DNA of 64,000 nucleotides. It comes from a virus. Of this stretch, positions 1 through 64,000 are shown piece after piece (positions within the stretch are counted from its first letter, which is position 1; every line of letters begins with the position of its first letter). The stretch spans positions 36,190 through 100,189 of the IMG/VR virus record IMGVR_UViG_3300028197_000962; one strand, 5' to 3'. The translations under genes were made by a program, and so were the position numbers. Below the pieces are notes generated by a model. That model was given only the letters and a program-made list of their open reading frames with translations. It was not told the origin of the DNA and did no database searches.

Positions 1-231
1 AATTGTAAGAACCCTATCAAAATTAATTACGAACATATCATCAGAAGATGTTTTTAACCATGGTTCTACTTTGTATCCAACAGTTCCCCATTTTTTTAAT
101 TTAACTTCTTCAAGTGTAACTGGATTTGATAACACTAATAAAGTTCTATCATCTTCTTCGCAGACAGAAACCTTAGAGAATATTTCTTCTCCTGAAATTA
201 ATTTTACTGATGCAAAAAAGTCGTCTTCCAT
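1..231 (-). CDS. Conserved phage hypothetical, 3' end cut by window edge
   Basis: An open frame starts with ATG at 231 and runs without a stop to base 1, giving 77 residues of an incomplete protein. The start lies 2 nt after the uvsW stop, so the gene is probably co-transcribed with uvsW. The N-terminus begins MEDDFFASVKLISGEE and is acidic; later there is a KVEPWLKTSSDDMF segment. I recognise this as a small protein commonly found next to uvsW in marine T4-like phages. The opening resembles short Sm/LSM-like beta-barrel proteins, but that is only an impression and no function is assigned. Confidence 0.75.
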   Translation of the reverse strand, partial: MEDDFFASVKLISGEEIFSKVSVCEEDDRTLLVLSNPVTLEEVKLKKWGTVGYKVEPWLKTSSDDMFVINFDRVLTI

Positions 232-233
232 AA

Positions 234-1697
234 TTATTTTAAGTTAACTGTGATAATTTCATAATTAAAATTTTCTTCGTTATAGATTTTAATTCTTTCA
301 ATTAGGTGATTTAAAGTATAGTTTTTTTGTGATCTGTAAGTGCAATCATCAGCGATATCAAAGAGAACTGCTTTCACTTTGTTATTCCCCTTTCTAAGAA
401 CTCGTCCAATGCTTTGTAAGTTTCTGATCCTAGACTTACTTGGAGAGGCGAAGATAACATTATGGAGATTTTTAATATTGATACCAGTAGAAAAAGTTCC
501 ATAAGAGGCAACGATGATAGCGTTGTTTTCTTGTTCTGTAATTTCCCTAACTAGTTCACGCTCAGAGGCATTTACTCCGCCATGGACAAAGAATACCTTT
601 CTGTTTTCACTTGTTTTTTTATTATTTATTTTATCATAAAGGACTGCTCCGTGGGACTCAACTCTTGAATATAAGATAAGAGTATTTCCTTTTAGATCCA
701 AAGCAAGATTAGTAACAAAGTTATTTCTTTGTTCATGAGTAATAATATATTGAACTTCGTCTTCAAATGTCTCAAATTTTTGTGGAGAATGTTTTAAGAG
801 AACACAATTAATATCTAACTTAGAAAGATAACCTTTCTCCATCAATTCTTCTGTTCTGATAATTTTATATGAAGGTCCAAACAATCCCTCTAACACCCAT
901 TTATGCGTCTGTGTGCCGTCAAGTGTTCCAGTAAATCCAAATCTATGCTTGGCAGTATGCATCTTAGTCATGATCTGAACCAGTGACTTTGATTTAAATA
1001 GATGTGCTTCGTCACCGATTACAACTTCAAATCTTTCAAACCATTTACGATCTAATTTATAAATAGATTGCCACGTGGTAATTACAATTGGCCGACTATC
1101 CGTCTTTTCGCGCCCAGAGTAGATGCGGTGACAATAAGTCTCTGCCTCCCACCCATATTCCTCAAAGTCCTTATACATCTGCTCTACCAGACTGGTCGTG
1201 GGAACAACTACCAGAATATTTTTCTTGTGCTCTACATAATACCTACAAAGAGAATAAATCATCAGAGATTTGCCTGATGCAGTGGGAGATATCAATAGTC
1301 TTCGGTTGTGTCTTAGAGCATCGTATACTCCCTCGACTTGGTGTGGTCGTGGCTCGTAGACCGCGATCGACTTGATATAATCTTTTACACCCTCATATGA
1401 GATAGTCTCATTCACTTCAAAGGGTGTACCAAAAAATTTATTATCAACAAACTTATATTCATATCCGTAGCGTTTGCAAAATGATATAAGTTTGTCTAAC
1501 AATCCAACGTAGATTTCTCCTGTTGCCGTAGAGAATAAACGAATTTTTCCATCCCAATACTTGTTCCTGTATTGTGGCATGAATTTTGCACCAGGAACCT
1601 CAAAAGTAAACTCATCAGAGAGTTCCTGATATACATGAGGATCTGCTTGTATTCTTAAAAATACTTCGTTCTTTTTTTCAATACTAAGTTCAACCAT
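234..1697 (-). CDS. uvsW: UvsW-type recombination helicase (SF2)
   Basis: This is the T4 UvsW homologue, an ATP-dependent SF2 helicase that unwinds branched DNA and R-loops, processes stalled forks and helps shift replication from origin- to recombination-dependent mode. Visible motifs are Walker A SPTASGKS, the DEAH box in GDEAHLF, motif III in TGTLDG and motif VI QSIGRVLRKG. The N-terminal part (roughly the first 110 residues) carries the UvsW-specific substrate-binding module with the YWDGKIRLF signature. The ATG at 1697, which overlaps the uvsY stop by 8 nt, is preferred over an in-frame ATG at 1730 inside uvsY because MVELSIEKKNEVFLRIQ matches where UvsW normally begins. The resulting 487 residues are close to T4 UvsW in length. 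Confidence 0.95.
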   Translation of the reverse strand: MVELSIEKKNEVFLRIQADPHVYQELSDEFTFEVPGAKFMPQYRNKYWDGKIRLFSTATGEIYVGLLDKLISFCKRYGYEYKFVDNKFFGTPFEVNETISYEGVKDYIKSIAVYEPRPHQVEGVYDALRHNRRLLISPTASGKSLMIYSLCRYYVEHKKNILVVVPTTSLVEQMYKDFEEYGWEAETYCHRIYSGREKTDSRPIVITTWQSIYKLDRKWFERFEVVIGDEAHLFKSKSLVQIMTKMHTAKHRFGFTGTLDGTQTHKWVLEGLFGPSYKIIRTEELMEKGYLSKLDINCVLLKHSPQKFETFEDEVQYIITHEQRNNFVTNLALDLKGNTLILYSRVESHGAVLYDKINNKKTSENRKVFFVHGGVNASERELVREITEQENNAIIVASYGTFSTGINIKNLHNVIFASPSKSRIRNLQSIGRVLRKGNNKVKAVLFDIADDCTYRSQKNYTLNHLIERIKIYNEENFNYEIITVNLK

Positions 1698-2121
1698 AAC
1701 CAGCGATGAATTTTTGCCATTCAATCGCATTCTTAATTTGGTAAGTTCTATTGTTTATCTGTTTAAGAATGCTCTCAATATAATTTAGTTGAGTTTCATA
1801 GTAGTCAATTTTGAGATTGATCTGACTTAATTTTTCATCAGCATCCATATATTTTTGCATCGTATCTTTGTCACGTATCTTTTTTGGAAAGGGATTCTCT
1901 ACATAGACCTCAGGGTCTGACTTTCCAGAAAAGTATTCATACCGTTCGTGACGAATATTTTTTCTCTGTTGCTCTGCCTTCTTCATCAATAAAAGAGTGT
2001 TGTTAAACAACTCATGATACTTCGCATGAAGAGAAGGAATTTTCAAAGATTCATCGTGTAAGTTATCTTTATCAAGTTGTGAGTCTTTTTCCCACATGCA
2101 TTGTATAGTTTCTAAATTCAT
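1690..2121 (-). CDS. uvsY: UvsY-like recombination mediator
   Basis: A 143-residue, highly charged helical protein directly upstream of uvsW. In T4, UvsY loads the UvsX recombinase onto Gp32-coated single-stranded DNA, and its length (137) is nearly the same. The sequence shows a central coiled-coil-prone segment (KLSQINLKIDYYETQLNYIE) and basic patches, as expected for a hexameric ssDNA-binding mediator. The start codon overlaps the stop of the preceding tail gene (ATGA), so translation is coupled. The assignment rests on size, composition and gene order, which is conserved in cyanophages, more than on a diagnostic motif. Confidence 0.85.
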   Translation of the reverse strand: MNLETIQCMWEKDSQLDKDNLHDESLKIPSLHAKYHELFNNTLLLMKKAEQQRKNIRHERYEYFSGKSDPEVYVENPFPKKIRDKDTMQKYMDADEKLSQINLKIDYYETQLNYIESILKQINNRTYQIKNAIEWQKFIAGYG

Positions 2122-2681
2122 AAAGGATTGCCAGCTAAGTCAGTGATATTATAGACAGTATACTTGAAAGTGACCTCTGCTGTAAAGTAGTCAACGTCAG
2201 TCGGGGTAGCATCAAAGTCAAGAGTTGTCAAGGATGTTGGAAACATTCCACTAAACTTAACTAGAAACTGAGGATTCAATGTGCTGTTAAGAACTTCTAA
2301 CGTTGCATCAGAGTAAAAAAGTTCTTCTCCACTAAACTCTCCCTTATATAATTCTCTTGCTCGTGAACCTTCGTTATAAATTTCTTGAAGACTCTCTGGA
2401 AATCCAAGACCTCTCATCCAGTTTTGAATCTGCATGTAATTTTTTAGATCTTCATCAATCAAAAATCTAAGAGTAAAATCAGAGAAATTTAATTTATCTC
2501 CTGGTCTTGGAATATCATTTAGATAATTGGGTTGTATAGCAACACCAAGATCAATACCTGGAATTTGTGCAGAGTTGGAAAAGAAACTTACCTTTGGACA
2601 ACGTTGGATTGTAAAATTAAATCCAGTTGGTGATAAGTAGTTTCTATTCTCAATCTGTTTATCATAGATGGAACGTGCCAT
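2118..2681 (-). CDS. gp3: Tail completion protein, T4 gp3-like (tail-tube fold)
   Basis: This virion protein has the look of the tail-tube fold (LSPTGFNFTIQRCPKVSFF and DFTLRFLIDEDLKNY segments). It occupies the place between gp23 and uvsY where cyanophages encode gp3, the protein that caps the tube and stabilises the sheath at the head-proximal end. The ATG at 2681 overlaps the upstream stop as TAATG and is preferred over an in-frame TTG at 2699. It gives 187 residues against 176 in T4 gp3. A T4 gp54-like tube initiator is an alternative reading because the two share the fold. The tail-structural role is firmer than the exact T4 number. Confidence 0.75.
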   Translation of the reverse strand: MARSIYDKQIENRNYLSPTGFNFTIQRCPKVSFFSNSAQIPGIDLGVAIQPNYLNDIPRPGDKLNFSDFTLRFLIDEDLKNYMQIQNWMRGLGFPESLQEIYNEGSRARELYKGEFSGEELFYSDATLEVLNSTLNPQFLVKFSGMFPTSLTTLDFDATPTDVDYFTAEVTFKYTVYNITDLAGNPL

Positions 2682-3004
2682 TAATCTCTTTGTCTCCAAT
2701 CATCTGTTTTTTCGTGTGTAAACCAATCCGCTATATCATCAGCACTACTAAATCCCGTTTTATGATTGGATGGGTCGGGATCACCTAATCCCATCCTATT
2801 CAGAAAATCATCTGCACTACCTTCTTCGATACTTTGAGATGCTTGGCGTCTTGCCATTTTTATCATCTCATTGGCAGTTGTATTTGCTTTTGCTAGTTTG
2901 TTTGCCCAAATCATATCATCCAAACTAACATCTTCATCACTAATAATTTTTTCACAGATTGATTCTAGCCGAAGGCGATAAGCAGTCGATAGCATATCAT
3001 TCAT
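2681..3004 (-). CDS. Conserved hypothetical protein (107 aa)
   Basis: A small helical, charged protein without a recognisable domain, found in this spot in related cyanophages. A late promoter element (CTAAATA, 3015-3021) lies only 10 nt before the ATG at 3004, so the transcript would have almost no leader. A second in-frame ATG at 2995 (MLSTAYRLR) would give a more usual leader and cannot be excluded. Its stop overlaps the gp3 start (TAATG). Location suggests a head or tail assembly accessory role, but that is inference only. Confidence 0.75.
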   Translation of the reverse strand: MNDMLSTAYRLRLESICEKIISDEDVSLDDMIWANKLAKANTTANEMIKMARRQASQSIEEGSADDFLNRMGLGDPDPSNHKTGFSSADDIADWFTHEKTDDWRQRD

Positions 3005-3014
3005 TCATACAACT

Positions 3015-3021
3015 TATTTAG
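3015..3021 (-). promoter_or_regulatory. T4-type late promoter (CTAAATA)
   Basis: CTAAATA on the minus strand, between the gp23 terminator and the 107-residue gene. It restarts late transcription for gp3, uvsY and uvsW after the terminator. Confidence 0.65.
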
Positions 3022-3023
3022 AC

Positions 3024-3048
3024 AAAAAAAGGGGGTCCGAAGACCCCC
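3024..3048 (-). terminator. Rho-independent terminator after gp23
   Basis: On the minus strand a perfect 7-bp stem GGGGGTC/GACCCCC with a TTCG tetraloop (3031-3048) is followed by seven T residues (3030-3024). The UUCG loop and U-tract are textbook intrinsic-terminator features. It lies about 30 nt after the gp23 stop. A second small hairpin (ACTTCC/GGAAGT, 3055-3073) sits between the stop and the terminator. Confidence 0.93.
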
Positions 3049-3078
3049 TCTTGCACTTCCTTCACACGGAAGTATATA

Positions 3079-4497
3079 TCACATCAGGTTCGTGACCTTG
3101 ACGCGACGATAGTAGCGGTTAGCAGAAGGATTAAGGTTACCGAGACCCTGGTTTGTTCCCTCAGCGAATGGGTTAGCAACGAGACCATAACGGGTCTTGA
3201 AGCCAATCTTGGGCTGGAAGGAGTTCTCACCAACGGCGCGAACCATTTGGAGAGGAACGTAAGGACAGTAGAACAGACCAGCGTCATAAGGGGAAGAACC
3301 CTTGTAACCTACGACGTAATACTGGTTAGCAGCAACGTTAGCAGCATAGGGGTCAATGTAGACTCTATACTTACCATTGATGGTGCCAGCAAAGGTGTTG
3401 CCGGTATCATCAACGTTGAGGTTTGCGTTGAGCGCAGGGGTGTAATCAAGCACACCAGCCATGGTCAGAGCAGACGCAACGTCGGCACTGGTCATGATGA
3501 TGTTGCCCTTTCCGCGACGAGTTCTTTGTGCGATTGCGTTAGCATCACGCTCGATTTGGAAGAGAAGACCCTTGAACTTCTCAACAGACCAACGACCATT
3601 GGAGTCAACATCAAGGTTGAACTCACCAGCGGTTGCGGTGTTGACGGTTGCACCCACTTCTGCGACCTTGTAGATCGAGCGGATGACTTCACGGTTGATC
3701 TCAGCAAGAATCTCAGTGGAGAGAATGTTGGCGAGTTCAGCCTCGGCGTTAAGACCATGAATTGCTTTAAGGTCTTGTGCCAGTTCCAAGGAATACTCTG
3801 CTTTCAGAGCACGTGACTTGGCGGTTACGGTGACTTTCTCGATCGAGAATGCCATTTCGTTGAAAGCCTCAGCACCAGCCTTGGTGTTAAGTGCTTCTGC
3901 ATCGGCGGTGCCCATGCCCTGACCAACGTTGTAACTAGCGGAAGAACCGGCAGATACAGGGTTAAGAGCAGAAGGGTTGGGTCCAGACTGTGAAGTAGTA
4001 CCGAAACCGGCGGCTACGTCAGAGAAGTAGTCTTGGTTACCGAAGCCATGATTCTGACCGGAGAATGCGGTATCAGCTTCGTCATAGAATGCTTCCTTAC
4101 CACTCATTCCTGGGGTGCCAGGAGCGGCGTAGCGGGAGCGCATTGCGAAGATCAGTCCAGTAGGACCGTTCATCGGTTGAACGCCTGCAAGGTCATATGC
4201 GACCAAGTTAGGCATTGCGCGTCTGATCAAGGAGATCAGAACGGGGTCGAAACCAGCAACAGGACCAGTGGCGGCAGCGTCTGCGCTAAAACCGGCAGCT
4301 GTGGTGCTGCTGTTGGTGTTGATTGATGGGGTTTCCATCAGGGACGTGCCTGACGAGAACGCTGCTTCCTCTTTGAGGAATTTTTCTTGGTTTTCGAGCA
4401 GAATTGCGGTTACAGATCTTCTGTGATTGTCGGTGATACCACCGTCATGATCCAGAAGGGGCTTCCACTTTTCTACCAGATGCTCAGATTGGAACAT
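3079..4497 (-). CDS. gp23: Major capsid protein gp23
   Basis: This 472-residue protein is the T4-type major capsid protein that builds the hexameric lattice of the prohead and is matured by the gp21 protease. The conserved N-terminus (LVEKWKPLLDHD), the SLIRRAMPNLVAYDLAGVQP segment and the C-terminal TRYGLVANPFAEG region are characteristic of the family. LKE (residues 41-43) and LME (53-55) fit the (I/L)xE consensus cleaved by gp21, so the mature protein probably starts soon after residue 55. It is followed by a strong terminator and preceded by gp22, the usual T4 arrangement. No clear late promoter lies in the 41-nt gap, so it may be read from the gp22 promoter. Confidence 0.98.
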   Translation of the reverse strand: MFQSEHLVEKWKPLLDHDGGITDNHRRSVTAILLENQEKFLKEEAAFSSGTSLMETPSINTNSSTTAAGFSADAAATGPVAGFDPVLISLIRRAMPNLVAYDLAGVQPMNGPTGLIFAMRSRYAAPGTPGMSGKEAFYDEADTAFSGQNHGFGNQDYFSDVAAGFGTTSQSGPNPSALNPVSAGSSASYNVGQGMGTADAEALNTKAGAEAFNEMAFSIEKVTVTAKSRALKAEYSLELAQDLKAIHGLNAEAELANILSTEILAEINREVIRSIYKVAEVGATVNTATAGEFNLDVDSNGRWSVEKFKGLLFQIERDANAIAQRTRRGKGNIIMTSADVASALTMAGVLDYTPALNANLNVDDTGNTFAGTINGKYRVYIDPYAANVAANQYYVVGYKGSSPYDAGLFYCPYVPLQMVRAVGENSFQPKIGFKTRYGLVANPFAEGTNQGLGNLNPSANRYYRRVKVTNLM

Positions 4498-4538
4498 TGG
4501 ATTTACCTAAAAGTTAAAAGTTTAAATTAATGTTAAAT

Positions 4539-5624
4539 TCACTTAGTATTCATCTTGCTGAGAATATCCATATAAGATGTCATACCACCAGCACTAGGTG
4601 CCTCGGTGTGATCAACACCCTCAGAAATTGTATCAGCGGATGATTGAGGTACTGACTTAGTTTCAGAGAAATACGATTCTCTCAGGGTGGTCAGTTTCTC
4701 TTTGAACGATTCTTCACTTTCAAACTCTACACCTTCGGCAAGTGAGGCAAGCTTTTCTTTCTGGGTCTGTGCAAGACCTTCGGATACATCGCCAAGGATA
4801 CTGGTTGCAACAGACTCACCGAGTCTCTTGTTTAAACCAATGTTCTTTTCGATTTGCTCGTTGAGTTTAGTCTCCATGTCATCTAACTTGTCTGTCATTG
4901 CAGACAAGACATCATATTTTTCTTCAGGGATTGATACATAATGTTCTTCAAATAGTGACTTCATACCTTCCATGAAGGATTCAGTCATTTCAGTTTTAAG
5001 GCCACGTTCAACAGCCAGTTCATTTTCTTGGAGCCACTCATCAGCGACATATTCCAAGTATGAATCAACACGCTCTTGAAGTTCAACCTTCATTTCTTCG
5101 ACTTCTTCTTCAAGTGCAACAGAATACTGTGCTTCTAGTTGCTCTTTAACGTCAGAAATTTTTGATTTAAGTGCGGCTTCAAAGATGGTCTTTGCCTTTT
5201 CTCTGAATTCCTCGGAAAGTTCTTCACCACCAAGGAGAGCATTAACGTCTTCTTCAACGTCAATGGTATCTTCCTCAACAACAACTTCATCAGAGACTTC
5301 TTGGTTCTCTTCAATAGTTGCTTCGGTGTCGAGTTCTTCTTCTTCTTTTTTCATTGCGGGAGTAGAGTCTGCTTTACCAGCACCTTTGTTTACAACATCG
5401 GTTACTTGTTTTAAGCTGCCACCGGGAGTTTTCAGCTTTGCTGAATCATCATCTGGTCTGTAATTATCCGGAGTAGGACCTCCAAGATCTTCCACACCTG
5501 CTAATGCGGTGCCGGGATCTGCCATTTTTGGCATAGAATCACCCGCTTTTGCGCCTGAATTAACAGCGGTGCGGGATTGCTGTGTCTTTACTTCCATTTC
5601 TTGTAGTGATTTTCCACGTGACAT
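4539..5624 (-). CDS. gp22: Prohead core scaffolding protein gp22
   Basis: A 361-residue, very acidic, mainly alpha-helical scaffold that fills the prohead and is degraded by gp21 during maturation. After a proline/glycine-rich, disordered first 90 residues come a glutamate-rich tract and long coiled-coil stretches, typical of T4 scaffolds. The C-terminal YMDILSKMNTK resembles gp22 ends in cyanophages. The protein is longer than T4 gp22 (269). A GGAG ribosome binding site precedes the ATG, and a TATAAATA late promoter lies about 45 nt upstream. Confidence 0.93.
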   Translation of the reverse strand: MSRGKSLQEMEVKTQQSRTAVNSGAKAGDSMPKMADPGTALAGVEDLGGPTPDNYRPDDDSAKLKTPGGSLKQVTDVVNKGAGKADSTPAMKKEEEELDTEATIEENQEVSDEVVVEEDTIDVEEDVNALLGGEELSEEFREKAKTIFEAALKSKISDVKEQLEAQYSVALEEEVEEMKVELQERVDSYLEYVADEWLQENELAVERGLKTEMTESFMEGMKSLFEEHYVSIPEEKYDVLSAMTDKLDDMETKLNEQIEKNIGLNKRLGESVATSILGDVSEGLAQTQKEKLASLAEGVEFESEESFKEKLTTLRESYFSETKSVPQSSADTISEGVDHTEAPSAGGMTSYMDILSKMNTK

Positions 5625-5668
5625 TTGTAGCTACTCCGTAATAAACCTGTATTGGTATTATCTTTATT

Positions 5669-5676
5669 TATTTATA
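5669..5676 (-). promoter_or_regulatory. Late promoter before gp22 (TATAAATA)
   Basis: Perfect T4 late -10 octamer TATAAATA on the minus strand, within an AT-rich run at the end of gp21. It is placed to drive the gp22-gp23 pair. Confidence 0.8.
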
Positions 5677-5677
5677 T

Positions 5678-6328
5678 TTAAATGTTTTGCAAGAACTCGT
5701 TGAATAAATTTAATTTATTCTCATCGAGTTTTTTCTGATCAACTAAGGTGTTAATCGTTGCATACGTTTTTTGAGCATACTTCTCACGAAGAATGCTACC
5801 ATCCCATACCCAATCCTTTCCTTCCATAATACCCTCAACAAAAGCATCGGGTGCAGAAGGATCGGCAACAATGTCAGCAGCAGTTGCTAACATAAAATCA
5901 TCGCCAACAATATTGATGCCTTCACGTGTCATTTTTAGAGACCCAATTCCCCGAGAAGAAACACCGAGTTTGACACCTTCTTCTACCAGCGATGCAGCAA
6001 TCTTACCCATTGGGGTATTGAGGATTTTTGCCTTACCGATAAAGTTAGATCCATTTTCTCTAAGAGAAATAATCTTATGAGATACTCTATCAAGGTTTAC
6101 AGTAGGACCTTCGGGATGACCTAGTTCACCAAGGGCTCTACCTTTGGCAACATGATTCTCATTATATCTACCAACTTCACGACGGAGTGTCTCCATAGGA
6201 TACATTCTGCCATTACGGTTTTTGATGTTTCCTTGGAGGAATACACCTTCAATATACATGGATTTCTTGCCACCTCTCGATTCAACAAGAAACTCAACTG
6301 ATTCAATTTCTTCTGTGATGAGTTTCAT
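5678..6328 (-). CDS. gp21: Prohead core protease gp21
   Basis: The 216-residue serine protease that matures the prohead by cutting scaffold and capsid proteins after (I/L)xE. The sequence shows the family core: NRNGRMYPMETLRREV, the catalytic-histidine region GELGHPEG, and the serine in the VSSRGIGSL segment, consistent with the herpesvirus-type assemblin fold of T4 gp21. Length matches T4 (212). Its ATG overlaps the stop of the preceding gene (TAATG), so both are translated from one message. Confidence 0.96.
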   Translation of the reverse strand: MKLITEEIESVEFLVESRGGKKSMYIEGVFLQGNIKNRNGRMYPMETLRREVGRYNENHVAKGRALGELGHPEGPTVNLDRVSHKIISLRENGSNFIGKAKILNTPMGKIAASLVEEGVKLGVSSRGIGSLKMTREGINIVGDDFMLATAADIVADPSAPDAFVEGIMEGKDWVWDGSILREKYAQKTYATINTLVDQKKLDENKLNLFNEFLQNI

Positions 6329-6909
6329 TAGGATCCGCCTCCGGCTGCTTGAATTTGAATAAAGTTAACAGTAGAACCAGTACCATCAGAGAAGATGTTG
6401 GCTTTTACAGAATTTCTAACCATACCACCATTAAATGTCGCAGTGCTAGCACCACCAACAGTAGATGCACTACTGTTATTAGTAATAACAGCACGGGTAG
6501 AGAAGACTCCTTCGGCTGCCGATGAAGCGTTAACTAATATACGCTCAACTGGTTTATGTGTAAAATTTAAGGAGGAAGGAGTAAGTCCAGTAACAGAAAC
6601 AGTGTCACCAACATTAAAAGCACAACCAGTCCCTTCTGGAAAATGAAGAGTGGTTGCTGTTCCGGTAGTGATGCCAATAACTGGTTGAGATTTGGGAGTA
6701 AGACTCAGAATCTCCGTTTCCTGTTTAGAAACGCTGTAATCATTTGCAGTCGCTGTTGGATTTGTTCCAATAGCTACTGTGACATTTTTAGTGCCGTTAT
6801 TAGTGATTCTCAAAGAATCAGTTTTAACTGCCATCGCACTAGATTGTGACGATGCACCACTTGCACTTGCTAATGTAGTTCCACTATCTGTGATTGGATT
6901 GTGAGCCAT
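6328..6909 (-). CDS. Head-locus structural hypothetical (193 aa)
   Basis: A Thr/Ser/Ala/Gly-rich, probably all-beta protein inserted between the gp67-like scaffold gene and the gp21 protease. It is coupled to both neighbours by TAATG overlaps. It has no T4 counterpart. Composition (few Cys, few Trp, VGDTVSVTG-type segments) resembles virion decoration or fibre proteins. Its position in the prohead operon suggests a capsid-associated protein, perhaps a decoration or vertex protein, but no motif proves this. Confidence 0.8.
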   Translation of the reverse strand: MAHNPITDSGTTLASASGASSQSSAMAVKTDSLRITNNGTKNVTVAIGTNPTATANDYSVSKQETEILSLTPKSQPVIGITTGTATTLHFPEGTGCAFNVGDTVSVTGLTPSSLNFTHKPVERILVNASSAAEGVFSTRAVITNNSSASTVGGASTATFNGGMVRNSVKANIFSDGTGSTVNFIQIQAAGGGS

Positions 6910-7106
6910 TACTCGTCTTCCTCTGTTTCCGTGTCAATTGTGTCTTCAATGTCTTCAACTTCTTCATCATCGAAGAGACCTGCCGATGCATTGGGTTTGA
7001 GATTCTCAACTCGTTCTGCTGCTTTTGCATACAGAATTTCTTTGATTTTATCCGAAACCTCAGAACTAGATTCACCAGTCACCATAAGATCCATTAATTC
7101 TTCCAT
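6909..7106 (-). CDS. gp67: Prohead core protein, gp67-like
   Basis: A 65-residue protein with a helical, mildly basic N-terminal half and a strongly acidic C-terminus (DDEEVEDIEDTIDTETEEDE). T4 gp67, a small prohead-core component cleaved by gp21, has the same build and lies just after the portal gene as here. The perfect late promoter TATAAATA is 29 nt upstream. The stop overlaps the next ATG (TAATG). Assignment is by architecture and synteny; such short acidic proteins have little alignable sequence. Confidence 0.75.
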   Translation of the reverse strand: MEELMDLMVTGESSSEVSDKIKEILYAKAAERVENLKPNASAGLFDDEEVEDIEDTIDTETEEDE

Positions 7107-7134
7107 TGTTTAGTAATATACTAAGACTATAAGT

Positions 7135-7142
7135 TATTTATA
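7135..7142 (-). promoter_or_regulatory. Late promoter before gp67 (TATAAATA)
   Basis: Perfect TATAAATA octamer on the minus strand, overlapping the stop of the portal gene and lying 29 nt before the gp67-like ATG. Confidence 0.8.
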
Positions 7143-8808
7143 TTTCTCCACCTTCGGGTGCTTCGGTTTTCTTACCTTGCTTCTCTAAATCCGGTTCCAT
7201 GGGTGTTGCACCCAATGCCGGACTACTAGAAACAGCACCTTCTTGTGGTTGACCAGGTTCCATACCATCAACGGCCATTGCTGCCTCTAATGGGTCAACA
7301 ATAATACCGTCTTTGATTTCTTGATCGATCTTTGCATCCTCTTCGAGAATGTCAGCATCAGTTTGACGAATGATCTTACGTCTTACATAATCTTGTGAAT
7401 AGTATTTGCCAACATAAGGTTCTGCCAGAGTTGCCAAATTGATTCTGTTCTCCATGAGTTCTGCTTCTTTGAGTTCAGAGAAGTGGTTATCATAGAGGAA
7501 GTCAAACTGAATATGCTCACTCATCATCTCCCAATCTTCGGGAGTGATAACGTTTTTGAGTAACAGTTGAGTTTTCAGCATGTCCAAGAACATTGCTGAG
7601 AATCTTTTTCTAAGACGACCAACAAACTTACTAAATTTGAGTTCGTCTCTTAGAATCTCAGAAGAACGACCAAGGTTAAATCCACCATCACCCTCAATAC
7701 GAGAGATGGGAACGTTAAGTGCCTTATAGAGTTTCTTCTTGAAATATTCAATATCGGTAATCTCTCCTAGGTTTTGACCACCTGGAAGAGTTGTGATCTC
7801 AGTACCACGACCACCTTCACGACGAGGTAACCAGAAGTCCTCCATCATCGACATCATCTTTTTATCATCACGAATCTCACCAGTATCAGCATTGTATACT
7901 AACTTGTTACGATAACGTGACATAACGTCACGCAGATACTGTTCTGCCTTTACCTTAGGAAGATTGCCAACATCAATATAGAAAATTCTACGTTCTGGTG
8001 CTCTTGACAGTCTGTAAATAACAAGACTATCTTCAATCATTCTAAGTTGATTGAGTGCTTTAATTGATTTGTGAAGGTATGATAGAGTTGATCCCTTATT
8101 TCTATCAACTAATCCTGAGGTGCAATAGGTGATAGAATCTTTTGAAAATTTTACACCCTTTTGATCACTAGATGCTCCCATGTTAGACATGGGTTGATTT
8201 AATTTTGGTGTATAAACAAAGTATTCTTCTAATTCTGGAAATGCCATATCAACAGAAGACAGTTCCTGCTTCCTGACACCTAGTTCTTTATTCTGTTGCT
8301 TTGCATGACGAACAAATTTCATCTTTGCTGCGTCAATATAACGAAGTTCTTTGATTCCTTCGTTTGGTGACTTTAAATCAATAACTTTATGGTAATATAA
8401 TCTACCGTCAATATACCAGTTACGATAAATCTCGTGAGATTTTTTATCAAAATCTAAAAGATCTTTAATATTTTTAAATTCTTGTCTAATAGTTTTCTTA
8501 ATTCCGTCCGAAGCATTGAGGTTTGATAGTTCAATTTCAACGGGACTATCATTAAGGTCGCTTACAACAGCTTCGTTTACAATATCTTCAATCGCACTAT
8601 CCACCTCAGGGTGAAGAGCCATCTCTCTGTAACGACGAATTAAATCAATTTCAGTCTTAAATGTTCCTTCAATATCAACGTAGGATCCAAAAAATCCAGA
8701 CGTGACGTAGTGGTCATTCCCATCCTCCTGTGCGGGAGGAACGGGACTGACCACTGATTTAGATTCCTTTTCAGAATCTTCAATAGAAAAACCAAACAGT
8801 TTTGCCAT
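7138..8808 (-). CDS. gp20: Portal vertex protein gp20
   Basis: A 556-residue portal subunit (T4: 524). The dodecameric portal nucleates head assembly, docks the terminase and later joins the neck. Diagnostic blocks are DLIRRYREMALHPEVDSAIEDIVNEA near residue 40, the RAPERRIFYIDVGNLPK block used by cyanophage g20 PCR surveys, LPGGQNLGEITDIEYFKKKLYKALNVP and the FDFLYDNHFSELKE stem region (quoted as short separate blocks of the family). The C-terminus is proline/glutamate-rich and likely disordered. A late promoter CTAAATA lies 28 nt upstream, overlapping the gp19 stop. No clear Shine-Dalgarno sequence is visible. Confidence 0.98.
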   Translation of the reverse strand: MAKLFGFSIEDSEKESKSVVSPVPPAQEDGNDHYVTSGFFGSYVDIEGTFKTEIDLIRRYREMALHPEVDSAIEDIVNEAVVSDLNDSPVEIELSNLNASDGIKKTIRQEFKNIKDLLDFDKKSHEIYRNWYIDGRLYYHKVIDLKSPNEGIKELRYIDAAKMKFVRHAKQQNKELGVRKQELSSVDMAFPELEEYFVYTPKLNQPMSNMGASSDQKGVKFSKDSITYCTSGLVDRNKGSTLSYLHKSIKALNQLRMIEDSLVIYRLSRAPERRIFYIDVGNLPKVKAEQYLRDVMSRYRNKLVYNADTGEIRDDKKMMSMMEDFWLPRREGGRGTEITTLPGGQNLGEITDIEYFKKKLYKALNVPISRIEGDGGFNLGRSSEILRDELKFSKFVGRLRKRFSAMFLDMLKTQLLLKNVITPEDWEMMSEHIQFDFLYDNHFSELKEAELMENRINLATLAEPYVGKYYSQDYVRRKIIRQTDADILEEDAKIDQEIKDGIIVDPLEAAMAVDGMEPGQPQEGAVSSSPALGATPMEPDLEKQGKKTEAPEGGEI

Positions 8809-8835
8809 TATAATGTTCGTTGACTAGTATATAGT

Positions 8836-8842
8836 TATTTAG
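8836..8842 (-). promoter_or_regulatory. Late promoter before gp20 (CTAAATA)
   Basis: CTAAATA on the minus strand overlapping the last codon and stop of gp19, 28 nt before the gp20 ATG. Confidence 0.7.
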
Positions 8843-9471
8843 TTAAGTGCGCCAGGACCACCAGCGATTTCAAAGAATTGAACTTGGAATTCAACAGTAA
8901 ATTCTTCGATCGTGTTCTCAGTGTCATATCCAAGAGCAATCTCAGATACAGCAGTTGGGAAGATATCGTAGAAACGATATGATCTCAGAACGTTTGCTTT
9001 GGTTGTTTGAATTCTGCCTGCACCTGCATCAGGAACAGCAGTCGTGGTTTCAATCTGACCAGACGAACCTCTACCTAACTGATAGACATAAGCGTCTCTC
9101 ATGTAAGCAGCAGGGTTGGATGCACCAGTGTTGTTGGAGAGTTTGCTGAAACCATTCATCCACATTTCCATTGCATGGCGAATCTTGAAGTCCTCATCAT
9201 TGATAATGGTGAGGGTCCAAGGATCGAACGTTCTATCGCCAGCAACTTTCAGAGTGCGACCTCTGAAAGGAACATCGATAGATGCAACGTTAGATGCGGG
9301 AAGGTTTGCTGCCTTACACATGAAGGAAAGGTCTTTCAACATCTCACCATCTTTGGTGACATATGAGGGAAACTCGGGAATAGTTACCTCAAACAGATTA
9401 GGGCGTGCGCCGCCCCCTTTAAGATTAGACTTAAAATTTGATAGAGTCTTAATCGTTGGTGATTCAGCCAT
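8839..9471 (-). CDS. gp19: Tail tube protein gp19
   Basis: The 210-residue tail tube monomer, which stacks as hexameric rings inside the contractile sheath and carries DNA during ejection. N-terminal LSNFKSNLKGGGARPNLFEV, the VPFRGRTLKVAGDRTF beta-hairpin and the YRFYDIFPTAVSEI block are typical of cyanophage gp19; T4 gp19 is shorter (163). A strong AGGAG site lies just upstream of the ATG, as suits a protein made in many copies. It follows gp18 closely (43 nt), probably on the same late transcript. Confidence 0.96.
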   Translation of the reverse strand: MAESPTIKTLSNFKSNLKGGGARPNLFEVTIPEFPSYVTKDGEMLKDLSFMCKAANLPASNVASIDVPFRGRTLKVAGDRTFDPWTLTIINDEDFKIRHAMEMWMNGFSKLSNNTGASNPAAYMRDAYVYQLGRGSSGQIETTTAVPDAGAGRIQTTKANVLRSYRFYDIFPTAVSEIALGYDTENTIEEFTVEFQVQFFEIAGGPGALN

Positions 9472-9514
9472 TTGTTATGCTCCTAGAAATCTTCGTTAAG
9501 TGAGGGATTTAAGA

Positions 9515-11752
9515 TCAGACTCTACCAGCGACTTCCTCGAAGCTGACACCAGTTCTGGTGGCAACGAAGGTGAGGGAGACGTAGTTGATAGACTTGGCGG
9601 GTTTCAGGAAGATGTCCGCTCTGAACTCGTTGTTGTCAATGATGTCAGGAGTGTTATTTGTTTCGTCACAAATAACGAGGAAGTCATAGATTCCTCTCTT
9701 TGCCTGAACGTCACGTAGATAAGGTTCGACAATGTTTACGAAGTTTGCTCTCGTAATTTCATCGTTGAGTTCAAATAGTTGAGCTTTCGCAGCTCCCTCT
9801 AAGGCTTGCTCCACAGTGAGGAACAGACGCCTAACGTTGATTCTATCGAACGCGGAGGCATAACCAAGGGCAGTCTTATCACCAAAGAGAAGAATACCAA
9901 TACCAGGTTGGAATGAAATCGGGTTCACACGTGCCTGATAAAGTTCGTCTCTCTGATTTTGATTAGGATTGAATGCCAGTTTAACAGCATTGTTTAGTAC
10001 ACCACGCTGTTGACCAGCAGGTGAGAACCAAGGGAATGCTCTAATATTAGTACGGGTCATGAGACCAGCAACGTCACCATTAGTTGGAATATAACGGAAG
10101 ACGTTATTAAAGCGGTCATAAGTGTACTTATAACCAGAATCAATGATGCCGTAGGAGGAAGACTTAACTCCGTTGGCAAATTTCAAGATGTTTGAAGTTT
10201 GAGTGTCATCATCGATAACACCAACAACACCAGATCTGTGAGGAGAAACAACTGCGACACAATCCTGTCTTTGCTCGGCAATCGAGATGAGTCTGTTTGC
10301 CTTAGCTTGGGACTCTTCAACGCCGTTGATTGATGGACCCATGATGATATAATCAACTTCCAACTCTTCCTTATTCTTGAAGAGGTTGTATGAAGTAATT
10401 AGATCACCCAACGTTGCTTTATGTCCACCAGTTGCACTGTAATCAGAACCACCACTGAATGCGTAACCAACGTTACCCAAAGCAGCGTAAGTAATGCCCT
10501 GAGCGTTCTGACCCCAGAGACCTTCGCCAGTCGAAAGAGGCGTGAAGTGTGTAGCGAAACCAGTTGCTCTGGGAACAGTACCCCAGAAAGAATCTTCGTC
10601 ACTGGATGGGTTGTAACCAGCGTATGCATATCCAGAGAAATCAGCAAGGAAGTCCTTGTACCAGATTTTCTGAGGAGCATTTACAGAGGAAACACTATCA
10701 AGTGCTTTGGACAGTGAAGAGAACTTCTCAACAATGTTACCTTGAATACCAGTTACGGCACCGTCATCATCAACGATACAGATATTCATACCATCATTGT
10801 AACCTTGACGCTCAGAAACGTAGTTGTTGGTTACAGGACGTGGAGAAATCGACTTCCAGAACACCGTTCCATTATCGATTGGAAGTTGTTGCTGATCATA
10901 CCAGTCAACTGCTGTCTTGGCATCAATACCAGTAGCATAGATGGTGGAGTTTGCAACAGCACCAGTTGCGTTATTAAAGAAGAGATTGTCGTCTGATTGA
11001 ACAGTGCTGCCAACGGAGAGAGATGCTGCTGGATCGTTCTTAGCGTATGCAATCCTAACTGAGGTAGATCCAACACCAACAGCGTTAATTCTATCTGTCC
11101 ACTTAACGTCGAAGGAAGAGTTGCTACCAGTAGAATCGGTCTTAACACCAGTAACGATACCTTTCAGGTAACCAGTGGTGACTGTGGAAAGCGTACCAGC
11201 AGTAGAATTAGGAACAACTAGGTTCGTAAGACCAACAGTAACACCATAACCAACGGTGATACCCATACCAGCAAGACTGGTAGTAGTAACACCAACAGTT
11301 TGGTCTGCAAGGTCATCAATGAAACAAAGTTTCAGACCATTTGCCCATCTACCAGGAGTTTTAGCAGCGTAGTTCCAACCAGTGTCTGTCTGATAGTTCT
11401 CACTATAATCATCATAATTTTTAATTTTTAAACTTGTATCCGCATATACATCATTACCAGCGTTAGCGTTGTTAAGAGTTGCGCCATCAGTTCTTACAAC
11501 TTTAAGGACACCGCCGTAAGTAAGGAAGGAACTAGCAGTCATCCAATATTCATATTGGGCATCGGTGCTGATCGGCTTACCATATACTTCAATTAACTCT
11601 TGCTCGGTCTCAACGGTATAGCACTCATCAACAGGACCCTTTGTAAAAGGTCCGCAAATGCCACCAATATTATCTAAAACGTTCTCGGCTCTACCAACAG
11701 TGAGGTCAACCTCTCTAATTAGTACACCAGGAGACAATAATGCTACTGCCAT
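9515..11752 (-). CDS. gp18: Contractile tail sheath protein gp18
   Basis: A 745-residue sheath subunit (T4: 659) that forms the contractile helix around the tube. The N-terminus LLSPGVLIREVDLT and the C-terminal RVNPISFQPGIGILLFGDKT and VEPYLRDVQAKRGIYDF blocks are the conserved sheath core that stores and releases contraction energy. A Gly/Thr/Val-rich stretch around residues 165-245 looks like a surface-exposed inserted domain absent from the conserved core. A GGAG site precedes the ATG and an AATAAATA late element lies 35 nt upstream. Confidence 0.97.
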   Translation of the reverse strand: MAVALLSPGVLIREVDLTVGRAENVLDNIGGICGPFTKGPVDECYTVETEQELIEVYGKPISTDAQYEYWMTASSFLTYGGVLKVVRTDGATLNNANAGNDVYADTSLKIKNYDDYSENYQTDTGWNYAAKTPGRWANGLKLCFIDDLADQTVGVTTTSLAGMGITVGYGVTVGLTNLVVPNSTAGTLSTVTTGYLKGIVTGVKTDSTGSNSSFDVKWTDRINAVGVGSTSVRIAYAKNDPAASLSVGSTVQSDDNLFFNNATGAVANSTIYATGIDAKTAVDWYDQQQLPIDNGTVFWKSISPRPVTNNYVSERQGYNDGMNICIVDDDGAVTGIQGNIVEKFSSLSKALDSVSSVNAPQKIWYKDFLADFSGYAYAGYNPSSDEDSFWGTVPRATGFATHFTPLSTGEGLWGQNAQGITYAALGNVGYAFSGGSDYSATGGHKATLGDLITSYNLFKNKEELEVDYIIMGPSINGVEESQAKANRLISIAEQRQDCVAVVSPHRSGVVGVIDDDTQTSNILKFANGVKSSSYGIIDSGYKYTYDRFNNVFRYIPTNGDVAGLMTRTNIRAFPWFSPAGQQRGVLNNAVKLAFNPNQNQRDELYQARVNPISFQPGIGILLFGDKTALGYASAFDRINVRRLFLTVEQALEGAAKAQLFELNDEITRANFVNIVEPYLRDVQAKRGIYDFLVICDETNNTPDIIDNNEFRADIFLKPAKSINYVSLTFVATRTGVSFEEVAGRV

Positions 11753-11786
11753 TGTTTACTCCGTTAGGTCCATATTTGTCTAAGAA

Positions 11787-11794
11787 TATTTATT
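11787..11794 (-). promoter_or_regulatory. Late promoter before gp18 (AATAAATA)
   Basis: AATAAATA on the minus strand 35 nt before the gp18 ATG, one mismatch from the T4 late octamer. Confidence 0.65.
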
Positions 11795-11834
11795 GTTTTA
11801 AATGTTTTGACGGGGGGAACTGGGACGTGAATAC

Positions 11835-12065
11835 CTACCAATCAGGATATTTCCACTCTTTGAAGTAGTTTTGATTCATCCTATGCTTTAAAACTCTCTT
11901 TTTTGTACACTCCTTACATTCATATGCATATGATGATGGAACAGGACCTTTATCCTTTCTAGTTCTGTAAAATTCCTCAACTAAATTTTTTGTTTCTCCG
12001 CAAATTTTACAAGTTCTATCATTAAGAAGAAAATGCCCAAGACTAATTTGATCGTCTAAGTCCAT
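11835..12065 (-). CDS. Small zinc-ribbon protein between gp17 and gp18
   Basis: A 76-residue basic protein with two CxxC knuckles (CKIC and CKEC) about 30 residues apart, arranged like the N-terminal zinc ribbon of phage HNH endonucleases, but with no HNH catalytic part. The ATG at 12065 overlaps the gp17 stop as TAATG and is preferred to an in-frame ATG 15 nt upstream. Coupling to the terminase gene suggests a DNA-packaging or nucleic-acid-binding accessory. A decayed homing-endonuclease remnant is the alternative, although its conserved position in cyanophages argues against simple decay. Confidence 0.75.
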   Translation of the reverse strand: MDLDDQISLGHFLLNDRTCKICGETKNLVEEFYRTRKDKGPVPSSYAYECKECTKKRVLKHRMNQNYFKEWKYPDW

Positions 12066-13729
12066 TACAGATAGTTCCACATATAATCAGCACCACCTTG
12101 TGCATCACCATAGGTGCCATCAAGATGCCATCTTTCACCATCACTATCAACAAAACTAGATTCATCATTTATACCATCATCTAAGAATCCAAATGGTGCC
12201 ATGTCTTGTTCAATCTGATTCTTCTGTTCTTCGTAAAGTCTTTTACGAACATCTTGGTCAGTTAGTTCTTTGAAGTAATCCTGTGCTACTAACCAAGCGT
12301 AAATAACCAAACACATAGCAAGGTCATCATTGCATCCATCTTCTGCTTCAAAAGAATTGCTCTTTGAGATAAAAGTAGTTAGTTCACTAATAACATTGTA
12401 GTCTTTAAAAAGAATTTTATCTGCTTCAATCATGGTCTTCAAATTAAGAGACCCAATCTTTTTAACAGTCTTGGACATCTTGACTCCTAACTGAGTCTTG
12501 CTTCCAGAAAACCCTTGTCCAACAACCTGACCAGCTCTACCTCTCATAGAACACATCAGTAAATTTTGATATTCCAGATCATATTGCAAAATACTTGCTA
12601 CCTGATCTCCAATGTCATTTACCTCAGTAAGAATAAACGCTTCATTATATGCCTTAGCTGTTGAGTAGATAATATTAGGAAACAACATTGGTTTGATATG
12701 ATTATCTCTATACTTTGCCACAACTTTATGTGGGAAAGATGTAATATCTACAATGATGAATGCAGAATAGTCCTCTCCAACACCTCTTGCTACGTCAACT
12801 GTGCAAACATAGTCATGATCCTTTTCCGGATCGGCATATACGTCTAAACTATTGTTTGAAGTCTTAGGGGCCTCATATGCCAAACTTCTTAATTTTGCTG
12901 GATCAATTAATGTATCAACAGATCCTAGAAACTCACACTCAAACTCAACTTTAAACTGTTGTTCTGATGTGTTTTTGACTGTTTGCTCACGCCACTTGGC
13001 ATCTCTACCTGGTACTTCTGACCAGTGAACCTGAGTAGGAACATATTCATTCTGCTCTCTTTCCGCATCATGCCACATACGGTAGAAGTGGTTCATACCC
13101 TTAGGGGTAGATACGATAATAATCTTGGTAGACTTACCAGATGAAATCGTAGGATAAACTGAACTAAAAAAGTCGTCAGCAATATGGTTTGGAACAAACG
13201 CAAATTCGTCCAAGAAGATAATGTTGAACGACATACCACGAACGGCAGCAGCAGATGTAGATGCTGCAAGAATTTTACTACCGTTCTCTAATTCTAAACT
13301 ACCTTTATTCCATGCAAGGATGCCCTGTTGCATCCACTTGGGAAGATTCTCATATGCTGTCTGCAATCTACCCAGAAGATCTCTTGCCGTAGATGCTTTG
13401 TTTGCTAGAATACCAATGTTTACATTATTATTGAACACTGCATAATGCAACAAATAAGAAACCGACGTGGTAGACTTACCAGTCTGTCGTGGCATCATGC
13501 AGATGTTGAATCGATTCTCATGAAATCGATTGATTAGTTTCTCTTGAAATGGCCACATCTCAAAAGGAACAAGACCCTCATCAACGTTGACGATCTTTAC
13601 ATATTTTTTTGCAAAGTAGACAGGATCAGCCTGACACTTGATCATCTCCTGGACTTGATTCTCAGTATACTCAATCTGAGTATTTGCTTTTTTTAGATTG
13701 GGATTACCAAGATAGATTCCATTATCCAT
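12065..13729 (-). CDS. gp17: Terminase large subunit gp17
   Basis: The packaging motor: an N-terminal ATPase translocates DNA into the prohead and a C-terminal RNase H-like nuclease cuts concatemers. Visible motifs are Walker A PRQTGKS, Walker B FLDEFAF, coupling motif STPKG, and nuclease acidic residues in DVARGVGEDYSAF. The chosen ATG at 13729 (MDNGIYLGNPNLKK) gives 554 residues, near T4's 610; a TTG-initiated extension to 13768 overlaps the upstream zinc-protein gene and is unlikely. The gene begins directly after that gene's stop (TGA-C-ATG). Confidence 0.97.
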   Translation of the reverse strand: MDNGIYLGNPNLKKANTQIEYTENQVQEMIKCQADPVYFAKKYVKIVNVDEGLVPFEMWPFQEKLINRFHENRFNICMMPRQTGKSTTSVSYLLHYAVFNNNVNIGILANKASTARDLLGRLQTAYENLPKWMQQGILAWNKGSLELENGSKILAASTSAAAVRGMSFNIIFLDEFAFVPNHIADDFFSSVYPTISSGKSTKIIIVSTPKGMNHFYRMWHDAEREQNEYVPTQVHWSEVPGRDAKWREQTVKNTSEQQFKVEFECEFLGSVDTLIDPAKLRSLAYEAPKTSNNSLDVYADPEKDHDYVCTVDVARGVGEDYSAFIIVDITSFPHKVVAKYRDNHIKPMLFPNIIYSTAKAYNEAFILTEVNDIGDQVASILQYDLEYQNLLMCSMRGRAGQVVGQGFSGSKTQLGVKMSKTVKKIGSLNLKTMIEADKILFKDYNVISELTTFISKSNSFEAEDGCNDDLAMCLVIYAWLVAQDYFKELTDQDVRKRLYEEQKNQIEQDMAPFGFLDDGINDESSFVDSDGERWHLDGTYGDAQGGADYMWNYL

Positions 13730-13730
13730 G

Positions 13731-13880
13731 TCAAGTCCACTTAGGGGGATTATGTGGGCACCTTGCAAATGGAAATTTTGTTTTAATTTCCATAAAACAA
13801 TTGCAAATAGCGCACCTCTTATATTTACCCTTTAAATATTCACAGGATTCACAGATCTTCAATCTCTCCTGAGGAGTCAT
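13731..13880 (-). CDS. Small zinc-finger protein (49 aa) upstream of gp17
   Basis: A previously easy-to-miss 49-codon gene. It begins MTPQERLKICESC and contains paired CxxC motifs (CESC, CAIC), a further CNC, and a terminal CPHNPPKW. This C4-plus-KxxxxxxxCPxxKW layout is known from very small phage and bacterial zinc-binding proteins (DUF6171-like). A GGAAAGG site lies directly before the ATG, it overlaps the preceding gene by 32 nt in another frame, and ends 1 nt before the gp17 start. Function is unknown. Confidence 0.8.
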   Translation of the reverse strand: MTPQERLKICESCEYLKGKYKRCAICNCFMEIKTKFPFARCPHNPPKWT

Positions 13881-14088
13881 CCTTTCCATACTTTCTCAAA
13901 CTAACTAATCGTTTTTCCCAAGTGTCTCCGATTTCTGATCCGACCATTGGATTGACGCATGTTTCATCGCCAAGATTATTGCACACCAATCCAGCTAAAT
14001 CAACTTCGCTGCCAATTTTACCAGTGAACCAATAGTGTTGACCATCTACCCATGTTGCCCCACATTTGGGGCAGGATTTCGTGTCCAT
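13849..14088 (-). CDS. Small zinc-ribbon hypothetical (79 aa)
   Basis: A 79-residue protein starting MDTKSCPKCGATW with one clear CxxC knuckle, plus single cysteines in VCNN and ETCVNP that could complete a four-cysteine site. It resembles a short protein present in this place in cyanophages. The C-terminus is charged. A perfect TATAAATA late promoter lies 33 nt upstream, making it the first gene of the gp17-gp18 late transcript. Role unknown. Confidence 0.78.
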   Translation of the reverse strand: MDTKSCPKCGATWVDGQHYWFTGKIGSEVDLAGLVCNNLGDETCVNPMVGSEIGDTWEKRLVSLRKYGKDDSSGEIEDL

Positions 14089-14120
14089 ATGAACTATGAA
14101 AATTTAGTATAATTCCTATT

Positions 14121-14128
14121 TATTTATA
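14121..14128 (-). promoter_or_regulatory. Late promoter of the terminase operon (TATAAATA)
   Basis: Perfect TATAAATA on the minus strand in the gap before the 79-residue gene. Immediately upstream (14131-14150) is a perfect tandem duplication of TTGGTATCAA, and on the minus strand GTATCA-TTT-TGATAC can form a short hairpin. Confidence 0.8.
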
Positions 14129-14162
14129 TGTTGGTATCAATTGGTATCAAAATGATACAATA

Positions 14163-15572
14163 TCAGCATTTCCACTTTCTCAATGCAAGTGCTTTACGGG
14201 TTGGACGACCCTTCTCATCCTTCATTGGTCCCTTCATTCCACCCATGCGGGCACAGAAAGATCTTTTTCTAGGACCACCCTCAGGTTGAGGTGCTTTTAA
14301 ATCAGAACCAGGATTCTCTCGCTCATAAGACTTACGACCCTTTTCATTGAGACCGCCTTCTTTGTTCTTACCCGCTTTACGTTGCCATGCAGCACTCTTT
14401 GCTTCTGTCTGAACGTTCATGTCAGTCTTTTTATTTGACTTCAATGCTTTTTGTTGAAGTTGAAGTTTCTGACGATTGAGAACAAGTTGTTTACGCTGAA
14501 TCATTTGATCTCTACGATCTAGCGAATCATTCTTTCCATCGTTCTGCTCCTCAGCAACTCTGATCAATGGTTGAGTTGGATCAGGACTGGATGGAGAATA
14601 CTTAGTAACGCGAGCATCCGGGTATACCTTTTGAACAGCGTCTGTAATCTCTGCTTTACTAGGAACTCTCAGCGATGGGAAGAACAATTGAGTCATATAG
14701 AACTTACCTCGGAAGGTGAGGAAGATTCTCATGACTTGACCATTCTGACGAGGAATGGTAGCTGCTTCTTGTACTTCAAATTCTTCTTTCTTCGTCTTCT
14801 TGACACAGTTTGGATATCTTTTTCCAAACATAGTCTTCATACCTTTTTTCTCATATCCTTTCCAACATGCTTCACCAAGTTTGTTTGTCTCAACAAAACC
14901 ATTTGCTTCAAGAGCAGCAATTTGAGAAGGTGAGAATCCTTCTTTCTTAGTGCTATTACCCCAATTAGCAGCACCCTTCTTACGGCACTTTACAAGGGCA
15001 CCAGAAGCGTATGCAGAAGGCCATACAGAGTAACGAGATTTTACTTTATGATAGCAGGCATCTTTTGTCCCACTACCCTTACCTTTCTTATCTGCTTCTG
15101 AAAATACTTCTTCTTTCATTTTCTTTTTATCAGTAGAAACGTAAGTTGGTTTGGCAGCACTAGATTTTGATTGTTGTCCTGGATCTGCTTTCTTTTTGCG
15201 ACGAGATGCAGAAAGTCTTTCGGACTTGCTCATGCTCGCTCGTTTTGATGATGAGACACATTTAGGTGTCCCCTCTCCTGGTTTATCACTGGCGCAAGTC
15301 CCACCTGTGACAACGTTGACCCAACCACCCTTACCATCCTTTGACTTGGATCCTTTGAACCACTTGTTGAGGGAACCTTCGCTAACCCCACCATTAGAGC
15401 CCCCATTCCCATTTCCATTCCCATTCTTAGTCTCATCATCTACACTATGTCCATTTTCTTTACCTAGCATACCAGACCGGCCAACTATTTTAAATCCTTT
15501 GGGGATAGGTTTACACTTTTTATCAGTGTAGCAATAGTATTGTCCCTCAGGACAGCGACCGTTCTTTTTCAT
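14163..15572 (-). CDS. Multi-domain basic protein with DUF6321/DUF5872-like segments
   Basis: A 469-residue, strongly basic, Lys/Ser/Gly-rich mosaic. Segments in order: a cysteine-rich start (CPEGQYYCYTDKKCKP); an Asn/Gly linker; a KWFKGSKSKDGKGGWVNVVT block with paired cysteines and an SKSERLSASRRKKK tail, resembling DUF6321; a SRYSVWPSAYASGALVKCRK block resembling DUF5872 (about 175-200); a WKGYEKKGMKTMFGKRYPNC block; a beta-rich region around 275-340; and a C-terminal block (about 385-469) with WQRKAGKNKEGGLNEKGRKSY and GMKGPMKD, again DUF6321-like. Such modules are abundant in aquatic phages and of unknown function; the charge suggests DNA binding, perhaps inside the capsid. A GATAAATA late element lies just upstream. 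Confidence 0.88.
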   Translation of the reverse strand: MKKNGRCPEGQYYCYTDKKCKPIPKGFKIVGRSGMLGKENGHSVDDETKNGNGNGNGGSNGGVSEGSLNKWFKGSKSKDGKGGWVNVVTGGTCASDKPGEGTPKCVSSSKRASMSKSERLSASRRKKKADPGQQSKSSAAKPTYVSTDKKKMKEEVFSEADKKGKGSGTKDACYHKVKSRYSVWPSAYASGALVKCRKKGAANWGNSTKKEGFSPSQIAALEANGFVETNKLGEACWKGYEKKGMKTMFGKRYPNCVKKTKKEEFEVQEAATIPRQNGQVMRIFLTFRGKFYMTQLFFPSLRVPSKAEITDAVQKVYPDARVTKYSPSSPDPTQPLIRVAEEQNDGKNDSLDRRDQMIQRKQLVLNRQKLQLQQKALKSNKKTDMNVQTEAKSAAWQRKAGKNKEGGLNEKGRKSYERENPGSDLKAPQPEGGPRKRSFCARMGGMKGPMKDEKGRPTRKALALRKWKC

Positions 15573-15595
15573 TCAAGAGAGTAATTACTCGTTAT

Positions 15596-15602
15596 TATTT
15601 AT
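15596..15602 (-). promoter_or_regulatory. Late promoter (ATAAATA)
   Basis: ATAAATA on the minus strand overlapping the stop of the 650-residue structural gene, 23 nt before the next ATG. Confidence 0.6.
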
Positions 15603-17554
15603 CATCCATCAAGTGCCACACTAAGACCAATAGTCATACCAGGTAGTGACTGCCAAGAAGTCCCATCATAAAATTCGAGTTTTAATGATGTTGTATTAAA
15701 GATGATAGCACCTTGTGAGAAAGATCCAGCATCCCTAGCAGTTGTTGTATATAGAGGTGGATAGAATGCAGTAGAAGCTTTTAAAGTAGCAGCAGTAATA
15801 ATACCAGTAGTATTAATAGAAACTGTTGTACCAATACCAACAGATGCTTCTCTTCCTTGACTATCACTAAAAGCAATTTCTCCTGAGGCATTTTGATGTA
15901 TTCTAACAGTGGTTCCTGTACCAATAATTATTTCATCAATACCTTCAATTTTTTTAGCAGTTGGATCTAAGGTAATTGATCCTTGACCAATCGTAAGAAT
16001 GCCTGTGACTCTTGCATCACCATTAACAAGAAGAGCCGTTGTAGCAGTGCCTGTGTTAACAATTAAACCGCTTCTAAACGTACCGATGCCAAGAGAATCT
16101 ACATGCTTGACATCATCATATGTGATTGTTCCTCCAACATTAACATTACCAGTTGCTTCAATATCACCAACAACAAATAATGATGTTCCTGCCTTTGCCT
16201 GAGTAGTATTGATACCAACAATTCTTGTTGTTGATACACCTACATTATTGGAGAACCAAGTTCCACCAACACCAGTTCCACTGTTAGGAACTGTCAACCA
16301 CTTTGAACTTGCAGAATCATATTGTAAAATATATTCATCGTCGAGACCAGTGATATCAACATCATCAAGATCTTTAATAAATCCTGCGCCGCCGCCGCCC
16401 ATTGTGGACATCTGGGTTTGGATTCTATTGATAAAAATTCTATAATGAGATGCAAGATCACTTAGAGTTGCAAACTTTTGATCTAATGGGGTAAGTGGAT
16501 CTTGTCCAGAACCAATATTCTCTGCTTCATCCGGAGGTTCAGTAAGAAGATAATTTTCCTGTAAGTCCTCTACCTTTTCTTGTCTTACTTGAATTTGCTC
16601 AACAATCTCTCTCAGGCTCTCAAAGTTTTTGAGTTCCTTTTTGATTTTTTTGAGTTCTTCTTCGTAATATTTTGGTTTGGGTAAACCACTAAGTTTTGTT
16701 TTTAATGATTCTACTTCTTTATCTAATTTATTTCCAACAAACTCAAACTTTTCATTCAATGAAGTCTGAATACGTTTTACAGTTTCCTCAGTAACTTCTT
16801 GTAAATGATCTACTTTATTATCTACTTGATCTGAGAATGAAATCTCAAACTCTTTTTGATTTTCTTTAAGTTTCTTTTGGAGTTTCCAAACAATGTCAGA
16901 CTGTTCCTTTAACTGACCATAAATTTGTTCTTTGAGAGAATCTACCCTATTATGTACGTTTTTAAAATCTGTTTTTGATTCAAAAGCAGAAGTATCTTTC
17001 TCATCTTGAATCCTATTTAATTCTATTTCAACCTGATCTGATAAAGTTTGTACACAATCTTTTATTGAATTAAATCTTTCGTCAACAGTATTAAAAGTTT
17101 GTCCTACCCAAGTAAAATCTGGAACCTCTGATACCTTTTCAATCCATACAGGAAGAGTTGGAATAGATTCTTTTACAGATTGAACCGTCTCCTTAATTGC
17201 TTCTAGTTCTTCTTCGTAATATCTTACTTCTGGAACAACAGGGATGGATTCTCTTACATCATCAATAACTTCACAGAGTGCTTCTAATTCTTTATCATAT
17301 GATTTAATTTCTGGAACTTCTGGAATACTTTCTTTAACATCATTGATCAGACGGAGAAGTTCTCCCCATTCTGGTGCCTGAACAAGGTCAGTTACTTCAA
17401 TACTTGCATTTCCATCAGCATCATCAATTATCTGTGTTTCTTCTTCTAATTCTTCTACCTCAATAAAATCTTCAACAGAAGGAAGTTCACCCTGCCCTAC
17501 GACATCCTCAATGGATGGTAACTCGTTAATATGCTCTTCGGGCATTTCGGTCAC
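15602..17554 (-). CDS. Coiled-coil and fibre-like virion protein
   Basis: A 650-residue protein lying between gp16 and gp17. The acidic N-terminus (about 1-65) is followed by long coiled coils, with a recurring motif, (S/R/K)YYEEEL or SYDKEL after a Val/Leu-Pro stretch, at roughly residues 85, 105 and 300. After residue 390 the composition switches to Gly/Thr/Ser with repeated GIGTT and VGG elements typical of cyanophage fibre shafts, ending in a small tip domain (FYDGTSWQSLPG). Together these suggest a trimeric rod. The start may be GTG at 17554 or ATG at 17545. T4 has no equivalent here; whiskers or a neck fibre are possible but unproven. Confidence 0.85.
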   Translation of the reverse strand: MTEMPEEHINELPSIEDVVGQGELPSVEDFIEVEELEEETQIIDDADGNASIEVTDLVQAPEWGELLRLINDVKESIPEVPEIKSYDKELEALCEVIDDVRESIPVVPEVRYYEEELEAIKETVQSVKESIPTLPVWIEKVSEVPDFTWVGQTFNTVDERFNSIKDCVQTLSDQVEIELNRIQDEKDTSAFESKTDFKNVHNRVDSLKEQIYGQLKEQSDIVWKLQKKLKENQKEFEISFSDQVDNKVDHLQEVTEETVKRIQTSLNEKFEFVGNKLDKEVESLKTKLSGLPKPKYYEEELKKIKKELKNFESLREIVEQIQVRQEKVEDLQENYLLTEPPDEAENIGSGQDPLTPLDQKFATLSDLASHYRIFINRIQTQMSTMGGGGAGFIKDLDDVDITGLDDEYILQYDSASSKWLTVPNSGTGVGGTWFSNNVGVSTTRIVGINTTQAKAGTSLFVVGDIEATGNVNVGGTITYDDVKHVDSLGIGTFRSGLIVNTGTATTALLVNGDARVTGILTIGQGSITLDPTAKKIEGIDEIIIGTGTTVRIHQNASGEIAFSDSQGREASVGIGTTVSINTTGIITAATLKASTAFYPPLYTTTARDAGSFSQGAIIFNTTSLKLEFYDGTSWQSLPGMTIGLSVALDG

Positions 17555-17565
17555 AACTTTTTTAC

Positions 17566-17982
17566 CTATTTATTTTGGGACTTTTGGGCATCTTTTAGCA
17601 TCTTAGTTAAATCAGCAGTTGACCCAACAAAAAGAGCATTGGTGACATTGGTAGGACCTTTTTGTGTGTCCTCCTCAACATCTTTCAATTTCTTTTGCAA
17701 GTCCATTAACTTGTCAGTTGCATCAGAAACGCTTTTGATTAATTGACCAGCAACTTCATATGCTCTTGGCATTTCACTTTCCTGAGCCAATTCAAGAATA
17801 CCATTAATTGCTTCTTGACCTTTCTCAATTATACTATAAAGATTACCTCTCGTATACTCATAATCTTTTTTGACATCTGTCTTTTCTCTATCAAGAGGGG
17901 GTTTCATTACCTTAACCTCTTTTGTTGCTTCGACAATATCGCTTGCAACATCAAATGTATCTTCTAGGTTATCAAACTTCAT
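17566..17982 (-). CDS. gp16: Terminase small subunit gp16
   Basis: A 138-residue, mostly helical protein in the position of T4 gp16 (164 residues), the ring-forming DNA-recognition subunit that regulates gp17. It shows long helices with coiled-coil potential (LIKSVSDATDKLMDLQKKLK) and the C-terminal FVGSTADLTKML stretch seen in cyanophage gp16 proteins. Its ATG overlaps the gp15 stop (ATGA). In this phage gp16 and gp17 are separated by four other genes. Confidence 0.85.
   Translation of the reverse strand: MKFDNLEDTFDVASDIVEATKEVKVMKPPLDREKTDVKKDYEYTRGNLYSIIEKGQEAINGILELAQESEMPRAYEVAGQLIKSVSDATDKLMDLQKKLKDVEEDTQKGPTNVTNALFVGSTADLTKMLKDAQKSQNK
17567..17574 (-). promoter_or_regulatory. Late promoter (AATAAATA)
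   Basis: AATAAATA on the minus strand, overlapping the stop of gp16 and lying 12-13 nt before the GTG or 21-22 nt before the ATG start of the coiled-coil gene. The short distance favours the ATG. Confidence 0.55.
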
Positions 17983-19007
17983 GACATGTCCGTGCTAAAA
18001 TCTTGATAGAATGAAGTTGTCTCATTGAAACCAAAGTCATCTCCGATTTCAATGAGAGCATCATCAGCAGTATTCAAGATATTAACACCAGAACCTTGAA
18101 CATGATCCACAGCGATTGTTCCATCTTGACCTCTTCTTACTTTCAGATTATTGCCAGTGATAGATTCAATAAAGAGTTCTTCACTATTGATAGTTACATA
18201 GGTTTCTTCACTAAACGGTGTTGTTGTAGTGAGAGTGAGAATAGTCTCTGTGGATTCGATGTCTTCGTCTAAGTATGCAGATGCATCTCCAACGTAGTTT
18301 TTGGTTGCTCTTGGCGTAACAGTGTAGCGAAGTTCCCTTCTGGGATTCTTCACATCTATGTTCGTCATGTAATTGAGAGTAGCCTTCTTGATAATACCAG
18401 TGGTCTGATCTGGTGTAGGACCGAACAGATAAGTTTTAGCAGTAAATCTTAGAGTATAGATCAGTGCTCTTCTAGAAGAGAAGTCACCTTCATAATCATC
18501 AGTAAAGTTTACTGAATCTAGAATGATTGGAATATCTCTCTTCTCATTAATCTCACCAACCATCTGAATGGTAACATTATATGATGGTTGAAAATATGGT
18601 AAAATTTGTTCAATAATTTGAAGAGCATCATCATTCAACTTAGTCATGATGCTCAACTCAAATGCCATGTTATAAGGAACTGGCATGTATGCTTTTTTGA
18701 TAGTCGAAGTTGAATCGACTTTTTTAGATAAGAATGTTTGAGTTTGAGAAACTTTTCTACTGGGATCATAAGTCAAACCAGTAAACTCAAATGACATCCT
18801 TGGTAAAGTAATGGATGTTGGTTTATTGAGTTGAGGTGTTTGCTCAATTCTTGCTAAGAACTTCTGTGTTGGTCCATATGCCAATGGAACCTTCATAACA
18901 CTTACAATGGATCCACTGTCAAAATGTTTGATGGTAATGTCATTGAATAGCGTGCCGAACCCAATAACGGTTCTTCTCAACACCTCATTGTAAAAGTATT
19001 CAAACAT
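17979..19007 (-). CDS. gp15: Tail sheath stabilizer gp15
   Basis: A 342-residue homologue of T4 gp15 (272), whose hexamer caps the tail and forms the joint to the head neck. The first residues MFEYFYNEVLRRTVIGFGTLFNDI match the T4 start MFGYFYNSSFRR closely, and ELSIMTKLNDDALQIIEQILPYFQP and SSRRALIYTLRFTAKTYLFGP correspond to T4 blocks (each quoted in shorter family terms). The extra C-terminus carries a LKVRRGQDGTIAVDHVQG segment common in marine phage virion proteins. A CTAAATA late promoter lies 23 nt upstream. Confidence 0.95.
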   Translation of the reverse strand: MFEYFYNEVLRRTVIGFGTLFNDITIKHFDSGSIVSVMKVPLAYGPTQKFLARIEQTPQLNKPTSITLPRMSFEFTGLTYDPSRKVSQTQTFLSKKVDSTSTIKKAYMPVPYNMAFELSIMTKLNDDALQIIEQILPYFQPSYNVTIQMVGEINEKRDIPIILDSVNFTDDYEGDFSSRRALIYTLRFTAKTYLFGPTPDQTTGIIKKATLNYMTNIDVKNPRRELRYTVTPRATKNYVGDASAYLDEDIESTETILTLTTTTPFSEETYVTINSEELFIESITGNNLKVRRGQDGTIAVDHVQGSGVNILNTADDALIEIGDDFGFNETTSFYQDFSTDMS

Positions 19008-19029
19008 TTTTACAGTCCATTGTTATAGT

Positions 19030-19036
19030 TATTTAG
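19030..19036 (-). promoter_or_regulatory. Late promoter before gp15 (CTAAATA)
   Basis: CTAAATA on the minus strand, overlapping the gp14 stop and 23 nt before the gp15 ATG. Confidence 0.7.
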
Positions 19037-20397
19037 ACTTCTCCGAATGGATTCCTTTGAGTAAAGTCTAAAATACCATCAGCTTCTGTCTGAATATTGT
19101 CATTATCTGCATATGCATCGATAAGATCATCTGTATTAACTATTGATAACGTTCTTATAGCACCAGAATCTTGACCTGTAATTGTTTCACCGGAAGTAAA
19201 TGTTCCATTGGCAATGGATACTCTAAGTTCTCCGGTAGAAGAGATCCACTTCTTAACTCTTGCCTTAGTTCCAGTTGTTCCACCAGTAACGATTTCGTTA
19301 TAAATGTAGTCTCCACTACCAACTAGTGAAGGATTACCGATTGTAAGTATCGGAGAAACAGTGTATCCATAACCAGCATTTGAAATACGAATAGCAGTTA
19401 CAGTTCCATCAGAATTTATTACTGCTTTACCAATAGCAGTTACACCAGTTCCGGGAGAACTAAACGTGACAGTTGGAGTAGTTGAATATCCATTTCCACC
19501 ATTAGTTAGAGTTACTATACCAACACCACCAGTTGTAGCAATACCAACCGTTGTAGCAGCACCAGCACCACCACCACCAACAAGAACCACAGATGGTGGA
19601 ACTGTATATCCAGCACCTGGATTAGTTAGTAAGATTTCTTTTACAGATGATGCTGTACTAAATCCAGTTGCTGACGTTGTAATAGCAACAGCAGTTGCTT
19701 GAATACCTGGTGAAGATGATATAGCAACTTGTGGAGTAGAAGTATAACCCTGCCCCTGATTTGTTAAATTGATGAATCCTATACCACCATTTACAAAAGT
19801 CGCTGTGGCGGTTGCAGTCTGTCCAACTCCAAGAAGAGTAAGTGTCTCTGCATATCCAGCATCTGCCATGCTGTCATCAATATCTTCAATTCCAGTATCA
19901 ATTACTTCATCTTCATAACGGAAGACTTCACATCTCAGTTCATATGTATAGAGATCTTGTAACTGATAGAAAGGGTCAGCATATTCTACAAACTTAATCT
20001 CATACAATCTATCATCAAGAGGAAAATAGATTAAGTCTCCGCCCTTTGGTCTGGATGCTAATTTAATATCTTTTTCGTTTTGAATTAGTGGTTGAATATA
20101 TGTTTCCCATCTCTCCCTTGAAATAATTAATGTGACATCATCTTGTTGTTGCACACCAAATTTTGACATGAGGATACCAGCACCCTCATATGAATCCGAT
20201 TTTACATATGCTTCAATTGGGTAAGCATCATCAAATTTAGACTGAATTACTTCTTTAATTACAGTATTTGATGTTAGATATTTTCTGGGAATATAATGAA
20301 CATCAACTCCATATGTACGAAGTTGCTCATTGATCAGATCTTGTACAAGACTCTGCTCACCACGTGTTCCCTGAGTAAAATATGGATTAAGTGCCAT
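19033..20397 (-). CDS. gp14: Neck protein gp14 with inserted repeat domain
   Basis: The neck (head-closure) protein that with gp13 seals the portal after packaging. The N-terminal 170 residues match T4 gp14 (DVHYIPRKYL, MSKFGVQQQDDVTLII, GDLIYFPLDDRLYEIKFVE, DPFYQLQDLYTYEL). The protein is 454 residues against 256 in T4. The excess is a block of about 190 residues with at least four copies of a module N-x-G-x-GYT-x2-P-x-(V/I)-x-I/F, inserted before the conserved C-terminal part. The same module recurs in gp8 and in both giant baseplate proteins here. The ATG overlaps the gp13 stop (TAATG). Confidence 0.93.
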   Translation of the reverse strand: MALNPYFTQGTRGEQSLVQDLINEQLRTYGVDVHYIPRKYLTSNTVIKEVIQSKFDDAYPIEAYVKSDSYEGAGILMSKFGVQQQDDVTLIISRERWETYIQPLIQNEKDIKLASRPKGGDLIYFPLDDRLYEIKFVEYADPFYQLQDLYTYELRCEVFRYEDEVIDTGIEDIDDSMADAGYAETLTLLGVGQTATATATFVNGGIGFINLTNQGQGYTSTPQVAISSSPGIQATAVAITTSATGFSTASSVKEILLTNPGAGYTVPPSVVLVGGGGAGAATTVGIATTGGVGIVTLTNGGNGYSTTPTVTFSSPGTGVTAIGKAVINSDGTVTAIRISNAGYGYTVSPILTIGNPSLVGSGDYIYNEIVTGGTTGTKARVKKWISSTGELRVSIANGTFTSGETITGQDSGAIRTLSIVNTDDLIDAYADNDNIQTEADGILDFTQRNPFGEV

Positions 20398-21236
20398 TAT
20401 CCGATGAGATCAAGAGGTGGAATTTCGTATGTAGACATCATTTGATCGTTAATATCCTTCAACTCTTGTAATGCATCGTCATAGATTTGTCTACCATTGA
20501 GTTCAATTCCACCAGGAAGTTTGACTCCTTGAAACTTAATCAAATTCATACCCCACTGTTTTTTCATGATAGCAGTTAAGTATTTTTTGATAAACCTATC
20601 ATTATAAACTTTGCTAGTATCATTTGGATCAAGAGCTCTCCAACAATCAATAATGATGTAATCACCCTCTGTAAAATCATTCCAATCACAATCTAGATAT
20701 AACTTTCCTTCTCTAATATTGTATCGAATTTGTTTTAGTGGATTTAATAAGAAATCGATAGTTTCCAATTTACTCTTTACCATAGAGTAAGTTAATAATT
20801 CTAATGAACTATAATTGTAAAGATCGTTCAACATCAATTGATATTTGATATTGAACATTCCAGATCCCATTGTTTGAGAACCATGGACCCTATAAATTTT
20901 ATTGACTCCAATGATAGAGTCGGGTAATGGAATATAGTTACTATTCTCTAAGTATTTAAATGTACTGGCAGCACCAACTGTTTCTGATACAGTAGATGTT
21001 GTAATACCAGAAAATCCACCGGCCGGTGCCTTACCCCTAGCAATATCATCAGCTCGCATCTGATATTTCAGAGGCGTTTGTACGACACCATCATAGTGTC
21101 TCTCTTGAAAATATTGAATAGCATCGTCAACCAGATCATCGATCTGTTCATCAGCAATATTAATTTCTAATACAGGAGCACCAAGTTGCCTGAGGCAATA
21201 ATCGATTAGACCTTGGCGATTAGACGGTTTAGACAT
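20397..21236 (-). CDS. gp13: Neck protein gp13
   Basis: A 279-residue neck protein (T4: 309) that forms a ring with gp14 below the portal and allows tail docking. SNRQGLIDYCLRQLGAPVLE, INIADEQIDDLVDDAIQYF and IIDCWRALDPND segments are the family signature. It has the best ribosome binding site seen in the late region, AGGAGG 9 nt before the ATG, directly after a CTAAATA late promoter at 21256-21262. Confidence 0.96.
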   Translation of the reverse strand: MSKPSNRQGLIDYCLRQLGAPVLEINIADEQIDDLVDDAIQYFQERHYDGVVQTPLKYQMRADDIARGKAPAGGFSGITTSTVSETVGAASTFKYLENSNYIPLPDSIIGVNKIYRVHGSQTMGSGMFNIKYQLMLNDLYNYSSLELLTYSMVKSKLETIDFLLNPLKQIRYNIREGKLYLDCDWNDFTEGDYIIIDCWRALDPNDTSKVYNDRFIKKYLTAIMKKQWGMNLIKFQGVKLPGGIELNGRQIYDDALQELKDINDQMMSTYEIPPLDLIG

Positions 21237-21255
21237 ATTAGGAATCCTCCTATGT

Positions 21256-21262
21256 TATTTAG
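21256..21262 (-). promoter_or_regulatory. Late promoter before gp13 (CTAAATA)
   Basis: CTAAATA on the minus strand, overlapping the stop of the 126-residue gene and followed by AGGAGG and the gp13 ATG. Confidence 0.75.
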
Positions 21263-21639
21263 ACAGAGGATGTAACTCCCGCTCGAACCATCACGTCTCC
21301 TTCTACAATTCTATACACAGTGGTTCCACTACTTACTAAAACATCATATTTATATCTACCATCTCTAAGACCCTTTGTTGCAGTTGCTCCCATACCAAGA
21401 TTGATTACTCCTGTCAGAGTATTGATTCCAACAGCAAAAGTTCTTAACGCATGTAAAGAGGATCCAATACTAACTGATTTAATAAGACTAGCTGCACCAC
21501 TGTAACCATCCAGGTTAAAAGCAGTTCCTCCAATAGTTGTTACAGAGTAAGCTGCTGCAAAACTAGCACCAGTGGAGATTGTTTGATTAACTGCTTGTGC
21601 GACCCCTGAGGATGGGTCAAAAGTAAAACTAGCGTCCAT
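21259..21639 (-). CDS. Structural-locus hypothetical (126 aa)
   Basis: A Gly/Ser/Thr/Ala-rich, probably beta-sandwich protein beginning MDASFTFDPSS and ending RYKYDVLVSSGTTVYRIVEG, a pattern reminiscent of the N-terminal baseplate-attachment domains of phage fibre proteins. It is coupled to the preceding 70-residue gene by a TAATG overlap and lies between baseplate and neck genes, so a minor virion role is likely but unproven. Confidence 0.78.
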   Translation of the reverse strand: MDASFTFDPSSGVAQAVNQTISTGASFAAAYSVTTIGGTAFNLDGYSGAASLIKSVSIGSSLHALRTFAVGINTLTGVINLGMGATATKGLRDGRYKYDVLVSSGTTVYRIVEGDVMVRAGVTSSV

Positions 21640-21851
21640 TATTTTTCTGCAAGTTTAAGTAAAAGTTCTTTGATCGATGATATATCTTCTTTCAATGAAT
21701 TGATATCATTTTTCATGGTATCAAATTCTTCACTTTCTTTTGAGTTTTTATTTCTAAGATGGAGATAATTTTGATAGGCGTTGTGATTAGTATTAACCAC
21801 AGCGCCTGTATTATCATTCCTTCGAAGATTTGGGTGTCCTTCGACTTTCAT
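21639..21851 (-). CDS. Small coiled-coil hypothetical (70 aa)
   Basis: A 70-residue, charged protein with a C-terminal heptad-repeat helix (NDINSLKEDISSIKELLLKL) and a basic, Asn-rich N-terminus (HPNLRRNDNTGAVVN). It starts 1 nt after the stop of the 2703-residue gene and overlaps the next start (TAATG), so it belongs to the baseplate/neck late operon. Function unknown; an oligomerisation helper or small tail component is conceivable. Confidence 0.75.
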   Translation of the reverse strand: MKVEGHPNLRRNDNTGAVVNTNHNAYQNYLHLRNKNSKESEEFDTMKNDINSLKEDISSIKELLLKLAEK

Positions 21852-21852
21852 A

Positions 21853-24800
21853 TTATTTTACTGCAATAGCGCGAAGGTTTTTAACAATAGGTGGTTTTGC
21901 TTGATTTGTACCTGACAGTACAATCTTCAATTGGAATCCAACAAAATCAGGAAGGTCATCAACAGAGAATTCATAATCTTTAAATTGATTTCTTCTTGCA
22001 CTTGGAGGAACAAACACATTTGATCTGCCATTGTTGTTAGCAACATCAATAACGTTACCTAAATCATCGATGTTTTCATATCCTGGGAATAAGTTATATG
22101 GAGTAGAATCAATATCTGAATCATCAGTAAAGATCTTGTAAAGAACTCTGATTTCAGCACTTTGATCCCTATAACATTCAAGAAGAACTCTGATTGAATT
22201 GGCAGGATTTGCCAATTCAACTTTCTTAGTAATGTAGATAGCAGCGTTTGGATCTTCACCAGTTACACTAACTCTCTTATCAGCAGCAAAATCAGTAACT
22301 GCATTATTTAATCTATTAGAAGTAAGAACCATATTGACTCTATCTAGGTCAACCACTGGTGATATGAAGGAATTTGTAGAAGAGAATTCCATATCAAGAG
22401 TCAGTGACTTATTACCAGGGAGATCTGATAGTAAGGTGCCCTCGTTTGTAGCAGAGGCTAGAATTCTTGGAGTCTCTAAGTTATTTGGAGATCCAATAGT
22501 AATTGATTCATATCCCTCATCAAGGAATGAAATTTCATTGCCATCAATACTAGTGCCTGAAACTGTTCTAATGCTTGCATTTAAAGAAGTTCCTGGCAGA
22601 ATCATTGTCTGAACATTCGGTGTGATAGTTTCAAACTGAATGTTGTTGCCACCACTTACTGTATCGCCACCAACTTTCTTAGTGGAATTAAATCCAAGTT
22701 TAGGGAATGAAGTATTAGCAGATCTATTAATGCCATCTGCCGACATATCAATCTTAATTGCATAGGAATCAAGAGTTCTTGGTCTAGTAGTGGAAGCATC
22801 ACTAAGCACATGATCACGGTTGATTCTTCTTAGAGAAACACCATTGAGTTCATACTTGGCAATTAAATCACTAGTGTTGTGTGCAAAGGTTCCTTTCGCA
22901 TCGATATTTCTAGTGATGCCAGTAAGAGTGCTTCCATTCACTCCAGTGTAAGCAATCAATTCATTTCCAATAATCGCATATCCAGGATTGGTTGTTCCAA
23001 CTCCGACGTTTTCAAATGTATCAAATTTAGAAGTATCTGCAAGTCCGATGTTTCCGGATGAAGTAGCACTAATATCCGCAATCAAACTAGTAGGACGCAT
23101 ATCAGGTTTAACATTGTTAATAGAAACAGTGTTAGTTCCAGAATTCATTGCATGATTTCTATGTCTTACATTGAGATGGATTCCATCAAAATTAGCATTG
23201 CTTGTTGTAGCATCGGCATTAACTCCTGTTAATACTCCAACAGCACCAGTTTCTTGAACAACATATGTCATTGTTCCGGCAACGCCAGTTATAAATTGTC
23301 CTTGAACATTATCAAGAACAACAGAATTAATTGCAGAGATAATACCAACACTAAATCTTGCATTCCTTCCTAAGGTAGTGCTGCCAAGAGTTGTAATTCC
23401 AAGTTCATCGCCAACACCATATCCAGTACCACCATTTGTAACGAAGCAAGAAGTAATGCCACCAGAACTTACAGTAACTTTGCCAACCGCACCAGAACCA
23501 GATCCAGAAAGAGTGGTTAAGTTTGTCGTATAAGTTCCAAAACCAATGGACGGTGTATATCCAATACCAGAGTTAATAACATCAACAGAATTACCAATAC
23601 CAATTGATCCAAGAGTGTTGATTACTACACCAGTTGCTGTTGGATTGTTAACTTGAGAAAGGTTAACGCCAGGAATAATTACAAGTTCCTGAGACGCAGC
23701 AAGTGTAGATCCTAGTCCAACAGTAGACTTTTTGGAGACAGTCTGAACTGGATTTGCACCAAGTTTAGTGATACCACCATTAGAAACACCCATATCTGGG
23801 TTATAGAAAGTGACATTACCACTAGTACCAGTGGTAAATTGTGCTCTAAACATCGTAAACTTAATATCTTCAAACTGACTTGGATCCCAAGTAGAACCGT
23901 TTTGTGACTTAAAGCATGATCCAAGTAAAGGTTGTTGGGAAATAACAGCTCTTGTAGCATCGCTTGATGTCAAAGAATTAGTAATATCTGTTTCACCCAT
24001 TCTAGAAATCCAGGCACCATATTGAGGGGTATCTGATAGGAGAACAAATGCATACTCCTGACCACCTTTAAGGAATACCGGGGATGGGAAAATAAATCTA
24101 GTTGGAACTGATGCATCATCACTAATGTTAACTTGTGATGGCAAAAGATCGAGTTCAGCAAATGGTAGAACAGTTGTAGTTGGAATACCATCTCTCATTG
24201 TTCTGATCTGAATCGTCACTGGTAATGTAGTGTCCTTAGTTTGGAAGTAACATTCAATAGCAGTAACAAACATACCATCGGCAGAAGTAACAAAGAATGA
24301 TTGTGCCAAAGGATCTCTTCCTCTCGCACATTTAGACGTGGAAGCTGTTGTTGTGCTACCAAGATTAGCAGTCGCAATTAAATTACCACTTCTATCAAAG
24401 TTGTAAGATCTTCCTCCGCCTCCTCCACCGGAACGACCTCCTCCACTACGTCGTGAACTAGGAGCCCGATTAAAACTACGACTGCCGCCTCTGTTGCTAC
24501 GGCCAAGATTTCTACCGGTGTATGATCTGTTCGATGTTCCAGCATTTCTATCAGAAGTGTAAGTTGCTCTTCTGCCAGAATTGAGCCTTCCTGTTGAAAT
24601 CAACACACCATTCTGGTCGAAATGCCACGTTCTTCCACTTCTTCTGCTTCTAGATCTACTAGATCTTCCGCTTCTCCTTTGGGGTGCTGATCTTGCTTGG
24701 CGACGACTACTTCTTCCGCCGCCACCACAAGAACTAGGAGCACCTGGACGTGTCAAAAGAACAGCAGTATTATAGATTAAATTTTTCTCGTAATCACCAA

Positions 24801-27800
24801 CAGCACGTGCATATGCAGTGTACGAACCATAACCATTATTAACAGCAGTGGTGTATGCAACATAACGAGCATCACAGTTACCAGATGGTCTCCCCCCACT
24901 AGCTGGTTGAACTTGCCTTACGTTTCTTAGAATAGTGTCCGCAGAATTTTCACTAATAACATTGCTGGTTGCACCAAGAATATTTTCAGCAGTGGTATTC
25001 TCTTGGAACACTGTTTTGTGTAAAGCAGTTGCTCTTACAGAAATAACACTTTCTTCTGTAAACTCTAATAAACCATTTGCTTGGAAAGTTGCTTCCGCAG
25101 ATGTTTGATTTAGTGAAGAAATAAATGATGTCTGAGGAATTGAAGTAAGTTTAACAATCTTAGTTCCAGTAATGAATTGAGGATTGCCTGGTTTAGATGG
25201 ATCTGGGATGTAAATACAACCAATGACACCACCTACTTCATCAGTTACCAATCTAATATCAGAAACTGTTGCTTGTGCTCCACTTGTCAACCCTTTGAGA
25301 ATCATTCTTCTACGAGGATGTCCAAAGAAGTCTCCACTAGTTTGTGCTGCCAAAGAAGTAGTATCAATGTTCAATACTGATGATACAGATGAGTAGTCAT
25401 CCGGTAGAGTTTCATCGTTATTGTATGGGTTTAATGTAAATGTAGAACTAGGATCATCATAAGCGCCAGATTTGTGATTTGCGGTTGCAAGTCTAAATTT
25501 AAAAGTTCCAGTTGCTTCATTTGGAAGTGGATTGATTTGAGTATTACTCTGTGCCATCGATCCAATTACAGTTTCACCAACAGTAAACGTACCAGCAGTC
25601 ATGGAAATTTCCAATAACTTAGGTGCCATATAATCAACCATATTCTGATTATCCAGAATAGGATAGACCTGAGTTCTGGGTCTTAATCTAGTTCCTGTAA
25701 ATTCAATATTACGAGATCTCATGTAGAGAATGCTGGATCTATTCAGAACTCGGCTACCAACAGTTTGTTTTTTGATATGAGGTGATTTTCTGATTGCAAC
25801 CCCATCTCTTGTCTTACTGAGAAGTTGAACATCAGTTGTTGTTCTTACAACCTTAGTTGTTGTTGTAGTAACATCATCTGTCGCATTAAGTTGTTTTGTT
25901 GAAGATGATGTTGATGTGACATCAACTGGTCTTGCTTCTCTACCAATAACTGTGTCTACCCAAGATCCCCACTCAATCTCAGCAAATCCTTTTGCCTCAT
26001 CAATTCCAATTGTTTGTGTTGATGCCATAAAATCTGGACCATTGACATCAAATTCAGATGTTTTGATTACTTTTTGATCAACCCAAATATCAGAGGATGG
26101 GTAAAGATGTAATGTTCCTGTCCAGTTAGTGACTAAAAATGGGTTTACAGACTCAACACGTGATGCAAAAATATTTTGCATGTAAACCAGATCTGCGTAG
26201 TTAAGAGTAACTAAATCACCAGTCTTTCTAACATTTGGATCTGTAAGTTGATCGTTGAAACGTTGATCTAGTGTAGATGGTGCAGATACACCAATACCAC
26301 TAATTGCAGCAGTTGCAAGTACCATGTCAATTGACGTGGTATAGTGGGATGGTCTCATTTCACCATTATAGGTATCAATAGAACAACTAAAATCCTCGTT
26401 GCTTTGATCTTGAATTTGATGAGTTTTAAAATTATCAACAAAGAAACCACTCTTAAATCTATCAAGACCCTTAGCATCTTGAATTGTGAGTGCCTCAGTT
26501 TCTTTCTCTAATAAAGAGAGAGCTGTATAATATTCTAGACTAGTGATCCTAGTATCAAGATCACCAATATCTTTCATAGTATATCTCTTATGCTCTATCC
26601 TTTGAATAGATGCACTATCAAGAGAGAATAAGTATGGAGGAAGATTAATTGTTGCAACTTCCAAACTACCATCTAATCCATTAGGTAGTTCTGGATTTTC
26701 AGAAGGAACGCCATTGACAATATTAAAATTACCAACAGAATCTAAGAATACTCTATCAATTCTACCAAGATAATATTCATAATTAAGAACCAAATTTTCA
26801 TTTGATACTAAGATATTTGAGGTTGACTGTCCACTTTGAGTAAAGTTTCTAGTTGCAAAATCAAATGGAGATAATGTGGAGGTTGAATCGTAATCACCAA
26901 CCCTTGGTCTGATATCAATTATATCAGTATTTCTTATACCATTGAAAGATGGAATGTCATTTGAATATAGTTCATTTTCATAACTTTCTGACGTAAATAC
27001 ATCTCCACTATCAGCCGCAGCAACAACAAAATTTTGGAAGATAATTCTTAGTTTTCTTCCTGCACTTTCTCTACCTTTTCTTCTCTTAATTCTTCCATAA
27101 TCATAGAAAGAATTTCTTTGACCATTATCAACAAGGTAATCCCCAGTGACATTTTTATCTGCTTGACCTAATGTTGTAACTGTTGCAGCAGTATTGGATG
27201 TTTGCCCAATAACTCTTTCGTCAAAGGCAAATTCTTTCCCATTTAAGTAAACAAGTTCTACAATTGTTCCCGAAACTGCCGAGACGAATCTAGCAACTGC
27301 TTTGGTATCCTCACCAATAATTTTTTCTCCAACAATAAAATCAGATGTAGACTGATTAGGACCACTAATGGAGGTTAAAGTTGCAGTAGGAAGATTGGGA
27401 TCATTTTGATCGTCAGATTCAAATACACCAAGAACTCTAAGAACATCTGGTTTGTTTAGAGAAATCTCTTTGTCTTGTACCCTGGTTCCATATACATTAC
27501 TATACGTCAATCCATCATTAAGAGTGGTTGAACCAATTCCAGAAGATGTATCACTAGATCGAGTAATTACAACAGAGGAGACGTTATTAAGGGATTTTTG
27601 TTTCTGAACAACTTTGTTTTTATTAAGAGTTACAGCAACTCTAATATTTGTTTCTTCTTCTCTTGCCAGACCACTAATAGTAACTGTTTTTGAATTAATG
27701 GCTGGTACAACCATATCATCTGTTAAAGGTTGGATCGTGCCATCTCTATAAGCAACATGATATCTCTCCTCATCAAACGGGAGATAGAATTCATTATCAG

Positions 27801-29964
27801 CAGCTGTTGGTAATGTAAGTGTACTAGAAGCAGATGAAACGTTAGTAAAAACTTTCTTGATTATAATTTGTGCAGCTCCAAGATCGACACTGTCAATGTT
27901 AGTCGCACCTAGTTCTGTATATAATGTGTTGTCGTCTACATTAATTAAATCACCGCTCACAACCTCTAAATCAGTGATTTGTTGTACGTTGGCAGGCGGA
28001 GCACCATCAAACAGATTAGAGACGGTCTGAATGCCTGCTAGGGTCATCTCAGACCCTGTGTTGTTAATGTTATGAACTCTAAGTAGAACTGGGTCAGAAA
28101 TAGTATTGTCAGTTGAGATAAACCTAACAAGATCGTTTGTAGTAACAATACCAACAAACGTACCTCTTTCCGCAGTAATCGTACTAAAACCAGCAGGAGT
28201 AGCAGCTGCATTGCTGCCACCTCTACCCGTGATAGTAAAGGAAGTTCCAAACTTTCTTGTTGTTGAAAGTTTTAAATCAGCATTAAACGTCTGAATTCCT
28301 ACTGACGTTCCTTGATATACTGATTTTACTTTTGAAATATCATAGCTTGTAGTAATAGCAACAGTAGTGGTAAAATCTACACCATCAACAGAGATTCTTT
28401 CCCCTTTATGGAAAACTCCTTTTACTTGTCTAAGACTGAGAGTGGAAATTCCAGTAGCGTTAGAATCAATGTCAACAACGAATCCAGATGCACCGCTATT
28501 TTGTCCTGATAGGAAAGCACCAGAACGTAACGAAGTAAAAGGTTGTGTGGTCTCTAATTTTGTATATGGAGAAATATCAAATAGTCTCAGCGTATACTCT
28601 GATTGAGGACCTTCAAAAACTTGGGATTCTAAATTATAATCATAAATTCTACACTCACCAATTGCTTGACCTGCTGGTAAAGTAGAACCTACACCAACTC
28701 TTGAATCTCTGAGCGATGCTGCAATAGTGGTCCCAAAACCAACGACAGGTGAACCATGGACATTATTAATTACAATTTTTGGTCCGATTGAGATAGGTAC
28801 AGCTTCTTGAAATACTCTTCTGGTACTTCTAGGTTTTTCAACATCAATAACTGTATCAGTTTGCTTATCAATCTCAAATCCACTTACATATGCTTTGCCT
28901 GAGGAAAATACATACTCCATCAAAGCATCAGAAGGAGCATTTGCTTGATATGTTAATTCATCAGCGTTATATAATCCATCATTTCCAAGATAGTTGTTTA
29001 AAGTATTTTTGATTGACAGTTCAAAAGGTTTAATATAGTAATTACCAGACTCGTCATGAGTTCTTCTAGCAAATTCTGCTTTGACAAAATTGTATTCACT
29101 ATTTCTTACAAAAGTTTCAATTTCTCCATTTTGAATTCTCATCAATTCAACAAAAGTTGGATCATCATTATCGATGATTAACTTTGAAGACAATACGGCT
29201 GAGATTTTTAATCTGTCTGCACCTGGTGCCGAATAGTTGCTAAACCCCTGTGCATTATCATTAAGAGATTGATCTTCATCAGCATTGATAATTTCCTCAA
29301 CAACAGTCAAACCAACCTTCAAGGTTGGCATGGAATCATACTGTTGGAGAAGAATTGTCTGAGGATTAACGGTTACAAAATTTCCTCTTAAAAAATATAC
29401 TCCTTCTTGAATATTTGCAGCAGATCCAGTAATATTTGCTTCAACTGAGACAGCTTTGGCAAATCCTTGATTGGCAGAAATTGCAGTATTTCCATAGGAA
29501 ATAGATTCTAGGAGAATTAAATTTTCTCCTTCTGTGAAGTTACCATTCTCAAAGTTTGATCCACTCTTAATAATTGTAAAATATAAGGTGTCTAAACTTA
29601 GTTCCGAATTTGATGAATCTAAAACAAAGTCAATTCTTGCTTCAATTCCAGATTCTTCTCCCCTGAATTTCTTACCAACAAGTTGTTCTATATAAAAACT
29701 AATCGGAATACCGGCAAAATTCGGATCTATGCATACACCAGTAAAGACATCTTGATAAGAAAGTTGTCCAGGAATTACTTTGGAACCTTCTTTAAAAAAG
29801 TGTGTTCCAAATTTTTCAATCTGATCTTGAAGAATAGATTGTAATCCAGTTAGTTCCCTAGCCTGAACCGGAGTTCCTGGTTTAAATAGAACTTTGTGAA
29901 AATTATTCGCAGCATCAAAATCGTCATAATAAGGGGTGATGTTTAGATTAGTTTCCTGGGGCAT
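21853..29964 (-). CDS. Giant baseplate/tail structural protein (DUF4815-like), 2703 aa
   Basis: A very large virion protein downstream of gp8, where T4 has gp9-gp12. The N-terminus (NITPYYDDFDAANNFHKVLF, KPGTPVQARELTGLQSILQ) matches the DUF4815 family of marine phage baseplate proteins. The bulk is beta-rich with many short V-G-x-T elements. Around residues 1750-1870 is an Arg/Ser/Gly-rich low-complexity tract flanked by two related motifs (WHFDQNGVLISTGRLNS and YNFDRSGNLIATANLGS). A GYT-type repeat follows near residues 2110-2190, and the C-terminal 140 residues form an ordered domain. It probably replaces T4 gp10/gp11-like fibre-attachment proteins; the assignment is by position and size. 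Confidence 0.85.
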   Translation of the reverse strand: MPQETNLNITPYYDDFDAANNFHKVLFKPGTPVQARELTGLQSILQDQIEKFGTHFFKEGSKVIPGQLSYQDVFTGVCIDPNFAGIPISFYIEQLVGKKFRGEESGIEARIDFVLDSSNSELSLDTLYFTIIKSGSNFENGNFTEGENLILLESISYGNTAISANQGFAKAVSVEANITGSAANIQEGVYFLRGNFVTVNPQTILLQQYDSMPTLKVGLTVVEEIINADEDQSLNDNAQGFSNYSAPGADRLKISAVLSSKLIIDNDDPTFVELMRIQNGEIETFVRNSEYNFVKAEFARRTHDESGNYYIKPFELSIKNTLNNYLGNDGLYNADELTYQANAPSDALMEYVFSSGKAYVSGFEIDKQTDTVIDVEKPRSTRRVFQEAVPISIGPKIVINNVHGSPVVGFGTTIAASLRDSRVGVGSTLPAGQAIGECRIYDYNLESQVFEGPQSEYTLRLFDISPYTKLETTQPFTSLRSGAFLSGQNSGASGFVVDIDSNATGISTLSLRQVKGVFHKGERISVDGVDFTTTVAITTSYDISKVKSVYQGTSVGIQTFNADLKLSTTRKFGTSFTITGRGGSNAAATPAGFSTITAERGTFVGIVTTNDLVRFISTDNTISDPVLLRVHNINNTGSEMTLAGIQTVSNLFDGAPPANVQQITDLEVVSGDLINVDDNTLYTELGATNIDSVDLGAAQIIIKKVFTNVSSASSTLTLPTAADNEFYLPFDEERYHVAYRDGTIQPLTDDMVVPAINSKTVTISGLAREEETNIRVAVTLNKNKVVQKQKSLNNVSSVVITRSSDTSSGIGSTTLNDGLTYSNVYGTRVQDKEISLNKPDVLRVLGVFESDDQNDPNLPTATLTSISGPNQSTSDFIVGEKIIGEDTKAVARFVSAVSGTIVELVYLNGKEFAFDERVIGQTSNTAATVTTLGQADKNVTGDYLVDNGQRNSFYDYGRIKRRKGRESAGRKLRIIFQNFVVAAADSGDVFTSESYENELYSNDIPSFNGIRNTDIIDIRPRVGDYDSTSTLSPFDFATRNFTQSGQSTSNILVSNENLVLNYEYYLGRIDRVFLDSVGNFNIVNGVPSENPELPNGLDGSLEVATINLPPYLFSLDSASIQRIEHKRYTMKDIGDLDTRITSLEYYTALSLLEKETEALTIQDAKGLDRFKSGFFVDNFKTHQIQDQSNEDFSCSIDTYNGEMRPSHYTTSIDMVLATAAISGIGVSAPSTLDQRFNDQLTDPNVRKTGDLVTLNYADLVYMQNIFASRVESVNPFLVTNWTGTLHLYPSSDIWVDQKVIKTSEFDVNGPDFMASTQTIGIDEAKGFAEIEWGSWVDTVIGREARPVDVTSTSSSTKQLNATDDVTTTTTKVVRTTTDVQLLSKTRDGVAIRKSPHIKKQTVGSRVLNRSSILYMRSRNIEFTGTRLRPRTQVYPILDNQNMVDYMAPKLLEISMTAGTFTVGETVIGSMAQSNTQINPLPNEATGTFKFRLATANHKSGAYDDPSSTFTLNPYNNDETLPDDYSSVSSVLNIDTTSLAAQTSGDFFGHPRRRMILKGLTSGAQATVSDIRLVTDEVGGVIGCIYIPDPSKPGNPQFITGTKIVKLTSIPQTSFISSLNQTSAEATFQANGLLEFTEESVISVRATALHKTVFQENTTAENILGATSNVISENSADTILRNVRQVQPASGGRPSGNCDARYVAYTTAVNNGYGSYTAYARAVGDYEKNLIYNTAVLLTRPGAPSSCGGGGRSSRRQARSAPQRRSGRSSRSRSRRSGRTWHFDQNGVLISTGRLNSGRRATYTSDRNAGTSNRSYTGRNLGRSNRGGSRSFNRAPSSRRSGGGRSGGGGGGRSYNFDRSGNLIATANLGSTTTASTSKCARGRDPLAQSFFVTSADGMFVTAIECYFQTKDTTLPVTIQIRTMRDGIPTTTVLPFAELDLLPSQVNISDDASVPTRFIFPSPVFLKGGQEYAFVLLSDTPQYGAWISRMGETDITNSLTSSDATRAVISQQPLLGSCFKSQNGSTWDPSQFEDIKFTMFRAQFTTGTSGNVTFYNPDMGVSNGGITKLGANPVQTVSKKSTVGLGSTLAASQELVIIPGVNLSQVNNPTATGVVINTLGSIGIGNSVDVINSGIGYTPSIGFGTYTTNLTTLSGSGSGAVGKVTVSSGGITSCFVTNGGTGYGVGDELGITTLGSTTLGRNARFSVGIISAINSVVLDNVQGQFITGVAGTMTYVVQETGAVGVLTGVNADATTSNANFDGIHLNVRHRNHAMNSGTNTVSINNVKPDMRPTSLIADISATSSGNIGLADTSKFDTFENVGVGTTNPGYAIIGNELIAYTGVNGSTLTGITRNIDAKGTFAHNTSDLIAKYELNGVSLRRINRDHVLSDASTTRPRTLDSYAIKIDMSADGINRSANTSFPKLGFNSTKKVGGDTVSGGNNIQFETITPNVQTMILPGTSLNASIRTVSGTSIDGNEISFLDEGYESITIGSPNNLETPRILASATNEGTLLSDLPGNKSLTLDMEFSSTNSFISPVVDLDRVNMVLTSNRLNNAVTDFAADKRVSVTGEDPNAAIYITKKVELANPANSIRVLLECYRDQSAEIRVLYKIFTDDSDIDSTPYNLFPGYENIDDLGNVIDVANNNGRSNVFVPPSARRNQFKDYEFSVDDLPDFVGFQLKIVLSGTNQAKPPIVKNLRAIAVK

Positions 29965-29968
29965 TTTC

Positions 29969-31516
29969 TTAGAATTCTAAAACGATTTTGATGTCTTCTT
30001 TTTGGTTTGACGATCTCAAAACAGATGGTCTGTTATCAATGTAGATTATTTGCCCACTCTGGGGATTAACCTCAGGATTTGAAGTTCCTTTGTCAAACGT
30101 CTGGCCTAGGAAGTAGGTCCTATTATTTAGAACGGTAGAGATACCCGAGAAAGATGTGTCAATAGCAACAGTGGCATTACCACCATTAATATTAAAGGAA
30201 CCACCGTTTGTAAGTGAATTTTGGAATCTTAGTTGTTTATATCCATAGAGTGGATTGACACCAGCAGTAGACGATGTTGCTACTTGACTATCTTGCCAAT
30301 ACTTCAAAACACCAGTAGTATTATCAAAAGAAACAACTCTACCGATTGCAGTTGATCCAACTCCGACATTTTGTGTAATTACATCATCCTCAATAAATGA
30401 GACTTGATTCAATTGACTAGAAGTAACTTTCACTGCATAAACAGTGCTTGCCTTTTCTGATGAAACTCTACTACTTGATCCGTAAATAAGTGGATCTTTA
30501 ACAACACCAATTCTGGCAAATTCATTTCCAGTAATAAAATCGGGGTTAGTGGCATCATTTTCAAGTCTTGAATAGATCATGACTTTACGGGCACCAAGTT
30601 CATTGTAAATATTGGATCCATGACCACCATCTGGTGGAATAATTACATTAGTAACTGCATCCACATTACCTGCAGGATTGACAATACCTGCACCATCCAA
30701 GTCAAGAGTTCCGAATGAATATCCTGATCCACCGGTAGAAACGTCAACAGTTTGAATTTTACCGTCAGCATTAACAGTTACACTTGCCTTTGCGCCTTCA
30801 CCATCACCAAAAATATCTACATTACTATAAGTTAATGCAGTTCCATAACCAACACCTCTATTAGCAACTGTTACAATTTTTATTTGACCACTAGTAGAAG
30901 AATTATCCCTAACTGCTCCAGTATCAGTATTTGAACTCCAATCATTTGGAACAGGAATAAAATTAGTAGAATCAAATCTAAGGATGTCTGATGGAGTTAA
31001 AGTATAGAGATACTTCCAAACATAATCATCTCCACTACTACCAGCTGATCTTGGTTCTAAATCAGTAAACAAAGGTTGATCAAGAGATGGTTTTCCAGTT
31101 GGGTTATCCGGAGAAATACCATTATGCAAACAAATATAAACTCTATAATCTTTATTGATTATATAATATTTTGAATTATATAACGTCGTTGATTTTGAAA
31201 CTGGGGCAAGATTATTTCTACTATAGTCATTTCTATACATGTCATACTTTTCACCGGATGCCCATGTATATTTTTCTACAACTCTTTTCACATCAGAAGA
31301 ATTAATCTTCTTCATAGCTAGCATTGTATCCCAATAACGATTCTCTTCATTAATAGAATCTATTGGAGATGGAGGGTTAGTATTCCAATTAGCGTCAAGA
31401 TTGACGGCATTTGGTAAACCAACCCATGTATAGTAGGAACTACCAGTAGATGATATCCCAGAAACGAAATTATTCGCACTAAGGATACGAAACTGTTCAG
31501 TTATAATCGCAGCCAT
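29969..31516 (-). CDS. gp8: Baseplate wedge protein gp8
   Basis: A 515-residue homologue of T4 gp8 (334), a dimeric wedge component. The N-terminal 190 residues (FRILSANNFV, YYTWVGLPNAVNLDANWNT, RVYICLHNGISPDNPTGKPS, DDYVWKYLYTLTPSDILRF) are the conserved core. The additional C-terminal half has a GVGYGTALTYSNVDIFGDG-type repeat followed by GGSGYSF, related to the modules in gp14 and the giant proteins. A late element ATAAATA overlaps the stop of the upstream giant gene, 17 nt before this ATG. Confidence 0.94.
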   Translation of the reverse strand: MAAIITEQFRILSANNFVSGISSTGSSYYTWVGLPNAVNLDANWNTNPPSPIDSINEENRYWDTMLAMKKINSSDVKRVVEKYTWASGEKYDMYRNDYSRNNLAPVSKSTTLYNSKYYIINKDYRVYICLHNGISPDNPTGKPSLDQPLFTDLEPRSAGSSGDDYVWKYLYTLTPSDILRFDSTNFIPVPNDWSSNTDTGAVRDNSSTSGQIKIVTVANRGVGYGTALTYSNVDIFGDGEGAKASVTVNADGKIQTVDVSTGGSGYSFGTLDLDGAGIVNPAGNVDAVTNVIIPPDGGHGSNIYNELGARKVMIYSRLENDATNPDFITGNEFARIGVVKDPLIYGSSSRVSSEKASTVYAVKVTSSQLNQVSFIEDDVITQNVGVGSTAIGRVVSFDNTTGVLKYWQDSQVATSSTAGVNPLYGYKQLRFQNSLTNGGSFNINGGNATVAIDTSFSGISTVLNNRTYFLGQTFDKGTSNPEVNPQSGQIIYIDNRPSVLRSSNQKEDIKIVLEF

Positions 31517-31533
31517 TTTAACTTTTTTCTAGT

Positions 31534-31540
31534 TATTTAT
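31534..31540 (-). promoter_or_regulatory. Late promoter before gp8 (ATAAATA)
   Basis: ATAAATA on the minus strand overlapping the stop of the giant gp7-like gene, just upstream of gp8. Confidence 0.65.
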
Positions 31541-34500
31541 GTTAGATAACCAACTGATTTTAGGGGTAGACTCCTTAAAATCAATGGTCCGGTGGATATG
31601 CCAGTAAATCCATTACTTAGTGAAGGTGTAAATGTTTTCGCAATACCAGATCTAGTGAACGATTTAAGTTGACCCCAACTATATCTACCGAAGAATTGAC
31701 TATGACCAATTCCTGTTATACCGTTGAGACTATCAACATTTACTGTAACCTTAACAACATGGGTTGTTCCGATTCCAACTGCTTCCGTTGTTGCAATAGA
31801 AACAGATGCTGCCTCATACACATTGTCTAAACAAGTTGTTCCAATTCCAAGAACGGAACCACCAAGATCAAGCGATGTAACTCCTTGACCAATATTGGAA
31901 TCAAATACAACAAATGGATATCCACTTGCAATATTCGGAATTGTTCTTGCAGCACCAGGACCCATAAATGCGGTGCTTCTCAAAATAGAATTCGATGGAA
32001 TAAGAAGATCAAATACAAGTTTTGTAGGAGATGCTGTAGAAACTCCACTAATAACTCCATAATCACCTGCATAGTTTACACTCTTAATTTCTTCTACTTC
32101 AAAGTTTGGAGGAGTAAGCAGAATGACAGGTGGATTGCTGAATGTATATCCAGCACCAGCGTTACTTACATTGATTGAAGTAACTGCTGTTCCAGTTATG
32201 GACGCAATAGCAGTTGCTCTGGTTGCAGAACCAAGACCAACACTATTGGCAATAGAAACTAATGGTGCCGTCGTGTATCCAAGACCAGAGTTTGTGATAC
32301 TGATTGAAGCAACAGTACCAAAACCAGATATAATAGCGGTAGCTGCTGCTCCAATTTTAAGATCTTGATTTATAATTCTTACTGTTTGTAAGTCACTTCT
32401 CAAAGATTCTGGATAACTATCAAATGCAGCAACACTATCCACCCAGATTTCAGTAGAACCTAAACCAACTGGTTTAATAATATGTGTTTCTGGGAAAATT
32501 CTTGCAGCATAAAGGTCTCTATCTTTTGTTACAGCATTTCCATCTAAGAATAAATCTTCCTGTTGTTTGCACCACATCATTGGTCTTTGAAGTGTTGCAT
32601 CAGTTCTTAAACCGGGCCCTTGATATGGAGATGTAGCGAAAGCATCAGCAGTTGTGATACCAGATACAAATCTTGTATCCTGAATAAACTCGAATGAATT
32701 CTGATCTTTACCTGCAGTAATTCTAACGGTATCTCCGGTTTTAATTGTTTCAATAATATCTTTACTAATAACATCAACACCACCAGTTCCGCGATAGAAC
32801 ATAATCGAACATGTGTCACCAACTTTTGGTGCTTCTATAAATGTAATGTTTGAACCACCATTAAATCGATATGCAACTCCTGGTTCTTGTAAAATGTCAT
32901 TCAAGAATACTAAGATAGTTTGTTCAACATCAATTAAAGATCCTTTTTGTGCTCTAATGGAAGTTGTTGCTTCTCCCTTTTTCAAAGTGAAGACCTTAGA
33001 TTCTCCATCGAAGAAGGAATCAAGTTTATCAAATACATCTAAATCACCAAATCTCCATCCTGTAAATTTGTCAGAAGAAATTCTACTTAAATTAATTCTA
33101 AAATCATTTACCCCAGCACCAACGAATCTATGGATGTATGAAGAACCTGATTGAGCAGGACCAACATCGAAAGTAATTGAATCAGAGGAAATTGAAGTAA
33201 CTGTGCGACCAGTTCCCGATGCAGGATCAGTTGGTCTTGGATAACCAATCTGTTGTTTGAATTGATCACTATCACAAGAGAAGATTAACGACTCATCAAC
33301 CAAAGTAATTTGATCAGTTACCACAATAGTGTGAATACCAATAGTTGCAGTAATAACACCAGAAACAGCATCGTATGCTGCAAACTCAACTTTATAGTTA
33401 TTAGTACCAAATCCAATAGGAGTAGTAGAAATACTATAAGTTGGTATACCAGTAACTCCACCTTTTGGAACTGTTAAAATTTCTCCGGCTTTAAATCCAT
33501 ATCCACTATTAATAATATCAAAACCAGATACATTAGAGTTTTGTGAAACTTTTATGTCAATATAAGCATTTGTTCCAATTTTAGATCCAGGAGAATCTGG
33601 ATGATAAATTAATGGAATACGTGTATATGGAATTGGGTCATCAAAGACAACAATCGGAGGATTGCTGAATGTATACCCTGTACCAGGATTTGTAATGGTA
33701 ACACTAGTGATGTTGCCATTTGATACAATTGCCGTACCAATAGATGTTACATTAACAGTGTCAATGTCACTAGTTCTAAGACCAACATTATAATCCAATT
33801 CAAGAACAACTCCATTAAGAGTTGCAATTCCCGATCTATATCCAGAACCACTATTACCAATACTAATAGAGGTTATAGTTCCAAATCCACTAACATTAGC
33901 AGTTCCGCCAGCAGCCACTAATGGTTGATAACCATAACCTTGACTAGAACCAACTGAAATAATGACACCACCAACAGGAATACTACCGGTGTTTACATCA
34001 TTTGTGACAGATGCCGCGAATCCACTGAATACGACAGATGTGATACCAGCGTTTTCAGTAAACTCGAAATCATTAATTCTAGAACCCTGAGATGGAATTT
34101 GTACAATATCGTTAATTAGAATAAGACCATGAGTGGTGCTAAATGCCTCAACGTTAACTCCATCTTGTCTGAGAGTGAAAGTTTTGCCAACACCAGTCAA
34201 TTCTGTTGATATGGAATCAAATAAGTAATTGGTTGCATAAGTATGTGTAGAAGTTCCAACTAAACCACTTCTTATGAAAGATCTTCCTTGGAAAGTGGAT
34301 GTGGTTTGAATTCCAGTATAATCAATATCATCTGGGTCAGTTCCTTCTTTTGGAACTAATCCATTAGGAGCAGTGTAAAAATTAATAGTATTTTGAACAA
34401 TATTATAACTACCTTCATATTTTTCTACTTTGGCACCAAGAGCGTGAGTAGCAAACCCAGTTCCCATCCATCCTCTTTGAACTACTAACACGTTAGTGCT

Positions 34501-37500
34501 TCCAAATCCAACTTGATTGATTTTCACAAATTCGCCATCAACTTTTAGTAAGTCTCCACCAATGAATGAAGTTATACCAGAAAGTCTCATAAATTCTCCA
34601 CCAAAAGACATTTCCTCAACCAAAGCGTGCTCAACGTTGCCAGGAATAACGGGATCTTGAATATTGTTGTCAAGAGCAACAATACACTTGGTGTTTTGAT
34701 CTTGTGATAAGAATTGATGTATGGTTCCAATACCAGAAGTTGTTAGATTTAAATAATTTCCAACCGTCGATGAAAGTGCTTTTGATGGTGTTTCAGCAAG
34801 ACGAATTGATTTGTCATCAACTTTAATAGCGTACACATACTCAGGAAGTTTATCAGTGCTTCCATATCCAGCAATCGTTGTGGTTTTAATTCCAATTGAT
34901 GATGTCGTTCCAGAACCAGTTGGGTTATACTGCAATCTTTCACCAGATGCAAAGAAGTGATTTGGCAGTAAAATTAAATCTTCATCGGTATCAACAACCA
35001 AAGGATTACTGGCATCAAAGTCCTTACCAAAGATGCTAAATCCATCATGAGTTAACTCAAATGCTCTCTTAACATCTGCTTGTGTATTTGTATAAGATCC
35101 TCTAAAACTTTCAACTTTGGTGTCAAAAAGATTTAATTGGAAAAGATCATCAACACCACCCTTGGTTTCAGAAGCAGAAGTAATAAGAGTTTTGACTCTT
35201 ACATTTGTAAGAGGTGGCGCAACATAAATTACGTTATAGTTATTGCCATCAACAATAGCGGTAATAGTGCCAATACCTGAATTTTCAAGAATATTATCAT
35301 CCTCAATATTACCATATTGTGATTCATAGATGATTTTAGAACTATCGATCATGTAGATACCTTCAAGTAACTCATATCGATCATTAGTAACATCATGAAT
35401 GTTAATAAGGATATGAGCAGCTTCTGATTTATCAGTGCTATTACCAAAAGTGGCAATAGTAGTAATACCAGGAGATCCTGCTGATGGAATATCTGAATAT
35501 TGTGCTTGAAGATCACCAGTGGTTAGGTTGATTGTACCAATACCAAGAGTAGATACTCCACCTAAGAATTGTTGAGTAAAGATATTAAAACTAATACCAG
35601 TTCCAACTACACCTGCCTGAGGAGTTGCATTGAGATAATAAACACCACCAGAAACGTAAGAACTAAACGTTGCAATACCATTAATATCTGCTGCTACGGT
35701 GCTTTTATCTATATTTGACATATTGGCATACTCAATACCATATGTTAAATTATTATTGTGAAGTGAGTTGATGTTTAAAACTTCATAGTTAGACCCAGCA
35801 CTCATCTGCACTTGGAACTTATGACCAGCATCATATTGCGAAACTGGAATAGAGAGAATATTAACTGCTGTCGTAACACCAGGGTTAATCTTACTTCCTT
35901 TTGAAGCTACCTCAACAATATCACCAACAGTGTGAATACCAACCAATGTAGAAATACCAACAGCATGATGAATATCTCTGTCTACATTATAGACTAGTCC
36001 ACGAAGTTCAAAATCATTTGTGCCATAATCATTTGGATAAAATAACAGTTGACCTTCACTACCATTAACAACAAAATCAAAATATCCATTTAAGTCTTTT
36101 ATGCCATCCGTTATAGCATACTCTTGGATATATCCATTACCACCATCATCGACCATAAGTTCGACGATTTCCATTCTTCTAGTATCGATAAATTGCTTAT
36201 CGTTGGTTAAGATAAAATACTTTCTAAAACGAGTTCCTGAAAGTGCAAAAGTATCGACAATTTCAAATCTGGTTGCTCTTGGAATATTATTAAATTGATC
36301 AGATATGTTGTCAATTTTTAACACTCTATTGCCAACAGACTCTTCAAAATCTGCAATTGGAATGTTTCTTGTTATAATTTCATCAGAAAGGAAAGACCCG
36401 GAGATAAGTTTTGAATTTTCAGAAACAAAATCAAAGTCGTATCTACAATATGTTTCTAATTGAGTAATTAAGTCTACAAATAACTCAAGACCACTACTAG
36501 ATACCGATGCCTTATTGAAAGTTTCATCCCTAGATTCAATTTGTAAATCAGCAAATTTCTTAAATCCACCAGTATGATTCATGGAAGAAACAATATCATT
36601 CCAAGTATCATATGCAATTTGTGATTTTAGAGAATATGAGAAATATTGATAATAATCACTATCAATTATTCTTTGAGAATTTACACTTGGTTTACCAGTA
36701 TTTTTCTGCCACCCCAAAATAAGTTCTTCGACACCAACAATATCATAGAAAGAATTTACGTTAATCTTTTCAGACACTTTACCTATTGTCCCAGAACCAA
36801 GACCTCTTACAATATCACCAACAAGAACTTCTTTGATAACATTAACTTTTAGAATTTTATTGGAATTGTCCCAAGATGATACTTTTCCATTTTTTGATTC
36901 TAAGACATTTGTAATTACAATATCTTCATTGATAGAGAAGTTGTTTTTTACGAGATTTGGGGCAAAAATTGGGAAATCTTCAAAGGGAATAATTCTTCCA
37001 GAAGATTTCGTAGTTACATATGTTCCGGGATTGGTTACAGTAGAATCTAACTTATAAGTTACAGATCCAATACCACCAATATTCTCATCGACATTAGTAA
37101 CCTCAAAGAACTTGAAATTATAATCTGGAGAGTTATAACCACTTCCTTCTGATGAAATACCAATACCTTCAATGAATACTTTTTTACCAACTGAGAATGG
37201 GAAAGATGTAGATGTTGAGAATCCAATATTTAATTGAATAGTAACTTCTTTTGTAACTGTATTGAATCCAACAGTATTGATACCAACACCATTGGAGTTA
37301 TTGACAGTAATGATATTAGGAGCAACATCAGAAAGATTCTTAGCATTTTCCCTGATATTAATCTTGGAAATAGAACCGTTTTTAACTTCTGCTTGAAGAG
37401 ATACATTCTCAACTTTTTTGTTGGTGAATGCATCAATAACAACTAAATTAGGTTCAATATTATATCCATTGCCACCAGAAGAAATTCCAATACTACCAAA

Positions 37501-40500
37501 AGAATTTAATTCTTCAATTCTAAGAATTTCAGGAGTATTAGTAATTACTTTAAGAGTTGGATCTGATGGATAGTTATAACCAGTGCTCTTCTTACGAGTT
37601 TTGACGATAGATCCCATATCACCATTAATTCTAATCAATCCACCAGAACCAGTAGTAGATCCGATGGAAGTTACTCCTGGCAATTCCTTATAGTTTATAT
37701 TATTAGTTTTAATGTTAACGGAATCGATTGCTCCTGCTGCATTGAGTGATTTATGGGTATAATAAAAAGTACCATCAGTTATTGAAGTATAAGAAGATGT
37801 TTCTGGTTCTGAATTTAGATTAAATTTAAATTCAGTTGTAGTAATACCAGTCGGATACTCATTAACCTGATATGCACTATTAACAACGTTAATGGTATTA
37901 GCAAAATTTTGTTCAGTATCTTCAAATATCTCAGTTTTTGATGTTGGAGAAAGATCAACATTAATTGGAGTAAATTTGTAATATAATACTTCCGGAATAA
38001 ATGTACTGGTTTTTAAATTTACAGCAGATGAAGTTGTTACTCCAATAGTTCCAATTCCTTGAACTTCAAAAGTTTTTGATTCTTTTGTAGTAATAAATTT
38101 ATTCTTATATTTGGGATCCTCGAAGAAGTCAAGATCAAAGGCAGATATTTTCGTACCAGAAACACGAATTGCTAACGAAGAATCTGTCGTAGCAAATGAT
38201 ACAACATTACCACGTGTAACATTGACTTTGGGATTAATTGAAGATACAAAATGTTCACCTGAACCAGTGCTACCTAATGGAACTGGTGTTGGGTTTGAAC
38301 CCACTGCATCAACTTTATTTTGTGCTAATTTTAAATTATTTGAGTCAAGTATAATAGCATAATACATGCTTTGATCGGAAAGTCCGACAGGTGCATTTCC
38401 AGTAGTTGTATAGATTACTTTATCACCATTATTCAAATTATGATTTGGAACATTAATTGTATTAGTGAAAGAACTGACGCCTGTTGGTTCAAATTTCTTC
38501 CTATCAAATACTATTCTACGATTATAATCGTTGTATTGAACAAATACATTTTTCTGTATATTTGGTAGAGAAACAATTTGAATATTATCGTTAAACGATA
38601 ATCCATGTGCTTCTTTTGTTGTTAAGACAGCTTCATAGATATTGGCATTTCCTGTAATAGGATTAGTTTCTGCTTTGAAACTATGAGTTACTCCGACACC
38701 AGAAACTGTAAATGCCAATTGAATCGCAGTTGATCCAAGACCAACAAAAGATCCAGTAGAACCTAATCCAACCTTTGTGGTTGAGATTCCAAGTAAATTA
38801 CTAGACTCTTTGATTGCATATACGGTGGATTGATCAGCAAGGACAAATGTACCGATACCATCAGAAACTTCGACCGAAGTTCCACCACCATTAGAATAAG
38901 TTAACGTATCACCAGTGTTAAATGAGTGATTGGGGATGAAAACAGTCTTGATAGGAATAATTCTACTTGTATAAGCAGTTCCTGGTTGATAATCAGCATT
39001 TCCTTGTAAATGAGGAGGTGCAATATTGTTATGTGTCTGATATACAATTGTTGTACCAATACCAACAACAGAAGCTGTTATTCCAAGACCAACTACTTGT
39101 GATGGATCAAAATATCTTTGGAATGTTGGTGGATTACTTATGAATGTAGTAAACCCAACATCAAATGTAAACTTGTTACGGATATCAAGAGCAATCGTTC
39201 CAGAAGAATATGCGTATCCAACTGTTCCATTATAATTTCTTTGAACTCTCATTACAGAGTTTAGTGGATCAACATTAAGAACTTTTAATTGTTCAAGATT
39301 TTCAACAGACTGTCCAATACCAATGATTGAGTTTTCTCTAACGTAGAGGGGGTCATATGGTCCGTTAAGGTGGATGTTAGTGGTTAAACCAGTATTGGTA
39401 GGGGAATCAAGGAATTCGTTCAGAATCCAAATTCTTTGAAGGTTGCTTATATTTTGAGTGCCCTTCAAATTTGCATAAGAATGCGTTGATAATCCTGAAA
39501 TGACTGCACGGTTCTTGTTCTCAAAATTATGAGGTGAAGTGCAATATCCAACTGCTAATCCACCACCAACAAATAATTCAAAGTTTTCGGAAGTAATAAT
39601 TGAAGAACCAATTGATACAATATCTTTACCAACAATTCTATCAACACTTACTCTTGCACCTCTACCAAAAAGAGGTTGTTTTGATAGATTAATTGGATCC
39701 CCACTTTTATAACTGGTTCCAGCAGAAACAATGTTGTAATCAGTAATTCCACCTTTCCTAGTAGATTCGATGACAGACTCTTGTCTGATATCTCTTGTAC
39801 TATCATTCAAATACTCATTATATCCATAAAGTTCACTGGTTTTTGTTGGTTTGGTGTTTCTAAACAAATCATTATATTGAAAATCAATTTGATTATTTTT
39901 TCTATTGAAATTGAATTCAGATGGCACTGAATGATATGAATCACCAAGCAAATATGGGAATGCAGGTTCTTTAAAGTTTTTAAATGGACCATCTCCATTA
40001 GGTCTGCCACTGTTTATTGTCGCAAAATATGCATAGGTTCCATTCGGGAAATCAGGAGTTTTGCAGAATCTTCCATTGTGCTCATCTAAGTTCCCACTAT
40101 TTTGGAAAGAATAGTCTTCAATAAAGAATCCAACAGGGAATGCACTTGGTCTATCAATACTAGGATTAAGTTCATACCCAGATTTGACTGCTGTAATAGC
40201 TCCACCGTTAATATTGCTATATGCATATGGACCGTAGATTGGATGCCCATCGTTTGCCCATCCAATAATTGGAGAGTGACTTACAGATGGAACTTCAAGT
40301 CCATCCTGTTTTATCAAATCAAAAGTGTTTGCACCAAATGCATCTGTTCCATCCTCATTCTTTGCATATGTGATTTCTCTTAATGCTCTGGGAGCACTCA
40401 TTGAAACATAAGTTCCCTTTGAGTATTCATTGCTACTAGTAGCAATTAGAGAATCATCTACACCCAACAGACTTTTTTTCTGTTCAAATTGGTTAACGTT

Positions 40501-43500
40501 CCAATATTTAATTTTTGCAGCTGCCTTAGCATTCTGGCCATTTGGAATAACATCAACAAAAGTTGTGTTGGTACTAAAACCAGATCCACCATTATTAATT
40601 TTAACAGAAATGATTTTCCCTTTTGTTAAAATTGGAGTTAATTCAGCATTTTTTCCTAAACCAGATACAGTCAACTCAGGAGAGGAATTATATCCCTCTC
40701 CTCCATTAAGCACAAAAACTTCTTTAATTGCTGATCCCTCGATCACTGCTTTTAGTTGAGCTCCACTACCATTTTCAAAACTAATTGATGGTTGACGTTC
40801 AAAATTAATAGACTCAGAAGAACCATATGCAATACCACCACGTTCTAAATTAATTTTAGAAATTGATCCTCTAAATTTTGGTTTTAGTTTTGATTTAAAT
40901 GTAAGACTATTTGTTGTTGCAATACCAATATTGCCCCTAATACTAACATTAATTTCAGGGTAATTGAAAATATGAGTGCTAGCAGATCCAACAGATGTAA
41001 AATCAACAAATATTTTATTGTCAAAATTATAAGATGAGAATTGAGTTCCAATTCCAGCTGATGATAATTTGAATAGATCATCATCTACACGTGTAACCAA
41101 ATATTGTTGATCTGTGGTCAATCCAGAAATAGATGATCCTTCAAATCTGTATTGAATTTTTTCACCAGTATTGAATCCATGACCAATAAAAGATATTTGA
41201 TCTGTGCTAGTATTGATTCCAGTTGGTGATACTTTAATTATATTGTTACTATACCCTTCACCACCAGACACTACCGTAATAGATGATAGGATTTTTTTCT
41301 CATTTACCGTAGTAAAGTATTGGTTGCCTTCTCCAAAACTGGTAATACTAATTGTACTAACACCAGCAAGAGCGGCGCTTCTAAGACCATGTAGGGTTAC
41401 CTCATTAAGAGATCTGACATTTACATAGTAAATTGAATTATTAACTAAATTTCCAAGGGGAGTTAATGAATTGGCATTATAAACAACAGCATCTGCATTT
41501 CTAAAACGATGATATGTAGTAAATCCAATTGTATTATCAGTTAGTGAAATATTTCCACCGCCAGCACTTACATTAGTAAAAGCAACTGTTTTTTCTGATT
41601 TAAGATTTGCCTTGGCTTTTGCTCCTCTTCCATTACCACCAGAAATGTCAATAACTGGTTCATCTAAAAAGTCATAACCACTATCATCTACTTCAATTTC
41701 TTCTAGACCACCAACAACTGTGGCTGTTGCTGTTGCACCAGATCCAATATTGTCAGAAATAACTAAATTTGGCGGATTAATAACATCATAGTTAGATCCA
41801 CCTACTAAAACGCTGATACCGGTTAAATTGCCATAAAAACAATAATCTTCTGATTTGTATGAGTGTGCATCAACACCATTAATTAAAACTCCAATTTTAC
41901 CAGGAACAATACCAATTTTTTTATCAGGGACTTCAATAAACCTAGGAATTTTTGTAATTCCATAGGAACTGTCTATTTGATTATTATAAGATTTGATGGG
42001 GAAGATAATTTGATTGCTAGCGATTCCAGTAACATCAACAAATTTGTTAGCAATAATATTTGCTCTGGATTCTGCTAATTTAAAACTATCAGCATCGATT
42101 CTCTTAATAAAATATTTTCCTTCTAACAAACTACCAAGAGTTCTTTCAGTAGTAATTGCAATCGGTTCTCCATAATCGGTTACAAGTTCTACGAATTTGT
42201 CTGGACGATAATATACCTCATCTCCATTAAAAAATCCATGTTCACTGTAATCAATTGTATCCCCACTTATGATGAGAGGAGCAGTTGAGCTCTTACCATT
42301 ATCGGTTAATATGACATTACCTGTTTTAGTATCAGTAGGATTGCTATATTTTGGTAATGAGTGTGATACAATATAAACCGAATCGTTAGAATCGTAGAAA
42401 GATTTAAGAACGTTAGCGGGTAAAGTATTGACAACACTATTTTGAGAATTAACCTTTGATATCAATCTTCTTACTTCACCACCTCTATCAGGATCAAATC
42501 CAGACAATCCAGAAACATCAAAGGTGAATTCTGTGACAATGTTATTGACTACACCACTTGTTTCTAATCCAGTAGTAGTAATAACTTGAATTGAATCTCC
42601 AATACTCAGACCATGTGGTTGTTTACTCTCAATCTGATATAGAGAAATAATATTTGGATTTTGACCTAACTGGTTTTGGTTAAGAATTCTTGCAAGTTTG
42701 ATATCAAATCTAGATGTTTCATTTGATAATAAAGAATCCGTTACAATATTAATCTTTGAATATCCCAAAGATTGGTTTTTGATTACATCTCCCGCTACAA
42801 AATAAGGAGTTGCCAGATCTGGTGCCTTAATTCTGAAAGTGCCAAGAGATCCTTTAATCCTGAATTCAAATTCACTACCATCAGATAAAATACCATATGA
42901 TTTGATATTTTGAAAGACTTCTTGCTTATCTAAGACACCATTAACTATCCCGTCAAGATTCAAGAATTGAGTTATATTTTTTGAGGTATATGAAACAATA
43001 CCAATGTCATTGTTTGAAAATAAGACTTGAAGTTCTCCCTCAGAAGGAAAACCAATGGTGGATTCAACGTCAATAAATGTAGATGCAACAGAAACGTTAC
43101 CAATTACTTTTGTTTGGGGGGTAATTTTAAAATTACCGAAAATTGACCCTACAACATTAATATCTTTTGGTTCTGAATAATCTAAATCAATTTGGAAAAA
43201 CTGTTTACCATCTACAACAAATCTTTCGGATTTAACAACAGATCCGGAAGCAATAACTTCACCTTTATCATTTTCTTGAAAAACGTTCTTAGTAACGAAT
43301 CCTGTTAAGTATGCTTCGGTGGTATCAATTGATTGATCTGTTGGCTCTACATTTAGTCTAAGAATTTTGCGATATTCTGCATTTGAGGGAGCAAATAAAT
43401 CATCTTGTGGTTTTAATACTTCTACCTTTTCATTATATAAAGCTTTGAACAGAATTTCAAACGCATCAGAAGTTCCTTTTGATCTATAAAAATCACTACC

Positions 43501-44070
43501 TTGAATAAGGTAATTTGTTGCATTTAATTCATCATCTAATTTAGTTTCACTTAAACCAGGTAAATATTGAGTTTTTAATTTTTTGTAAAACTCTTTTAAG
43601 AACAAAGACGAAATATTTTCAACTTGATCCGCACTTACATGCTCTTCTGCCTCAGTATCTTCAAAAATCAGTTCATCTGGACCATTATTTCCACGATAAC
43701 TGGTAATACCACTGAAACCTCTGATACAACCCGTAAAAGTGGTATTTGTTTTTCCTGTATATGAAATAATTTCATCATTAATTTTTAATAATCCGTATTT
43801 TTCTGGCCATCCAAAAGTATTACCTACATTAATTGTAGAATCTTCAACGTTAATATCAGAAGTTACAGTTGTAACTCCAACAATAGATGTATAAGTTCCA
43901 ACTTTTCTATATTGGTCAATATTTTCAAGAATATCTATTGGACCTCCTTGATATTCTACCGATTTATAATAAGTCTTTAAAAAATCACTAGCACCTTCCA
44001 ATTCAGCACCAAGAAAAATGGGTAGTTGATTTTCAACTACGGACTGGATTTTTACTCTTTTTTCTAACAT
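31537..44070 (-). CDS. gp7: Giant gp7-like baseplate wedge protein (4177 aa) with YHYH domain
   Basis: The largest gene in the window, lying between gp6 and gp8 where T4 has gp7 (1032 residues), the wedge initiator. The first 270 residues (VENQLPIFLGAELEGASDFL, YYKSVEYQGGPIDILENI, SDFYRSKGTSDAFEILFKAL) are the conserved gp7-type N-terminus. Further on there are at least six copies of a roughly 60-residue module with HxFxxGexhxY and a trailing YxIxxxdxxxhxLA, many GGxGYxxxP repeats, a YHYH domain around residues 1255-1345 (SPIIGWANDGHPIYGPYAY, LDEHNGRFC), and a C-terminal YRFNGGSNITFIEAPKVGD fibre-like motif near 3730. It probably makes up much of the baseplate periphery. The ATG overlaps the gp6 stop. 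Confidence 0.88.
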   Translation of the reverse strand: MLEKRVKIQSVVENQLPIFLGAELEGASDFLKTYYKSVEYQGGPIDILENIDQYRKVGTYTSIVGVTTVTSDINVEDSTINVGNTFGWPEKYGLLKINDEIISYTGKTNTTFTGCIRGFSGITSYRGNNGPDELIFEDTEAEEHVSADQVENISSLFLKEFYKKLKTQYLPGLSETKLDDELNATNYLIQGSDFYRSKGTSDAFEILFKALYNEKVEVLKPQDDLFAPSNAEYRKILRLNVEPTDQSIDTTEAYLTGFVTKNVFQENDKGEVIASGSVVKSERFVVDGKQFFQIDLDYSEPKDINVVGSIFGNFKITPQTKVIGNVSVASTFIDVESTIGFPSEGELQVLFSNNDIGIVSYTSKNITQFLNLDGIVNGVLDKQEVFQNIKSYGILSDGSEFEFRIKGSLGTFRIKAPDLATPYFVAGDVIKNQSLGYSKINIVTDSLLSNETSRFDIKLARILNQNQLGQNPNIISLYQIESKQPHGLSIGDSIQVITTTGLETSGVVNNIVTEFTFDVSGLSGFDPDRGGEVRRLISKVNSQNSVVNTLPANVLKSFYDSNDSVYIVSHSLPKYSNPTDTKTGNVILTDNGKSSTAPLIISGDTIDYSEHGFFNGDEVYYRPDKFVELVTDYGEPIAITTERTLGSLLEGKYFIKRIDADSFKLAESRANIIANKFVDVTGIASNQIIFPIKSYNNQIDSSYGITKIPRFIEVPDKKIGIVPGKIGVLINGVDAHSYKSEDYCFYGNLTGISVLVGGSNYDVINPPNLVISDNIGSGATATATVVGGLEEIEVDDSGYDFLDEPVIDISGGNGRGAKAKANLKSEKTVAFTNVSAGGGNISLTDNTIGFTTYHRFRNADAVVYNANSLTPLGNLVNNSIYYVNVRSLNEVTLHGLRSAALAGVSTISITSFGEGNQYFTTVNEKKILSSITVVSGGEGYSNNIIKVSPTGINTSTDQISFIGHGFNTGEKIQYRFEGSSISGLTTDQQYLVTRVDDDLFKLSSAGIGTQFSSYNFDNKIFVDFTSVGSASTHIFNYPEINVSIRGNIGIATTNSLTFKSKLKPKFRGSISKINLERGGIAYGSSESINFERQPSISFENGSGAQLKAVIEGSAIKEVFVLNGGEGYNSSPELTVSGLGKNAELTPILTKGKIISVKINNGGSGFSTNTTFVDVIPNGQNAKAAAKIKYWNVNQFEQKKSLLGVDDSLIATSSNEYSKGTYVSMSAPRALREITYAKNEDGTDAFGANTFDLIKQDGLEVPSVSHSPIIGWANDGHPIYGPYAYSNINGGAITAVKSGYELNPSIDRPSAFPVGFFIEDYSFQNSGNLDEHNGRFCKTPDFPNGTYAYFATINSGRPNGDGPFKNFKEPAFPYLLGDSYHSVPSEFNFNRKNNQIDFQYNDLFRNTKPTKTSELYGYNEYLNDSTRDIRQESVIESTRKGGITDYNIVSAGTSYKSGDPINLSKQPLFGRGARVSVDRIVGKDIVSIGSSIITSENFELFVGGGLAVGYCTSPHNFENKNRAVISGLSTHSYANLKGTQNISNLQRIWILNEFLDSPTNTGLTTNIHLNGPYDPLYVRENSIIGIGQSVENLEQLKVLNVDPLNSVMRVQRNYNGTVGYAYSSGTIALDIRNKFTFDVGFTTFISNPPTFQRYFDPSQVVGLGITASVVGIGTTIVYQTHNNIAPPHLQGNADYQPGTAYTSRIIPIKTVFIPNHSFNTGDTLTYSNGGGTSVEVSDGIGTFVLADQSTVYAIKESSNLLGISTTKVGLGSTGSFVGLGSTAIQLAFTVSGVGVTHSFKAETNPITGNANIYEAVLTTKEAHGLSFNDNIQIVSLPNIQKNVFVQYNDYNRRIVFDRKKFEPTGVSSFTNTINVPNHNLNNGDKVIYTTTGNAPVGLSDQSMYYAIILDSNNLKLAQNKVDAVGSNPTPVPLGSTGSGEHFVSSINPKVNVTRGNVVSFATTDSSLAIRVSGTKISAFDLDFFEDPKYKNKFITTKESKTFEVQGIGTIGVTTSSAVNLKTSTFIPEVLYYKFTPINVDLSPTSKTEIFEDTEQNFANTINVVNSAYQVNEYPTGITTTEFKFNLNSEPETSSYTSITDGTFYYTHKSLNAAGAIDSVNIKTNNINYKELPGVTSIGSTTGSGGLIRINGDMGSIVKTRKKSTGYNYPSDPTLKVITNTPEILRIEELNSFGSIGISSGGNGYNIEPNLVVIDAFTNKKVENVSLQAEVKNGSISKINIRENAKNLSDVAPNIITVNNSNGVGINTVGFNTVTKEVTIQLNIGFSTSTSFPFSVGKKVFIEGIGISSEGSGYNSPDYNFKFFEVTNVDENIGGIGSVTYKLDSTVTNPGTYVTTKSSGRIIPFEDFPIFAPNLVKNNFSINEDIVITNVLESKNGKVSSWDNSNKILKVNVIKEVLVGDIVRGLGSGTIGKVSEKINVNSFYDIVGVEELILGWQKNTGKPSVNSQRIIDSDYYQYFSYSLKSQIAYDTWNDIVSSMNHTGGFKKFADLQIESRDETFNKASVSSSGLELFVDLITQLETYCRYDFDFVSENSKLISGSFLSDEIITRNIPIADFEESVGNRVLKIDNISDQFNNIPRATRFEIVDTFALSGTRFRKYFILTNDKQFIDTRRMEIVELMVDDGGNGYIQEYAITDGIKDLNGYFDFVVNGSEGQLLFYPNDYGTNDFELRGLVYNVDRDIHHAVGISTLVGIHTVGDIVEVASKGSKINPGVTTAVNILSIPVSQYDAGHKFQVQMSAGSNYEVLNINSLHNNNLTYGIEYANMSNIDKSTVAADINGIATFSSYVSGGVYYLNATPQAGVVGTGISFNIFTQQFLGGVSTLGIGTINLTTGDLQAQYSDIPSAGSPGITTIATFGNSTDKSEAAHILINIHDVTNDRYELLEGIYMIDSSKIIYESQYGNIEDDNILENSGIGTITAIVDGNNYNVIYVAPPLTNVRVKTLITSASETKGGVDDLFQLNLFDTKVESFRGSYTNTQADVKRAFELTHDGFSIFGKDFDASNPLVVDTDEDLILLPNHFFASGERLQYNPTGSGTTSSIGIKTTTIAGYGSTDKLPEYVYAIKVDDKSIRLAETPSKALSSTVGNYLNLTTSGIGTIHQFLSQDQNTKCIVALDNNIQDPVIPGNVEHALVEEMSFGGEFMRLSGITSFIGGDLLKVDGEFVKINQVGFGSTNVLVVQRGWMGTGFATHALGAKVEKYEGSYNIVQNTINFYTAPNGLVPKEGTDPDDIDYTGIQTTSTFQGRSFIRSGLVGTSTHTYATNYLFDSISTELTGVGKTFTLRQDGVNVEAFSTTHGLILINDIVQIPSQGSRINDFEFTENAGITSVVFSGFAASVTNDVNTGSIPVGGVIISVGSSQGYGYQPLVAAGGTANVSGFGTITSISIGNSGSGYRSGIATLNGVVLELDYNVGLRTSDIDTVNVTSIGTAIVSNGNITSVTITNPGTGYTFSNPPIVVFDDPIPYTRIPLIYHPDSPGSKIGTNAYIDIKVSQNSNVSGFDIINSGYGFKAGEILTVPKGGVTGIPTYSISTTPIGFGTNNYKVEFAAYDAVSGVITATIGIHTIVVTDQITLVDESLIFSCDSDQFKQQIGYPRPTDPASGTGRTVTSISSDSITFDVGPAQSGSSYIHRFVGAGVNDFRINLSRISSDKFTGWRFGDLDVFDKLDSFFDGESKVFTLKKGEATTSIRAQKGSLIDVEQTILVFLNDILQEPGVAYRFNGGSNITFIEAPKVGDTCSIMFYRGTGGVDVISKDIIETIKTGDTVRITAGKDQNSFEFIQDTRFVSGITTADAFATSPYQGPGLRTDATLQRPMMWCKQQEDLFLDGNAVTKDRDLYAARIFPETHIIKPVGLGSTEIWVDSVAAFDSYPESLRSDLQTVRIINQDLKIGAAATAIISGFGTVASISITNSGLGYTTAPLVSIANSVGLGSATRATAIASITGTAVTSINVSNAGAGYTFSNPPVILLTPPNFEVEEIKSVNYAGDYGVISGVSTASPTKLVFDLLIPSNSILRSTAFMGPGAARTIPNIASGYPFVVFDSNIGQGVTSLDLGGSVLGIGTTCLDNVYEAASVSIATTEAVGIGTTHVVKVTVNVDSLNGITGIGHSQFFGRYSWGQLKSFTRSGIAKTFTPSLSNGFTGISTGPLILRSLPLKSVGYLT

Positions 44071-45968
44071 TATCGCGTGATGTTATCGTTGATAAAACTG
44101 GAAGACACTGTATATCTTGATCCTGAGATGTCTGCACCATTAGATATGGTGTCAGGGATTACAGTAACGTTACTCTTACTTATATCTAGTTGCAAAAATA
44201 GATCCTGTAATCCGATAATGTCATTTGAATACGGATTTGCCTCAATTTCAATAATTGGGAACTCAGATTCCATTTTAGAGGTATTAATAATCTTGATAGG
44301 ACTCAAAAGAATCTCACCTTTGATATAATCAATAGTTCCAACATTTTTTCTAAGAACTTGTTTTTCGGATGGAGAAATTAATCTAATCAAATCAATACTT
44401 CCGGTTTTTCCGTCAGAATATGGGACATCTGATAAGAATACTTCTCCAGAGTAACCTTCAACTAAAAATCCACTTGTTCTAATGTTTGGACCATCCGAAA
44501 CATGGAATCTATTTCCAAAACAAATCTCATATTCTGCAAATTCGTTGACAGATGGTCTCATATCTCTTCTCATACGCACCGTAGTAATGTTTGAAGTGAT
44601 CGCAGAGTTAGTACCATCAATTATTGCTAAAAGTTTACTATATTTTAATCTAGCTCCATAAGCATTCAGTTCGGATGTCTTAGAATATGCTTCTAACGAT
44701 TCAAAAATGTTTGTTTTCAGACCTTCTGAGGATGGAAACAAATTTGTGTTATAATACGCATTCGTATCAACCTCAACATACAAATATTTAAGGTCAATAA
44801 TTTGTGGTACGATACCAGCAACAGTAAAATTCTTCAAATCCGAAATAATTGAAGATTTTACGAAATTTGAAAGATAATTTCCACCTGTTGGTTTAATTGC
44901 AATAAAAACTTTGCCATATTGAGGGGGATCAAGGTCTTCTCCACCAAAAACAGACACAGATTCAGTATCTGGGAATATTTGCTTGGTCATAACCTCATAA
45001 TCTTGGGTAGTAACTGCTCTATTTTGTGCAGCGTACTTCAGAGGAGCATATTTACGAATAGAAGAGACAGTTTCAATGTCTCCACCACCAATAGATCTGT
45101 TATTTACCGAAATTGCGGAAACACCCGTATTTACTACTCGATTATTATTGTCAACTAGTCTTCCAGAGAAGGTAAAGTTGGATACACCGTTAGCAATATC
45201 ACCATTAGTGATCACATAGGACATTGTGATGACATTTCCGTCTACTAGACGCTTACCAAATATGTTATCACCGAAAAGAAGTTCATATTTTTCGTCAGTA
45301 ATCTCTTGAAGTAAGAAAATTTTAGATGTGCCTGATATATCAATGATACTTTGTGCTAACTCATACTTAACTGAAGCAAGATCAAAGGAACTTTCCTTGA
45401 CTTCCACAGATAAAGTTGAAGTATCTGCATTTGAATTGGGAATTACAAATTGTTGATCAATATCTGAGTCGTCTACTGTATATTCTTTCGATATAAACGT
45501 TCCTTCATAGATTTCAATTTCATTAAAAAAGGCAAGATCCTCAATTACTTGAACAGTAATCGATTCTGGTACACAGAAAGTAAAATTAGACCCACCAAAA
45601 CTATCTGAGACTGCTACCAGACCCGCTCTAAGGGTCATTGTCGTAGGATTGGTAGTCAGAGTGCTTGTATCAACAAAGAAGCTTACAGTCGCTTTTGATG
45701 CCTTCTTAGAAGACGGTAAATATCCAATGTTTCTTGCAAGAGAAACCACATTTTCTCTCAATGTGGCACTATCAATGAAAACTTCGTTTGCCACCATGTT
45801 GGCATTATACGAAGAAATGTAAGTATTATATGCTAACGTATCAATTAAGACCGAAAAGTTAGATCCTTCGAAGTCAAAATCGGTAAAATTAGAATTTGCG
45901 CGCAAATAATTCTTTATTTGCACTTTAATTTGATCAAAATCTAGATCTGAGAATTTTGTAAGTGGCAT
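44070..45968 (-). CDS. gp6: Baseplate wedge protein gp6
   Basis: A 632-residue homologue of T4 gp6 (660), which forms the continuous inner ring of the baseplate and is related to Mu gp47/baseplate J proteins. Conserved blocks: LDFDQIKVQIKNYLRA, FEGSNFSVLIDTLAYNTYI, NEVFIDSATLRENVVSLARN and the baseplate-J-like AVTTQDYEVMTKQIFPD with GKVFIAIKPTGG. Start overlaps the gp25 stop (TAATG) and its stop overlaps the next start in the same way, so gp25-gp6-gp7 are translated as a coupled set, matching their joint assembly into wedges. Confidence 0.97.
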   Translation of the reverse strand: MPLTKFSDLDFDQIKVQIKNYLRANSNFTDFDFEGSNFSVLIDTLAYNTYISSYNANMVANEVFIDSATLRENVVSLARNIGYLPSSKKASKATVSFFVDTSTLTTNPTTMTLRAGLVAVSDSFGGSNFTFCVPESITVQVIEDLAFFNEIEIYEGTFISKEYTVDDSDIDQQFVIPNSNADTSTLSVEVKESSFDLASVKYELAQSIIDISGTSKIFLLQEITDEKYELLFGDNIFGKRLVDGNVITMSYVITNGDIANGVSNFTFSGRLVDNNNRVVNTGVSAISVNNRSIGGGDIETVSSIRKYAPLKYAAQNRAVTTQDYEVMTKQIFPDTESVSVFGGEDLDPPQYGKVFIAIKPTGGNYLSNFVKSSIISDLKNFTVAGIVPQIIDLKYLYVEVDTNAYYNTNLFPSSEGLKTNIFESLEAYSKTSELNAYGARLKYSKLLAIIDGTNSAITSNITTVRMRRDMRPSVNEFAEYEICFGNRFHVSDGPNIRTSGFLVEGYSGEVFLSDVPYSDGKTGSIDLIRLISPSEKQVLRKNVGTIDYIKGEILLSPIKIINTSKMESEFPIIEIEANPYSNDIIGLQDLFLQLDISKSNVTVIPDTISNGADISGSRYTVSSSFINDNITR

Positions 45969-46366
45969 TATCTTGTTGCTTGAAGGATAAACTCTAATTG
46001 TACCGGGGTTCTAGGTTGCCCAACGATAAAATATGAGACCAATACGTTATATCCGTTTTGATCGTACTGAGGTCTCACTTCAATAGTGTTGATTTCCACT
46101 CTTGGTTCAAAATTTTTAATTGTAACTTCAATATCTTTTTGAATTACGGACGCTGTACCATAATCTAACAGTTCAAAAAGACTTCTAGAAATTTGAGATC
46201 CTAATCTTGGTTGAAAAGGACGCTCTCCTAGGGCAGTAAGCACCAGATTCCTAATAGAACGAGAAATAGCACGCTCATTTGACAGCGCAATTAGATCCCG
46301 AGTGATCGGGTGCTTCATGAAAGACAAGGAAATGTCTTTAAATGCCCGTGAGACTGGTTGTGGCAC
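45968..46366 (-). CDS. gp25: Baseplate wedge protein gp25
   Basis: A 132-residue gp25/TssE-type protein, the same length as in T4. It carries the diagnostic EPR core (NFEPRVEINTIEV) that interacts with gp6 and sheath, as well as SIRNLVLTALGERPFQP. This family nucleates sheath polymerisation on the baseplate. A CTAAATA late promoter lies 25 nt upstream, inside the small overlapping gene. Confidence 0.97.
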   Translation of the reverse strand: MPQPVSRAFKDISLSFMKHPITRDLIALSNERAISRSIRNLVLTALGERPFQPRLGSQISRSLFELLDYGTASVIQKDIEVTIKNFEPRVEINTIEVRPQYDQNGYNVLVSYFIVGQPRTPVQLEFILQATR

Positions 46367-46523
46367 CGGTTATCGATAAGACTTCTGTCTTATTTAGAGC
46401 CGAATTTTCAACATTACCAAAGAAACCATATCCTTGGGTAAAATGAGAGGGTCCACACTCAAATATTGGTGCTTCCAATGCCGCTATTTCGTGATTCAGA
46501 AGGAGTTTCCCAAAAATACTCAT
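46338..46523 (-). CDS. Small overlapping gene between gp53-like and gp25 (61 aa)
   Basis: A 61-residue protein (MSIFGKLLLNHEIAALEAP then FECGPSHFTQGYGFFGNVEN) whose ATG lies inside the 3' end of the preceding gene in a different frame, overlapping it by 65 nt, and whose stop overlaps the gp25 start region by 29 nt. A GGAG sequence sits about 6-7 nt before the ATG, which supports real initiation. It is the only reading that fills the gap between the two neighbours. Presumed minor baseplate component; no family recognised. Confidence 0.75.
   Translation of the reverse strand: MSIFGKLLLNHEIAALEAPIFECGPSHFTQGYGFFGNVENSALNKTEVLSITGATTSLTGI
46391..46397 (-). promoter_or_regulatory. Late promoter before gp25 (CTAAATA)
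   Basis: CTAAATA on the minus strand within the preceding 61-codon gene, 25 nt before the gp25 ATG. Confidence 0.7.
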
Positions 46524-47136
46524 CGGTATCTCCGAGTCTACCCCATCGGATTCCATTTTCAACTTGATAATATTCCGTGGAGACCTTGAAATCGGGTGTA
46601 AGCGGCGTTTCCGGGGTGATTGATAGGTCATAAATTCTTGTTCTATTGTTTGGATATAATGCATACTGCCCATTTTCTAATTCAATGCAGTTATGTGACT
46701 TGTGTTCTTGTGGAATCTCACTTACATTGGTATCAATTATATCGTGATCAGGGTGGTAGTTGTCCAAAGTAAACAAATACTCACCTTTCAAGTTACCAAA
46801 GTGTCGTGTGCGGACTTCAAAGTCCATAGATCCGATAAATTGCTTCTCAATACAGCGGACTCCATAGTCCATACAATTCCAAAATTGTAAATTTGGTAGA
46901 TCTAAATCGGGATCTGGTGTCTTTGGTTCTGATACAAAGGCACTGATGGGCAACTTATCAAACATTGCACCATATTCGGGTAGGTAGGTCTCAAAATAAA
47001 AAGCGCGTCCGGGGATGCTTTTAGCAGTCACCCAAACGCCCTCTACAAACTCACCATACCCGTCCTTCAAATCCCTTAGATATTCTTTGCGAACCCACAC
47101 TTTCTGTGCAGGGAGATTGATGACGAGTTGACTCAT
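46459..47136 (-). CDS. Conserved baseplate-locus protein (gp53 position)
   Basis: A 225-residue protein starting MSQLVINLPAQKVWVRKEYL, with a compact N-terminal domain (GVWVTAKSIPGRAFYFETYL, MFDKLPISAFV) and an acidic Asp/His-rich middle. I recognise this as a conserved cyanophage protein upstream of gp25. In T4 the nearby wedge gene is gp53 (196 residues), so functional equivalence is possible, but I see no clear gp53 signature. The start overlaps the previous stop (TAATG), and a late promoter lies 56 nt upstream inside the previous gene. Confidence 0.83.
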   Translation of the reverse strand: MSQLVINLPAQKVWVRKEYLRDLKDGYGEFVEGVWVTAKSIPGRAFYFETYLPEYGAMFDKLPISAFVSEPKTPDPDLDLPNLQFWNCMDYGVRCIEKQFIGSMDFEVRTRHFGNLKGEYLFTLDNYHPDHDIIDTNVSEIPQEHKSHNCIELENGQYALYPNNRTRIYDLSITPETPLTPDFKVSTEYYQVENGIRWGRLGDTDEYFWETPSESRNSGIGSTNI

Positions 47137-47282
47137 TATCTTCCTTGTCCTCTGTAACGTTTACGAGCCGAGTTACGCGAGCTCGCTGCATATTTAGTAT
47201 GCTTCCCAGTTCCCTGACGAGTTTTCTTCGGACTAGACTCAATCATATTCCCCCCAGTGAGGGACTGCTTCATCTTTGCCAT
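47136..47282 (-). CDS. Small basic conserved protein (48 aa)
   Basis: A 48-codon gene beginning MAKMKQSLTGGNMIESSPKK and ending RNSARKRYRGQGR. It is strongly basic, with no acidic cluster, and I recognise very similar short proteins at this place in cyanophage genomes. The stop overlaps the next start (TAATG) and its ATG follows the stop of the glycosyltransferase-like gene by 1 nt. The charge suggests nucleic-acid or phosphate-polymer binding; no function is known. Confidence 0.82.
   Translation of the reverse strand: MAKMKQSLTGGNMIESSPKKTRQGTGKHTKYAASSRNSARKRYRGQGR
47192..47198 (-). promoter_or_regulatory. Late promoter (CTAAATA)
   Basis: CTAAATA on the minus strand inside the 48-codon basic gene, 56 nt before the ATG of the gp53-position gene. 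Confidence 0.6.
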
Positions 47283-47283
47283 A

Positions 47284-48060
47284 TCAAATTACCCGTGTTT
47301 TTTCATGACCAACGCGAATCCTTGGATCCACCCAGATATCAAAACCTGCTGCAATTGCATCGAGACAGAATGATACATCCTCTCCACACATGTCTTGCAC
47401 TTCACCAGATTCAAACTCTTGCATCTTTGGTGCAAACCATGGATACTTCATCTCTCCGTGCTCAAACACACCCTTCTTGATCAAACACCAACCGAAACCA
47501 ATGTAGTCAACTGTGAACGGTTTGCGGCGCTTTGAGATGGATTCCAGAGTCTCATGGTTCATGACACCACCACTCTTACGGAAGTCCTCTTCCTCCAACC
47601 AGTGAGCACAAGAAGTGGTCTTCCCATCTTCTGTGCAATACCAACCAGAAACAATCTCTTTCTCTGTGCCATCCTCAGCTAGCGCCATATCGCACAATTG
47701 CCAGAACTTTGATGTGTCAAATACAATGTCACTATCAATCCATAACTGATAGTCATACTGCAACTTACCATCCCAGGGAAGCTGGTTCGGTCCACGCAAC
47801 ACATTTGCTCCGAGACACTTGCACCGTGCAAAGTTCACCATCGAAGAGTAATCCTGACTAATCTGAATACTCATTCCATTCTGAACCATGTCGAAACATA
47901 GTTGAACAAAGTTCTTCAAGAAGATATATGAGACGCCGCGACCTGGAAGACAGAACACAATGCTCTTGCCTTTCATCCGAGCTTTAATCCCATCAATGTC
48001 AAACTCCTCCTTCTTTTGTACCGGAGGGGTCTTTGCTTTAACTGTAAATCCTTTTGCCAT
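47284..48060 (-). CDS. Glycosyltransferase-like protein (GT-A type)
   Basis: A protein of about 258 residues with a GT-A glycosyltransferase look: a Rossmann-like start (GKSIVFCLPGRGVSYIF), an SQDYSSMVNFARCKCL segment and the metal-binding DxD motif in YDYQLWIDSDIVF, followed by FTVDYIGFGWCLIKKGVF and MCGEDVSFCLDA, typical of the acceptor half. It may decorate phage or host glycans. The start chosen is ATG 48060 (MAKGFTVKA), with an alternative in-frame ATG at 48084. It lies just upstream of baseplate genes and downstream of the cupin gene, suggesting a small surface-glycan segment. Confidence 0.8.
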   Translation of the reverse strand: MAKGFTVKAKTPPVQKKEEFDIDGIKARMKGKSIVFCLPGRGVSYIFLKNFVQLCFDMVQNGMSIQISQDYSSMVNFARCKCLGANVLRGPNQLPWDGKLQYDYQLWIDSDIVFDTSKFWQLCDMALAEDGTEKEIVSGWYCTEDGKTTSCAHWLEEEDFRKSGGVMNHETLESISKRRKPFTVDYIGFGWCLIKKGVFEHGEMKYPWFAPKMQEFESGEVQDMCGEDVSFCLDAIAAGFDIWVDPRIRVGHEKTRVI

Positions 48061-48108
48061 AAGTTCGAATAACCTACATTTCAATTCTACCAGTGTATCT
48101 ATGATATG

Positions 48109-48306
48109 TCAATACGAAGACTCTTCCGAGTATTTCATTAATTTGACTTTCTCATAATTCAAATCAGACTCTTCATAGTCTGTTTTCATGAGACCCACCA
48201 TGCCTTTCAGCGTTTCCCAGGTCTCCTCAAACTCTTCATTTGTTAGACTCGAATAAAGACATTTATCCTTAGCGTAAATGTGAAATCTATACTCGTTTGT
48301 AATCAT
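48109..48306 (-). CDS. Small conserved cyanophage hypothetical (65 aa)
   Basis: A 65-residue acidic protein (EYRFHIYAKDKCLYSSLTNE, TWETLKGMVGLMKTDYEESD) with a mixed alpha/beta pattern. I recognise close relatives in cyanophages, and the well-defined pattern of hydrophobic residues supports coding. Its ATG overlaps the end of the cupin gene by 20 nt. Function unknown. Confidence 0.78.
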   Translation of the reverse strand: MITNEYRFHIYAKDKCLYSSLTNEEFEETWETLKGMVGLMKTDYEESDLNYEKVKLMKYSEESSY

Positions 48307-48640
48307 CTTTTAATCTTACAATGTCCTCTTCATTACATTGAGATCCTAACTGAACCTCTATAATAGTTATGCCGTTCTCACCTCCCTTCAACCGATGTTG
48401 CTGTCTAGCATCTATTTTGTAGTGACTGTGAGGTGTGGCATGATAACACCCTTCCCCAATAGTAACATAACCACTCCCCTCTACACAGGTCCAATACTCT
48501 GCGCGATGAAAGTGGTATTGTAGTGATAGTTGTTGATCTGGATTGACTACAAGCCTCTTTACCTTGTAACCTTTCTCTTCTAGGAGATTCTCATAATAAC
48601 CCCATGGGCGTTCAAATTTCTCCGCGAAATTTTTTTCCAT
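48287..48640 (-). CDS. Cupin, phosphomannose isomerase type II-like
   Basis: A 117-residue single-domain cupin matching the C-terminal isomerase half of bifunctional mannose-1-phosphate guanylyltransferase/phosphomannose isomerase enzymes. Key features are the RPWGYYENLLEEKGYKVKRL start, the metal-binding LQYHFHRAEYWTCVEGSGYV motif (two His plus Glu), a HSHYKID segment and QHRLKG. Such proteins interconvert fructose-6-P and mannose-6-P in GDP-sugar supply. A sugar-binding cupin of another specificity is possible. A CTAAATA late element lies 54 nt upstream, and an early-type promoter lies about 190 nt upstream across a structured leader. Confidence 0.85.
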   Translation of the reverse strand: MEKNFAEKFERPWGYYENLLEEKGYKVKRLVVNPDQQLSLQYHFHRAEYWTCVEGSGYVTIGEGCYHATPHSHYKIDARQQHRLKGGENGITIIEVQLGSQCNEEDIVRLKDDYKRV

Positions 48641-48693
48641 CTCTGAACCTAATAGGACCTTTCTAAATCTCAGAATTTTTTTGAGATGAAGTA

Positions 48694-48700
48694 TATTTAG
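48694..48700 (-). promoter_or_regulatory. Late promoter before cupin gene (CTAAATA)
   Basis: CTAAATA on the minus strand, 54 nt before the cupin ATG. Between it and the gene is an ATCTCA/TGAGAT inverted repeat (48667-48688 region). Confidence 0.6.
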
Positions 48701-48701
48701 T

Positions 48702-48822
48702 TCGCGATCTGGGTTCGTTGTAGGTTAGGGTAGTTAGCGTTTTTATATACGCCCCTACGCGCCACGACGCGATATCATCAACCGCGCCCTAACTGCTGTC
48801 TCTAAGTGTCAATGAGTGACAC
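48702..48822 (-). other. Structured GC-rich leader or small RNA candidate
   Basis: This 120-nt non-coding stretch downstream of a perfect promoter is markedly GC-richer than its surroundings and full of complementary segments: GTGTCA/TGACAC (48806-48811 with 48817-48822) at the expected 5' end of the transcript; GTTAGGG/CCCTAAC (48724-48730 with 48787-48793) closing a roughly 56-nt domain; and GCGT/ACGC (48737-48752) inside it. No ORF with a credible start occurs. It may be a 5' leader of the cupin operon or an independent phage RNA. Confidence 0.5.
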
Positions 48823-48827
48823 TGTGT

Positions 48828-48856
48828 ATTATAACATTTTTCAGAGAATCTGTCAA
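48828..48856 (-). promoter_or_regulatory. Consensus sigma-70-type promoter
   Basis: On the minus strand TTGACA (48851-48856), 17-nt spacer, TATAAT (48828-48833): a perfect host-type promoter. It lies just after the stop of the 62-residue gene and reads into the structured leader and then the cupin, 65-residue and glycosyltransferase-like genes. Confidence 0.88.
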
Positions 48857-48860
48857 TCGA

Positions 48861-49049
48861 TTAGAGATATGCTGCTTCCCAGAGTTCTTCTACATTTTCT
48901 GACAAATCTTCCACAGTCACTGTCAAGTTCTCTCCGCCACCAATATCAAAGACCTTCTGAAAGTCTATCTGATGAACATCAAAGTCCGCAAAGACTTCGA
49001 AGTCTAATGTGACACGGATCTGCTGCTTTTCTGCGTGGCTAGTGTTCAT
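48861..49049 (-). CDS. Small hypothetical (62 aa)
   Basis: A 62-residue acidic protein (QQIRVTLDFEVFADFDVHQ, NLTVTVEDLSENVEELWEAA) with beta-strand-rich halves. It is the only convincing gene in the non-coding stretch between 48641 and 49324. A perfect TTGACA-N17-TATAAT promoter ends 25 nt before its ATG. A second promoter starts at its 3' end. I recognise similar short proteins in cyanophages; no function is known. Confidence 0.72.
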   Translation of the reverse strand: MNTSHAEKQQIRVTLDFEVFADFDVHQIDFQKVFDIGGGENLTVTVEDLSENVEELWEAAYL

Positions 49050-49073
49050 CGGACTGGTGATGGGTTCCTCTGT

Positions 49074-49102
49074 ATTATATAATAAATTTCCAATACTGTC
49101 AA
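49074..49102 (-). promoter_or_regulatory. Consensus sigma-70-type promoter
   Basis: On the minus strand TTGACA (49097-49102), 17-nt spacer, TATAAT (49074-49079), again a perfect match with optimal spacing. It drives the 62-residue gene and would act early with unmodified host RNA polymerase. Confidence 0.9.
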
Positions 49103-49213
49103 GTGGTTTGTGTGGGTCTCAGGAAAAAATCGGCGGTGGTGTTGACAAAACTCTCTCCTCATGATACGCTCGCTAAGATCACAACACCTCAGCACATTTA
49201 CAAGGCATTAATA

Positions 49214-49261
49214 ACACTTTTCCACACCTATTAGACACTTTTCCACAACGATTGTGGATAA
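49214..49261. other. Cluster of three DnaA boxes (origin candidate)
   Basis: Two perfect copies of the box TTTTCCACA (49218-49226, 49239-49247) lie in the same orientation within a 13-bp direct repeat spaced 21 bp apart (two helical turns). A third box in the opposite orientation, TGTGGATAA (49253-49261), is the complement of TTATCCACA. All three fit the bacterial DnaA consensus TTWTNCACA, and TTTTCCACA is the form known from cyanobacteria. An AT-rich stretch (49262-49320) follows, as next to an unwinding element. The segment is non-coding. Confidence 0.65.
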
Positions 49262-49280
49262 CTTATAAAACAGCGACATA

Positions 49281-49288
49281 TATTTATA
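49281..49288 (-). promoter_or_regulatory. TATAAATA octamer beside the DnaA-box cluster
   Basis: A perfect late-promoter octamer on the minus strand, 20 nt from the third DnaA box and reading into it. No gene start follows within 230 nt, so it could give an origin-type transcript or be a chance match in an AT-rich stretch. Confidence 0.35.
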
Positions 49289-49324
49289 ATACCATTTAAA
49301 ACGTTATTTTAAGGTAAAACAGCA

Positions 49325-49489
49325 CTAAAACGCCAAATATACGTCATAATTGTTCTTATCTGGCACCATAGTCTTGATAACATGTAGTGCAGCATCTTCC
49401 CCAATCACAGTAACCTCTTGACGGGAAACATAACCACGTTTCTTATGCTTCTTCCATACGATTGTATAACGATTCTTTGTCTGTGTCAT
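49325..49489 (-). CDS. Small hypothetical (54 aa)
   Basis: A basic 54-residue protein (MTQTKNRYTIVWKKHKKRGY, EVTVIGEDAALHVIKTMVPD). The internal ATG at 49489 is chosen; an upstream in-frame ATG at 49513 would deepen the overlap with the preceding gene, which is already 47 nt. It is the last gene of a run of six small genes starting at 50628. No family recognised. Confidence 0.65.
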   Translation of the reverse strand: MTQTKNRYTIVWKKHKKRGYVSRQEVTVIGEDAALHVIKTMVPDKNNYDVYLAF

Positions 49490-49715
49490 GGACGGATTTG
49501 CGAGACTTGACATAAGTGAGTTCAGACCATTGATGAGGATAACAGAGTAATAAGCAATGAATATTCTTATGACGTTCTCTCTTCGTATAGGTACACTTTG
49601 GTTTAGGTTTTACATATAGTTCAATCGTTATGTATTGACTATCGACAAAATATATCCACCCTTTAAACTGTTTCCATATTACATAATCATTGACCTGTGG
49701 TTGATACTTAGCCAT
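49443..49715 (-). CDS. Conserved cyanophage hypothetical (90 aa)
   Basis: A 90-residue protein with an N-terminal SH3-like beta pattern (YQPQVNDYVIWKQFKGWIYF, YITIELYVKPKPKCTYT) and a histidine/tyrosine-rich middle (HKNIHCLLLCYPHQWSEL). I know similar short proteins from cyanophages. The ATG overlaps the upstream gene by 8 nt. Role unknown. Confidence 0.75.
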   Translation of the reverse strand: MAKYQPQVNDYVIWKQFKGWIYFVDSQYITIELYVKPKPKCTYTKRERHKNIHCLLLCYPHQWSELTYVKSRKSVHDTDKESLYNRMEEA

Positions 49716-50001
49716 ACAGCAATCGTTCTAATGCATTAAGATTTAGCACCATACTAGTATAGCACCTAGTATCCTTTATGTCTACCTTATTTCCTTGCTT
49801 GGTGGCATTGATAGGCGCATAGTAGCATTTCTTTTTTCTATCATAGAACCCCCAGATTGTCCTTGGAACTTTACTGGTATAAGAAAAGAAAGCATGATTA
49901 AGCAACCAGATACTAGAAAGATTACGCTTGAACTGTTGTACTTCATAAGAGAAACCTTTGGGGGCAATGTGATGGAAATCAGGTGGTAGTTCTAGTTCCA
50001 T
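49708..50001 (-). CDS. Conserved cyanophage hypothetical (97 aa)
   Basis: A 97-residue protein opening MELELPPDFHHIAPKGFSYE, with a central VPRTIWGFYDRKKKCYYAP hairpin and a C-terminal RCYTSMVLNLNALERLLYG. This FHHIAPKGFSYEV signature is familiar from many T4-like cyanophages, where it is annotated as hypothetical. It overlaps both neighbours by 8-10 nt. Function unknown. Confidence 0.82.
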   Translation of the reverse strand: MELELPPDFHHIAPKGFSYEVQQFKRNLSSIWLLNHAFFSYTSKVPRTIWGFYDRKKKCYYAPINATKQGNKVDIKDTRCYTSMVLNLNALERLLYG

Positions 50002-50252
50002 CCAGTAGACTCATCAGGTGGAAACATCTTATAAAAAAGATCATCATCAGCATCATCTATCATATCACGTTGCTTAACGAGAAACTGAATTGAGGCATTG
50101 TAGTTGTCAATCTGTTTCTGTAATTCTTCTTTCTTAAAGTTCAACTCCATAATAGACTTATTGATCTCGACTCTATCCATGTCTTCTTTGATTGGGGTCA
50201 GTGATGTCATTTTAGAAAGTGCAGATTTAACGTTCAAAATGGTGCGCTCCAT
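49992..50252 (-). CDS. Coiled-coil hypothetical (86 aa)
   Basis: An 86-residue, highly charged helical protein with a strong heptad pattern in the middle (MELNFKKEELQKQIDNYNAS) and an acidic C-terminal tail (DDADDDLFYKMFPPDES). It overlaps the upstream gene by 19 nt and the downstream one by 10 nt in a compressed early operon. No function can be assigned. Confidence 0.72.
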   Translation of the reverse strand: MERTILNVKSALSKMTSLTPIKEDMDRVEINKSIMELNFKKEELQKQIDNYNASIQFLVKQRDMIDDADDDLFYKMFPPDESTGWN

Positions 50253-50416
50253 GACTCATATTTCTTCATGGTGATATAACCTTCTTTGCAAAGATCATCA
50301 GTGAATATACCCCATGCTTCTCTCTTTGCATGAATGTTATCAACCACTGGATTTTGCTTGATTGCAACTTTCCAATTGTAGCGAAATTGTGCGACTGCTT
50401 GTGATTTAGTAATCAT
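50234..50416 (-). CDS. Small hypothetical (60 aa)
   Basis: A 60-residue protein (MITKSQAVAQFRYNWKVAIK, VDNIHAKREAWGIFTDDLCK) of predicted helical fold, starting 5 nt after the stop of the previous gene and overlapping the next one by 19 nt. Aromatic-rich, no family recognised. Confidence 0.72.
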   Translation of the reverse strand: MITKSQAVAQFRYNWKVAIKQNPVVDNIHAKREAWGIFTDDLCKEGYITMKKYESWSAPF

Positions 50417-50421
50417 GAGTT

Positions 50422-50628
50422 TCAGTTACCTGCTGTGTCGAATGATTCGTTGTAGACATCATAAAAGAGGTCAAATGCTGCTAAGTCATTTACAAACGGG
50501 GCAGACATTTCGCAGACCCAATCATATGCCATATCCAGGTCAGCATCGGTGCTGAGTAGGAAGGCAGGCAGGTCCCGCAGTGCTTGGATGAAGGCAGGAT
50601 CGGTGAGACGGAAATTTGTTTTGTTCAT
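50422..50628 (-). CDS. Small acidic hypothetical (68 aa), predicted leaderless
   Basis: A 68-residue acidic protein (MNKTNFRLTDPAFIQALRDL, SAPFVNDLAAFDLFYDVYNE). The ATG at 50628 is preferred to an ATG at 50694 because it sits exactly 6 nt after the -10 box of a promoter with 17-nt spacing, so transcription should begin at or next to the A of the ATG. No Shine-Dalgarno sequence exists upstream within that transcript. First gene of the operon running down to 49325. Function unknown. Confidence 0.72.
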   Translation of the reverse strand: MNKTNFRLTDPAFIQALRDLPAFLLSTDADLDMAYDWVCEMSAPFVNDLAAFDLFYDVYNESFDTAGN

Positions 50629-50634
50629 ACTGAT

Positions 50635-50688
50635 AGTATGGCAGATCTGAGGGAGAATTGCAAGCGATAGTGGACACTCTCCCAACTG
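50635..50688 (-). promoter_or_regulatory. Early promoter with upstream element (copy 1)
   Basis: On the minus strand: CAGTT-N7-TGTCCACT (50669-50688), then TTGCAA (50658-50663), 17-nt spacer, CATACT (50635-50640). The upstream element ends 28 nt before the -10 box. The -10 box forms a 15-bp palindrome with the start codon (CATACT-N3-AGTATG, 50626-50640). A very similar arrangement occurs at 54586-54648. Confidence 0.75.
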
Positions 50689-50690
50689 GT

Positions 50691-50942
50691 TCACTTACCG
50701 ATTCCCATGGGATCATCTGCGCTATACTCCAAAGCAGAGAATGATGTTACGTTCTCATCTAAACATATGCCTGGATAATATCCTTCTGCTTCCTCAATTA
50801 GTTTATCAATTGTATACTCATCATACAATGAATTGAAGTAACTGAATAACACGTATCTCATTGTTTTGAGATCCATGTCATCAATCTGATTCATGATTAA
50901 TTGCTCTTGTAGTGCATCACGATCAACGATGTTGTCTTTCAT
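50691..50942 (-). CDS. Acidic hypothetical (83 aa)
   Basis: An 83-residue acidic helical protein (MKDNIVDRDALQEQLIMNQI, LYDEYTIDKLIEEAEGYYPG). Its ATG overlaps the stop of the preceding gene (ATGA). Its stop falls directly after the copy-1 upstream promoter element of the next operon. No motif; presumed early host-interaction protein by location only. Confidence 0.75.
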   Translation of the reverse strand: MKDNIVDRDALQEQLIMNQIDDMDLKTMRYVLFSYFNSLYDEYTIDKLIEEAEGYYPGICLDENVTSFSALEYSADDPMGIGK

Positions 50943-51088
50943 AGTGAAGTGAACTCCTCAACGTAATAGCGGGCAGAGATCTTTAATTGCTCTGCTTTTG
51001 TCATGATTTCATCGATCTGATCTTCTGATAGATCTTCGATGACCCATGTTAGATAGTGCAGATCTTCTTCGATAGTAGTTTCCATCAT
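50939..51088 (-). CDS. Small acidic hypothetical (49 aa)
   Basis: A 49-residue protein (MMETTIEEDLHYLTWVIEDL, QIDEIMTKAEQLKISARYYV). The start at 51088 forms an ATGA overlap with the preceding stop and is preferred over an ATG-independent extension to 51121. It is acidic and helical and ends in ATGA overlap with the next gene. Function unknown. Confidence 0.7.
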   Translation of the reverse strand: MMETTIEEDLHYLTWVIEDLSEDQIDEIMTKAEQLKISARYYVEEFTSL

Positions 51089-51240
51089 ACTGTGAATTGC
51101 TCCTGACTGAATTCGTCGCATTTGATGTTCATTGTGTCAACGTCGTTGAAGAATTCCTCAACTTGTTGTTCATCCCACTTCTCATAAAGTGACATTAACT
51201 CTTGATCGCTTTCGAGTGCCATAGTGCAAGGATCTGTCAT
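51085..51240 (-). CDS. Small acidic hypothetical (51 aa)
   Basis: A 51-codon gene (MTDPCTMALESDQELMSLYE, KWDEQQVEEFFNDVDTMN) joined to its neighbours by TAATG at the start and ATGA at the end. The pattern of acidic helices resembles the other mini-proteins of this operon. The exact coupling at both ends is the main evidence that it is translated. Confidence 0.7.
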   Translation of the reverse strand: MTDPCTMALESDQELMSLYEKWDEQQVEEFFNDVDTMNIKCDEFSQEQFTV

Positions 51241-51407
51241 TAGAAAATGTGTGTCCATGATGAATGTTGTGCTTTGGTGATTCTACCGTCTTTGAGCATA
51301 CCGTCGCAAACTTGACAGAAAACGCTGAACTTTTCGAGTCTTGTGAGGTTTGAATCTATCTCGTTGGAGGTTTCACCAACGACACGAATGAGAGTCTTTT
51401 TAAGCAT
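51240..51407 (-). CDS. Small hypothetical (55 aa)
   Basis: A 55-codon gene (MLKKTLIRVVGETSNEIDSN, VFCQVCDGMLKDGRITKAQH) with one CxxC pair (CQVC). It starts 9 nt after the stop of the 115-residue gene and ends in a TAATG overlap. Too short for a family call; a single CxxC could bind metal only as a dimer. Confidence 0.7.
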   Translation of the reverse strand: MLKKTLIRVVGETSNEIDSNLTRLEKFSVFCQVCDGMLKDGRITKAQHSSWTHIF

Positions 51408-51415
51408 CGTAAGAA

Positions 51416-51763
51416 TCAGGCAAAGATGAATCCGTTGGTGAAATCGTAGGTATTGAAGACTTTGCTTTGTCCTGCCATTCCTACGAACTTGTCAACATAC
51501 CACTGAAAGTTCTTCTGATAGACACACTCTCCATCAATGCAGAATTCTTCGCAAAGTGCATTGAGGCGTGATTTTGTGGTGGTAGACTGCCAACCACCGT
51601 CGAAGATTGTCATGGTGTCGTCTGAAACTTCTGCAATCTTGTTACCATGAAGACGAACGACGCTGACGCCTGAGGTCTCATCAAAATAAACTGCCGTGTT
51701 TCCTGACTGCCAATTGGCGTTGGATTGGATAGCGGCGTTCATCTGGGTTTCGATCTTGCGCAT
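51416..51763 (-). CDS. Widespread phage hypothetical (115 aa)
   Basis: A 115-residue protein of a family I have seen in many unrelated phages. Signature blocks are NWQSGNTAVYFDETSGVSVV, RLHGNKIAEVSDD, TIFDGGWQSTTTKSRLNALC and VYQKNFQWYV. The fold appears to be a small beta-barrel plus helix. It is the first gene of an operon continuing to 50691. A 26-bp sequence shared with another operon leader lies 18 nt upstream. Function unknown. Confidence 0.82.
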   Translation of the reverse strand: MRKIETQMNAAIQSNANWQSGNTAVYFDETSGVSVVRLHGNKIAEVSDDTMTIFDGGWQSTTTKSRLNALCEEFCIDGECVYQKNFQWYVDKFVGMAGQSKVFNTYDFTNGFIFA

Positions 51764-51780
51764 GAGTGGTTTGAGTGGTG

Positions 51781-51806
51781 TTCCTTTGACTCTTTAATAA
51801 TACACG
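51781..51806 (-). repeat. 26-bp operon-leader repeat, copy A
   Basis: Bases 51781-51806 are identical to 53134-53159, and the match extends with small gaps on both sides. On the minus strand it contains a TATTAT -10-like box (51797-51802) preceded by GTG, and an AAAGGA Shine-Dalgarno-like motif. It precedes the 115-residue gene. Confidence 0.7.
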
Positions 51807-51816
51807 ATTTTGGGCG

Positions 51817-52170
51817 TCACGCAACGGGGCTTAGACCTCTTTGGCGACTGTCACACCAACGGTCGTAAAGTATACTCTCCATGTGATATGCTTGATCTTC
51901 TCTCACTCTTTCAGTCAAAATGCCTGACTCGTTTTGTATTACATGCACTAATTCATGCAATAAAGTAGTAATATAGTCCGATTCGTTCAAGTTTTTATCA
52001 ATCTGTATAAATTGCTCATTTCCATTTGTTTCGGTGAACCCTAGGGCGTTTTCGGAACTAAGATCGGTGTGAAATACCTCAACATCACTTTGGATGGGAA
52101 ATTGCGATGTGAAGAAGTCAAAAACGTCCTGTGTAGGATAGTTCATTGATCTGCCGGAAGTGAATAACAT
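51817..52170 (-). CDS. HExxH zincin-like protein (117 aa)
   Basis: A 117-residue protein with a clear metalloprotease-type zinc motif, LLHELVHVIQNESG (HExxH), in the last third of the protein, followed by an acidic helix (YHMESILYDRW) that could supply a third ligand. The N-terminal half has no recognisable prodomain or signal peptide. It may be a minimal SprT/zincin-type peptidase acting on host proteins, or an inactive zinc-binding protein. The start overlaps the upstream stop (TGATG). Confidence 0.75.
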   Translation of the reverse strand: MLFTSGRSMNYPTQDVFDFFTSQFPIQSDVEVFHTDLSSENALGFTETNGNEQFIQIDKNLNESDYITTLLHELVHVIQNESGILTERVREDQAYHMESILYDRWCDSRQRGLSPVA

Positions 52171-52340
52171 CAGTTTGCGGGTTCTGGGAACTTGATTGCT
52201 TTAAGAATGTCCTGATAGTCTCTAACCTCGATCTCATCAAAGTCATATTCCTGTTGCTCTAAGCAATAGGTGATCAGATCGATTTGATCGGGTGAGAGTG
52301 TAACTTTGAGCATTGATCTCGATAGGGTTGACTTCATCAT
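52170..52340 (-). CDS. Small acidic hypothetical (56 aa)
   Basis: A 56-residue protein (MMKSTLSRSMLKVTLSPDQI, YCLEQQEYDFDEIEVRDYQD). The start at 52340 is fixed by an ATGA overlap with the preceding gene and replaces a longer extension to 52388. The stop overlaps the zincin-like start (TGATG). Function unknown. Confidence 0.72.
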   Translation of the reverse strand: MMKSTLSRSMLKVTLSPDQIDLITYCLEQQEYDFDEIEVRDYQDILKAIKFPEPAN

Positions 52341-52537
52341 TTTAGCATAGATTTCTCTTTTTTGCATATTGCACGGATGTAAGTCCATGCCGTTGAGTGA
52401 TTACGAAATCTCCTCATCTCGTTCTTTGTTCCTAACTCTGTCAGAGCAACATACATCGCTTTTTTGATAGGCATCGCGACATGATTGCCGCATTTGCATA
52501 CTATCGGGGGATGTGGGTCCAGGATTTGAGGGTTCAA
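52337..52537 (-). CDS. Small hypothetical with CxC and NHSTAWTYIRA motif, possible frameshift
   Basis: This frame (CKCGNHVAMPIKKAMYVALT, RRFRNHSTAWTYIRAICKKE) looks like a real protein and its stop is ATGA-coupled to the next gene. However, its 5' end has only a TTG at 52537 and no nearby ATG. A different frame starting with ATG at 52571, properly placed after the upstream gene, reads MSLIKQYLYNLL and then continues into unconvincing sequence to 52401. Joining the two by a +1 shift at about 52536-52540 would give one intact protein. A sequencing error, a mutation or a programmed shift are all possible. Confidence 0.55.
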   Translation of the reverse strand: MNPQILDPHPPIVCKCGNHVAMPIKKAMYVALTELGTKNEMRRFRNHSTAWTYIRAICKKEKSMLK

Positions 52538-52557
52538 GGAGATTGTAGAGATATTGT

Positions 52558-52737
52558 TTAATTAGTGACATATGTTTGCTTGATTGCATCGGTCTTGAAT
52601 CGTCTGCATAACTTGAATAGGAGTTTCAAGTCATCCTCAATCACATATCGAAACGAGTCAGATTCGATGATGAACTTACCATCTTCCATCCAGATTTGTG
52701 GGAGTTGTTTCTTGTAGATTGGGAAGTCAGTTGGCAT
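52558..52737 (-). CDS. Small hypothetical (59 aa)
   Basis: A 59-codon gene (MPTDFPIYKKQLPQIWMEDG, FIIESDSFRYVIEDDLKLLF) with alternating hydrophobic strands then a basic helix (KLCRRFKTDAIKQ). It starts 4 nt after the stop of the 35-codon gene. Placement in a gap-free operon and the amphipathic pattern support it. Function unknown. Confidence 0.68.
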   Translation of the reverse strand: MPTDFPIYKKQLPQIWMEDGKFIIESDSFRYVIEDDLKLLFKLCRRFKTDAIKQTYVTN

Positions 52738-52741
52738 GATG

Positions 52742-52849
52742 TTAGTTAGTGTGGGGTGAGTTGATAACTGTAACCCAGTTAGTTGGGGGTGATAGTTTGT
52801 TCGATACTTTCACCCAACGACCTTTGAAACGAACGAGAGTAAATTTCAT
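52742..52849 (-). CDS. Very small basic protein (35 aa)
   Basis: A 35-codon gene (MKFTLVRFKGRWVKVSNKLS) with an ATG 3 nt after the TGA of the previous gene (TGATTAATG arrangement). It is basic and rich in beta-formers. It fills an otherwise empty gap in a compact operon, but its shortness leaves real doubt. Confidence 0.5.
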   Translation of the reverse strand: MKFTLVRFKGRWVKVSNKLSPPTNWVTVINSPHTN

Positions 52850-52852
52850 TAA

Positions 52853-53125
52853 TCAACCCACACATGCCATGGGAGCATACTCAGAGCGAGGCATCTTGTC
52901 AACGTTGAAACCAGTAACCTCAGCACCTTTGGCAATACGTGAAGCAATCTCATGTTTGAAGTCAATAGCACCAATAGTGCTGTATGAGTTCTGATTACTG
53001 CCACGGAAATAAACACGTTTGACGAAACGACGAACGGTAACTTTCATTCCTTTGATGTCATCAGACTCAGCGATGAATGCCTCAGGGAAGAAATCAACGA
53101 CGACGGCAGAGTTTGAAATTTGCAT
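52853..53125 (-). CDS. Hypothetical protein (90 aa), first gene of operon
   Basis: A 90-residue basic protein (MQISNSAVVVDFFPEAFIAE, MKVTVRRFVKRVYFRGSNQN, AEVTGFNVDKMPRSEYAPMA). An AAAGGA site lies about 8-9 nt before the ATG within the operon-leader repeat. The upstream promoter carries the CAGTT-N8-TGTCCACT element. Mixed beta pattern, no family recognised; perhaps a nucleic-acid-binding early protein, judging only from charge. Confidence 0.72.
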   Translation of the reverse strand: MQISNSAVVVDFFPEAFIAESDDIKGMKVTVRRFVKRVYFRGSNQNSYSTIGAIDFKHEIASRIAKGAEVTGFNVDKMPRSEYAPMACVG

Positions 53126-53133
53126 GTGGTGTT

Positions 53134-53159
53134 TTCCTTTGACTCTTTAATAATACACG
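53134..53159 (-). repeat. 26-bp operon-leader repeat, copy B
   Basis: Identical to 51781-51806. Here it ends 8 nt before an ATG, so it contains both the -10-like TATTAT (53150-53155) and the ribosome binding site of the 90-residue gene. Confidence 0.7.
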
Positions 53160-53203
53160 GTTTTGACCCCTGTGGGGGGATCAGTGGACACTTTGACCAA
53201 CTG
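53150..53203 (-). promoter_or_regulatory. Early promoter with upstream element (copy 3)
   Basis: On the minus strand CAGTT-N8-TGTCCACT (53183-53203) is followed 27 nt later by TATTAT (53150-53155). No good -35 hexamer is present, so this promoter may depend on the upstream element. The element is part of an inverted repeat TGGACA/TGTCCA, unlike copies 1 and 2. Confidence 0.6.
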
Positions 53204-53227
53204 TCCACCAGCGGTGGCAAGGGATCT

Positions 53228-53287
53228 GGGGATGATGTAAACTGATTTTTCGATATTTTCGTTTGAAACGGGTGTTACGTCATCCCC
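53228..53287. repeat. Long imperfect inverted repeat in intergenic gap
   Basis: GGGGATGATGTAA (53228-53240) and TTACGTCATCCCC (53275-53287) are complementary over 13 bp with a single mismatch, around a 34-nt AT-rich centre that has smaller self-complementary pieces. No T-tract follows on either strand. It lies between the 48-codon gene and the copy-3 promoter. Confidence 0.55.
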
Positions 53288-53321
53288 GTAACTCCCGATA
53301 TGGAAAAATCACTAAATGATG

Positions 53322-53468
53322 CTAACTTCCCACGATTGGATTGACTCCTATCACCTTTGCAGTAGGATTTCGTGCCAAAGCTGTCTCTCTGGCATCCTTA
53401 TGACTAGTAGCATGTACTTCCTCTTTGAAAATTGTGCCACCAACATACAACTTGACTTCCCATTTCAT
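53322..53468 (-). CDS. Small conserved cyanophage hypothetical (48 aa)
   Basis: A 48-codon gene (MKWEVKLYVGGTIFKEEVHA, SHKDARETALARNPTAKVIG) with the beta-alpha-beta pattern of a protein I recognise in many cyanophages. It is coupled to the membrane-protein gene upstream by ATGA. No function known; the pattern of a strand pair followed by a DARETALARNP helix is well preserved. Confidence 0.8.
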   Translation of the reverse strand: MKWEVKLYVGGTIFKEEVHATSHKDARETALARNPTAKVIGVNPIVGS

Positions 53469-53683
53469 AGAGGTGAAAACAATTTAGTAGATGAGATGAT
53501 TAATAAGAAAGAGAGCATGATTACCACGTCCCACGATTTTGTTCTGATGAAGAATGGCACTGAGATAGCATCACCAATGAACTGCATAATCACTCCCAAT
53601 GATAGATTCACATGGAGAATGATGAAATATGCAGTGACCACAAGAAACGATCCTATGATTCTGCCAGCAATGTCAATCTTCAT
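53465..53683 (-). CDS. Small membrane protein (72 aa)
   Basis: A 72-residue protein with two hydrophobic segments (roughly 8-30, GRIIGSFLVVTAYFIILHVN; and 50-68, WDVVIMLSFLLIIS) separated by a loop with FIGDAISVPFFIRTKSWD. I recognise homologues in cyanophages. It presumably resides in the host inner or thylakoid membrane. It follows the ligase-like gene by 2 nt and is coupled to the next gene (ATGA). Function unknown. Confidence 0.82.
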   Translation of the reverse strand: MKIDIAGRIIGSFLVVTAYFIILHVNLSLGVIMQFIGDAISVPFFIRTKSWDVVIMLSFLLIISSTKLFSPL

Positions 53684-53685
53684 TA

Positions 53686-54588
53686 CTAAACATTTGCAAA
53701 CTTTTCGTTATTGAAGTTAGCACGAGAGAATTGAAAGCGATCAACGAGTTTAAACACACCAAACTGATTGATCATGACATAACCCTCGCCACGACATTGG
53801 CGTCCGTCAACATATGCTCTGGGACCATTGTTGCGACATAGCATCAGCATATCCATTTTGATTGATGCTACTAACTGCCACAAACGCAGCGTATTTACAT
53901 CGACTTGATTTGCATATGCAAGGGCATCAAGTGTAATGTCGTCGATGTTAAGACCTGATCGAATGATGCCATTGAATTGTTTTTGAAGCGATGCAGAATC
54001 CTTAGACTCCAAGAACTCACACGTGGTAGACATTTGACGTGCGAATGCAATCTTCTGACTGAAATCAGCATCAGTTACCCAACACTTAGGATGGACCCAT
54101 TTGACCTGATCGCTGTCTTTGTATGGAAGATATTGAAGAGGGTGAGCAACAGCATCACGCAGATCTTTGTCTGCTGTGTAGATTGTATGCGGTGCAATAA
54201 TGATAGTCTGATCGATTATCTCATCAAAAACATATGTAATAGTGTTAGGGGTATAAGTGTCATCACCTCCAATGCCAATGAAATCACCTTGAAGAATGCG
54301 ATTTGTTCGTGGAAGATTAGCAAAACAAGCATGGAGAATGATTGCTACCTCACCAGAATGATTCTGTTCGATCTCATCGTGCGAGTGATTGATCTTGATC
54401 TTGACTTTGTTGAACACAGACTTTGTGCCAACAAAGAATTTACCATTAGCAGGATTAGTACCCCAAACGATAGCGGGAGCTCCGTCAATCTTGACTGATA
54501 AGTGTGATTCTGCTGTGAACCAATCTAGAACTGAGAGATCACCCGTCAGGATGGAGTCTTCCGCGTGTTGGAGGTGTGTGTTTTTCAT
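53686..54588 (-). CDS. Nucleotidyltransferase/ligase-like protein (DUF6267-like)
   Basis: A 300-residue protein with hallmarks of the DNA/RNA ligase and capping-enzyme superfamily: a putative AMP-accepting lysine in SVKIDGAPAIVWG (KxDG, around residue 33), FVGTKSVFNK as motif Ia/III region, EGYVM as motif IV-like and a terminal KLVDRFQF as motif V-like. Phages carry several such uncharacterised ligase-like proteins. It may seal nicks or repair RNA in infected cells, or adenylate another target. It has no OB-fold domain. The ATG at 54588 begins exactly 6 nt after a -10 box, so a leaderless transcript is predicted. Confidence 0.78.
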   Translation of the reverse strand: MKNTHLQHAEDSILTGDLSVLDWFTAESHLSVKIDGAPAIVWGTNPANGKFFVGTKSVFNKVKIKINHSHDEIEQNHSGEVAIILHACFANLPRTNRILQGDFIGIGGDDTYTPNTITYVFDEIIDQTIIIAPHTIYTADKDLRDAVAHPLQYLPYKDSDQVKWVHPKCWVTDADFSQKIAFARQMSTTCEFLESKDSASLQKQFNGIIRSGLNIDDITLDALAYANQVDVNTLRLWQLVASIKMDMLMLCRNNGPRAYVDGRQCRGEGYVMINQFGVFKLVDRFQFSRANFNNEKFANV

Positions 54589-54594
54589 ACTATT

Positions 54595-54648
54595 AGTATG
54601 CCATGGAATGGGGTGAAAGTCAAGTGGTAGTGGACAGTTGTAGAACTG
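54595..54648 (-). promoter_or_regulatory. Early promoter with upstream element (copy 2)
   Basis: On the minus strand CAGTT-N7-TGTCCACT (54629-54648), TTGACT (54618-54623), 17-nt spacer, CATACT (54595-54600), 6 nt, then ATG. The element ends 28 nt before the -10 box as in copy 1, and the same CATACT-N3-AGTATG palindrome covers the -10 box and start codon (54586-54600). Confidence 0.78.
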
Positions 54649-54651
54649 GTA

Positions 54652-55425
54652 TCAATTCATTGCATTTAAGAGAGGATTATTGGTAGTCTTGTTAATCCAT
54701 TCATCTGCTTTTTCATAGTATTCTGCACTATTTTCAATGCCAATGTATTGACGATTTGTATTGATACACGCAATGCAAGTAGAACCAGATCCCATGCAAT
54801 TATCCATCACAACATCACCCTCATTGCTATATGTTTTAATGAAGTATTCAATCATTTCAACTGGTTTCTGTGTTGGATGAAACTTCAAAGGATTGTCATT
54901 GTTGACGACAGAAAACTTCAAAATGTCACGAGGGTAACGTATAGTTCTACCATCAGAATTGCCGAGTCTCTTATCAACGTGATTATAATTGCGTTTTTTA
55001 TCTGGTGCAGGCATGTTATCACGTGGCAGCACTGCATTCATCGGTTTATGACCTGTTGTCATCTGAGGATTGTAAGTTGGCAACTTACGATAAAATATCA
55101 GCACGTTTTCATGGGCTTTCATTGGCATTTTCTTCGCATTAAGATGCCCTGTTGCTTTATTCTTTTCCCAGATCCATTCATACTTAAAATATTTCAAATT
55201 AGAACATGCAAGAATCTTATCGAACGGTGGTTGTGCAGTAAGAACAATCGCACCATTTTCTTTCACGATACGATTATATTGTGCCCACAATTCATCAAAT
55301 GAAATCAAGCAGTCCCAATCGTTTTGTGTTGTTCCATATGGAAGATCACAAAAAATCATATCTACACAACCATCAGGAAGTGTAGACATAACATCCAAAC
55401 ATTTTCCTTTGAAAATTCTATTCAT
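54652..55425 (-). CDS. DNA methyltransferase (beta-class, N4/N6 type)
   Basis: A 257-residue site-specific amino-methyltransferase. The catalytic motif IV is DLPYGTTQNDWD near residues 27-38, followed by a probable target-recognition region; motif X-like FHPTQKPVEMIEYF and the SAM-binding motif I region DNCMGSGSTCIACIN come last, giving the IV-TRD-X-I order of the beta class. It would methylate adenine N6 or cytosine N4, possibly protecting phage DNA from host restriction. The start is ATG 55425 (MNRIFKGKCLDVMSTLPDG); a TTG 9 nt upstream is less likely. It follows the 204-residue gene with a 5-nt gap. Confidence 0.9.
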   Translation of the reverse strand: MNRIFKGKCLDVMSTLPDGCVDMIFCDLPYGTTQNDWDCLISFDELWAQYNRIVKENGAIVLTAQPPFDKILACSNLKYFKYEWIWEKNKATGHLNAKKMPMKAHENVLIFYRKLPTYNPQMTTGHKPMNAVLPRDNMPAPDKKRNYNHVDKRLGNSDGRTIRYPRDILKFSVVNNDNPLKFHPTQKPVEMIEYFIKTYSNEGDVVMDNCMGSGSTCIACINTNRQYIGIENSAEYYEKADEWINKTTNNPLLNAMN

Positions 55426-55430
55426 ACTGC

Positions 55431-56045
55431 TCAAACAACTGGCATAGGGGTAAGGTTGATCGGGTTGATTGTATTATAATCCGTTTGGTTCTTCATTTCA
55501 GTGACATTTTCAATATCATAATATAGATCAATGACATTAACTTTATCACCATATTGATCCTGTAAAACGTTTTCAATCTTAGTGCGATTCTTAGATCTCA
55601 CCACATTATCAAATCCTTTAACATTTCCTGTTTTTGTAAACATAGGTGCTAAACGAGGCATAACACTCACAAACAAGATTTTATCAAGTTTATTACAATC
55701 AGAGGCATAACAGAGTCGTGCTGACTCACCAATCGTAGTATTTGCATAATTCTTCATATTTTTATTAACACTGCTTTGATATGCTTTATCAAGAATTACA
55801 ATTCTTATGATATCATCAGTATCAAATCCTACCATATCAACCTGAAACGTTCCACCAAAAGCGTCATTGATCTTATATTCAAACTCCCAACGATATTCTG
55901 CCATCTCAGGATTAACGTTGAGAATCTCATTTAACAATGCTTTGTGCAGTTCATCAGTGCGATCCTTGCTGCGAACATTCTGGAATGAAGTAGTCAGGAA
56001 CTCGGAGAGGAATGGCATCGGTGTTTTGTTTGTTGATACAATCAT
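55431..56045 (-). CDS. Uncharacterised partner of the methyltransferase (204 aa)
   Basis: A 204-residue protein immediately upstream of the methyltransferase. The N-terminal half is helical and charged (RSKDRTDELHKALLNEILNV); the middle reads FQVDMVGFDTDDIIRIVILD-KA, a beta-hairpin reminiscent of, but not matching, the D...(D/E)xK core of PD-(D/E)XK nucleases because the expected acidic residue before xK is Leu. Therefore a restriction enzyme is only a possibility. Pairing suggests joint function or joint acquisition. No other domain is recognised. Confidence 0.75.
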   Translation of the reverse strand: MIVSTNKTPMPFLSEFLTTSFQNVRSKDRTDELHKALLNEILNVNPEMAEYRWEFEYKINDAFGGTFQVDMVGFDTDDIIRIVILDKAYQSSVNKNMKNYANTTIGESARLCYASDCNKLDKILFVSVMPRLAPMFTKTGNVKGFDNVVRSKNRTKIENVLQDQYGDKVNVIDLYYDIENVTEMKNQTDYNTINPINLTPMPVV

Positions 56046-56104
56046 AGCAGACCCTTAGGCGTGTTGTGTGGATGAGTAGACCGGTTTGCGAGGTGGCACA
56101 GTCA

Positions 56105-56233
56105 TCATGACCAGGAAGCGGGTTTTATTCTATTCCTATGATAAGTTTCCAAAGTTTCATCAAAACTATCATCCAACTTATCTTCTGTCAGTTTCAGAAG
56201 ATATTCAAGAATCATACGATTAGTAATTTTCAT
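56105..56233 (-). CDS. Very small acidic protein (42 aa)
   Basis: A 42-codon gene (MKITNRMILEYLLKLTEDKL, DDSFDETLETYHRNRIKPAS) directly coupled to the helicase gene: the helicase stop and this ATG overlap as ATGA. It forms a leucine-rich acidic helix. The exact coupling supports translation, although 42 codons is short. Possibly a helicase accessory peptide. Confidence 0.6.
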   Translation of the reverse strand: MKITNRMILEYLLKLTEDKLDDSFDETLETYHRNRIKPASWS

Positions 56234-57432
56234 CGGCGCACCACACTATCTAACATCTCACCCTTCTCGAAGACGGTATCAACAACCGACTGCAATGCTC
56301 GCTCGGTAGCAACACCAACCTGAGAGTATACAGGCACGACACACAAACCAAACGCCTTAGATTGGTTGCCTGTACGCAATACACGACCGATAGTCTGTGT
56401 CATCTCAATCACATCCATGTTGCGAAGGAAGATGACAGTTTCCAGTTCGCTGACGTTGATACCCTCAGAGAGAATAGAACGATGTAGAACAACAAACTTT
56501 TTCTCAGGATCGCGACCCCAAGCATTCAACGTCTCGAAGAATACCTCACGATTGACTTTCTTACCATCGATGACTGCACCCGTCTTCGATGTGATATAGA
56601 GGCATGAATAACCACGGATACCAAGATCTTTGGCAAAGTCAGTGTGTGCCATCAAGTTGATGAGTTGACGTGAAGTCTTGACACATACTAGAATCTTCTT
56701 TGTGTTAGTCTCATCAATTGTATCCATCACATTTTCTGAATCAGTCTCACACGAAATCATCCGTGAGTTCTTGTGAATATCAAACATCTTTGCTTGAATA
56801 CGAGGAGGGATGATGTATCCACCTTCTACCAACTCAGGAGCAGAAACACGGGCAATGATTTGACCATAGACTGCCTCATCATTCATGCCTGGTTTATTGA
56901 TAGTGATTGAAGTCTTGCGCGTAGCTGTGAAGAAGTAGCAACGATCTGCCTCATAAGAGAAGAACTCAGTGGGAGGGAAGAAGTTACGCTTAACGCTGTT
57001 ATGTGCCTCGTCAAAGTATATTGTGTTGACCTCAATGTCTGCCTCCATGATACGATGGAGAGAATTGTAGGTAGTGAAGATGATGACGTTCTCACCCATA
57101 CTACGGGCGCAACCTGCATACAGATGAATCTTATCTGCCTTAGTGGTGCTAGTGTAGCGTGTTTCACCACTGTGAACGTGCATCACATGCAGATATGGGT
57201 CACTGTTGTTAGGATCAATGATCTCCATAAACTCGCTGCAAAGTTGTTCTGCCAGCAGAATACGAGGAGCAACAACAACTGTGGTGGTGCCGTTGTTGAT
57301 ACTATCTAGACGATTCTTGGTGTCTGTGATCATGCACATTGTCTTACCACCGCCAGTGGGGACAATCACCTGCCCTTTGTCATAGGAACCCATACGATCG
57401 ACAATCCGTTGCTGATGGGGACGCAGTTGCAT
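56230..57432 (-). CDS. Second SF2 DEAH-type helicase
   Basis: A 400-residue SF2 helicase of the restriction/UvsW-like group: N-terminal QLRPHQQRIVDRM Q-like motif, Walker A VPTGGGKT, DEAH in YFDEAHNS, motif III TATRK, and motif VI QTIGRVLRTG. It differs from the UvsW at 234-1697 and has no UvsW N-terminal domain. It probably unwinds or translocates on DNA in early infection; the R-loop or fork substrates of such phage proteins are unknown. The start is ATG 57432, just downstream of a TTGACA-N17-CATAAT promoter; an extension to 57501 would run through the promoter and terminator. Confidence 0.9.
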   Translation of the reverse strand: MQLRPHQQRIVDRMGSYDKGQVIVPTGGGKTMCMITDTKNRLDSINNGTTTVVVAPRILLAEQLCSEFMEIIDPNNSDPYLHVMHVHSGETRYTSTTKADKIHLYAGCARSMGENVIIFTTYNSLHRIMEADIEVNTIYFDEAHNSVKRNFFPPTEFFSYEADRCYFFTATRKTSITINKPGMNDEAVYGQIIARVSAPELVEGGYIIPPRIQAKMFDIHKNSRMISCETDSENVMDTIDETNTKKILVCVKTSRQLINLMAHTDFAKDLGIRGYSCLYITSKTGAVIDGKKVNREVFFETLNAWGRDPEKKFVVLHRSILSEGINVSELETVIFLRNMDVIEMTQTIGRVLRTGNQSKAFGLCVVPVYSQVGVATERALQSVVDTVFEKGEMLDSVVRR

Positions 57433-57453
57433 GAAGATCTCTGATATGAATAT

Positions 57454-57482
57454 ATTATGGCATAAAAAAAGCACCCTGTCAA
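57454..57482 (-). promoter_or_regulatory. Promoter of helicase operon, overlapping a terminator
   Basis: On the minus strand TTGACA (57477-57482), 17-nt spacer, CATAAT (57454-57459), 21 nt before the helicase ATG. The -35 hexamer is exactly the six-base loop of the terminator hairpin. Confidence 0.8.
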
Positions 57483-57488
57483 GGGTGC
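57464..57488 (-). terminator. Rho-independent terminator upstream of helicase
   Basis: Minus-strand stem GCACCC/GGGTGC (57483-57488 with 57471-57476) with loop TTGACA, followed by seven T residues (57470-57464). It ends the transcript of the small genes 57508-58043. Confidence 0.9.
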
Positions 57489-57507
57489 CCGACCAGTTCA
57501 TCAGCTG

Positions 57508-57672
57508 TCACATCATTGCTAACGTCTCTTGTTGTTTTAAATATAACTTAACCCAACATCGTGCCATATTCTTTACAAGTTCAATATCTTCCATCTTTTC
57601 AATATCACGTGAGATCTTTTCATATTGAAAACTCTTAGATGGTTTATCTAAGGTAATATCATCGGGATTCAT
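57508..57672 (-). CDS. Small conserved hypothetical (54 aa)
   Basis: A 54-residue helical protein (MNPDDITLDKPSKSFQYEKI, MEDIELVKNMARCWVKLYLK) similar to short cyanophage proteins. The ATG at 57672 has an AGAGGA site 8 nt upstream, which favours it over a longer reading to 57735 that would overlap the preceding gene. Its stop is 20 nt before the terminator stem. Function unknown. Confidence 0.75.
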   Translation of the reverse strand: MNPDDITLDKPSKSFQYEKISRDIEKMEDIELVKNMARCWVKLYLKQQETLAMM

Positions 57673-57694
57673 TAAATTAGTCCTCTGTTCATAA

Positions 57695-57862
57695 TTATGT
57701 ATCCTCCTTCTTACTGTAATCATATATAATCTCAATTTTCTTCCATTTGTGTGTTTTATTAGATGCAGTCATGCGTTTAACATCACCATTAAGAATGGTT
57801 GCAATGTTACTCAGTTGCATATCTGCGATCATCGATGATGTTTCTTGATCAAGTTTTTTCAT
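57695..57862 (-). CDS. Small basic hypothetical (55 aa)
   Basis: A 55-codon gene (MKKLDQETSSMIADMQLSNI, LNGDVKRMTASNKTHKWKKI) with a short helix-turn pattern and basic C-terminal half. It overlaps the upstream gene by 14 nt and ends 22 nt before the next ATG. A nucleic-acid-binding role would fit the charge, nothing more. Confidence 0.68.
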   Translation of the reverse strand: MKKLDQETSSMIADMQLSNIATILNGDVKRMTASNKTHKWKKIEIIYDYSKKEDT

Positions 57863-58043
57863 TGTATTCTTTGTTAGTTTTGTAGTATAGTTTATAATAT
57901 GTTTTTTTCATACTATTGATGGTGTCCATGTCTTCTTGGAATCCCATATATTTAAGGAGTTGAGAAGATCCTTCTAACTCACTGATGAGTCTCAGGATGT
58001 TAGTAGGGTGACGTTCTAGCCCTCCAAAATCATAGTTACTCAT
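57849..58043 (-). CDS. Small hypothetical (64 aa)
   Basis: A 64-residue protein (MSNYDFGGLERHPTNILRLI, SELEGSSQLLKYMGFQEDMD) with Tyr/Lys-rich C-terminus. First gene of the short operon started by the promoter at 58071-58099 and closed by the terminator at 57464-57488. No family recognised. Confidence 0.68.
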   Translation of the reverse strand: MSNYDFGGLERHPTNILRLISELEGSSQLLKYMGFQEDMDTINSMKKTYYKLYYKTNKEYNEKT

Positions 58044-58070
58044 AGGAGTCTCATCACCCTCAACAAACAG

Positions 58071-58099
58071 AGTCTACACATAAATTAGAATCTTGTCAA
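58071..58099 (-). promoter_or_regulatory. Host-type promoter of small-gene operon
   Basis: On the minus strand TTGACA (58094-58099), 17-nt spacer, TAGACT (58071-58076), 28 nt before the ATG of the 64-residue gene. The rest of the 58100-58264 gap shows no gene. Confidence 0.7.
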
Positions 58100-58210
58100 G
58101 TAGCAAGGAAGTTACACGAACTCCCCAGTTCATAAATGCCATGAACGACACAATAAACAATAGTTTTTGATTTACAGTCAAAGAGGTGATTATGTACTCC
58201 ACACAGTATA

Positions 58211-58241
58211 AGACCCCACACAGGCGATCTGAGCGGGGTCT
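58211..58241 (-). terminator. Possible hairpin terminator after fibre gene
   Basis: AGACCCC (58235-58241 region, minus strand) pairs with GGGGTCT (58211-58217) across a 17-nt loop, 24 nt after the fibre-gene stop. There is no good T-tract, so it could be a weak terminator or an mRNA-end stabiliser. Confidence 0.45.
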
Positions 58242-58264
58242 GGTACAGTTATTTGATTGTCACA

Positions 58265-59929
58265 TCAGGCGATGTTAATTACTCCACCCATATTGGCGTG
58301 AGCAGTACATTGATAGTATAAAGTATTAGGAGTTACGAATGGAACTTCAAAGATTAATACACCATTTGATACATCATTATTGGTAACTCCGACGTTCCAT
58401 GCTGTACCAGCAGAACCATTTGCAGTGCTCTGAATACGGAATGGATGTGCTCCCATCTTATTCTCAAACATATAAGTTTGTCCACGTTTGAGATACAATG
58501 CAGGATCATTTTGTGTTGAGTGACCTAAACCAGGACCGGTGAAAGTATAATGATTAGATCCATCTGCACCTAATACCCAACGTCCAGCAGCAGAATATGA
58601 ACTATCGCCATAATAAGTTACAATGCCAGAGTTAACATGAGTTGATGCAGTAACAATACCAGCAAGATTTACGCCAGTGCTAGTTGCACTGACTCTTGGT
58701 GATGATTGATAATAAAGGATACCCGCACCATTGCTGTCTGCTGCGACTGCTATGTTACCTGTACCTTGCCACAGTGATGCTCCTTGGCGGCCCTGAATGT
58801 TGATGCTTCCACCACCACCAGAACCATCAGTGTTTCTAAAATAAGTTTCATTAGAACCACCAAATATCTTTAACTTCTGTGATCCTATGTTAAGATGAAT
58901 GCCTTTAGTTGTTCCATTATCTCCTGCAAATGTGGCGATACCAGTCGTTACTTCCAGATTTGCTAGGTTTGTTTGACCTGCAACAGTAGCAATACCACTA
59001 GAAACATTTAGGTTTGATAATGTACTTTGCCCTGTTACACTTAAACCAGTAGCAGTTGCAATACCAGTGATGATTACACCACCTGCATCAGTTTCAAGTT
59101 TCTTAGAGTTGTTATAATAAAGTTCTACATCACCATCCGCATTTGCAATGATTCCTGCTTCTCCGGCAGCAGGTTCTATATTGATTGAAGTTCCTGAACT
59201 AGATCTTAAATATACATTACCCGTGTCATTTTGTAAAAAGGCATGAGTCCCACTATGATATATTTCTAGATCATTATCAGCACCAAATTTAATATTATTG
59301 GTATTACTATCATCACCATCGCCAAGTCTAATGGCACTGAATGTAGAAAAACCAGAGAATGTTGCACCAGCAAGAGTGGAGATACCAGCAACAACTAATC
59401 CGCTGGTGCTTACATCAGCAGTGCTACCTGCACCTGCACCACTAGCAGAAACAGATCCATCTGCCATCAAATATTGACTTGATGTTCCACCAGATTTAAT
59501 AAATGATGTTGAAGTAACAACACCAGTAACACTTAAGTTACCAGCACTTACTTGTCCACTTAAAGTAGAAACGCCAGCAACTACCAAAGATGATGATCTT
59601 GGATTCGCAGTAGTTACACCAGATGTAACAGTAGATAAACCTGACGCGGGATCGGTTATACCAAACGTATTATCAAAGTTTAGTTTAGTGATAGCACCAA
59701 GGGAGTTATTGGATCTAAACACCGTTAAACCAGCACCAACAGCACCTAAACCAGTAAGACCAGATGCGTTACCAATAAAGTTTGTTGCAGTAATAACACC
59801 AGTTACATTTACATGACTGGCAACATCTAATTGAGTACCTTTCGCGATAGATCCTGTTCTTATGTCAACACCGTCTATGCCAATAGCATCAGTATTGCCA
59901 AGTTTTGCTAATTCTCTTGCTCTTGACAT
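58265..59929 (-). CDS. Tail fibre with C-terminal cupredoxin-like domain
   Basis: A 554-residue fibre protein. After a short N-terminal MSRARELAKLGN segment the shaft is built from repeated VxGxxTxxxF(I/S) and GIATxxG elements typical of cyanophage fibres, including a DNDLEIYHSGTHAFLQ block. The last 90 residues form a separate domain (HYTFTGPGLG, LYLKRGQTYMFENKMGAHPF, TLYYQCTAHANMGG) with the complete ligand set of a type-1 copper site: His in AHPF, then C-x2-H-x2-M. This is a cupredoxin-like fold, perhaps a metal-stabilised receptor-binding tip. The start is ATG 59929; a TTG 9 nt upstream is unlikely. A perfect late promoter lies 22 nt upstream. Confidence 0.9.
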   Translation of the reverse strand: MSRARELAKLGNTDAIGIDGVDIRTGSIAKGTQLDVASHVNVTGVITATNFIGNASGLTGLGAVGAGLTVFRSNNSLGAITKLNFDNTFGITDPASGLSTVTSGVTTANPRSSSLVVAGVSTLSGQVSAGNLSVTGVVTSTSFIKSGGTSSQYLMADGSVSASGAGAGSTADVSTSGLVVAGISTLAGATFSGFSTFSAIRLGDGDDSNTNNIKFGADNDLEIYHSGTHAFLQNDTGNVYLRSSSGTSINIEPAAGEAGIIANADGDVELYYNNSKKLETDAGGVIITGIATATGLSVTGQSTLSNLNVSSGIATVAGQTNLANLEVTTGIATFAGDNGTTKGIHLNIGSQKLKIFGGSNETYFRNTDGSGGGGSINIQGRQGASLWQGTGNIAVAADSNGAGILYYQSSPRVSATSTGVNLAGIVTASTHVNSGIVTYYGDSSYSAAGRWVLGADGSNHYTFTGPGLGHSTQNDPALYLKRGQTYMFENKMGAHPFRIQSTANGSAGTAWNVGVTNNDVSNGVLIFEVPFVTPNTLYYQCTAHANMGGVINIA

Positions 59930-59945
59930 CGCACACAATTAGTTT

Positions 59946-60398
59946 CTAGTTATTTATAGATGGCAACACTGCTCCACATTGTTCCATCAACATATAGAAT
60001 TGCCACAGCGTTTCTACTTCAAACTCATGAAACGTGTTCTTGTTAATTACTACTGTGGGTACACATATATGCCTCTTTGGTGCAAATATAAAAGCATGTT
60101 TATTCTCTAATCCTTTTGCAATAGGAGAATCTATCCTGGTTGTGATACCAATCAGAAGATCTGCCTTTGAACCATACATATCAATCCATTTTTTATGCCA
60201 TCCATCATCACCACCAAGTGCAGTCATATGAACACATTCAGGTGCAAAACAAAACTTATCTAAGTGACGTGTCATATCACTAGCTGCATGTTTTGCAATG
60301 GCAAGATTGCCACCGTTACCAATCACTGCAATCGATGATGCAGACTTTACGGCATCAATTATTGTTGAAGAAATCATCACTGTGGATTGCTTTGTCAT
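59946..60398 (-). CDS. SIS-domain sugar-phosphate isomerase-like (GmhA/KdsD type)
   Basis: A protein of about 150 residues with a SIS sugar-isomerase fold: SSIAVIGNGGNLAIAKHAAS corresponds to the phosphate-binding GNGGSAADAQHFAAE of phosphoheptose isomerase GmhA, and LLIGITTRIDSP to the second loop. It is shorter than GmhA because the N-terminal helix is reduced. Candidate reactions are sedoheptulose-7-P to heptose-7-P or, like KdsD, ribulose-5-P to arabinose-5-P; the neighbouring CMP-Kdo synthetase-like gene makes the latter attractive. ATG 60398 is used; ATG 60377 is an alternative. It overlaps the HAD gene by 44 nt. Confidence 0.78.
   Translation of the reverse strand: MTKQSTVMISSTIIDAVKSASSIAVIGNGGNLAIAKHAASDMTRHLDKFCFAPECVHMTALGGDDGWHKKWIDMYGSKADLLIGITTRIDSPIAKGLENKHAFIFAPKRHICVPTVVINKNTFHEFEVETLWQFYMLMEQCGAVLPSINN
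59951..59958 (-). promoter_or_regulatory. Late promoter before fibre gene (TATAAATA)
   Basis: Perfect TATAAATA on the minus strand, located within the final codons of the SIS-domain gene, 22 nt before the fibre ATG. Confidence 0.8.
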
Positions 60399-60705
60399 CA
60401 ATGTACATGTCTCCTGAATATTTACCTAGGAACAGTTTGGTGTATTTACACCCCCACTCTTCCAACTGAGTTTCTGTCAGTCTACCATACTTTTGTCTTG
60501 CACGGTTCATTGATTCTTCATCAAAGTTTCCTTCTGGGTTATTCTTTGTACCCATACCTCTTGCAGTCATGTATACAATTTCATGACCCTCATCATACAG
60601 TTTGTTTATCTTTTCAATGCGATCATAATATACTTGACCTGATCCAAAGTTTGGACCATTAAAATGTTCGCAAATTGTACCGTCAATATCAACGACGTAT
60701 CTCAT
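60355..60705 (-). CDS. HAD phosphatase of polysaccharide-synthesis type
   Basis: A 116-residue HAD-superfamily hydrolase. Motif I is YVVDIDGTIC (nucleophile Asp6, acid/base Asp8), motif II is the Thr in YMTARGMG, and the final DMYIDDKAI gives the acidic motif IV. No large cap is present. Very similar small HAD proteins occur in bacterial capsule and LPS loci, next to SIS isomerases and cytidylyltransferases. It may dephosphorylate a sugar phosphate such as Kdo-8-P, by analogy with KdsC. The ATG at 60705 (MRYVVDIDG) overlaps the kdsB-like stop by 17 nt and is preferred to one at 60744. Confidence 0.85.
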   Translation of the reverse strand: MRYVVDIDGTICEHFNGPNFGSGQVYYDRIEKINKLYDEGHEIVYMTARGMGTKNNPEGNFDEESMNRARQKYGRLTETQLEEWGCKYTKLFLGKYSGDMYIDDKAIHSDDFFNNN

Positions 60706-61396
60706 GTTTAACAATCTCAATGTCAGATGGGCGATCAACAGCATGTGTTCTCATGCCGATATTAAATGGAGTCACAGGTATTCTACCAATGAAACCTAGG
60801 GTGTCAAGACTAGCACAATCCTCAACCATTTTCAAATCATATGATCTAAAATTTGCAATAGTATCATAGTCATAGACATATAACCCAGAAATTCCAAAGA
60901 TGTGACGATTAATAATCCACTCTGGTTCTGGTGTGCGAGTAATCCAAATTACATTATCATTATTAATAACTGCTTTGACACAATCTTCATCATCAACATC
61001 AATTTGATTAATATTATAGACTGCTTGCAACATCTGAGTCTGATGTGACATTGCATGACCAATCATGTCATCAATTGATTCTGGATTCATCACAGGTTCA
61101 TCTCCTTGGAGATTAACAACCCAACGTGGTTTATGTTCTAGTAATCGAACAGCATCAGATACTCTATGAGTGCATGTAGTACAAGAGTCTGTAATTATAG
61201 CATCACAGTTATATTGTTTTACTACGTTATAAATTTCTTCATCAGGTGTGGCGACAACAATATTATCAATATACTTACATTCCATTGCACGATCAATGAC
61301 ATGCAGAATCATTTCTTTTCCATTGATTTTATACAACGGTTTACCAGGAAATCTTGTAGACCCCAATCTCGACGGGATAACACATGTAACAGTCAT
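60689..61396 (-). CDS. kdsB: CMP-Kdo synthetase-like cytidylyltransferase
   Basis: A 235-residue nucleotidyltransferase of the KdsB family, which activates 3-deoxy-D-manno-octulosonate (or a related keto-sugar acid) with CTP to form a CMP-sugar. It has the CTP-binding loop IPSRLGSTRFPGKPL (7-21), the TTCTHRVSDA segment (about 73-82; KdsB usually has SGTDR), and NLQGDEP (95-101), which carries the metal-binding Asp. Length fits the family (about 250). The sugar specificity could differ. The ATG overlaps the previous stop (ATGA), and the HAD gene overlaps its end. Confidence 0.85.
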   Translation of the reverse strand: MTVTCVIPSRLGSTRFPGKPLYKINGKEMILHVIDRAMECKYIDNIVVATPDEEIYNVVKQYNCDAIITDSCTTCTHRVSDAVRLLEHKPRWVVNLQGDEPVMNPESIDDMIGHAMSHQTQMLQAVYNINQIDVDDEDCVKAVINNDNVIWITRTPEPEWIINRHIFGISGLYVYDYDTIANFRSYDLKMVEDCASLDTLGFIGRIPVTPFNIGMRTHAVDRPSDIEIVKHEIRR

Positions 61397-62388
61397 AACT
61401 CAGAGATTAACTTTCTTACAGAAGGATGATACTCCATTGTATCATAGATTTTGCATTTTGCGTTCAATTTGTCTAATGCTTTATCTTTGGAATACAATTC
61501 CAATGGTACAGCATCAGTTATGATATTTCCAGTAGAGTTGCCATAGAACCAATCATCCCAATGTCTACCATGTTTTTCAGTCATCATATTTGATCTGAAA
61601 TTGAGCATATACAACGATTCTAATAATTCATCAGGTGTTTGTCTCTTATGTGGACACAGGAACAACTTAATCATACTCATGATGACACTGCGATCATCGC
61701 ACCTGTCTATCCATAAGTTCTCAAACTTACTATGAATATTTTCTAACTTAGCATAGCTATCGACTGAACTTGTTGTAGTCTCATAGTAAATATCCCCTGC
61801 ATCATAGTAACGAACATGAGCACCGCTATAATATGCATACATGGTCGCAGATGTGAACATTGAAAAGTAAAATGCCTGAAATCTTCCCATTGCAACAGCA
61901 AGACCCAACTGCCACTCTTCTACACCAGGATCATCAAAGATACTCATGACATGTAAGTCTGTTAGTCCCTCATGTGCAAAGGCATAATACCAATCTTGCT
62001 TTTGTTCTGCCGGAGCCATTGCAACAACAGGTTTAGGTGCATTTTCTACTAATGTTCTGAGAGCGTCATAATTTACCTGATTAAAATCAACACCAGTTGC
62101 AACATCAATCTTGGGTAGAAAAATACATGTTCCCTGTCTTTCTTGTCTTGGCACAAGTGCATCAGCATATAGGAATGGACATGCACCTAGATGAACATAC
62201 TTATCGTGCTTAACAAGTTTATTGGGAAGATACTCACTCCATGCATACACATTAGAACACATGAAGTCAGCATAAAATTCCTGCCGTCCCATTGTTTCTG
62301 TCTGGACACCAGGAATAAAATTATAATCTAGATATTGATCTGTCCCTGCCCAATAATTAAGGATCTCTTTTGTTCCAAAACGACTCAT
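61393..62388 (-). CDS. Putative glycan-related protein (331 aa), unassigned
   Basis: A 331-residue soluble protein in the sugar cassette, coupled by ATGA at both ends. It lacks a canonical motif I can name. Alternating alpha/beta segments (GTCIFLPKIDVATGVDFNQV, KPVVAMAPAEQKQDWYYAF, then RFQAFYFSMFTSATMYAYYS and GAHVRYYDAGDIYYE) resemble two Rossmann-like halves of GT-B glycosyltransferases, where a predicted late segment contacts the sugar nucleotide. If correct, it could transfer the sugar made by its neighbours. This is inference from context and pattern, not a motif match. Confidence 0.7.
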   Translation of the reverse strand: MSRFGTKEILNYWAGTDQYLDYNFIPGVQTETMGRQEFYADFMCSNVYAWSEYLPNKLVKHDKYVHLGACPFLYADALVPRQERQGTCIFLPKIDVATGVDFNQVNYDALRTLVENAPKPVVAMAPAEQKQDWYYAFAHEGLTDLHVMSIFDDPGVEEWQLGLAVAMGRFQAFYFSMFTSATMYAYYSGAHVRYYDAGDIYYETTTSSVDSYAKLENIHSKFENLWIDRCDDRSVIMSMIKLFLCPHKRQTPDELLESLYMLNFRSNMMTEKHGRHWDDWFYGNSTGNIITDAVPLELYSKDKALDKLNAKCKIYDTMEYHPSVRKLISEL

Positions 62389-62756
62389 AATGTCTTTTCG
62401 TCTGTGTTGAACAGGTCAAGCATCTCTTTCTTCGTTAAGATCTTCTTACGATAGAATACTTTCAACATCTTATTCAATTTTCTATTCAGATTCTTTTGTA
62501 ATTGCATATCTTCACCATCCCAATCAGGATTGAAACGCCACCCATCTTCTGGATTAAACTTATATTTTTTCTGATACCAATTCTTTGGTTCTTCTACATT
62601 TTCATGCAACACATAGTAGTGTGGCAACTCAGAAATCATCTCATCTTTAATCCACCACTGCCCCATATCGTCATCAAAACGAATGGGGATAAAGTCTGGA
62701 AAAAGATATACGCTCTCTTCTAACTCGTTGCACAGCGTTTTCATATTCACCAACAA
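62385..62756 (-). CDS. Hypothetical protein at head of sugar cassette (123 aa)
   Basis: A 123-residue charged protein rich in Trp, Tyr and Lys (GQWWIKDEMISELPHYYVLH, KNWYQKKYKFNPEDGWRFNP, NRKLNKMLKVFYRKKILTKK). No family recognised. First gene after a host-type promoter (62767-62795) and coupled to the next gene by ATGA. Two ATGs compete (62756 and 62744). It may be an acceptor-binding or accessory protein for the 331-residue partner. Confidence 0.7.
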   Translation of the reverse strand: MLVNMKTLCNELEESVYLFPDFIPIRFDDDMGQWWIKDEMISELPHYYVLHENVEEPKNWYQKKYKFNPEDGWRFNPDWDGEDMQLQKNLNRKLNKMLKVFYRKKILTKKEMLDLFNTDEKTL

Positions 62757-62766
62757 TGATGTGTCT

Positions 62767-62795
62767 AGTATATATCAGTCAGACGCTTATGTCAA
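62767..62795 (-). promoter_or_regulatory. Host-type promoter of sugar cassette
   Basis: On the minus strand TTGACA (62790-62795), 17-nt spacer, TATACT (62767-62772), starting 1 nt after the stop of the fibre gene and ending 10 nt before the first ATG (62756). Confidence 0.82.
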
Positions 62796-62796
62796 G

Positions 62797-64000
62797 TTAG
62801 CGGGCATTAGACTGTCCACCAAACAAGTTAACTGTTGGTGTTTCTGCCCATGCACAATAGAGATATGTATTAGTGCCATTGTTTATATCTCCACTGTTAG
62901 TTCTACATTTAAATCCATTAGATAAAATATCAATTGTAGTCCCAACTTGATCTGTTTCATTGGTGGATAGATTTAATGATAATCTTTTTGTGGTCACATT
63001 GAAAGTATCTCTCTTAACATCAATAACTGTCCAATTTCCAGTTCTTGATGATGGCTTCAACCAAATTAATGCAGGACGGAAACTTAACTCTACGAATGGC
63101 CCATCTGCGTTATCATTTGCTACATAACTACCAAATTTCTGCAATCCAGGGACATCACACCACAAATATGCGACTGCTGATTGACCAGTATCACTAATAC
63201 TATTATTTGTACCCAAAGTCCACAAATTATCACCATCATTTAAATGTGAATTAAACAAAGTCGCATCAGTATCTTCTGCTGCTGCTGAATTTAATATCAA
63301 ATACTTAGTAGTGACAATAGATTTGTGCCAAACCACCCAAGAATTTCCACCTGTTGATTTTTTCTTACAAATCATGAAATCTGGTTTTGCTCCCAATCTA
63401 TGGGGCAGCGTCTCATTAGTAGAACCATGGCCATTCCAGGTATAAATTCCAAACTTACTTTTAGTATTAACAGAACAACCAGTAGGAGCAATTGATGGAG
63501 CATTAGGAGCTGATAACCCGTTATCAATAAGCCTTTGATCGTCAAATTTCCACCCATACAACAGCAACCCAGCTGCCGCAGTGCTGGTTCTTTTGACTGT
63601 TATTTTATTAACAAGACCATTAACAGGTATAACAGTTGAATCGGTAAATGCAGGGTTTACCGTTGCACATAGTGATAAACCAAATGTCGGACCATCGTTA
63701 ATCTGAATAGTACCAGCGTTGTAAGAAGTAAGTCCTCCAAATAGAGTAATACTTTTATTGACTTGAATAGGTGGATTAATAGTAAGTGTAACAGTAACAG
63801 CTAATCCATCACCATTACAATGTGCGTAATTAGTAAAGTCAGTATCAAACATAGCTGTTTTAGCTATGAAATTTCCACTGTTTCCTGTGGTGGTAATATT
63901 ATTACTCCAAGTTTGAGTTTGGTTATAAACAGAAGAGTTTAAAGAACCAACACTCATATTAACATCAGAAGCACTTGCATAACCTACATCATCAACATTA
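62797..64000 (-). CDS. Tail fibre or adhesin, 5' end beyond window (DUF7483-like)
   Basis: The frame is open from the window edge at 64000 to a stop at 62797, so the 401 visible residues are the C-terminal part of a larger protein; an internal ATG at 63957 is not a trustworthy start. The second half repeats a lectin-like jelly-roll pattern (FGIYTWNGHGSTNETLPHRL, GAKPDFMICKKKSTGGNSWV, then FGSYVANDNADGPFVELSFR, PALIWLKPSSRTGNWTVID), which I associate with the DUF7483-type carbohydrate-binding segments of marine phage fibres. It probably binds host surface glycan. The 3' end adjoins the promoter of the sugar cassette. Confidence 0.82.
   Translation of the reverse strand, partial: NVDDVGYASASDVNMSVGSLNSSVYNQTQTWSNNITTTGNSGNFIAKTAMFDTDFTNYAHCNGDGLAVTVTLTINPPIQVNKSITLFGGLTSYNAGTIQINDGPTFGLSLCATVNPAFTDSTVIPVNGLVNKITVKRTSTAAAGLLLYGWKFDDQRLIDNGLSAPNAPSIAPTGCSVNTKSKFGIYTWNGHGSTNETLPHRLGAKPDFMICKKKSTGGNSWVVWHKSIVTTKYLILNSAAAEDTDATLFNSHLNDGDNLWTLGTNNSISDTGQSAVAYLWCDVPGLQKFGSYVANDNADGPFVELSFRPALIWLKPSSRTGNWTVIDVKRDTFNVTTKRLSLNLSTNETDQVGTTIDILSNGFKCRTNSGDINNGTNTYLYCAWAETPTVNLFGGQSNAR

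Follow-up and report, generated by a model that had tools for sequence, protein, structure and literature searches.

A candidate oriE-like replication origin of T4-like cyanophages in which DnaA boxes are one of several interchangeable cassettes

Phage T4 is the textbook case of replication that starts without DnaA. Its origin oriE, which lies 1.7 kb 5′ of gene 6 beside the small early genes repEA and repEB, has an early-mode promoter, evenly spaced direct repeats and a primer RNA that is complementary to gene 5. Within gene 5 these repeats recur every 24 bp (positions 3403-3570 of our T4 locus, L260) and, since they lie within coding sequence, may partly reflect a protein repeat. The T4 origin oriF lies immediately 3′ of gene 25 and has a sense uvsY transcript, a MotA-dependent middle promoter and no protein-site cassette. 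Bacterial oriC and iteron plasmid origins have phased DnaA boxes beside an AT-rich region with short AT-rich repeats, and datA, the type of a class of sites with clustered DnaA boxes, titrates DnaA in E. coli. In cyanobacteria the DnaA box has the form TTTTCCACA (PMC4674748). Our literature search on cyanophage DnaA boxes and origins found nothing direct and no mapped origin for T4-like cyanophages, only a single theta origin predicted for Syn9 (PMC2984593).

The cyanophage element analysed here resembles oriE in layout and not by demonstrated sequence homology. It is intergenic, whereas oriE has repeats other than DnaA boxes, which form part of the coding sequence of gene 5. We examined it in a 64-kb stretch of DNA (64,000 nucleotides, hereafter the window) of a virus contig, in which it and its surroundings have the following features:

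48828-48856, minus strand: second perfect sigma70 promoter (12/12 consensus), its -10 preceded by TG, just past the 3′ end of the small gene
48861..49049, minus strand: small acidic early gene of 62 aa, PHROG 12516, which adjoins the element in 73 of 95 elements, in all classes
49074..49102, minus strand: P-minus, divergent early-type promoter TTGACA-17-TATAAT, 12/12 consensus
49142..49170, plus strand: P-plus, TTGACA-17-TACGCT with extended -10 TG, candidate primer promoter pointing at the boxes
49171..49201, plus strand: conserved leader CGCTAAGATCACAACACCTCAGCACATTTAC, in 2-5 tandem copies in some relatives
49218-49226, plus strand: DnaA box TTTTCCACA, perfect cyanobacterial form, in copy 1 (49214..49226) of a 13-bp repeat
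49239-49247, plus strand: DnaA box TTTTCCACA in copy 2 (49235..49247) of the 13-bp repeat, 21 bp (two helical turns) after box 1
49253-49261, minus strand: inverted DnaA box TGTGGATAA (TTATCCACA on the minus strand), 14 bp from box 2
49262..49320, no strand: AT-rich block, candidate DNA unwinding element, 78% AT vs 62% in the window
49281..49288, minus strand: T4-type late promoter motif TATAAATA (motif as in PMC2984593), within the AT block and directed back across the boxes

A first-pass annotation of this DNA had claimed three perfect DnaA boxes and a 13-bp direct repeat, and all are present at the positions it gave; the repeat is ACACTTTTCCACA, its copies begin at 49214 and 49235, 21 bp apart, and the box sequence matches the published cyanobacterial form (PMC4674748), as had been proposed. 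The 48 bp that hold the boxes are indeed non-coding: minus-strand genes flank the stretch on either side (48861-49049 and 49325-49513), and it has no plausible ORF. TTWTNCACA is rare in the 64-kb window (5 sites vs 11.9 expected from shuffling), so the cluster is not an effect of composition, and not one of 1000 dinucleotide shuffles of the 64-kb sequence has three boxes within 48 bp. The window's direct box pair is the only one in the whole 100,189-bp record. We infer that DnaA would bind these boxes. The strong early promoters reported beside them are the two 12/12 matches on the minus strand (49102-49074 and 48856-48828), but the annotation had overlooked the plus-strand P-plus (49142-49170) and the conserved leader that precedes the boxes. 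A terminator-like hairpin (48805-48823, plus strand) adjoins the minus-strand promoter at 48828-48856.

With the 281-bp gap as query, blastn detected homologous non-coding DNA in P-SSM2, P-SSM5, SynMITS9220M01, S-SM2, Sf-CH5, S-BM3 and single-cell virus contigs, all of which share a neighbourhood of small early genes near gp25; a similarity to Aeromonas phage DNA was judged to be a chance match of low-complexity AT sequence. When the homologues are aligned by eye, a constant 5′ block (TTGACA-N17/18-TA....CGCTWAGATCAC) is followed by a variable middle and a constant AT-rich 3′ block. Scanning IMG/VR with the 5′ block as a pattern, combined with a search for gp25, yielded 102 distinct elements, of which one (L050) was dropped as a chance match; because it was collected by pattern, the set is biased towards elements with strong promoters. 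Over the 300 bp that follow the -35, TTWTCCACA has 158 times the density that it has elsewhere in these contigs. We also searched 17 complete cyanomyovirus genomes, a panel of well-known genomes of our own choice, for two TTWTCCACA boxes, direct or inverted, within 30 bp or less. Such pairs are present in S-SM2, S-BM3, Syn9, S-PM2, S-SM1, S-ShM2, Syn1, P-SSM7, S-SSM5 and S-SKS1, and in these ten isolates every close pair sits at the element locus; in P-SSM7 (46602-46631) and S-ShM2 (53068-53092) a second pair lies about 0.25-0.6 kb from the main one. The reversed pattern, used as a control, was found in 0 of the 17 genomes, and close TTWTCCACA pairs are absent from T4, KVP40 and the podoviruses P-SSP7 and Syn5. 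The first-pass annotation had named conservation of the boxes in relatives as the point on which its proposal could fail, and their occurrence in 10 of 17 isolates, with all pairs at one place, strongly favours a function. In every case the element is antisense to gp25 and 2.7-9 kb 5′ of it, with distances of 2.9-8.7 kb in the isolates and about 2.8 kb in the clade of the window. Its position is 19.3 kb in the genome of S-PM2, 58.1 kb in that of S-SM2 and 52.6 kb in that of Syn9. In cyanophages gp25 and gp6 are neighbours, and the element is 5′ of both.

The spacing of the boxes is also regular. In 35 non-redundant DnaA cassettes, boxes of the same orientation are 11-12, 20-22 or 42 bp apart and boxes of opposite orientation are 12-14, 22-25 or 31-35 bp apart, in round terms 12/21/42 and 14/24/34 bp, which gives a phase concentration at 10.5 bp of R=0.90 and R=0.83, respectively. 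The nominal p values of this phasing (3e-9 for the same and 1e-6 for opposite orientation) are optimistic, since the cassettes are related to one another. Cooperative binding on one face of the DNA predicts phasing of the kind observed. In four elements (L015, L043, L072 and L114) additional inverted box pairs lie on the far side of the AT block.

P-plus is antisense to the genes, and its TTGNNN-N17-TA form recurs across the elements and in another 11 isolates; the frame of -35, 17-nt spacer and TA is present in all isolates, with a weak -10 hexamer in S-PM2, Syn1, S-SM1 and their relatives and a weak -35 in Syn9. Across the elements no conserved ORF lies downstream of P-plus. The leader CGCTWAGATCACAAGACC, which follows the sigma70-type promoter TTGACA-N17-TA, is common to the elements of T4-like cyanophages. 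In S-SKS1 (L254, 9061-9230) and in L059, L067, L129, L148 and L151, a leader unit of about 20-35 bp (CTSAGCACATTTATAAG-like) is repeated 2-5 times in tandem before the cassette. We considered whether the leader is a coding or leader-peptide ORF and rejected this by eye, since, read on the minus strand, the W of CTWAG gives a stop codon in some cases and a sense codon in others.

On the other side of the boxes, the AT-rich stretch that had been noted earlier (78% AT at 49262-49320) stands out in stability as well: the least stable 60-mer of the area begins at 49258, only 0.4% of all 60-mers in the window have a lower stability, and by this measure the block spans 49258-49320. Nearest-neighbour calculations place the stability minimum among all 60-mers of a locus within the element in 48 of 80 loci; random 230-bp stretches have a median stability rank of 74 per mille, and the T4 oriE area that we tested is not especially unstable (58 per mille). 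The AT block is weakly self-similar at 10-12 bp (TTTTTAATACN type), in which it resembles the AT-rich repeats of known origins. A T4-type late promoter motif, like the one in the window's AT block, is present in 26 of 97 elements, against an expected 3%.

The variable middle of the element proved to be more than a site for DnaA boxes. The first-pass annotation was correct about the boxes but missed that they are one of several interchangeable cassettes. About 50 of the 97 classifiable elements carry DnaA boxes (class D), about 15 carry ATTCTCAATAA sites (class F), mostly as two direct copies and one inverted copy like the DnaA boxes, about 14, including P-SSM2 and Sf-CH5, carry 11-bp repeats (class P), and a few carry GATACGAATT palindromes (class G), while the remainder fit none of these; the boundaries of P, G and the leftover group were drawn by regular expressions and inspection. 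The script called 19 elements F, but four of these (L074, L088, L111 and L118) look like 11-bp-repeat elements flanked by TTGAGAAT, so the true number is about 15. D and F sites never occur together in one element (by script, 45 have D only and 19 F only), and about 240 kb of F, P and G loci hold no strict DnaA box. Near-identical relatives can differ in the cassette and in nothing else. Thus L031 (P) and L033 (D) are 98% identical over a 540-bp flank and 90% over the promoter, and L058 (G) and L148 (D) are 88% identical in the flank and 100% in the promoter, with different cassettes in each case. The FurA box consensus of Anabaena is AAATAAATTCTCAATAAAT (PMC4005646), and the F consensus ATTCTCAATAA is identical to its core at 11 of 11 bp, so that the F sites are putative cyanobacterial Fur boxes by this match. 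Given the exchange between near-identical phages and the Fur match, the slot appears to accept the sites of various DNA-binding proteins, of which two are known as regulators of the host. We considered a PhoB/RpaB-like response regulator as the possible binder of the 11-bp repeats, but the HLR1 and Pho consensus sequences match them poorly. In a single case, the 5′ part of L069, the cassette consists of GTGTTACA repeats that look like response-regulator (HLR1-like) half-sites.

The small gene beside the element encodes a member of a family (PHROG 12516) of conserved acidic proteins of 50-70 aa; the AlphaFold model of the 62-aa protein has little regular structure (pTM 0.53) and is uninformative. 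A counterpart of P-minus, oriented to drive this gene, is found in 71 of 86 elements vs 5.4% of random stretches. The family is missing from 8 of the 10 box-bearing isolates, so cassette and gene are not coupled, and the notion that the boxes regulate the PHROG 12516 gene alone is weakened.

The element is like oriE in several respects: a sigma70-type early promoter, recognized by its sequence, points into the candidate origin; that promoter is, by position and strand, antisense to the flanking genes and 5′ of the gene 25 and gene 6 baseplate genes, with small early genes adjoining; and spaced repeats are present, as phased boxes or as 11-bp repeats, whose sequence differs from that of the oriE repeats. 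It is unlike oriE in its strong AT block and its exchangeable cassette. The A+T-rich candidate unwinding element downstream of the promoter recalls R-loop origins of the oriF type, and oriF too is near gene 25, but the position of oriF (3′ of gene 25, at uvsY) is not shared, since the cyanophage element is 5′ of gene 25. The phased boxes of cyanobacterial form next to an AT-rich region with short repeats are as in oriC and iteron plasmid origins, from which the element differs in having 2-4 boxes, a dedicated antisense promoter, a phage replisome, no Rep gene and boxes that can be exchanged.

A promoter that points into phased sites and the least stable block, with no ORF and at one locus per genome, is the anatomy of an origin. 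This anatomy and the likeness to oriE lead us to favour, at somewhat better than even chance, the idea that the boxes are the initiator-binding cassette of an RNA-primed origin that works like T4 oriE, with a cassette that is read by a host protein, here DnaA. We infer that the P-plus transcript would be the primer and that replication would start at the element. Early in infection, host sigma70 RNA polymerase would start at P-plus, antisense to the surrounding genes, and the transcript would traverse leader, boxes and AT-rich block in turn. The TTTTCCACA boxes, which are helically phased, would be bound by host DnaA, which would help to open the adjacent AT-rich block; the transcript might then persist as an R-loop, or be cut, and so serve as primer of the first leading strand before the T4-type replisome of the phage takes over. 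GC skew in seven genomes has an inflection near the element in several, with a sign opposite to that of a textbook origin. The detrended cumulative skew of P-SSM2 peaks at 66.0 kb (the element is at 65.96 kb) and those of S-SM2, Syn9 and Sf-CH5 peak within about 10 kb of the element. In S-PM2 and SynMITS9220M01 the global extremum is at another place. DnaA boxes are missing from roughly half of the elements, so DnaA cannot be a universal requirement. Sites that match the transcription regulator Fur would be unusual for an origin and count against this reading, as do the weak P-plus -10 in S-PM2, Syn1, S-SM1 and relatives and the unremarkable stability of the oriE area tested in T4.

The first-pass annotation had offered an origin, a DnaA trap or a control site as possible roles of the boxes; the anatomy favours the first and disfavours the second, and control of transcription remains a real rival. 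On that account host regulators, DnaA here and Fur or others in the other classes, would bind the cassette and set the activity of P-minus and P-plus with no origin being involved, so that early phage transcription is coupled to host physiology. DnaA acts as a transcription factor in bacteria, P-minus and the PHROG 12516 gene lie beside most elements, and the agreement of the F consensus with the FurA box core over 11 bp makes a transcription switch a serious possibility and the chief rival. However, P-plus is upstream of the cassette, P-minus is over 100 bp away from it, P-plus is followed by no conserved ORF, and the absence of PHROG 12516 from eight of the ten isolates that keep boxes means that no single target gene explains their conservation; the extreme AT-rich block beside the cassette is also left without a reason. 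We therefore regard transcription control without an origin as possible but on the unlikely side. Origins can be licensed by regulators, and the two readings are thus compatible.

We consider it highly improbable that the plus-strand transcript is a structured regulatory RNA with the inverted boxes as a hairpin stem. Some inverted pairs can form a 7-bp hairpin and the mean fold z in class D is -1.6, but the z of the window is merely -0.86, the element transcript has no Rfam match, and the hairpin is not conserved, as about 20 of 50 DnaA-class elements have boxes in the same orientation only; moreover, a stem that is an exact host DnaA box, and the direct copies, would be left unexplained. A structured ncRNA was rejected on these grounds. 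Still less probable is a trap, in which phage copies would titrate host DnaA and so halt replication of the host chromosome. Like datA-type sites the element has clustered, perfect boxes, whose number grows with phage copy number, but there are just 2-4 per genome, and they are embedded between a conserved promoter and leader and the AT block, a setting that is kept around replaceable boxes and that datA-type sites do not share. Boxes so few, which non-DnaA sites replace in near-identical relatives, argue against titration.

T4-like cyanophages are among the most abundant viruses of the ocean. If the element is an oriE-like origin with a host-read cassette, the origin in a major part of the T4 family has become linked to an initiator or regulator of the host. 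The candidate origin is narrowed to about 200 bp. We also raise, as a tentative and rather doubtful extension, the idea that T4-like cyanophages have one origin whose cassette is swapped among lineages, so that the first initiation would be licensed by differing host regulators, DnaA in about half and Fur or the binder of the 11-bp repeats in others. The exchange of cassettes provides natural variants with which the host signals that phages sense can be tested, and, if this extension is true, the swapped cassette would tie the start of phage replication to a chosen state of the host, be it the cell cycle, iron or redox status, or another signal.

Follow-up and report, generated by a model that had tools for sequence, protein, structure and literature searches.

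The GntR-type protein PMM1637 binds yfr2 promoters at a site called CGRE1 and mediates Yfr2 induction, and CGRE1 is absent from the MED4 genome beyond these promoters, as summarised in a passage of PMC6778093 that cites Lambrecht et al. 2018 for this work. PMM1637 has been identified with PlmA, a regulator whose regulon is called undefined in a review (PMC6243067). Phages are also described to use host regulator sites: cyanophage genomes carry NtcA and Pho boxes (GTA-N8-TAC and CTTA-N7-CTTA; PMC3037559), one of which is likewise nitrogen-related. In T4, the middle promoters are a class with an extra element, the MotA box at about -30, often without a -35, read by the phage-encoded MotA with AsiA. 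In the late promoters of P2/P4 (Ogr/Delta), a dyad is centred near -55 from the start site. As for cyanomyoviruses, the control of their early and middle transcription has been described as unknown (PMC2984593), and our search of the literature for the motif presented here, or for any cyanophage early-promoter element, found no report, although the 2018 CGRE1 paper may mention phage copies.

The operator that we describe resembles CGRE1 in its half-site GTGNCAGTT, its place just 5' of the promoter, its host range and a regulator that all tested hosts possess, a comparison made via yfr2 promoters. In contrast to CGRE1, whose picocyanobacterial host form is often everted, the phage sites precede protein genes, occur in 6-20 copies and are mostly inverted dyads, and PlmA binding there is putative. 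The T4 middle promoters are similar as a promoter class with an added element, but there the activator is phage-made and its box lies much closer to the start, whereas the phage dyad sits near -53, does not replace the -35 and precedes genes that look early. In fact, no MotA-box match was found at the six window sites, and the MotA domain PF09114 had no match in 21 records, a weak result because the control search was likewise empty; MotA absence is also reported in the literature. The NtcA and Pho boxes belong to other regulators, and neither sequence is present at any of the six sites. Finally, the P2/P4 promoters are alike in dyad position but differ in their phage-encoded zinc-finger activator, their late genes and their sequence.

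Architecture of the operator in the window

The window, a 64,000-nucleotide stretch of a 100,189-bp viral contig (IMG/VR record IMGVR_UViG_3300028197_000962), carries three exact copies of CAGTT-N7/8-TGTCCACT on the minus strand (50669-50688, 53183-53203 and 54629-54648), as the preliminary description had reported. By chance 0.03 would be expected and no shuffle reached three; an exact pattern search of the whole contig returned only the same three sites. The distances given from the last base of each copy to its -10 also hold (28, 27 and 28 nt, to CATACT, TATTAT and CATACT). The unit is, in fact, longer than noted and not an asymmetric box: it is a dyad of 22-25 bp, centred near -53, with the form GTGNCAGTT-N4/5-AACTGNC(C)AC(T), which in copy 2 reads GTGGACA-N11-TGTCCAC. 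A degenerate copy had been suspected near 51831-51850, and the matrix supports an operator there, 5' of a Kyano_Gp96 gene whose orthologues have strong operator copies in 10/14 genomes. The matrix scan also recovered two copies that had been missed, at 56075 and 58239, bringing the window to six with the degenerate one included (Table 1), and a further copy lies beyond it at contig position 32229. The window gave no Rfam match to an RNA element.

A -35 hexamer with a 17-nt spacer had been assigned to copies 1 and 2 and denied to copy 3, where an activator was thought to substitute for it. Copy 1 does have one (TTGCAA-17-CATACT), and so does copy 3 (TTGACT-17-CATACT); 17 bp upstream in copy 2 stands CCCCCA. 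The -35 argument had thus been placed on the wrong copy, because it is copy 2 that lacks the box. At copy 1 an ATG start codon follows the -10 by ~7 nt, so a leaderless mRNA is possible. In this marine cyanobacterial virus, as in most of its relatives, the genes behind the operator are small and probably early.

Table 1. Operators, -10 hexamers and adjoining genes in the window
Feature	Position	Strand	Sequence or context	Basis
Operator copy 1	50669..50692	-	GAACCAGTT-N4-GAGTGTCCACT; left half degenerate	Exact pattern; matrix score 26.2
-10 CATACT of copy 1	50635..50640	-	-35 TTGCAA 17 bp upstream	Sequence
Gene 3' of copy 1, phrog_714	50425..50634	-	Unknown function; operator in 3/6 genomes for the family	
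Degenerate operator	51830..51854	-	GTGACAGTC-N5-AGAGGTCTAAG	Matrix score 18.6
-10 TATTAT of degenerate copy	51797..51802	-		Sequence
Kyano_Gp96 gene (PF23790), 3' of degenerate copy	51416..51763	-		Pfam E 2.8e-51
Operator copy 2, most symmetric	53183..53207	-	GTGGACAGTTGGTCAAAGTGTCCAC	Exact pattern; matrix score 28.5
-10 TATTAT of copy 2	53150..53155	-	No -35	Sequence
phrog_500 gene, 3' of copy 2	52853..53125	-	Operator in 6/8 genomes	PHROG E 3.4e-32
Operator copy 3	54629..54652	-	ATACCAGTT-N4-AACTGTCCACT	Exact pattern; matrix score 29.7
-10 CATACT of copy 3	54595..54600	-	-35 TTGACT 17 bp upstream; possibly leaderless	Sequence
DUF6267 gene (PF19782), 3' of copy 3	53686..54588	-	Footprint in relatives	Pfam E 1.4e-80
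Further operator-like site	56075..56099	-	GTGCCACCT-N5-ACCGGTCTACT	Matrix score 22.1
-10 TATGAT of 56075 site	56041..56046	-	Just 5' of minus-strand ORF 55431-56045	Sequence and ORF list
Further operator-like site, weaker	58239..58263	-	GTGACAATC-N5-ACTGTACCAGA	Matrix score 21.3
-10 TATACT of 58239 site	58205..58210	-		Sequence

Recurrence in two phage lineages

Fifteen T4-like cyanophage genomes, large or complete, each carry the composite promoter 6-20 times, for the most part within a single ~10 kb region. Counted as matrix sites scoring at least 20, these 6-20 copies compare with 0-1.5 in Markov-simulated sequence, our null; the exception is S-SM2, whose single site lies in front of cobS, a regulon gene. 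When the contig and related phages were scanned with the motif model, the sites lay at a nearly fixed distance from the promoter and were not scattered, and across genomes the operator recurs at this position before unrelated genes, avoiding overlap with the -35 and -10. Spacing differs in G001/G003, at ~22 and 33 bp, which is about half a turn away. The element is real as a shared promoter component, more than chance would give. What survives of the phage regulon first proposed is a shared activator-type site, at a fixed promoter distance, in many phage genomes; its likeness to T4 MotA finds no support. Just 53 of 144 phage promoters match the -35 at four or more of six positions (16.5 expected), which is consistent with activator dependence; about one third of the phage sites, those with a fair -35, might fire unaided.

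The operator is not confined to T4-like phages. The Microcystis siphophage Mic1 is unrelated to them, and when its sites are set against the early region defined by published RNA-seq, all 21 of its 21 strict copies fall within that region. Relatives of Mic1 have only PhoH and a Dam methylase in common with the T4-like phages.

Host yfr2 promoters and PlmA

A strict 24-bp scan of hosts matched only a phage-like contig within a Prochlorococcus single-cell genome; scanning 201 Cyanobiaceae with a mixed form returned one site. The reading drawn from these two scans, that this is not a host regulon, was overturned by a relaxed-dyad scan of the hosts. A matrix trained on phage promoters only recognises the element in 24 of 48 host yfr2 (Rfam Cyano-1) promoters, against 0-1 of 48 control windows, and places it there just as in phage promoters. 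Rfam Cyano-1 matches lie 3' of host dyads, seven of which have no adjoining match. Picocyanobacterial yfr2 promoters have a weak right half and often an additional half in everted orientation; among 61 Cyanobiaceae genomes, 15 have the everted palindrome, which by coordinates lies at yfr2 in 13 of them, and only 2 of 145 phage sites have the everted half. Thus, the picocyanobacterial host uses the element essentially only for yfr2 promoters.

A domain search detected GntR in 0 of 21 phage records and not in this contig. Each of 5 hosts tested has exactly one GntR gene, and the recognition helix, TGLHRNTISKVYRQLE, is identical in the GntR of distant hosts. An operator at host yfr2 genes, combined with the lack of a phage GntR, argues for control of the phage early genes by a regulator of the host instead of a middle-mode activator encoded by the phage.

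Candidate readers of the operator

To explain these results we propose that the phages' early promoters recruit PlmA from the host through a yfr2-type (CGRE1) site, a reading that we consider probable. T4-like cyanophages and, independently, Mic1-like siphophages would have assembled composite early promoters in which a -10 and an optional -35 are preceded by a dyad of PlmA type at about -65 to -42. The host sigma70 RNA polymerase would read the incoming phage DNA with the help of PlmA, which would bind just 5' of the -35 and recruit the polymerase, and a regulon of ~6-20 transcription units (DUF6267, Kyano_Gp96, phrog_500, a VWA peptidase, cobS, a UvsW-like helicase and small unknown genes) would be turned on without any phage-made activator. 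On this reading the system would be neither that of a phage-made activator nor MotA-like. The proposal is built on features read from DNA, namely the dyad, its nearly fixed position, the unrelated genes behind it, its restriction to the early region in Mic1 and the yfr2 match, together with the phages' want of GntR genes and the single host GntR with its constant helix; from these we infer that PlmA binds the phage sites and activates there, and that timing is early in the marine T4-like phages. The other spacings in G001/G003, the weak right half and everted form at host yfr2, the seven host dyads with no adjoining Cyano-1 match and the phage promoters with a fair -35 speak against the proposal.

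A phage-encoded regulator, either an activator or a Cro-like repressor of early genes, could instead share or compete for the sequence recognised by PlmA. The many sites per phage genome and the fast drop of Mic1 early genes past their peak would suit such a protein, and in 11 genomes an AbrB/MazE-like family, phrog_661, is encoded close to the cluster of operators. Yet phrog_661 is acidic and absent from Bellamy and P-HM2, the searches turned up no conserved DNA-binding protein shared by the phages that bear sites, the two lineages share so few genes, and uninfected hosts carry the site at yfr2, all of which makes this reading unlikely. A search for the regulator by gene presence and absence, with S-SM2 as the site-less genome, had yielded a Dam methylase and the AbrB-like phrog_661; this approach was dropped because the S-SM2 site precedes a regulon gene and sites were found in hosts. 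Pfam and PHROG scans of core cyanophage proteins gave no convincing DNA-binding candidate, and Mic1 gp73, an HTH protein according to the Mic1 paper, matched no Pfam family and lacks homologues in the other phages.

It is quite improbable, too, that host PlmA represses or is titrated, the phage copies being decoys that lower Yfr2 or the host holding the early genes down. The copy number, dozens in Mic1 and 6-20 per T4-like phage, would suit such a role, and repression does occur among GntR proteins, some of which act as repressors. Against this, the sites are not scattered but lie at a nearly fixed promoter distance, clear of the -35 and -10, many promoters are without a -35, and PMM1637 is described in the passage of PMC6778093 as the mediator of Yfr2 induction. 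Chance, or common descent of a few intergenic sequences, might have served for three copies in one contig, a small sample, and is refuted to the point of being negligible by enrichment and fixed spacing across many genomes and unrelated genes, and by the host yfr2 promoters, which match independently.

Activation by PlmA thus remains our preferred reading, and we lean, with less assurance, towards its general form: that most T4-like cyanophages, and Mic1-like siphophages independently, drive their early regulon with a protein that the host itself employs almost only for one sRNA family. This analysis yields a named host factor and a defined target list across many genomes, providing candidate protein-gene targets for PlmA and a probable link from infection to host nitrogen and light signalling. 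If true, it would account for the ordering of early transcription in phages that have neither MotA nor AsiA, and the adoption of one host switch in two unrelated lineages of phage would clearly exemplify convergence. We envision that the onset of infection would then be tied to the carbon/nitrogen state of the host through PII-PipX-PlmA.

A dyad upstream of phage promoters

The preliminary description placed three copies of CAGTT-N7/8-TGTCCACT on one strand of the window, 28, 27 and 28 nt from -10-like hexamers. An exact pattern search returns precisely these three at those distances (0.03 expected) and no further match in the rest of the 100-kb contig. A degenerate copy suspected near 51831-51850 is recovered as a weight-matrix match (see the table). 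The account of the -35 boxes held for copy 1 (TTGCAA-17-CATACT) and not for the other two: copy 2, credited with a box, is without one, and copy 3, said to lack one, carries TTGACT-17-CATACT. At two of these promoters, the -10 and the start codon together make a small palindrome, CATACT-ATC-AGTATG or CATACT-AAT-AGTATG; given an ATG at the expected transcript start, the mRNAs may be leaderless.

Copy 2 reads GTGGACA-N11-TGTCCAC, and thus the motif unit is a dyad. When the spacer was varied from N9 to N13 across IMG/VR, 61 sites had 10 bp and every other length 15-21, and GTGNCAGTT-N4-AACTGTCCACT matched 114 stretches with a chance estimate below 1. The best -10 hexamer lies 28 bp off in 44 of 87 distinct sites and 27 bp off in 18, and TTGA/TTGC follows the operator by 5 bp in 21. 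A -35 match of at least 4/6 occurs in 53/144 promoters, about one third (16.5 expected). The near-fixed distance, the place just upstream of the -35 and a -35 recognisable in about a third of promoters fit an activator that, bound at the dyad, would contact the polymerase.

Sites and related features
Feature	Sequence	Coordinates	Strand	Matrix score
Copy 1	window	50669-50688	minus	26.2
Copy 2	window	53183-53203	minus	28.5
Copy 3	window	54629-54648	minus	29.7
Degenerate site	window	51830-51854		18.6
Further site	window	56075-56099		22.1
Further site	window	58239-58263		21.3
-10/start codon palindrome (ATC centre)	window	50632-50640
-10/start codon palindrome (AAT centre)	window	54586-54600
phrog_661 gene	Syn9	53744-54013
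phrog_661 gene	S-SSM5	50144-50329
phrog_661 gene	nine other genomes
Site arrays	Mic1 (L557)	21000-27200
yfr2 promoter palindrome	host stretch L596	~1400-1500	reverse

Distribution in two phage groups

The closest annotated matches of the window's T4-like cyanophage contig are Kyanoviridae. Upstream of DUF6267 and phrog_500 orthologues, dyad and spacing are often kept while the flanks have diverged; some of these regions are without the dyad. A weight matrix trained on these two families gave, at scores of at least 20, 15 matches in P-RSM4, 12 in Bellamy, 11 in each of P-HM2, S-PM2, S-SSM5 and P-SSM4, 10 in ACG-2014b and S-RSM4, 9 in Syn9 and Syn19, 7 in S-SM1, 6 in Syn1, 11-20 in three environmental genomes and 1 in S-SM2, against 0-1.5 in simulated sequence, counts that are not fully independent because training and testing fell within one phage group. 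The sites fall mostly within one ~10 kb region, and the sole match in S-SM2 precedes cobS. A conserved ORF begins close downstream of 79/145 sites (score at least 22) vs 146/680 random positions; VWA peptidase, Kyano_Gp96, DUF6267, UvsW-like helicase, phrog_500 and cobS recurrently carry the site.

In S-SM2-like phages (L144 and L219 of S-SM2; L161, L182-L185, L148-L150), dyad-less orthologues of regulon genes share another leader, AAGGGGGGTCGYCTAAAGCGTYYCNATAGTRTR, possibly another promoter class. Near the operator cluster, 11 genomes encode phrog_661, whose product is small, acidic and resembles AbrB/MazE (PF04014, E 2.5e-4). A cyanophage-looking 189-kb contig (L262; G004 contig C3) in the Prochlorococcus single-cell genome AG-418-C09 has 11 sites.

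Relatives of the Microcystis siphophage Mic1 (contigs G001 and G003) carry 8-9 copies each, at distances unlike those above (roughly 22 and 33 bp). Mic1 has 21 strict sites, all of them within 52.6-72.2 kb, with none in the remainder of the 92.6-kb genome or in simulations. This region coincides with gp49-gp73, which holds the 23 early genes by published RNA-seq (PMC11237433). These data, the only ones here bearing on expression, suggest that the element marks early promoters. Mic1 also has site arrays with 56-62 bp repeat units, partly tandem operator-promoter units.

Host yfr2 promoters and the GntR regulator

A relaxed dyad occurs, usually singly, in 20/194 cyanobacterial genomes (control 0). 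Rfam Cyano-1, which we ourselves equate with Yfr2 (on its sequence, its copy number and the account given in PMC6778093), lies about 40-62 nt downstream of 3 of the first 12 host sites inspected. The phage-trained matrix scores at least 8 bits in 24 of 48 non-redundant Cyano-1 promoters (the three control windows gave 0, 1 and 0); like the Mic1 results, this is independent of the training group. An everted form, AACTGNCA-N-GTGNCAGTT, was found in 15/61 Cyanobiaceae genomes, at yfr2 in 13 of 15 cases by comparison with Cyano-1 coordinates. The picocyanobacterial form is often everted; among 145 phage sites, only 2 show an additional everted half. One yfr2 promoter (L596) centres its everted site in a near-perfect ~50 bp palindrome. 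Several cyanobacteria (L563-L569) conserve a dyad, GTGACACTTTCTTAACTGACAC, beside a pentapeptide-repeat gene with no adjoining Cyano-1 match; it may belong to a diverged Yfr2 or to a further target of PlmA.

According to PMC6778093, the GntR regulator PMM1637, which all cyanobacteria share, binds those yfr2 promoters that contain CGRE1, a motif absent elsewhere in the MED4 genome, and mediates Yfr2 induction under nitrogen starvation and high light; PMC6243067 credits PlmA with this regulation. We found exactly one GntR domain in each of five hosts tested and none in 21 phage records and this contig. Because transcription of early genes has to start when no phage protein has yet been made, the simplest reading is that a host activator drives the phage early promoters, its binding and activation at phage sites being inferred. 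The GntR recognition helix is identical across distant hosts, so that one operator could serve phages of both Prochlorococcus and Microcystis.
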